IMG/VR virus record: IMGVR_UViG_3300045999_009004
Location: 1-23,756 of that record
Strand: one strand, 5' to 3'
DNA length: 23,756 bases
From: a virus
Under the pieces are notes generated by a model, which worked only from the letters and a program-made list of their open reading frames with translations, ran no database searches and was not told the DNA's origin. Positions 1 through 23,756 of this stretch are shown piece by piece (position 1 is the first letter of the stretch; each line of letters begins with the position of its first letter). The translations under genes were made by a program, and so were the position numbers.

Positions 1-101
1 GGTTCAAATATCTACCTAAAGGGGATGATGCGTGGGTTAATTTTGTTAGACCCTTTATGAAACTAACAAGAAAAGAAAAAAGAAATTACAAAAACAATTA
101 A
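1..101 (+). CDS. 3' end of an unidentified gene (partial)
   Basis: Reading from base 3, an open frame of 32 codons runs to a TAA at 99-101. The other two forward frames stop earlier, at 58-60 and 17-19. The peptide has an aromatic/proline-containing first half and ends in a strongly basic, lysine- and asparagine-rich tail, as is common at protein C-termini. The stop lies 9 bases before the next start, matching the tight spacing elsewhere in this block. The rest of the gene is left of the window, so no function can be given. It could be a chance frame, but its position and spacing favour a real gene end. Confidence 0.55.
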   Translation, partial: FKYLPKGDDAWVNFVRPFMKLTRKEKRNYKNN

Positions 102-110
102 TTAAAACTT

Positions 111-563
111 ATGAAAGACCAAGATTCAGTAAAATTAGAATTCTTAATGATGGTAAACGATAACATTATCGTTCAAAGATTTTTCAACGTGAGAGAGTTT
201 AACGATAAAGCTAAAAATTCGTTAGAACTTTATGAACTAATCCAAACATTGAAAGAGGATGTTCAGTCTCAATTAGCATTGAAAACCGTAACATATATGT
301 CAGACAATATGTACGAAATTATTAACAATCCGGCTATTTTGGAAACGTCTTATATTGACGGACCGGAGTACTTCAACATCTTTATTAAACAAAATGATGT
401 GACAATTTGTCATAGACAGATAGATGCGAAAGTATACCCTCCAAAGGTAAGATATACCGTAGATGTACGCCCACACCTAAAAAACTTGTTAATGAATTTG
501 ACTGACATTTTTTCGTCAAAAAATTTAACATACAATTATCTAGACGTTAACCTAAGTGTATAG
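111..563 (+). CDS. Small unknown protein upstream of the helicase
   Basis: This encodes a 150-residue soluble, acidic-to-neutral protein with no signal peptide or membrane segment. I do not recognise the family. The N-terminal part (about residues 6-28) looks like beta strands followed by a phenylalanine-rich turn, residues 34-60 look helical, and the C-terminal third alternates hydrophobic and charged residues and carries a proline pair near residue 110. It ends with TAG, the only TAG stop in the window; the other genes use TAA. It lies 29 bases before the replicative helicase and 9 bases after another gene, so a role in replication or recombination is possible, but this is inferred from position only. 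The start is the first ATG of the frame and has only an A-rich leader, no Shine-Dalgarno. Confidence 0.8.
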   Translation: MKDQDSVKLEFLMMVNDNIIVQRFFNVREFNDKAKNSLELYELIQTLKEDVQSQLALKTVTYMSDNMYEIINNPAILETSYIDGPEYFNIFIKQNDVTICHRQIDAKVYPPKVRYTVDVRPHLKNLLMNLTDIFSSKNLTYNYLDVNLSV

Positions 564-580
564 TATTTATCAAATACACT
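555..580 (+). other. Hairpin across the stop of the 150-residue gene
   Basis: A perfect 7-base inverted repeat, AGTGTAT (555-561) and ATACACT (574-580), flanks a 12-base loop. The left arm overlaps the TAG stop, and the loop holds the recurring TATTTATC motif (564-571). An A-rich stretch follows, not a T run, so this is not a standard intrinsic terminator on the + strand. It may be an RNA processing or stability stem, or a protein-binding site, or chance in AT-rich DNA. Confidence 0.35.
564..571 (+). promoter_or_regulatory. Putative promoter-like motif TATTTATC before the helicase gene
   Basis: TATTTATC followed by AAA sits directly after the stop of the preceding gene, with 21 bases between it and the helicase ATG. 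The same core occurs in the other three intergenic gaps longer than 10 bases. A phage-specific promoter element is the favoured reading; a regulatory protein site is the alternative. No transcription data support either. Confidence 0.35.
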
Positions 581-592
581 AATAAAAAATAT

Positions 593-1978
593 ATGGCGAC
601 AAACAAAAATTTTGAGTATCTTGGTAGCACATTTCAGCTACAATTATTAAACCAAATCATCGTTGATAAAGACTTCTCAAGGTCTATTATCGATGTGATT
701 GAAGCAAATTATTTTGAAAACAAATATTTCAAATTAATCATCCAAATGATTAAGGAATATTATTCAAAATACGAACATACTCCTACGTTTGACACCTTAG
801 AACAAATTACAAAATCTGAGTTACAACAACCTCTGGCGGCAAAAATCGTTATTGATACACTTAATAAGATTAAAGAAACGGATGTTGAAGGGTCGGAATT
901 TGTACAAGAAAAATCAATGAAATTCTGTAAACAACAAGAGTTACAAAAAGTAATGGTTAAAGCTCAAAAAATCATCGATGCGGGTGAATTCGAGAGTTAT
1001 GACACATTAGAAGAATTGGTTAGTAAAGCTCTTCAGGTTGGGGAACACGATAAGGGAACTGAAAGTGTTTTTAGCAATTTAGACGAGGTTCTAAACGAAG
1101 ATTATCGTCATCCGATACCAATGGGTATTCCGGGGATAGATAGACTCTTAAAAGGTGGTTTAGCGAAGGGTGAAATCGGTGTTGTTTTAGCACCAACCGG
1201 TGTTGGTAAATCTACTTTACTAACAAAAATCTCAAATCACGCATTTAATTTGGGATACAATGTTTTACAAATTTTCTTTGAGGATAACCCAAAGATTATT
1301 CAACGTAAACACATTACCTTATGGACAAAAATCCACCCGGATGAATTGTCTTTAAGAAAAGAGGAAGTTATGGAAAAAGTTAAGAATGTTAAAGAGACAA
1401 TGTCTAATCAACTTATACTTAAAAAACTTCCATCTGATACTGTAACAATGATGCAAATTAAGAATCAAATTAGAAAAATGATGTCTGAAGGAATCAAAAT
1501 TGATATGGTATTATTGGACTACATTGACTGTGTGGTTCCGGATAAAAACTTAGGAGATGAATGGAAATCTGAGGGTTCAGTAATGAGAGGATTTGAGGCT
1601 ATGTGTCACGAATTAGATATTGTTGGGTGGACGGCTACTCAGGGTAACAGAAGTTCAATATCTTCAGATGTAGTAACTACCGACCAAATGGGTGGTTCTA
1701 TCAAAAAAGCACAGGTTGGGCACGTAATCATTTCCGTGGCTAAATCTCTACAACAAAAAGAAATGAAACTAGCAACGATTGCAATAACTAAATCACGTAT
1801 TGGTGATGATGGGGTTGTATTTGAGAATTGTAAATTCGACAATGGTATGTTGGAAATCGATACTGAGAGTTCAGTAACATTCTTAGGATTAGAAGAACAA
1901 ACCGAAGAAAGAAATAGACAAAGAATCAAAGACTTGTTAGACAAGAGAAAACAAAAAGAACAAACACAAAATAATTAA
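593..1978 (+). CDS. dnaB: DnaB/gp41-type replicative helicase
   Basis: This is a 461-residue hexameric 5'-3' DNA helicase that would unwind the phage replication fork and recruit primase, acting in the cytoplasm. Residues 1-110 form a helical N-terminal domain like that of DnaB and T4 gp41. The RecA-like ATPase domain follows from about residue 175. The Walker A motif APTGVGKST is at residues 200-208, Walker B (LLDYID, 307-312) is at the expected distance, the polar motif TATQGNR is at 347-353, and a KSRIGDDG element at 400-407 resembles the arginine-finger region of DnaB. The length is close to T4 gp41 (about 475). The C-terminus (434-461) is highly charged. The gene stands 4 bases before nrdB. 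The start is an ATG with an A-rich leader. The family is secure; equivalence to gp41 rather than a host DnaB is inferred from context. Confidence 0.95.
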
Positions 1979-1982
1979 AAAA

Positions 1983-2933
1983 ATGGAAGAAAAAATATTA
2001 AAAGAAAATCCGAATAGATTCGTGATTTTCCCAATTGAGCATAATGATATATGGGAGTTTTACCAACAACATCAATCAGCGTTTTGGACGGCAGAAGAAG
2101 TTGATTTGTCTAATGATATTAGAGATTGGGAAAATTTAACTGATAATGAAAGATTCTTTGTGAAGAATGTATTGTCATTCTTTGCGGCATCTGATGGAAT
2201 TGTTAATGAAAACCTTGCGGAAAACTTCTTAAAAGAAGTTCAATACCCTGAGGCTAAGTTTTTCTACGGATTCCAACTTATGGCTGAAAATATTCACTCT
2301 TTAATGTATTCATTATTGATTGATACTTATATTTCAGATGCGGACGAAAAAGACGAATGTTTCCACGCAATTGATAAATTACCTGCGGTTCAAAAGAAAG
2401 CAAAATGGGCTTTGGATTGGATTGAAAATTCAACATTCCAAGAAAGATTAATTGCATTTGCGGCTGTTGAGGGAATTTTCTTTTCAGGGTCATTCTGTTC
2501 AATCTTTTGGTTAAAATCAAGAGGAATTATGCAAGGTTTATGTAATGCTAATTCATTAATATTCAAGGATGAAAATTTACATTGTGATTTCGCGATTCAT
2601 TTGGTTAATAATCATTTAGAAAACAAACCAAGTGAGAAAAGAATTAGAGAAATCTTATTATCTGCTTTGGAGATTGAAAAAGAGTTCATTACTGAATCTA
2701 TACCAGTATCGTTAATTGGAATGAATTCAAACTTAATGAAACAATACCTTGAGTTTGTTACCGACGGGTTATTAGTTAAATTTGGATGTAAAAAACAATT
2801 TAACGTAGAACAACCATTTAAGTTTATGGAACAGATTGCTGTTGAAACAAAAGGAAACTTCTTTGAATCAAGAACTATGGAGTACCAAAAGGCTAAGTTA
2901 GGTGAGTCATTAACATTTACAGAGGATTTTTAA
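1983..2933 (+). CDS. nrdB: Class Ia ribonucleotide reductase, small (beta, R2) subunit
   Basis: A 316-residue diiron-tyrosyl radical subunit that generates the radical NrdA uses to reduce ribonucleoside diphosphates. The expected metal ligands are all present: Asp71, Glu102 and His105 (in [10 protein letters not shown]), Glu163 ([10 protein letters not shown]), Glu197 and His200 (KDENLH). The radical tyrosine is Tyr109, four residues after His105, as in E. coli R2 (His118/Tyr122). Wording around the radical site ([13 protein letters not shown]) is closer to eukaryotic and viral R2 than to E. coli NrdB. The C-terminus ends in FTEDF, resembling the eukaryotic R2 tail that docks into R1. It lies between the helicase (4-base gap) and nrdA (1-base gap), so the two subunits are almost certainly co-expressed. 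It appears intact, with no missing catalytic residue. Confidence 0.97.
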
Positions 2934-2934
2934 T

Positions 2935-5349
2935 ATGATGTCATTAAAGATAAGAAAAAGAGGGGGGGACGAAGTTTCGTTCAACCCCCAAAAAATTTAC
3001 AATAGAGTTAAACGAGCAGCAAGAGGATTAAACGTAAATGCTGATGAGGTATTCATTAAGGTGATTACTTCAGTTCCAACAGAGGGTGTTATTACAACCA
3101 AAGAGTTGGATAAATTGGTTTACGAGATTGCTGCGGCATATACCGGTAGTCACCACGATTATTCAAGACTAGCGTCTTCAGTAGCAATATCAGCATATCA
3201 TAAAGAAACTGACGAAAGTTTCTGTAACACAATGCACACATTACACGTTGATGGTATTATTAACGATAAGTTAATGGAAACTATTGAAAAATATGGTCCT
3301 GAAAATATTGATTCTGTAATAAATCACGAGAATGATTACAATTTTGATTATTTTGCGTGGAAATCATTACAAGAAATGTATTTGTTAAAAACTCCTGAAG
3401 GTAGAGTAATTGAAAGACCACAACATATGTATATGAGAGTGGCTTTATGGGTTACTAAATCATTAGAACAAGCGGTTGAGTATTACCAATCATTATCAAA
3501 TCAACTTATTTCTCCTGCAACACCAATTATGATTAATGCGGGTACTAAAACACCTCAACTAGCGTCTTGTGTATTGAAATACAATCACGGAGATTCAAGA
3601 GAAGGGTTGTTACAAACATTCAACGACATTTCAACTTATTCATCTGATGCTGCAGGTATTGGATTATGTATGTCTAATGTTCGTAGTAAAGAAAGTCGTA
3701 TTAACTCATCAGGAGGATTTGCGGGTGGTTTATTGAAATACTTAAAGATTGTTAATGAAGGGTTAAGATTCTTCAACCAACAAGGTAGAAGACCGGGAAG
3801 TGCAGCTATCTATATTGAACCTTGGCACAAAGACATTATTGATTTACTTGATATCAAAAAGAATACAGGTGCTGAGGAATTAAGAGCAAGAGATTTGTTT
3901 ACATCTATATGGTTACCGGACAACTTTATGAATGCCGTTAAAGACAATTCAGATTGGTATTTGTTCTGTCCTAACGATATTATTAAAGCGGGTATCAAAC
4001 CATTACAGGAAACTTATGGTGAAGAATACGAACATAGTTATAACAGAGCAGTTGAACTTGGTCTTGGTAAAAAAGTAAAAGCACAAACAATTTGGAATAA
4101 AATTATTGAATCTCAGGTTGAAACCGGAGTTCCTTATTTATGTTCTAAAGATAGTGCGAACAGAAAAACTAATCATCAAAACATTGGGGTAATTAAACAA
4201 TCTAACTTATGTAATGAGATTTACCAATATACTGATGAGAACACCACAGCAATCTGTACATTATCATCTATGGTATTAAAAAACTTTATTGTTAAAGGTG
4301 AGTTTGATTTCAAATTACTTTATAGTGAGGTTAGAAAGGTTGTTAGAGCACTTAACAAAGTTGTTGACATCAATAGTTATTCAACTGAACAAGGTAGAAA
4401 AGGTGGTTTAGAACAAAGAGCGATAGCTATTGGAACTCAAGGACTTGCGGACGTATTCTATCTAATGGATTACATCTTTACATCTGAAGAGGCGAGAAAG
4501 TTAAATAAAAACATTTTTGAAACTATCTATTTCGCAGCAATCACCGAAAGTATGGAATTATGTAAATCAGGAGAATATAAACCATATGACTTCTTTGAAG
4601 GGTCACCAATGTCAAAAGGAATCTTCCAATTTGATATGTGGGGATTAGATTACGAAGGATTAGGTGGATTATGGGATTGGGACACACTTAAATTAGAAGT
4701 GTCTAACCACGGGGTTTGTAACTCGTTATTCACGGCTCAGATGCCGGTAGCATCTTCAGCTAAGATTACAGGTTCATTTGAAATGACAGAACCGGCTCAC
4801 TCGGCATTATTTAATCGTCGTGTAGTTGGGGGAGAAATCTTAATTGTTAACAAATACTTAATTAACGATTTTGAGAAAATTGGTATTTGGTCTGAAGATT
4901 TGAAAAATGAAATTATTATGAATGAAGGTTCTATTCAAAATATTAACTTCAATCATTATCTTGACCCTGAAGAAAAAAATTACAACAAGAAAGTTAAAAG
5001 AATTGAACATTTAATCCCAAAATACAAAACTATTTGGGAAATATCTCAAAGAGAACTTATTGATATGGCGGCTGACAGAGCACCATTCATTGACCAATCA
5101 CAATCAATGAACATTTATATGTCAAACCCAACATTATCAAAAATTTCATCATCACACTTCCATTCTTGGGGTAAAGGGTTGAAAACTCTTTGTTATTATG
5201 TTAGAACAAAAGCGATATCAACTGGAGCAAAACACTTGGCGGTGGACATATCTAAAGTAGGTCAACCAAAACCAATTGAGAAACCAAAAGTTGAATTAAC
5301 ACAAAAACCTTCGGATTCCGAGTTTGAGTGTTTCGGATGTGGTTCTTAA
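2935..5349 (+). CDS. nrdA: Class Ia ribonucleotide reductase, large (alpha, R1) subunit
   Basis: An 804-residue catalytic subunit converting ribonucleoside diphosphates to deoxy forms for phage DNA synthesis. Residues 1-90 form an ATP-cone, so dATP/ATP activity control is probably retained. Active-site residues by comparison with E. coli NrdA are Cys212 (LASCVL) and Cys441 (AICTLSSM), the redox pair, and Asn424, Cys426 and Glu428 (NLCNE), with Cys426 the thiyl-radical cysteine. Tyr754-Tyr755 (CYYVRT) match the radical-transfer tyrosines. The mobile C-terminal tail ends ECFGCGS, with Cys799 and Cys802 available for re-reduction by thioredoxin or glutaredoxin. The sequence near the C-terminus (FIDQSQSMNIY, GLKT) is of the eukaryotic/viral R1 subtype. 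No intein or insertion is seen. Two ATGs (2935, 2938) are possible starts. An AGAGG 9 bases upstream is the only Shine-Dalgarno-like sequence in the window. A hairpin terminator follows the stop. Confidence 0.97.
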   Translation: MMSLKIRKRGGDEVSFNPQKIYNRVKRAARGLNVNADEVFIKVITSVPTEGVITTKELDKLVYEIAAAYTGSHHDYSRLASSVAISAYHKETDESFCNTMHTLHVDGIINDKLMETIEKYGPENIDSVINHENDYNFDYFAWKSLQEMYLLKTPEGRVIERPQHMYMRVALWVTKSLEQAVEYYQSLSNQLISPATPIMINAGTKTPQLASCVLKYNHGDSREGLLQTFNDISTYSSDAAGIGLCMSNVRSKESRINSSGGFAGGLLKYLKIVNEGLRFFNQQGRRPGSAAIYIEPWHKDIIDLLDIKKNTGAEELRARDLFTSIWLPDNFMNAVKDNSDWYLFCPNDIIKAGIKPLQETYGEEYEHSYNRAVELGLGKKVKAQTIWNKIIESQVETGVPYLCSKDSANRKTNHQNIGVIKQSNLCNEIYQYTDENTTAICTLSSMVLKNFIVKGEFDFKLLYSEVRKVVRALNKVVDINSYSTEQGRKGGLEQRAIAIGTQGLADVFYLMDYIFTSEEARKLNKNIFETIYFAAITESMELCKSGEYKPYDFFEGSPMSKGIFQFDMWGLDYEGLGGLWDWDTLKLEVSNHGVCNSLFTAQMPVASSAKITGSFEMTEPAHSALFNRRVVGGEILIVNKYLINDFEKIGIWSEDLKNEIIMNEGSIQNINFNHYLDPEEKNYNKKVKRIEHLIPKYKTIWEISQRELIDMAADRAPFIDQSQSMNIYMSNPTLSKISSSHFHSWGKGLKTLCYYVRTKAISTGAKHLAVDISKVGQPKPIEKPKVELTQKPSDSEFECFGCGS

Positions 5350-5358
5350 TAAGAATAT

Positions 5359-5390
5359 AAATCACGGCTTAGGTCGTGATTTTTTATTTT
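5359..5390 (+). terminator. Intrinsic terminator after nrdA
   Basis: AAATCACGGC (5359-5368) pairs with GTCGTGATTT (5373-5382) around a TTAG loop, giving a 10-pair stem with one G-T wobble. A T-rich tail (TTTTATTTT) follows to 5390. It begins 10 bases after the nrdA stop and divides the replication block from the tail block. It is the clearest rho-independent terminator in the window. Confidence 0.8.
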
Positions 5391-5395
5391 AAGGG

Positions 5396-5431
5396 TATTT
5401 ATAAAAAATAATGACGACACTATATTTATAG
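5396..5431 (+). promoter_or_regulatory. Paired TATTTATA motifs before the baseplate genes
   Basis: Two copies of TATTTATA lie between the terminator and the gp25-like gene, at 5396-5403 and 5423-5430, their starts 27 bases apart. The second is the core of an inverted repeat CTATA-TT-TATAG (5420-5431) and ends 3 bases before the ATG. The first ends 30 bases before it. As this is the first gap after the terminator, it is the natural place for the promoter of the tail operon. On the - strand the same octamer reads TATAAATA, the T4 late promoter element, but no gene lies on that strand. Confidence 0.45.
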
Positions 5432-5433
5432 TT

Positions 5434-5889
5434 ATGGCAGATGGTAGAACATATGGAATAAATTTTCCTTTTAACGATTCTCGTAATGGGAAATATTTAA
5501 GTCTTTCAACGGAGGCGGCTCAAGAGATTAGAACAGATTTAATACATCTTTTGTTAACAAGAAAAGGTACTAGATATTATTTACCTGATTTTGGGACAAG
5601 ATTGTATGAATTTATATTTGAACCAATGGATGGTCCAACATTTTCAGAGATTGAAGCGGAAATTAGAGCGTCTGTTGAAGAATACATACCAAACATTACT
5701 ATTACTAATATAAGTGTAACTTCTGCAGATATGGGGGAAGAAGATAAAGGAACTTATGTTGATGGTGATGAACGAATTTATAGAGTTCCCGGAATCGGAC
5801 TTAAAGAACATACCGCTAAGGTTAAAATTGAATACACAATTAGTGATGACGTTTTTAACGCTAGTGATTTTGTAATAATTAACATTTAA
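5434..5889 (+). CDS. 25: Baseplate wedge protein, gp25-like
   Basis: A 151-residue protein of the GPW/gp25 family, the small baseplate protein of T4 and P2 that sits at the sheath-baseplate junction and helps start sheath assembly. The family signature is clear: TRYYLPDFGTRL (46-57) followed by IFEP (61-64), matching the conserved arginine, PxFG and FEP elements. A helical segment then leads to a beta-rich C-terminal half. T4 gp25 is about 132 residues, so this one is slightly longer, with an extra loop around residues 108-125. It is the first gene after a strong terminator and lies 4 bases before the gp6-like gene, the same 25-6 order as in T4. The leader lacks a Shine-Dalgarno sequence. Confidence 0.93.
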   Translation: MADGRTYGINFPFNDSRNGKYLSLSTEAAQEIRTDLIHLLLTRKGTRYYLPDFGTRLYEFIFEPMDGPTFSEIEAEIRASVEEYIPNITITNISVTSADMGEEDKGTYVDGDERIYRVPGIGLKEHTAKVKIEYTISDDVFNASDFVIINI

Positions 5890-5893
5890 TATT

Positions 5894-7732
5894 ATGGCTA
5901 ATAAGAAAATATCGTATACTACGAGAGACTTTCAATCAATAAGAACAGAGTTAATAAATTTCACAAGAACTTATTATCCTGAATTAATCGATAACTTTAA
6001 TGACGCGGGGGTTTTCTCGGTGTTATTAGACTTAAACGCTGCGGTTACTGATAACTTACAGTTTAATATTGATAGAAGTATCCAAGAAACTGTATTACAA
6101 TATGCACAACAAAGGTCATCAATATTTAATATTGCGAGAACATACGGGTTAAAAGTTCCCGGACAAAGACCATCAGTTGCTTTAGTTGATTTTTCAATTA
6201 CAGTTCCTGCTTATGGGGATAAAGAAGATTTAAGATACTGTGGTATATTACGTAGAGGTTCACAAGTTAGTGGTGCCGGTCAAATCTTTGAAACGGTGTA
6301 TGATATTGACTTTTCGTCACCAATTGGTGCTGAAGGATTCCCTAATAGATTGAAAATACCTAATTTTGATTCGAATAATACATTAATTAATTATACTATT
6401 GTTAAGAGAGAAACGGTTGTTAATGGTGTTACAAAAGTATTCAAAAAAGTTGTAACCGCAAATGATGTTAGACCATTTTTAGAGGTATTTTTACCTGAAA
6501 AAAATGTTTTAGGTGTAACTAGTGTTTTATTAAAAGATAGTGCACAATATTCTAATGTACCTTCAGTTCAAGAGTTTTTAGGTTTAGATAATAGATGGTA
6601 TGAGGTAAATGCTTTGGCGGATAGTAGAGTGTTTGTTGAGGACCCGACTAAAGTATCAGACCAACCTGGAATCAAGGTAGGTAAGTATATTGAAACAAGT
6701 AGTAAATTTATAACAGAATTTACTCCGGAAGGATTTATGAAAATGACTTTTGGAGGTGGTAATCAATCAGCTGATGAACAATTACGAGAATTCGCAAGAG
6801 AGGGTTATAATTTGAATTTATACAAATATTCAAATAATTTAGCATTAGGTAGTACATTAAAGGCTAATTCGACATTATTCGTTCAATATAGAATTGGTGG
6901 TGGTACCGGAAGTAACTTGGGGGTAAATGCTATTACTCAGGTTGGTACAGTTTCATTTTTTGTGAATGGTCCAAGTCAAAGTCAAAATACAAGTGTTATC
7001 AATTCATTATCGTGTACTAACGTAACTGCCGCTATAGGTGGAGCCAATTATCCAACAACAGAAGAGGTTAGAAACTTAGTTGCGTTTAACTTCTCGGCTC
7101 AACAAAGAGCGGTTACCATAAATGATTATGATTCTATCATTAGAACAATGCCTTCACAATTTGGGGCTCCGGCTAAAGTTGCTATTACTGAAGAAAATAA
7201 TAAAATTAAAGTTCAAATGTTATCATACGATGAAAATGGTAACTTAACTAATATTGTTTCAAACACATTGAAAAATAACGTGGCGAATTATCTATCAAAT
7301 TATAGAATGATTAATGACTACGTTTCAATTGAAACTGCTAATGTTATTGATTTAGGGGTAAATGTTGATATAGTGTTAGATAATAGTCAAAACCAAGGTG
7401 CGGTAATTTCACAAGTTATTAATCTTATCACAACATTTTTTGAACCAACAAACAGACAGATGGGGGAGAATGTTAATGTTTCAAATTTAAGACGTTTAAT
7501 TCAAAGTGAAAACGGGGTAATTTCGTTATCTGACATTATTTTCTTTAATAAAGTTGGTGGGGAATATTCGTCTTCTCAAACTTCTCAAAGATATTTGGAT
7601 TCAGATACTAGACAAATTGAATTAGTTGACGATACTATCTTTGCAGAACCAAGTCAGATTTATCAAGTTAGATATCCGGGTAAGGATATTAACATTAGAG
7701 TTAAAAATCTTAAAACAGTTAACTTCACATAA
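5894..7732 (+). CDS. 6: Baseplate wedge protein, gp6/J-like
   Basis: A 612-residue homologue of T4 gp6 (660 residues) and P2 gpJ, the dimeric backbone of each baseplate wedge that links neighbouring wedges into the hexagonal ring. The N-terminal region shows the family pattern: TTRDFQSIRTEL (9-20), then a segment with GVFSVLLDLNAAVTDN (39-54) and a helical run with QQRSSIFNIARTYG (92-105), corresponding to the gp6 region in which a short helix is followed by a YTPxxxRxS-like turn. The middle is beta-rich, and the last 230 residues contain INDYDSIIRTMPSQFG (about 408-423), typical of the J-like C-terminal domain. It lies 4 bases after the gp25-like gene. A 71-base gap follows. Recognition is by pattern and gene order; assignment is strong. 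Confidence 0.88.
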   Translation: MANKKISYTTRDFQSIRTELINFTRTYYPELIDNFNDAGVFSVLLDLNAAVTDNLQFNIDRSIQETVLQYAQQRSSIFNIARTYGLKVPGQRPSVALVDFSITVPAYGDKEDLRYCGILRRGSQVSGAGQIFETVYDIDFSSPIGAEGFPNRLKIPNFDSNNTLINYTIVKRETVVNGVTKVFKKVVTANDVRPFLEVFLPEKNVLGVTSVLLKDSAQYSNVPSVQEFLGLDNRWYEVNALADSRVFVEDPTKVSDQPGIKVGKYIETSSKFITEFTPEGFMKMTFGGGNQSADEQLREFAREGYNLNLYKYSNNLALGSTLKANSTLFVQYRIGGGTGSNLGVNAITQVGTVSFFVNGPSQSQNTSVINSLSCTNVTAAIGGANYPTTEEVRNLVAFNFSAQQRAVTINDYDSIIRTMPSQFGAPAKVAITEENNKIKVQMLSYDENGNLTNIVSNTLKNNVANYLSNYRMINDYVSIETANVIDLGVNVDIVLDNSQNQGAVISQVINLITTFFEPTNRQMGENVNVSNLRRLIQSENGVISLSDIIFFNKVGGEYSSSQTSQRYLDSDTRQIELVDDTIFAEPSQIYQVRYPGKDINIRVKNLKTVNFT

Positions 7733-7767
7733 TAATTTATTTATTTTAATAATGAATTATCTTTTGA

Positions 7768-7790
7768 AAATAGTAAATAAACTATTTATC
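7768..7790 (+). promoter_or_regulatory. Promoter-like motif with inverted repeat before the giant gene
   Basis: The 71-base gap between the gp6-like and giant tail genes holds TATTTATC (7783-7790), followed by a run of A, 13 bases before the ATG. Just upstream and overlapping it is a 7-base inverted repeat AAATAGT (7768-7774) and ACTATTT (7781-7787) with a 6-base spacer. Thus the motif lies in the right arm of a small stem. It may be an internal promoter that boosts the downstream structural genes. The gap is otherwise very AT-rich, so chance palindromes are likely. Confidence 0.35.
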
Positions 7791-7803
7791 AAAAAAGAAT
7801 GTT

Positions 7804-10800
7804 ATGCCAAAATCATATAGAATACGAACTGACGTAGGGGTTGACAAATCCGTTAATATATCAATTGACCAAGAATTTGAATACTTGGAGATTTTATCTC
7901 TTAAAGTTTTACAGAGTGATATCTATACTCGTGTATGTTCAGATTATGGTGTGGTTATTGGTCGTGTTAGTGTTAATGATGGATTTGGAATACCAAATGC
8001 TAAAGTATCTATATTTGTACCTCTAAGTACTGAAGATGCTGATAACCCTATAATTTCTGAAATATATCCTTATAGAACTGTTTTAGATGTTAATGAGGAT
8101 GGTTATAGATATAACTTGTTACCTTATGAGCCGTCATATAGTGCTCACATTCCTACCGGTACATTCTTTTCAAGAACTGACGTATTAACTAACCCAACAC
8201 TTATTGAAGTTTATGATAAGTATTACAAACTTAATGCGGTTACAAATCAAAGTGGTGACTTTATGATTTTTGGGGTTCCGGTGGGGTCTCAAACACTTGT
8301 TGTAGATATTGACTTATCGGATATTGGTGAATTCTCTCTATCTCCTCAGGATTTGGTTAGAATGGGTATTGCTACAGAAACACAAGTAAGTGGTACAAGT
8401 TTTAAGAAATCTACAAATCTAAAAGAATTACCTCAAATCGTTAATTTTACAAGAACTATTGTGGTTGAACCTTTGTGGGGACAAACAGAAGTTTGTAACT
8501 TAGGTATTACAAGAACCGATTTTGATTTAAGTAATGAATCAAATATTAATATTGAACCTACGGCAATTTTTATGGGTTCGTTGATTTCTACAAATGATGA
8601 TGAATTTCAAAAAAAGAATTGTAAACCAAAACCAAAATCGGGTGAACTATGTTCATTAACAACAGGACCGGGGGAAATATTAGCAATTAGACAAACAATT
8701 TCCCAAGATGTTAATGGGTATCCTGTTTTAGAAACTTTTGATTTGGAACAGGGTGGTCAAGTTATTGATGAAAATGGGGTTTGGTTAATTGATGTCCCAA
8801 TGAATTTGGATTACTTAGTTACCAATGAATTTGGTGACCAAATTATTTCTGATGACCCTAAAAAAGGTATTCCAACAAGAGGTAAATATAGATTCAAAGT
8901 TAAATGGAATCAATCACCAACATTAAATGAACCAATTAGACGAGGTTACTATTTAGTACCTAATATTAAAGAACACGGATGGGTTAGTTCAGATAGACAA
9001 GATGACCCATTTAACTTACCTAATAATGACCCAAATTATATTAAAGCGGTGAAATCGTATTCATTCAGTTTAGATTGGAACGATTACCCGGATATTCAAG
9101 GAGCAATAGATTGTGAAGATACATTTTATATGATGTCATATAATAAGGTTTATACAGTGTCTCAATTAATTACTCAATATAGAAAAGGATATAATCCAAA
9201 TAGATTTGTATCAATTAAGAATATTGTTAGTAGTGACTGCAGTAGTGATACAAATAAATTCCCAACAAACGATGCGGTATATCGGTTTGATTTAATATTT
9301 TTCTTATTAAAGATTTTATCTTATGTATTTAAGCCTACATTAATAGGTCTTGTTATTCTTGCTCACATTCTTTATTTTTTAGTTGTTATTTTAGGGATTA
9401 TTCTGACGTTAATTATTTTAGTTATAGGTACCATTGTAATACTTCTATGTAATTTTGTTAGACTTATAATTTCGGCAATTAATGCACTTCCGGGAATAAA
9501 TCTTTCAAAACCAGATTGTCCGGATTTCCAAGACTTACTAGATTTAATTGATAAAATTTTAAGTTTAGCTGATTTTTTTAGAAATATTAAAATTCCTAAT
9601 TTATCTTATCCTGATTGTGATGTTTGTAGCTGTGGTGCACCTGACCAAGTACAGGTTCAAAATGATGAGGAAATGGAAGCGGCGTCTACAACCATTCAAA
9701 ATAGTGGGGGTTATGGTGTTGTTACAAATTTCTTTTTAGACACCTCATATCCAATAACAGGTACAACAATTTTTAATACACAAAATAATTATTTTTATCA
9801 GCAATTATTTACCGGTTCCGAATGGACTGCGGGAGGTCAATATGAAGCACAAAATGTTTTAGCTAGAGCACCTCAATTAATTACAATCACTCAAACACCT
9901 GGTGGGGCTCCTCCACAAAACCTCACCGATACATTTACATCAAGTATTCCACTTGGTGAGAGAATAAATTTATTTAATACTAAAGCAAAATATTTTAACG
10001 GTCCTCAGGATAAATCGAGTATCGTTCTAAACGGTACTTGTAGAATATCCAATTCGGCAACACCAACACCGGGTGCGGGTAATATTTTAACGATTCAAAG
10101 TATTAATAATCCGTGGTTATTTGTTGGGGCGGTATTAAGTGGTTCCGGAATTGCTCCGGGGACAACAATATTATCATATATTGGAGGTACGGGTGGAGTA
10201 GGAACATATATTGTATCAATATCACAATTAGTGTCGTCAGGAACTAATTTTACAGTACCAAATAGTGCAATTGATTCTCCGGGTTCTATACCTAATAATG
10301 ATAATCCGGGTGGTGGTGTTAATAGAATTAAAGTTAAAGTTGCTCCTGAAATTTCAACTAACTCAAGTAAATTTCACTTAGATAATGTTGTTGCTTTAGT
10401 AGTTAAAGACGGTTTATTATCAAAATTCCAATCAGGTAAAGTTATTACATTTCAAGACCCTCTTATGAGTTTAGATTCTAATATGAGTGGTGCAACATTA
10501 AATTATAAATCGGCACAATCAATTGTTGGTGATGTTATAACACCTCTAATTTCGGGTAAAGCTAAAGTTAATAACTCACCAGCATTACCGGTAGATTCTG
10601 GTAATACTTTAACGGTGACTAATGTTACTTATAATGGGTTAATTCCGAACACTAAGATTAGAATTCAGGGAGATGTTGATGCCTTAGGAAATCAAAATAC
10701 TAGAACAATAATATCTCAAGCTCCGGTAACACCTAATTCAAGTGAGGTTCTAAATGGTGTTGGTAGATATACTATTTCAGGTGGTGTACTTTTAATAACT

Positions 10801-13800
10801 AATCCTGTTAAATTTGTTGTTGTAACGCCAACCACAAGAACATTAACATATGCTGACCCATCAGGTAATGGAACTAATATTCCTGTAACATATGATTTAG
10901 AACTTACCGGTGATACAATATATCCTCAATATGATTATCAAAAATTTCCAATAGATTTAGAGTATTACCAAGTTATAACAGGTATGACTTATTCTGATTA
11001 TCTTTCATTAACCAATCAAACACCAAATACATCGGTAACAAGTTGGGATAATTTAACCTTTAATAGACGATTTTTAGATAATGATACTAAAATTTATAAT
11101 GTTCACGGATTTATTGGTGATTGGGGTAGATATAATCAATTTGGTGGTACTGCGATAACTCCAAATCCTGATTATGGTTTAACTTATCCTGCGGTAACAC
11201 AATATAATTTTAATGACCAATTTAAGGATATTAATAAACAAGGTGTGGTATTTTTAGTAAGAGGGGTTGACCCACACTCAACTCGAGTTAATATTGAATA
11301 CGATTTAAGTAAATTATTTGGTTTTTATAATTTTGGTAGTGGACCTATTATAAGTGGAAAATTCAAATTGAATCACCCAATTAAAGGAGATTTCAAAACG
11401 GTGAATCATAATAATATTAATTTTAATACGGATACGGATTCTTCTTATTCAAATTTACCTTTATATTATAATTCATTTCATATGACTTTGGCACCAAATG
11501 GTCCAATTATTACTGTTCCTAACCCTATACAACCAACACAACCACCATATAATCCACCAATTGTAATTGGTTCAGGGTTTAGTTCATTTACAAGTAATAT
11601 GATTTCTTATTACTCATCATTTGATAATTCAACAATTAGTAGTAATTTTAATCCGGGTAATGGGTGTAGTTACTCAAATCCACCATCAGTAGGTGGTTTT
11701 GGACCTTGGGTACCACCGGTTCCACAAATAACTAATGGAGCTCAAGTAAACACAAAAGGTGTTAGACTAAGACAATCTACTTGGGGACCAATACCGTCAA
11801 CATCCCCTATTAATTTATCGTCAGTACAAGATAATAGGACTCAAGGAAATAATGGGTTTGTTGTTGAATGGAAACAATACGCAACGGTATCACCATCACC
11901 ATTGATTAATTGTTTTACCACATATTCTTATGGGGTTAGATATAATACAGATTCAAATGGTTTTGGTACAGATACAACAAAAAATAGAGGTTATTTTGAA
12001 ACTGAAATTGTTGAAGGTTCGGGATTTATGTATCAAGATGTTGATATGAGTCAATCTTTTTATGTAACTGATTCATTGGGTAATGTTGTTTGTCAAAATA
12101 ATGGTGGTAGAAGGGCTGCTGGGTACTATTATTCTCCGGGTTATTCTCAAACAAATACGACTATTCAATTTACTAACCGATTAAAAACGGTTATGAGGTC
12201 AGATAAATTACCAACATCAACAGCGTTACAACCAAGTTATTGTAATAGTTTTCCATTACAAAACAATAATAACTTTAGTGCTTTTATTTTAAGTGATAAT
12301 GGTACGGTGGCGGGTGTTGGAGGTTCAGGTGGCTCTACATCAAATACTAACTCTGCAGATATTGATGATGGTACAAAACAAATTAATGGTGTTTTAGAAT
12401 CATTCGAATGTTCTCAAATGGCACCATTACCTTGTTATGGAGTAAGAGTAAATCCGCCGGACCCAAATACAGGTTTAGAATCGACTGATTTTTATGTTAA
12501 AGACCCTAGCAATTCTTGTTGGGAAACAGGACCACTTTCGGGGGCAAGAGGTATGGAAAATGGTTGTTATGTTTTTGTTGCGACACCTTTAGTTACATTA
12601 TTTAATGGTCACGATTTATTGGCAATTGTTGAATGGTCAGAAAGAATTTTAATTACGTTTGGTGCGTGTAGAGATGTTTTTTCACATCTTTTTACTAATA
12701 ATTGGGTTAATGGTACGTTATACGCTTGGTCATTTAATAATAATGTGACTTATTCCGACCCTACATTACCAAACGGTAATCAACCTAGTAGTGAATTTTG
12801 TACTGATACATTAATGTTACACCCAACAACAAATAATTTTTACTATAGAAGTAGTCCTTACGATGGTGTTAATTTTATTGGGGCTGATAGACCTCCTGCG
12901 GAAGGTTTATTCGGAATAACATTTGGTCCGTATAATGGTAACTTTAGGAATTTATTGTATCCGACGACAATTGTTGACTTAGGTCCAAGAAATAATTATA
13001 TGCAAGAAATTGTATTGTCGGATGAATTTGATGGGTATGTTGCAAGTAAATTAGGTCCTACTACTTTCCAAGATGTTTCGGATTTACTACAATTATTTAT
13101 CATTTCAAGACTTGGTAATTTAAGTACTTTAGATATCATTGCAAGTGGTGTTGGATTAGGACCTCAAATTGAATCTTTTTTTAATAGAAATGAAGAAAGT
13201 GGTGTTTTAGGTATTGGTGGTACAAGTATGGTTGACGCTGATTACGCACAAATGGTTGCGATAAATTCTGAATTAGGTGTTATACCATTTGATAAGATAA
13301 ATTATAAAGATTATACTCAATCAGGAATTCAAGACCCTGTATTCATTGCGGGGAATAGTTATAAAAAAGTTGTTATTGGTGTATTTTATAGAGCTGATTT
13401 ACAATTAAGAGACTATATTTCACCTAAAAGAACAATAATTGATGGGTTAGCACCAATTACATCTCAAGTAAATGGTGTTAATTGTAATGTAAATAATTTT
13501 CCTGTGAAATCTCAGAGAGTACCATTTTATAATTGGGATATTAGAACTGATGGTCCAGGATATAATGGTCAAGGAACTATTTTTGGTAGTCAACATAATG
13601 ATTGGTATTCTGACCCTATTAATGGTGGTGGTTTTATGTCCCATAGATATCAAGATTTGAAAAGAGAAGACCCAAATTCAAGATATTTTAGAACAAGAAA
13701 CAATTCTACTTTAGGGTTAAATTATTCGCCCGGATTTATCTCAGCGGTGGATACTAGACATACTAACCCTCCGGGTGGACCGTCGGGTGTTTATTATACA

Positions 13801-13992
13801 AATAGTGACGGTTATTATAATTATTCTGCTAATATATTAGATTGGGGTAATGGTCAAAATAATCCAACACCGAGAGCGATTAATACCGGAGCACCATTTT
13901 ATTTCTATTTTGGATTGAAAAAAGGACAAACGGCGTACGATAAATTTTCAAGAAAATGGATACCAAATCAAATAGTGTTAACATATGAGTAA
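7804..13992 (+). CDS. Giant tail/baseplate structural protein with membrane-like segment
   Basis: A 2062-residue protein, the largest in the window, of unknown name. Residues 48-72 and 147-168 together resemble a carboxypeptidase-regulatory/Cna-B-like beta domain (GRVSVNDGFGIPNAKV, then TNQSGDFMIFGVPVG), with about 75 residues inserted between the halves. Residues 495-562 are strongly hydrophobic; from Lys510 to Arg553 there is no acidic or basic residue except His521, enough for two membrane helices. A cysteine group follows: Cys572, then Cys605, Cys608 and Cys610. Residues about 746-818 and 918-1005 look like two copies of a small beta domain (GSGIAPGTTI and GTGGVGTY in the first). The rest is rich in Asn, Ser, Gly, Tyr and Thr, typical of fibres and baseplate decorations. 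It lies in the baseplate operon and its end overlaps the next gene by 8 bases. A structural role is likely; a membrane-contacting role is inference. Confidence 0.85.
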   Translation: MPKSYRIRTDVGVDKSVNISIDQEFEYLEILSLKVLQSDIYTRVCSDYGVVIGRVSVNDGFGIPNAKVSIFVPLSTEDADNPIISEIYPYRTVLDVNEDGYRYNLLPYEPSYSAHIPTGTFFSRTDVLTNPTLIEVYDKYYKLNAVTNQSGDFMIFGVPVGSQTLVVDIDLSDIGEFSLSPQDLVRMGIATETQVSGTSFKKSTNLKELPQIVNFTRTIVVEPLWGQTEVCNLGITRTDFDLSNESNINIEPTAIFMGSLISTNDDEFQKKNCKPKPKSGELCSLTTGPGEILAIRQTISQDVNGYPVLETFDLEQGGQVIDENGVWLIDVPMNLDYLVTNEFGDQIISDDPKKGIPTRGKYRFKVKWNQSPTLNEPIRRGYYLVPNIKEHGWVSSDRQDDPFNLPNNDPNYIKAVKSYSFSLDWNDYPDIQGAIDCEDTFYMMSYNKVYTVSQLITQYRKGYNPNRFVSIKNIVSSDCSSDTNKFPTNDAVYRFDLIFFLLKILSYVFKPTLIGLVILAHILYFLVVILGIILTLIILVIGTIVILLCNFVRLIISAINALPGINLSKPDCPDFQDLLDLIDKILSLADFFRNIKIPNLSYPDCDVCSCGAPDQVQVQNDEEMEAASTTIQNSGGYGVVTNFFLDTSYPITGTTIFNTQNNYFYQQLFTGSEWTAGGQYEAQNVLARAPQLITITQTPGGAPPQNLTDTFTSSIPLGERINLFNTKAKYFNGPQDKSSIVLNGTCRISNSATPTPGAGNILTIQSINNPWLFVGAVLSGSGIAPGTTILSYIGGTGGVGTYIVSISQLVSSGTNFTVPNSAIDSPGSIPNNDNPGGGVNRIKVKVAPEISTNSSKFHLDNVVALVVKDGLLSKFQSGKVITFQDPLMSLDSNMSGATLNYKSAQSIVGDVITPLISGKAKVNNSPALPVDSGNTLTVTNVTYNGLIPNTKIRIQGDVDALGNQNTRTIISQAPVTPNSSEVLNGVGRYTISGGVLLITNPVKFVVVTPTTRTLTYADPSGNGTNIPVTYDLELTGDTIYPQYDYQKFPIDLEYYQVITGMTYSDYLSLTNQTPNTSVTSWDNLTFNRRFLDNDTKIYNVHGFIGDWGRYNQFGGTAITPNPDYGLTYPAVTQYNFNDQFKDINKQGVVFLVRGVDPHSTRVNIEYDLSKLFGFYNFGSGPIISGKFKLNHPIKGDFKTVNHNNINFNTDTDSSYSNLPLYYNSFHMTLAPNGPIITVPNPIQPTQPPYNPPIVIGSGFSSFTSNMISYYSSFDNSTISSNFNPGNGCSYSNPPSVGGFGPWVPPVPQITNGAQVNTKGVRLRQSTWGPIPSTSPINLSSVQDNRTQGNNGFVVEWKQYATVSPSPLINCFTTYSYGVRYNTDSNGFGTDTTKNRGYFETEIVEGSGFMYQDVDMSQSFYVTDSLGNVVCQNNGGRRAAGYYYSPGYSQTNTTIQFTNRLKTVMRSDKLPTSTALQPSYCNSFPLQNNNNFSAFILSDNGTVAGVGGSGGSTSNTNSADIDDGTKQINGVLESFECSQMAPLPCYGVRVNPPDPNTGLESTDFYVKDPSNSCWETGPLSGARGMENGCYVFVATPLVTLFNGHDLLAIVEWSERILITFGACRDVFSHLFTNNWVNGTLYAWSFNNNVTYSDPTLPNGNQPSSEFCTDTLMLHPTTNNFYYRSSPYDGVNFIGADRPPAEGLFGITFGPYNGNFRNLLYPTTIVDLGPRNNYMQEIVLSDEFDGYVASKLGPTTFQDVSDLLQLFIISRLGNLSTLDIIASGVGLGPQIESFFNRNEESGVLGIGGTSMVDADYAQMVAINSELGVIPFDKINYKDYTQSGIQDPVFIAGNSYKKVVIGVFYRADLQLRDYISPKRTIIDGLAPITSQVNGVNCNVNNFPVKSQRVPFYNWDIRTDGPGYNGQGTIFGSQHNDWYSDPINGGGFMSHRYQDLKREDPNSRYFRTRNNSTLGLNYSPGFISAVDTRHTNPPGGPSGVYYTNSDGYYNYSANILDWGNGQNNPTPRAINTGAPFYFYFGLKKGQTAYDKFSRKWIPNQIVLTYE
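9286..9489 (+). other. Region encoding probable membrane helices inside the giant tail protein
   Basis: These codons give residues 495-562 of the giant protein. The core, 511-549, consists almost wholly of Ile, Leu, Val, Phe and Gly. Glycine 531 could mark a turn between two helices of about 20 residues. Lys503 and Lys510 precede and Arg553 follows. An amphipathic continuation (554-562) leads to a proline-glycine. A signal peptide is excluded because nearly 500 residues come before. Confidence 0.75.
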
Positions 13993-15820
13993 TAGAGAAG
14001 ATACAAGGATAGTTTTAGGTTCACTAAGATATAAAACAGCCTCAAATACTGATTTGGGGCTGAAAATACCTTTTATACAGACAACTAAAGAAAATATTGA
14101 ATTTGATAGGTCATTAAATATTGATTTAGGGCAATTGTATGATGATGAAAGACAAACCTCAACAAATTTTAGACCTACTTGTAAGTTTTCTATTTTATTT
14201 AAGAACTCATATACGGGTTATAGTGAGTATAACCCATTAGAAAATCAATTATATTATACTGACGAATATAATAATGCTGACCAAAATTGTCCCCCAAATT
14301 CAAATGTTCGTTGGGGAGGGTTTCCTCAATACAATGAGTTTGATTTTATTAGAAATGATTATAATGTTTCAGGTTATACCATTCCGGATACAGGTAACAC
14401 GGTTCACGTTAATTTTGTAAGCAAAAGTGCTTCCACATATAATTGGAATTATTTTCTTAGTTACGCGTTTGAGAATGATTATAACAAACCAATGTCGGCA
14501 ATTGATTCAATTAGTAAAAAAACCCTTAATTGGACGGCATCCGATGGAATTCCGTTTGTTGTTGTACCAACAACAGTTGGGGGTGTTAATTTAATTTCGT
14601 TTAGATGTCCTGTTAAACATAATTTATCAGTTGGGGAATCGGTTAAGTTAAGTTTACTATATAATGGATTTGATACTTTTCAAGTAACGTCTTTAGGTAC
14701 AGGTATTCCGGGAACTGAATTTTATACGTTTAATATTGATGATATTCTATTTACAGGTTCAACATTTAATCTTAATAAATCGGGTACTTTTAAGAGAGTA
14801 ATTAATTCCGATATTCCAAATGAGACTACTTCTAAATATTATGTTAGAAGGCATAAAATACTAACAGATATTAATGATGCCGCTTTAGTTAATGCGGGGT
14901 TTGAACAGAATATCTTTGGTCAAAAACGAAAATATGAAAGTAGTGGTTTAACACCTAATCATATTGCGAGAGTTTCAGTTAAAGAAGGTGCACAATCATA
15001 TAGTTTATCATTTAACAATGATTTGAATATTAATGAAATGATTGATAATCAAAAAAAACCTATTAGTGAATTATTTTTTACGGTAATTTATAAAGGTTAT
15101 TTTGGGTTAATGTTTGGTACACTAACAGATGCGGGTACAAATGTTGGTCTAAAACAAGGTTATGATTTTAATTTACCTTTAGATGAAAGTACTATTCCAT
15201 ATAAACCATCTCCTTGGTGGAATATTAATAATACTGACTCTGACACTAATTTTCCATTAGGTTCTTACTACCGTTCAATACAGGGTCTTCAAAGACAATT
15301 ATTTTATGTTGAAACCCTTAAAAAGGGTGATGTTATGGATGGTGATTATTGTGAGTGGAATGATTCGGAACAAAAAGAACGAGTAATTTCGGAAATTAAC
15401 CACAAGTTAACTTATAATCCCTTGATGTTCAATGTTATAAGTTTAAGTAATGGTAGTACTGATTTTGAAGCTAGAGATAATCCATTTGGTTACTATTATA
15501 AACCACATAATAAATTAACTATTAGAGGTTTTTCTGATTATATTGAAACAGGTTCGGCTAAAAATGTGGTAGGAATACCTAATTACTCTTATTTTTCAAC
15601 ATCTCAAAATTTATTTATATGGAGAGATTTATATTCATATGGGTTTATAGATAACAATGGTAATGGGGTAAATTATCCATTTTTTAACTACACTCATTAT
15701 CCTTATGATAATTATGAGTTTAGAATTATACCGGAAGGTACTAATTATATAGAGAGTGACTTGAGTCATAACGCTAGTATCTATGGTACTGGACAACCTA
15801 AAGTGGATAATTGTGAGTAA
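13985..15820 (+). CDS. Tail/baseplate structural protein, 611 residues, unknown family
   Basis: A soluble 611-residue protein without signal peptide or membrane segment, rich in Asn, Tyr, Ser and Phe. I do not recognise the whole protein. Residues about 195-260 resemble a small beta domain found in many tail proteins, with the pattern C-P-V-K-H-N-L (208-214) followed by G-E-S-V (217-220) and an NG-FxVT stretch, like the HGLxxGDxV element of phage tail modules. The C-terminal third is dense in aromatic residues, as in receptor-facing or ring-packing surfaces. The start ATGAGTAA overlaps the stop of the giant gene by 8 bases, so translation is likely coupled. It shares its operon with gp25- and gp6-like proteins, which makes a baseplate or fibre-attachment role probable but unproven. 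Confidence 0.8.
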   Translation: MSNREDTRIVLGSLRYKTASNTDLGLKIPFIQTTKENIEFDRSLNIDLGQLYDDERQTSTNFRPTCKFSILFKNSYTGYSEYNPLENQLYYTDEYNNADQNCPPNSNVRWGGFPQYNEFDFIRNDYNVSGYTIPDTGNTVHVNFVSKSASTYNWNYFLSYAFENDYNKPMSAIDSISKKTLNWTASDGIPFVVVPTTVGGVNLISFRCPVKHNLSVGESVKLSLLYNGFDTFQVTSLGTGIPGTEFYTFNIDDILFTGSTFNLNKSGTFKRVINSDIPNETTSKYYVRRHKILTDINDAALVNAGFEQNIFGQKRKYESSGLTPNHIARVSVKEGAQSYSLSFNNDLNINEMIDNQKKPISELFFTVIYKGYFGLMFGTLTDAGTNVGLKQGYDFNLPLDESTIPYKPSPWWNINNTDSDTNFPLGSYYRSIQGLQRQLFYVETLKKGDVMDGDYCEWNDSEQKERVISEINHKLTYNPLMFNVISLSNGSTDFEARDNPFGYYYKPHNKLTIRGFSDYIETGSAKNVVGIPNYSYFSTSQNLFIWRDLYSYGFIDNNGNGVNYPFFNYTHYPYDNYEFRIIPEGTNYIESDLSHNASIYGTGQPKVDNCE

Positions 15821-16661
15821 CAAATTTAAGTTTATATTACCTAAAAATGACCAATATATTGATTTACCAATAGAATTGAAATGGGATTTTTATGGTAGAG
15901 ATGATAGTATTGATGTCTATGAGGCTGATGTTTTGAAAGAATTGGTTGGTAAAGCTGAGGATTTTGAAATATTAAGATTTGCTCACGCACCATATAGTAG
16001 TGATACTAAAACAGATATTAAATACAATTTTTATTTTTTTAGTGTTAATGGTGCGGTACCACCAAATCCTACGGTAAATGTTACAGCTTCAACTGCGTCT
16101 GATTGGGTAACAAGTTATGTTCCTGAGGGATTTTTAACAACAGAAATTTATTACTATTTGAGACCGTTTACACAATCATTTTTTAAGTTAGACTTTTATG
16201 ATAGTAGTGATTCAATTGCTCAAACTAATTATTTTACAGTAATTATTCCGGTTCAACAAGGTGCAACAGAAACAGTTAGTATTTCGCCTTACAAACCGTT
16301 AGTTCAGATAAAAAAACCTGAATTCACATTAGATTACGTTGGTGATAAAGAAGGGTTCTTTTTATATTGGTTAAGAAAAAAAGATTTTTTGAATATTAAC
16401 CCAAATCCGTCAAAAACTACTGAAACGTTTTATATGACTGCGAAATTTTTTGACGCGAGATTAGGTGTTTTTGTTAAAATGAGTACGGAGCCACAAATAA
16501 CTATAAATCCTTTTAATCCGTTTCAATTTAATCCGGAAAGATATTTTTATTATAAAGTGGTGTTAGATTATGTAACATACACTTATCAAATTTTTGATTG
16601 GCAAGATGTTAGAATAGGGATTAGTGGTCCCATAAAATGGTATGAATATATAAATCCTTAA
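15813..16661 (+). CDS. Tail/baseplate structural protein, 282 residues, GTG start
   Basis: An unrecognised soluble protein of 282 residues, beta-rich and high in Phe and Tyr. The longest open frame begins at an ATG at 15783, but I prefer the GTG at 15813. There GTGAGTAA overlaps the previous stop by 8 bases, precisely the arrangement (ATGAGTAA) at the previous junction at 13985, and the resulting protein starts M-S-N like its upstream neighbour. The ten extra residues from 15783 (including LKWIIV) look like read-through of another frame. Residues about 40-60 are acidic and could be a small helix. The centre contains Ser/Thr-rich strands. One base separates its stop from the next start. A baseplate-associated role is inferred from the operon; nothing points to an enzyme. 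Confidence 0.75.
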   Translation: MSNKFKFILPKNDQYIDLPIELKWDFYGRDDSIDVYEADVLKELVGKAEDFEILRFAHAPYSSDTKTDIKYNFYFFSVNGAVPPNPTVNVTASTASDWVTSYVPEGFLTTEIYYYLRPFTQSFFKLDFYDSSDSIAQTNYFTVIIPVQQGATETVSISPYKPLVQIKKPEFTLDYVGDKEGFFLYWLRKKDFLNINPNPSKTTETFYMTAKFFDARLGVFVKMSTEPQITINPFNPFQFNPERYFYYKVVLDYVTYTYQIFDWQDVRIGISGPIKWYEYINP

Positions 16662-16662
16662 T

Positions 16663-17850
16663 ATGGAAGATAGAAATTATTATATTAAAATTTCTCCCGA
16701 AGTTATTCTTGGGGATGTATTTAAGGTGCCATATTTTGCGGGACAATTAACAACATTAAATGACTATCAACTTTGTTGTAAAACATATCAATCACCGGTA
16801 ATTACAAATATTACGGGTGATACTTATGTATATTCATCGATGACTCAGATATTGTCGGGGGGTTCTTATAATGAAATAACAAAAGAATATGATTCATTAT
16901 TAACCGGATTAACAATTCCAATTCTATTTACCGAAAATACTATCGATATTGGGTATTATTCAGTTTTTGATGGTATGATGGAACAGAAGGAGGTTATGAC
17001 TAATTTTATTTTCTCGGCAACAACAAATGACCCATTTACTGTGTATTTTTATAATACATCGGATATTGAATTTAAGAAATATTTAGAGTTTTCAACATAC
17101 ACTTTAGATTGGGGTGATGGTACACCGGTAATAACTTTGTCACCGTCAACAACAGTTTATTCACATCCGTATTCTGACCCAAGTCCTTCTAGTGGATATA
17201 CAATAAGTATGTCGGGTATAAGTCCTTGGGGTTCAAATGTCGTTAAAAAAACGGTTCACGTACCTTATACTGATGTTACCATACTAAATCCTAAAGGTAC
17301 TGCAACATTTACACCTGCGGGTGGTAGTTGGGCTGGAACATCATTAATGTACGATTTTATTTATAGTGGTGATAGTACCTGTGATACAACACTAACTAGT
17401 ATTACTGATTTTACTACAATTCCTATAATCATTACGGGATATACTCAATCAAGTTTGAATGATTTGAAGCAATATGGTCAAACACCATTTAAGTTAAATA
17501 CTGTTGTTACCGGTACTTCAGGAAACATTGGTATTTACAGTGGTTTAACTAACGATGGTTTAGGTACTATGTATTCGGTTAATGGTATAGATTATGTTGA
17601 CTATGAAGATGGTACAACCATATTTATGGTTGAATCATCAGGATTAACATCTGATATGTTAATATGTTCGGCAATAACAAAAAATGAGGTGTTGTTAAAT
17701 GTTATCGATGAGGCTGAAGTCCAATCTGAGATATACATAGAGAGAGGTAAACAATCTAGTTTGGAACGAGTTGAAAGATTAGGTGAAGTGGATAACATTG
17801 GTGACTTAACCAAATACGGATATAAATTTTTTAATATAATAAAAACATAA
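16663..17850 (+). CDS. Tail structural protein with PKD-like domain, 395 residues
   Basis: A 395-residue protein of unknown family. Residues about 125-205 resemble a PKD/Ig-like beta sandwich: the diagnostic turn DWGDGTP lies at 149-155, the H-x-Y element (SHPYSD) at 167-172, and a final strand KKTVHVPY near 195-202. Such domains are common in extracellular adhesins and phage tail accessories, where they act as spacers or sugar-binding modules. The N-terminal part (1-120) and the C-terminal part (205-395) are beta-rich; residues 345-395 are charged, with a likely helix, and may mediate assembly. No signal peptide or membrane span. It begins 1 base after the previous gene and ends before a 33-base gap with the recurring TATTTATC motif. 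The PKD call is based on a short motif and is moderate. Confidence 0.78.
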   Translation: MEDRNYYIKISPEVILGDVFKVPYFAGQLTTLNDYQLCCKTYQSPVITNITGDTYVYSSMTQILSGGSYNEITKEYDSLLTGLTIPILFTENTIDIGYYSVFDGMMEQKEVMTNFIFSATTNDPFTVYFYNTSDIEFKKYLEFSTYTLDWGDGTPVITLSPSTTVYSHPYSDPSPSSGYTISMSGISPWGSNVVKKTVHVPYTDVTILNPKGTATFTPAGGSWAGTSLMYDFIYSGDSTCDTTLTSITDFTTIPIIITGYTQSSLNDLKQYGQTPFKLNTVVTGTSGNIGIYSGLTNDGLGTMYSVNGIDYVDYEDGTTIFMVESSGLTSDMLICSAITKNEVLLNVIDEAEVQSEIYIERGKQSSLERVERLGEVDNIGDLTKYGYKFFNIIKT

Positions 17851-17852
17851 AT

Positions 17853-17866
17853 TTGATATTTATCAA
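17853..17866 (+). promoter_or_regulatory. Palindromic TATTTATC motif before the 302-residue gene
   Basis: The 33-base gap contains TTGATA-TT-TATCAA, a perfect 6-base inverted repeat with a TT spacer. The TATTTATC core lies at 17857-17864, 19 bases before the ATG. The core matches the motif in the other three larger gaps. The symmetry allows a dimeric protein site as well as a promoter. Confidence 0.4.
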
Positions 17867-17883
17867 TATAACAACAAAATAAT

Positions 17884-18792
17884 ATGGCAACAGGAACCTA
17901 TGGTACTATTAGACCGGCAGATGTATCACCTCAAGATGTGGAGATTATCTTAAATTATACACCAAGTCGTGATGAAACAGATAACTTTGTGTTGACAACA
18001 TTGGATGCGTTATCGGTGTTAAGACCTTATTACAATAATGATGAAACAGGTGGGAATCCTAATGTTGAAATTTTAGGTGGTTTATATAATTTAAGACTAC
18101 CTGCGGAAACTTTTAATAAATTAGGTATATACACTTTATTTATTAGACCGGCTCAGATTAGAACTAAAATATTAGATTGTGGTGTGTTATCATCATTACC
18201 TAATGTTAAAGGAATTGTTATTGACTTAACTGATGTGCCATCAAAATTTAGAAACAAATTTGTTAATCAAGGTTTAGTTGGTTTTAGAGTTGAATATTTG
18301 AATTCGGATGGTACTAAAATACCTAATTTCTTTAGATTAATTACGTCTTCATTTTTTTGTGAACCAGTTGTTCAAAATTTAAGTAATACTTCAGCAAAAG
18401 GTATTAGATATAGATATACAGATAATAACACTAATTTAATTTTCTGTACATTATCACCATCTTCGGCACCAACAAATAAACCGAATGCAACACCATTTAT
18501 TGGACAGCCAAATCAAGATATTATTATAACTAATACTTTCTTCAACCCTATTACTATGGATGTTGAGATTGTTGAACACGATTTCTCAACATTAGCAATT
18601 GCGTTATTTGGTAATCAAACTAAATCTATGGATGACGGAATTTACACGTTATACGATAGTCAAAATAATATTTACAAACAATACAACTTATACGAAATTA
18701 GAGACCAATTTAATAACTTACTTTATGAAGTTAGAAGAGATAGAGGTGATAATATTGATTTTAGTAAAAACTTTACAAACATAACAGAATAA
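17884..18792 (+). CDS. Baseplate/tail structural protein, 302 residues, unknown family
   Basis: A 302-residue soluble protein I cannot assign. Residues 1-110 have a mixed alpha/beta look with a hydrophobic strand GLYNLRLP and a later LGIYTLFIRP; the middle contains a short Ser/Pro/Thr-rich linker around residues 195-215 (PSSAPTNKPN), which may separate two domains. The C-terminal part reads like a beta-stalk with periodic aromatic residues (IYTLYDSQNNIYKQYNLYEI, about 255-274). Its position between the PKD-like protein and the gp7/gpI-like 1014-residue protein suggests a baseplate part. Its TAA overlaps the next ATG by one base (TAATG), suggesting translational coupling and matched amounts of the two products. 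Confidence 0.78.
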   Translation: MATGTYGTIRPADVSPQDVEIILNYTPSRDETDNFVLTTLDALSVLRPYYNNDETGGNPNVEILGGLYNLRLPAETFNKLGIYTLFIRPAQIRTKILDCGVLSSLPNVKGIVIDLTDVPSKFRNKFVNQGLVGFRVEYLNSDGTKIPNFFRLITSSFFCEPVVQNLSNTSAKGIRYRYTDNNTNLIFCTLSPSSAPTNKPNATPFIGQPNQDIIITNTFFNPITMDVEIVEHDFSTLAIALFGNQTKSMDDGIYTLYDSQNNIYKQYNLYEIRDQFNNLLYEVRRDRGDNIDFSKNFTNITE

Positions 18793-21700
18793 TGGCAGTA
18801 ACAAAATACACTTGTCCTCCACAATCAGCTACCGGTGCCGGTACATTTTCTGATGACTTAGTTGGTTTCCAATTAGTCACGGGGGGTGGTTTAACGCAAG
18901 GTAATTTTGAATTTGTTACATCAGTAAATGAAAAAAATAATAGAACATTTACTACCGGTAATTTTTCAGAACCAATAAGTTTAGATTCGTTAGGGGTTGA
19001 AAGTTCGATACAATCAAGACGTATTGTTGAAAATAATTTTAAGGTTTATCCTAATTTTGATTTAAGTCAGGTAACAAATTTTAGTTTATACGGGTCGATG
19101 GTTAAAAGAATTTCAACGTCGGTTGAAACTATTATTAGTCAATTTCCTGCGGGTCTTGAATCAACATTTTTAGGTATTAACTATGTTACGGGAGCTACCG
19201 CAACAAATATTAGTTTTGATTCACAACAAAATATAACAACATTTGATTTAGATGTTGCAAGAATTAGAAATCCGTTTAATATTGATTTTACAGTAAGTTC
19301 AACTAGAAATTTATCGTTATTGGAGATACCGGTTTCACCTTTAAGAGACTTAACTAAACAATATACAAAATATTCGTTGTATTATAATAATTCTGGATAT
19401 ACTGTTGTGTCAATAGTTCCAACAACATCATTAACGACGGGTATTCTAACTATTAGAGTTAATGGTAATCCTTTTTCATATCAAACAGTGATTTATGATG
19501 ATTTAGTTGTTAGACCAAATGATTATGAGGTTGCTAGAGTTTTTAATGAAAACTTAGATGAGGTTGAAAATTTTTTATTAAATAGAACGGTTACACCAAT
19601 ATATACATCTACATTTAAGGTTCCTAAAGAAACTGAAAATGGTAGTTACTATACTTTTAATCAAACAATAACTTGGCCTTTGTATGGTAATTGGAATTTA
19701 GATATATTAACTCCTTCATTTACAAATTATCTTGTTAAATTAAATGAAATTTCTGAATCATTAGACACTTACAAAACAAATTTAGTTTCAAGATTTTTAA
19801 CAACCGGAGCATTTAAGGATTTTGACACTGTTGACCAAAAAATGGAAAAAGTGTTACAAGTTTATGGTAGAAGTTTTGATGAAACTAATAAATTTGTAAG
19901 TGCTTTGGCATATATGAATTCGGTTCATTATAATGTTGGTAATGATATACCATCTCAATTATTAAAAAATTTATCACAAACATTAGGTTGGACAATTAAT
20001 ATATCACCTATTACTAATGATGACTTTTTAAGTTCGGTGTTTGGACAAACAAACACTGACCAATCAAGTTTTACAGGTGTTGGTATTGCTTCAACTCCGG
20101 ATGAATTAAATTATCAATTTTATAGAAATTTAGTATTAAATTCGGCTTACTTATTCAAATCAAAAGGTACTAGAAAATCTATTGAGACTTTAATGAGAAT
20201 GATTGGTGCACCGGATGCTTTGGTAGAGTTTAATGAATATATTTATTTGGCTGACGGTAGAATTAATATGAGTGAATTTGATAAACAATTCGCACAAATA
20301 TCTACAGGAACTTATTTGAGAGAATTACCGGTATTAGAGCCGGGTAATACATATACGATTCACGGTCCACTAAATGTATATACAGGTTTTACTACAACAT
20401 CAATTATGAAAGACGTAAATGTTACGTTAAATGAATATCCGATTGATAGTTTAGGTTACCCTTCTATGCCGGAAGATAGTGATGTGTATTTCTTCCAAAT
20501 GGGTAGTGGTTGGTTTGAATCAACACCACAACATAGAGCACCTCAACAAGTGGATTTAACTAATAGTGTATTTACGGGAACAAACCCTAATTACCAAACA
20601 AGTCTAAAACCATATACCTATGGTCAAGAATATTTGAATAATTATAGACAATTACCATTTACTGATTTAGGGTTTAATTTAACGGCACAAGTTGATAATA
20701 ATAAATCTTGGGTTGATAATGAAGTTGGTTTAAGAAGTAATCTTGATGGTAGTTATAATGCGAGATATTATACTGAAAGTGATGATTTAGTAATCAATGT
20801 TAAAAATGTTGATTTATTTATGAATCCTGCTCAAGGGTTATCATATGACGTTTGGTATCTATCAAGAACTTATGATTTTCCAATATCAGATAATGGGTTA
20901 GGTTGGGTTGAACCAACAATTTGTGACCCATTTCCAATTGTAGATTATCCAACAAGAAAAAATGTTGATTGGACCGTAATTGACCCCCAACCAAAGAGAA
21001 AGACTTTCTTTGAATTTGCTCAAACATTTTGGTTAAACACTATTAACGTTAGAAATAGACAATTTACTACTGATGGTAAAACAAGTGGTTACCCAAGATT
21101 ATCTTCAATCTATTGGAATTATTTAGAATCCGAAAAAATTGCTGGTGTTCAAAATGATAATTTCACATATAAGACAATGATTGAGTATGTGGATGGTATG
21201 GGTGATTATTGGATTAGATTGGTTGAACAATTAATTCCTGCAACCACATTATGGAATACGGGTGTCAAATATGAAAATTCAATTTTCCATAGACAGAAAT
21301 TTGTGTGGAGAAGACAAATGGGTTGTGAGTTAATACCAATCCCTTGTACTCCTTGTTCATTAACTACCGGTTTATTTAGTAATGATTGTCCAACACAAAT
21401 AGTTGAATGTCCAATGTATCCGTTTAATACGACATTTAATGGTGTGTTAGGTACTGTAATAAATCGATATTTGTCGAATAATACTAATTATAATATTAGT
21501 AATTGTGATGAAACAACTATTAGTTCTGAATGGTTTGTTGAGGTATATATAGATAATACACTTAAAATTAGTTTACCGTTTTTTAACGGTGTTGGTTATT
21601 TTAATCCAACACCTTGTATTGAAACTACAACTTTTTCGGGGGCAAGTGCACCTTGTAATTCTGTTTGGGAGAAAGCGGTATTAATTGCTTTAGACGGTTT

Positions 21701-21836
21701 AGAAACTTTTGGTTATGATTATTATATAACAACAGAAGGTAATATCGGAGTATATAATATTATTTGTGATATTGATAGAAGTGAAATTAATTTTAGATTA
21801 AGCGTGGGAATAAATTTTAATATTTTGTGTAGCTAA
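18792..21836 (+). CDS. Large baseplate/tail protein with gpI-type motif and Cys-rich end
   Basis: A 1014-residue protein. Residues about 300-480 are helical and contain FKSKGTRKSIETLMRMIG (455-472), closely matching the RRGTRxGL(E) helix of phage tail-protein families of the P2 gpI/TIGR02242 type, which lie in the baseplate wedge and, in contractile injection systems, correspond to the gp7-like position. The N-terminal third is beta-rich. Residues 845-873 hold five cysteines (845, 852, 855, 866, 873), including a CTPC pair, and more cysteines follow to the end, with Cys as the penultimate residue. No membrane span. Both junctions are one-base TAATG overlaps, with the 302-residue gene before and the SprB-repeat gene after. 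A wedge component that also anchors the repeat protein is a reasonable inference. The precise T4 counterpart is not certain. Confidence 0.8.
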   Translation: MAVTKYTCPPQSATGAGTFSDDLVGFQLVTGGGLTQGNFEFVTSVNEKNNRTFTTGNFSEPISLDSLGVESSIQSRRIVENNFKVYPNFDLSQVTNFSLYGSMVKRISTSVETIISQFPAGLESTFLGINYVTGATATNISFDSQQNITTFDLDVARIRNPFNIDFTVSSTRNLSLLEIPVSPLRDLTKQYTKYSLYYNNSGYTVVSIVPTTSLTTGILTIRVNGNPFSYQTVIYDDLVVRPNDYEVARVFNENLDEVENFLLNRTVTPIYTSTFKVPKETENGSYYTFNQTITWPLYGNWNLDILTPSFTNYLVKLNEISESLDTYKTNLVSRFLTTGAFKDFDTVDQKMEKVLQVYGRSFDETNKFVSALAYMNSVHYNVGNDIPSQLLKNLSQTLGWTINISPITNDDFLSSVFGQTNTDQSSFTGVGIASTPDELNYQFYRNLVLNSAYLFKSKGTRKSIETLMRMIGAPDALVEFNEYIYLADGRINMSEFDKQFAQISTGTYLRELPVLEPGNTYTIHGPLNVYTGFTTTSIMKDVNVTLNEYPIDSLGYPSMPEDSDVYFFQMGSGWFESTPQHRAPQQVDLTNSVFTGTNPNYQTSLKPYTYGQEYLNNYRQLPFTDLGFNLTAQVDNNKSWVDNEVGLRSNLDGSYNARYYTESDDLVINVKNVDLFMNPAQGLSYDVWYLSRTYDFPISDNGLGWVEPTICDPFPIVDYPTRKNVDWTVIDPQPKRKTFFEFAQTFWLNTINVRNRQFTTDGKTSGYPRLSSIYWNYLESEKIAGVQNDNFTYKTMIEYVDGMGDYWIRLVEQLIPATTLWNTGVKYENSIFHRQKFVWRRQMGCELIPIPCTPCSLTTGLFSNDCPTQIVECPMYPFNTTFNGVLGTVINRYLSNNTNYNISNCDETTISSEWFVEVYIDNTLKISLPFFNGVGYFNPTPCIETTTFSGASAPCNSVWEKAVLIALDGLETFGYDYYITTEGNIGVYNIICDIDRSEINFRLSVGINFNILCS

Positions 21837-23756
21837 TGAGTTGTTTATTAAGTGTTGTAAGAAGTTTTACGGGTGATTGTACCAATAGTAGTATTGGTGC
21901 GATTAACGTTGAGATAACGGGTAGTGCTCCTGATTATACAATACAGTGGGTACAACCATCGTCTTATGGTACGATTGCTTTAGGTACGGGTGTTACAGGA
22001 TATACTCAAACCGGATTATCAGGTGGTACATATATCTTTAATGTTATTGATGCTTGTTCTCCGGATAATACTATTTTACCGGTTAGTTTTTATATTTCAA
22101 CAGGTACTTGTGTTAGTATATCTTCAACTCAAGATACTACGTGTAATTTAGATAATGGTGTATTAACAGCAACCACTGCTAATTTATACAATGAAACCGC
22201 AAGTTTTTATTTATATCACAATAGTCTTGGATATGTTACGAGTGGTATTAGTTATACTAACGATTATATTTTTACTGATTTAGTACCGGGTACTTATTAT
22301 GTCATTGGAGATGATGGTGGTGGATGTACAGGTAAATCAGAAACTTGTATTGTTAAACCATCGACAGAATTAGATTTTGGGTTCTTTGTTGTTAATAATT
22401 CAGGTTGTGGTAGTAATACCGGTAAATTATATGTAACAGGATTAACAGGTAACGCACCATATTATTATTTATGGTCAAACGGTACAATTGATGATAATAT
22501 TATTGATTTACCTTCGGGTAATTATTCGGTAACAATAACCGATAGTAGTGGATGTATAGTTACAAAAAGTGTTAATGTTAATGATGTGCCTTTAATTGGG
22601 TTACTTTCATTTAGCAATGTTATACCTGACTGTTTTATGACAAATGGTTCAGTTACCATAAATATTACAGGTGGTACAGCTCCATATCTTTTTTCAGGGT
22701 CTAATGGTTATACTGAAGTATCTTACTCAACTAGTTATACTTTTAATAATTTAGGTTCAGGTAATTTTATTGTTTCAGTGACTGACGCTGGATTATGTAA
22801 TTTTGTTGCCTCTACAGCAATCATCGCACCTCAAGGATTCTCCGTTGTAAATGTCGGAATTGTTAATTCTACTTGTAATAATTCAACCGGAGCCTTATCA
22901 CCTATTATACTTTTTGGTCCAAATCTAACATATACATATACTTTAACATACCCTGATGGGTTTATTAGTACAAATACTACGACAAGTACGTTTTGGGAAT
23001 ATACTAACTTATCATCAGGAACTTATACATTAACCATTAATGGTGGGGAATGTACTTTTACTGAACAATATGAAATTAATAATACGGTACTTTATACTTT
23101 AAGTGCAACAACAACACCAACAACTTGTAATCAAAATAATGGTTCAGTATTGTTAGAAATATCTCAAGGTGGTGTTGCACCGTATACGTTTAGTATAACC
23201 GGTATACCACCAATTCAAACTAGTTTTTCTTCGGTAACATTTAATAACTTAGCCTCAGATACTTATACCGCTACAGTTATTGACTCTAATGGGTGTGCAC
23301 AAACCGATACTATAATAATTAATGCGTCTGAGACGGTTGATTTTAGTTTACTTGGTACTGATGCTACCACAGGGTCTAATGGTATGGTAGAATCGTTTAT
23401 TACGAGCGGTACACCACCATTCACTTATTTGTGGAGTAACGGTCAAACAACACCAAATATTACCGGATTAAATGAGGGTAATTATACTTTAACAGTAACA
23501 GATATAAATGGATGTGTAAAACAAAGAACGGTTAGCATTTATGGGTATGATAAAATTTCTTCATACCAATCATATACTATCTGTGATGATGTTTTTGCTG
23601 ATGGTGGAAATATTAAAAAAGGAATAAAAGAAATGTATATTGAAGGATTCTTTGATTCAACATCTGATGATTTTAATTGTATTTTAGATTCTGCTACATT
23701 TATTGCTCAAGTTACTGTTGGTGATATTACAAATGTTGTTCCATTTTATTGGTCTC
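21836..23756 (+). CDS. SprB-repeat tail/fibre protein (5' part, runs off window)
   Basis: An open frame of 640 codons from an ATG that overlaps the previous TAA by one base; it continues past the right edge, so length and C-terminus are unknown. About seven repeats of 70-90 residues fill residues 9-567. Each opens with a Cys and an N-G/S-G turn, has an aromatic APY-like strand, a L-x-x-G-x-Y-x-V-T-V-x-D strand and closes with a G-C. Paired cysteines are at 15/74, 103/164, 191/240, 266/321, 347/406 and 431/487; in the seventh repeat the first Cys is replaced and only Cys560 remains. The pattern fits the SprB repeat (Pfam PF13573) of Bacteroidota gliding adhesins. There is no signal peptide, as expected for a phage-assembled fibre. 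A different domain begins near residue 570. A host-binding role is inferred. Confidence 0.85.
   Translation, partial: MSCLLSVVRSFTGDCTNSSIGAINVEITGSAPDYTIQWVQPSSYGTIALGTGVTGYTQTGLSGGTYIFNVIDACSPDNTILPVSFYISTGTCVSISSTQDTTCNLDNGVLTATTANLYNETASFYLYHNSLGYVTSGISYTNDYIFTDLVPGTYYVIGDDGGGCTGKSETCIVKPSTELDFGFFVVNNSGCGSNTGKLYVTGLTGNAPYYYLWSNGTIDDNIIDLPSGNYSVTITDSSGCIVTKSVNVNDVPLIGLLSFSNVIPDCFMTNGSVTINITGGTAPYLFSGSNGYTEVSYSTSYTFNNLGSGNFIVSVTDAGLCNFVASTAIIAPQGFSVVNVGIVNSTCNNSTGALSPIILFGPNLTYTYTLTYPDGFISTNTTTSTFWEYTNLSSGTYTLTINGGECTFTEQYEINNTVLYTLSATTTPTTCNQNNGSVLLEISQGGVAPYTFSITGIPPIQTSFSSVTFNNLASDTYTATVIDSNGCAQTDTIIINASETVDFSLLGTDATTGSNGMVESFITSGTPPFTYLWSNGQTTPNITGLNEGNYTLTVTDINGCVKQRTVSIYGYDKISSYQSYTICDDVFADGGNIKKGIKEMYIEGFFDSTSDDFNCILDSATFIAQVTVGDITNVVPFYWS
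21860..23536 (+). repeat. Seven diverged SprB-type repeats at protein level
   Basis: The encoded units begin near residues 9, 97, 185, 260, 341, 425 and 505 of the partial right-edge protein. They are recognisable by the spacing of cysteine, glycine-aspartate-tyrosine and TDxxGC elements rather than by DNA identity. The nucleotide sequence shows no long tandem identity, so the repeats are old or under diversifying selection and not a recent expansion. Confidence 0.75.

Follow-up and report, generated by a model that had tools for sequence, protein, structure and literature searches.

A conserved seven-unit SprB-type repeat protein is a probable receptor-binding tail fibre of large lake phages that probably infect Bacteroidota

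Among described phage proteins, the nearest in kind to the one analysed here are the tandem BACON-domain tail proteins of crAss-like phages (PMC6949934), which also consist of a tandem Ig-like domain typical of Bacteroidota proteins, are also encoded in the tail region and also have a poorly conserved C-terminus; some of those phages additionally have T9SS proteins. With regard to gene position, the closest parallel is phage P2 (order W-J-I-H), in which the fibre gene gpH directly follows the last baseplate gene in an operon with gp25/W and J homologues. We analysed a viral DNA stretch of 23,756 nucleotides (IMG/VR record IMGVR_UViG_3300045999_009004, hereafter the window) that ends in a gene for a repeat protein of this general design. 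Unlike the crAss-like proteins, it has a SprB-type domain with conserved cysteines near both unit ends, seven fixed units, then a connector, and tips in which swapped domains can be recognised, and it belongs to what are probably jumbo lake phages. Compared with P2, the likeness is one of gene position, no sequence relation being claimed, and five extra large genes are present here. An Ig-like tandem stalk with a swappable tip is already known; the SprB-type, seven-unit version is new.

The repeat ORF starts with an ATG at 21836-21838 on the plus strand and extends to 23755, with 640 residues visible and the frame still open at the contig end; since the virus record of 23,756 bases stops inside this ORF, its own genome does not supply the rest of the gene. 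An earlier note, made from the letters of this DNA alone, had described a one-base overlap with the preceding gene and "at least six, possibly seven" SprB-type units. Consistently with this, the ATG shares base 21836 with the preceding stop codon (TAA, 21834-21836), and alignment resolved seven units at 21854-23545, beyond which a non-repeat domain begins. The family assignment was borne out as well, PF13573 being the best family in a profile search and the only Pfam family above its cut-off (E 3.4e-17, 62.2 bits versus a cut-off of 28, five stretches), with Ig_J and Y_Y_Y below theirs. Both a Pfam stretch and the alignment delimit unit 1 (21854-22114), unit 3 (22379-22600), unit 4 (22601-22843), the top-scoring unit 6 (23096-23335) and unit 7 (23336-23545), the last of which lacks the first cysteine in the window protein and across the family. 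Unit 2 (22115-22378) and unit 5 (22844-23095) are under the Pfam single-stretch threshold and were defined by alignment and cysteine pattern. The remaining 23546-23755 encode the start of a conserved connector domain, about 150 aa long in relatives, in which a hypervariable tip usually comes next.

Upstream, the window genes lie on one strand in the order helicase and ribonucleotide reductase, gp25-like and J/gp6-like baseplate genes, five genes with no convincing family match, a gene for a 1014-aa protein and the SprB ORF. The firm baseplate genes, a gp25/gpW-like wedge gene (5434-5889, plus strand; PF04965 6.3e-12, phrog_261 1.7e-18) and a gp6/gpJ-like gene (5894-7732, plus strand; PF04865 4.5e-7, phrog_219 1.8e-22), are 14-16 kb upstream of the SprB ORF. 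The statement that the ORF directly follows a baseplate gene was therefore right about baseplate genes upstream on the same strand and went too far for the immediate neighbour (18792-21836, plus strand), whose 1014-aa product gave no significant database match, no PDB sequence match and a structure model with a pLDDT of 42. A short motif in this protein resembles P2 gpI, and one of 33 members of its family matched Tail_P2_I at E 0.34. Comparison of the family with the gpI family profile was weak (P about 0.014-0.019) and beat 60 of 60 column-shuffled controls; comparison with one single P2 gpI gave nothing. The 1014-aa gene may be the P2 gpI equivalent, a weakly supported assignment for which these profile matches are suggestive. 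Those five intervening genes, like the 1014-aa gene itself, recurred in 79-80 of 80 related viral loci, whereas gp25 and J mostly fell beyond the 10 kb fetched for each locus. A 2062-aa tail-operon protein encoded at 7804-13992, with no convincing family match, was kept in 79 of the 80.

These relatives were collected by a search with the 1014-aa protein, which returned 94 viral stretches, 80 of them kept, on contigs of up to 318 kb. The earlier note had proposed looking for the same gene after gp25/gp6-like operons elsewhere, and a SprB-repeat orthologue was indeed beside the same neighbour in 72 of the 80 viral loci, that is, in all those whose contig extends past the 1014-aa gene; it starts at most about 55 bp from the end of that gene, and in the other eight the contig stops first. 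PF13573 scored above cut-off in all 20 of the larger related records tested. A bacterial-chromosome origin was ruled out, as the record is viral and the relatives have genes for capsid, portal, terminase and baseplate. In 37 of the 80 stretches (L006-L085) the contig stops less than 10 kb downstream from the end of the 1014-aa gene, against one that stops upstream; this excess is perhaps a sign of population heterogeneity in the fibre region, with which it is compatible, and other causes are possible.

Complete orthologues ranged from 714 to 1498 aa and comprised a trunk of seven units plus connector (residues 1 to about 720; column occupancy 0.89-1.0), past which alignment conservation collapsed. 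All 67 orthologues with a full trunk had seven units of near-constant length, so the repeat array is not a product of chance. Moreover, units at the same position in different phages were more alike (median 46-59% identical) than the window protein's own units among themselves (21-37%), which, together with the constant unit lengths, argues for an old array of fixed number that has neither expanded nor contracted. A few orthologues are nearly tipless, such as that of L083, which ends at 714 aa.

Beyond the trunk, 43 distinct tips, a few of them cut by contig ends, fell into 26 groups. Domains recognised in 35 scanned tips were DUF285 (3), phosphatidylethanolamine-binding protein (PEBP; 3), FISUMP (2) and CBM_4_9 (1), the majority of tips having no recognised domain. 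Across five close relatives, the upstream gene was 0.82-0.92 identical at the DNA level and the trunk 0.70-0.85; identity fell to 0.38-0.51 in the tip and rose again to 0.75-0.93 in the opening part of the next gene. Such a dip would be the trace left by distal cassette exchange. The protein thus combines a conserved proximal part with a hypervariable distal part showing module exchange, as expected of a tail fibre or receptor-binding protein. No reverse transcriptase (RVT_1) was found in 20 related records, many of them fragments; a diversity-generating retroelement is therefore not indicated, and we set aside tip variation driven by one. In one relative the tip holds a Hint/intein-like stretch (L041:15184-16203; CFIKGTKITLASG), an identity for which Pfam gave no support. 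In another, a downstream cluster on the opposite strand (L091:5994-17119) contains more fibre-like and Cys-rich genes, one with a FISUMP domain in the same genome as the fibre and another with a sub-threshold SprB match.

The trunk was modelled from the sequence of a relative, L010, whose identity to the window protein is 87% where the two overlap. The model consisted of a chain of beta-sandwiches and a mixed alpha/beta connector (mean pLDDT 81, pTM 0.38), and its PDB fold matches were Ig/FN3 strings and, at the top of the Foldseek list, GhpA, the grappling-hook protein of Aureispira. Kinship to GhpA was rejected, since VIA-align places it among generic Ig/FN3 strings, a likeness at the level of fold only. 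The top viral fold match was A0A6J5LD72 (UniProt), from an uncultured Caudovirales phage, with 33% identity over the whole trunk. This 714-aa protein apparently corresponds to the trunk alone, without a tip, unlike most of the fibre orthologues; it already bears the UniProt name "SprB repeat", so databases had some trace of the family. Our literature searches found no paper describing its role and nothing relevant on SprB repeats in phage tails.

The SprB label nevertheless says little by itself about gliding, because PF13573 also scored above cut-off on Ig-like proteins of enterobacterial phages, namely a T5-like pb10 decoration protein, a hoc-adjacent protein and a T4-type fibritin whisker. 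The Ig-domain decoration and whisker proteins concerned are encoded at L111:1255-1998, L112:1147-2205 and L114:1-2193. By these profile scores, the Pfam model responds to more than Bacteroidota adhesins. In the enterobacterial proteins Ig families outscore PF13573, whereas in the window protein SprB scores best; placement in a general Ig-like family with no preference for SprB, which would have undone the original call, was thus not observed for the window protein, although the specificity of the label proved limited.

Only two cellular relatives were found, with 27-38% identity. Bacteroidota T9SS adhesins with SprB repeats, for instance the L092 protein (38% identity in the best segment), share a Pfam repeat family with the phage protein; this cellular adhesin combines a signal-like N-terminus with a type B sorting domain for T9SS, and the phage fibre has neither. 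Maximum 12-residue hydropathy at the N-terminus was 0.55-1.79 in 72 orthologues (1.30 in the window protein) versus 2.27-2.50 in export-type SprB proteins, so that no orthologue had a strongly hydrophobic N-terminus by this measure, a crude proxy for a signal peptide compared with a trained predictor. T9SS sorting domains (PF18962, PF13585, TIGR04131) were not found above cut-off in the complete orthologues scanned (Pfam, NCBIfam), nor in the tips scanned, a result that applies to the relatives, the window protein's own C-terminus falling past the contig end. By the sequence features tested, the fibre protein is a member of the PF13573 repeat family, yet no T9SS adhesin.

Regarding the host, ribosomal protein S21 (bS21) was encoded in four of eight records tested (G018, G011, G012 and G017). 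Chen and colleagues described bS21-encoding lake phages that were assigned to Bacteroidetes hosts (PMC9723584), in which bS21 lies opposite the terminase/portal/protease/capsid block. The same layout was present in G018, with bS21 on the strand opposite the terminase, portal, protease and major head genes. By this resemblance, from which the host assignment is carried over, the lineage is probably one of large (jumbo) lake phages infecting Bacteroidota.

We consider it likely that the product of the gene is a virion tail fibre (receptor-binding protein) in this jumbo-phage lineage. The reading is based on the repeat architecture, the conserved position, the fixed number of units, the variable tip and the absence of secretion signals; from these we infer presence in the virion, orientation of the fibre and receptor binding by the tip. 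The N-terminal part would attach the fibre to the tail, and the seven Ig-like SprB-type beads would give a rod whose length is fixed (some 25-30 nm when extended, judging from typical bead size) and which holds the tip off the particle. The rod would be followed by the conserved alpha/beta connector and, at the far end, by an exchangeable C-terminal domain that may recognise the host surface. Use of the fold as a fibre stalk had been one of the options raised at the outset, and it is the one that fits best, because the trunk is conserved and fixed in unit number while the C-terminus is hypervariable. The other options, in which the SprB units themselves imitate or bind gliding or adhesin filaments of the host, would make the repeats the receptor-binding part; PF13573 is the top family of the window protein, the matching phage group has been assigned to Bacteroidetes hosts, and components of the Flavobacterium gliding machinery are suspected to serve as phage receptors (PMC7345892). 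Such a role is hard to reconcile, however, with repeats that are the conserved part of a protein whose C-terminus varies, with the low identity of the two cellular relatives and with PF13573 matches on enterobacterial decoration and whisker proteins, and we regard it as unsupported and improbable.

Those same enterobacterial matches, to PF13573-type Ig-like units in pb10, the hoc-adjacent protein and fibritin, leave somewhat more room for a neck whisker or a capsid or tail decoration that would have a loose hold on surfaces or glycans and would not determine the host, and the PDB profile matches of the fibre protein, although weak, were likewise to decoration and whisker proteins. The gene nonetheless ends the baseplate block, in a tail-operon position after baseplate genes and with conserved adjacency, as expected of a tail fibre; the head genes of the 318-kb relative are about 190 kb from the fibre gene, and C-terminal domains this large and exchangeable are what receptor-binding fibres typically have. 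We therefore hold the whisker or decoration role to be unlikely and retain the tail fibre.

A role outside the virion, as a phage-encoded adhesin exported by the infected host cell, derives its interest from two other phage proteins. LR756502, a 642-kb uncultured phage and the only match of the window protein among cultured or named phages, matched through an export-type SprB protein of 1670 aa (L094:10831-15840), in which a signal-like N-terminus and a T9SS type B sorting domain accompany thirteen SprB stretches. In the window's own lineage, the fibre and a separate 1855-aa SprB protein (L095:1425-6989, from contig positions 190.5-200.5 kb) are both encoded on contig G011, the second having a signal-like N-terminus, PKD and SprB units and a Por_Secre_tail (T9SS) domain. 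The trunk family has neither of these export features and is locked to the tail operon, the G011 export-type gene being in a different region of the genome; we rejected the fibre as a host-exported adhesin on the lack of signal and sorting domain and consider this identity very improbable. The 1855-aa gene is flanked by two genes that are near each other in other lineage members too, which argues against a chimeric assembly of G011, and one genome therefore holds the repeat in two contrasting contexts. Additional T9SS sorting domains were observed in L098 and L100 (contigs G017 and G011), in L100 on small proteins with signal-like N-termini. It is conceivable, although we find it doubtful, that the repeat is used twice, as a fixed-length stalk of the virion fibre and, in some relatives, as a T9SS-exported adhesin on the infected cell. 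If so, the exported phage SprB adhesin could, for example, block superinfection or alter host adhesion.

Receptor-binding proteins of large freshwater Bacteroidota phages are hardly known. A SprB label on a phage protein need not imply gliding. With the conserved stalk as a recognisable marker, the likely receptor-binding gene can be picked out in dozens of contigs, and the clear boundary between trunk and tip (about residue 720) delimits a natural collection of tips for possible matching to hosts.
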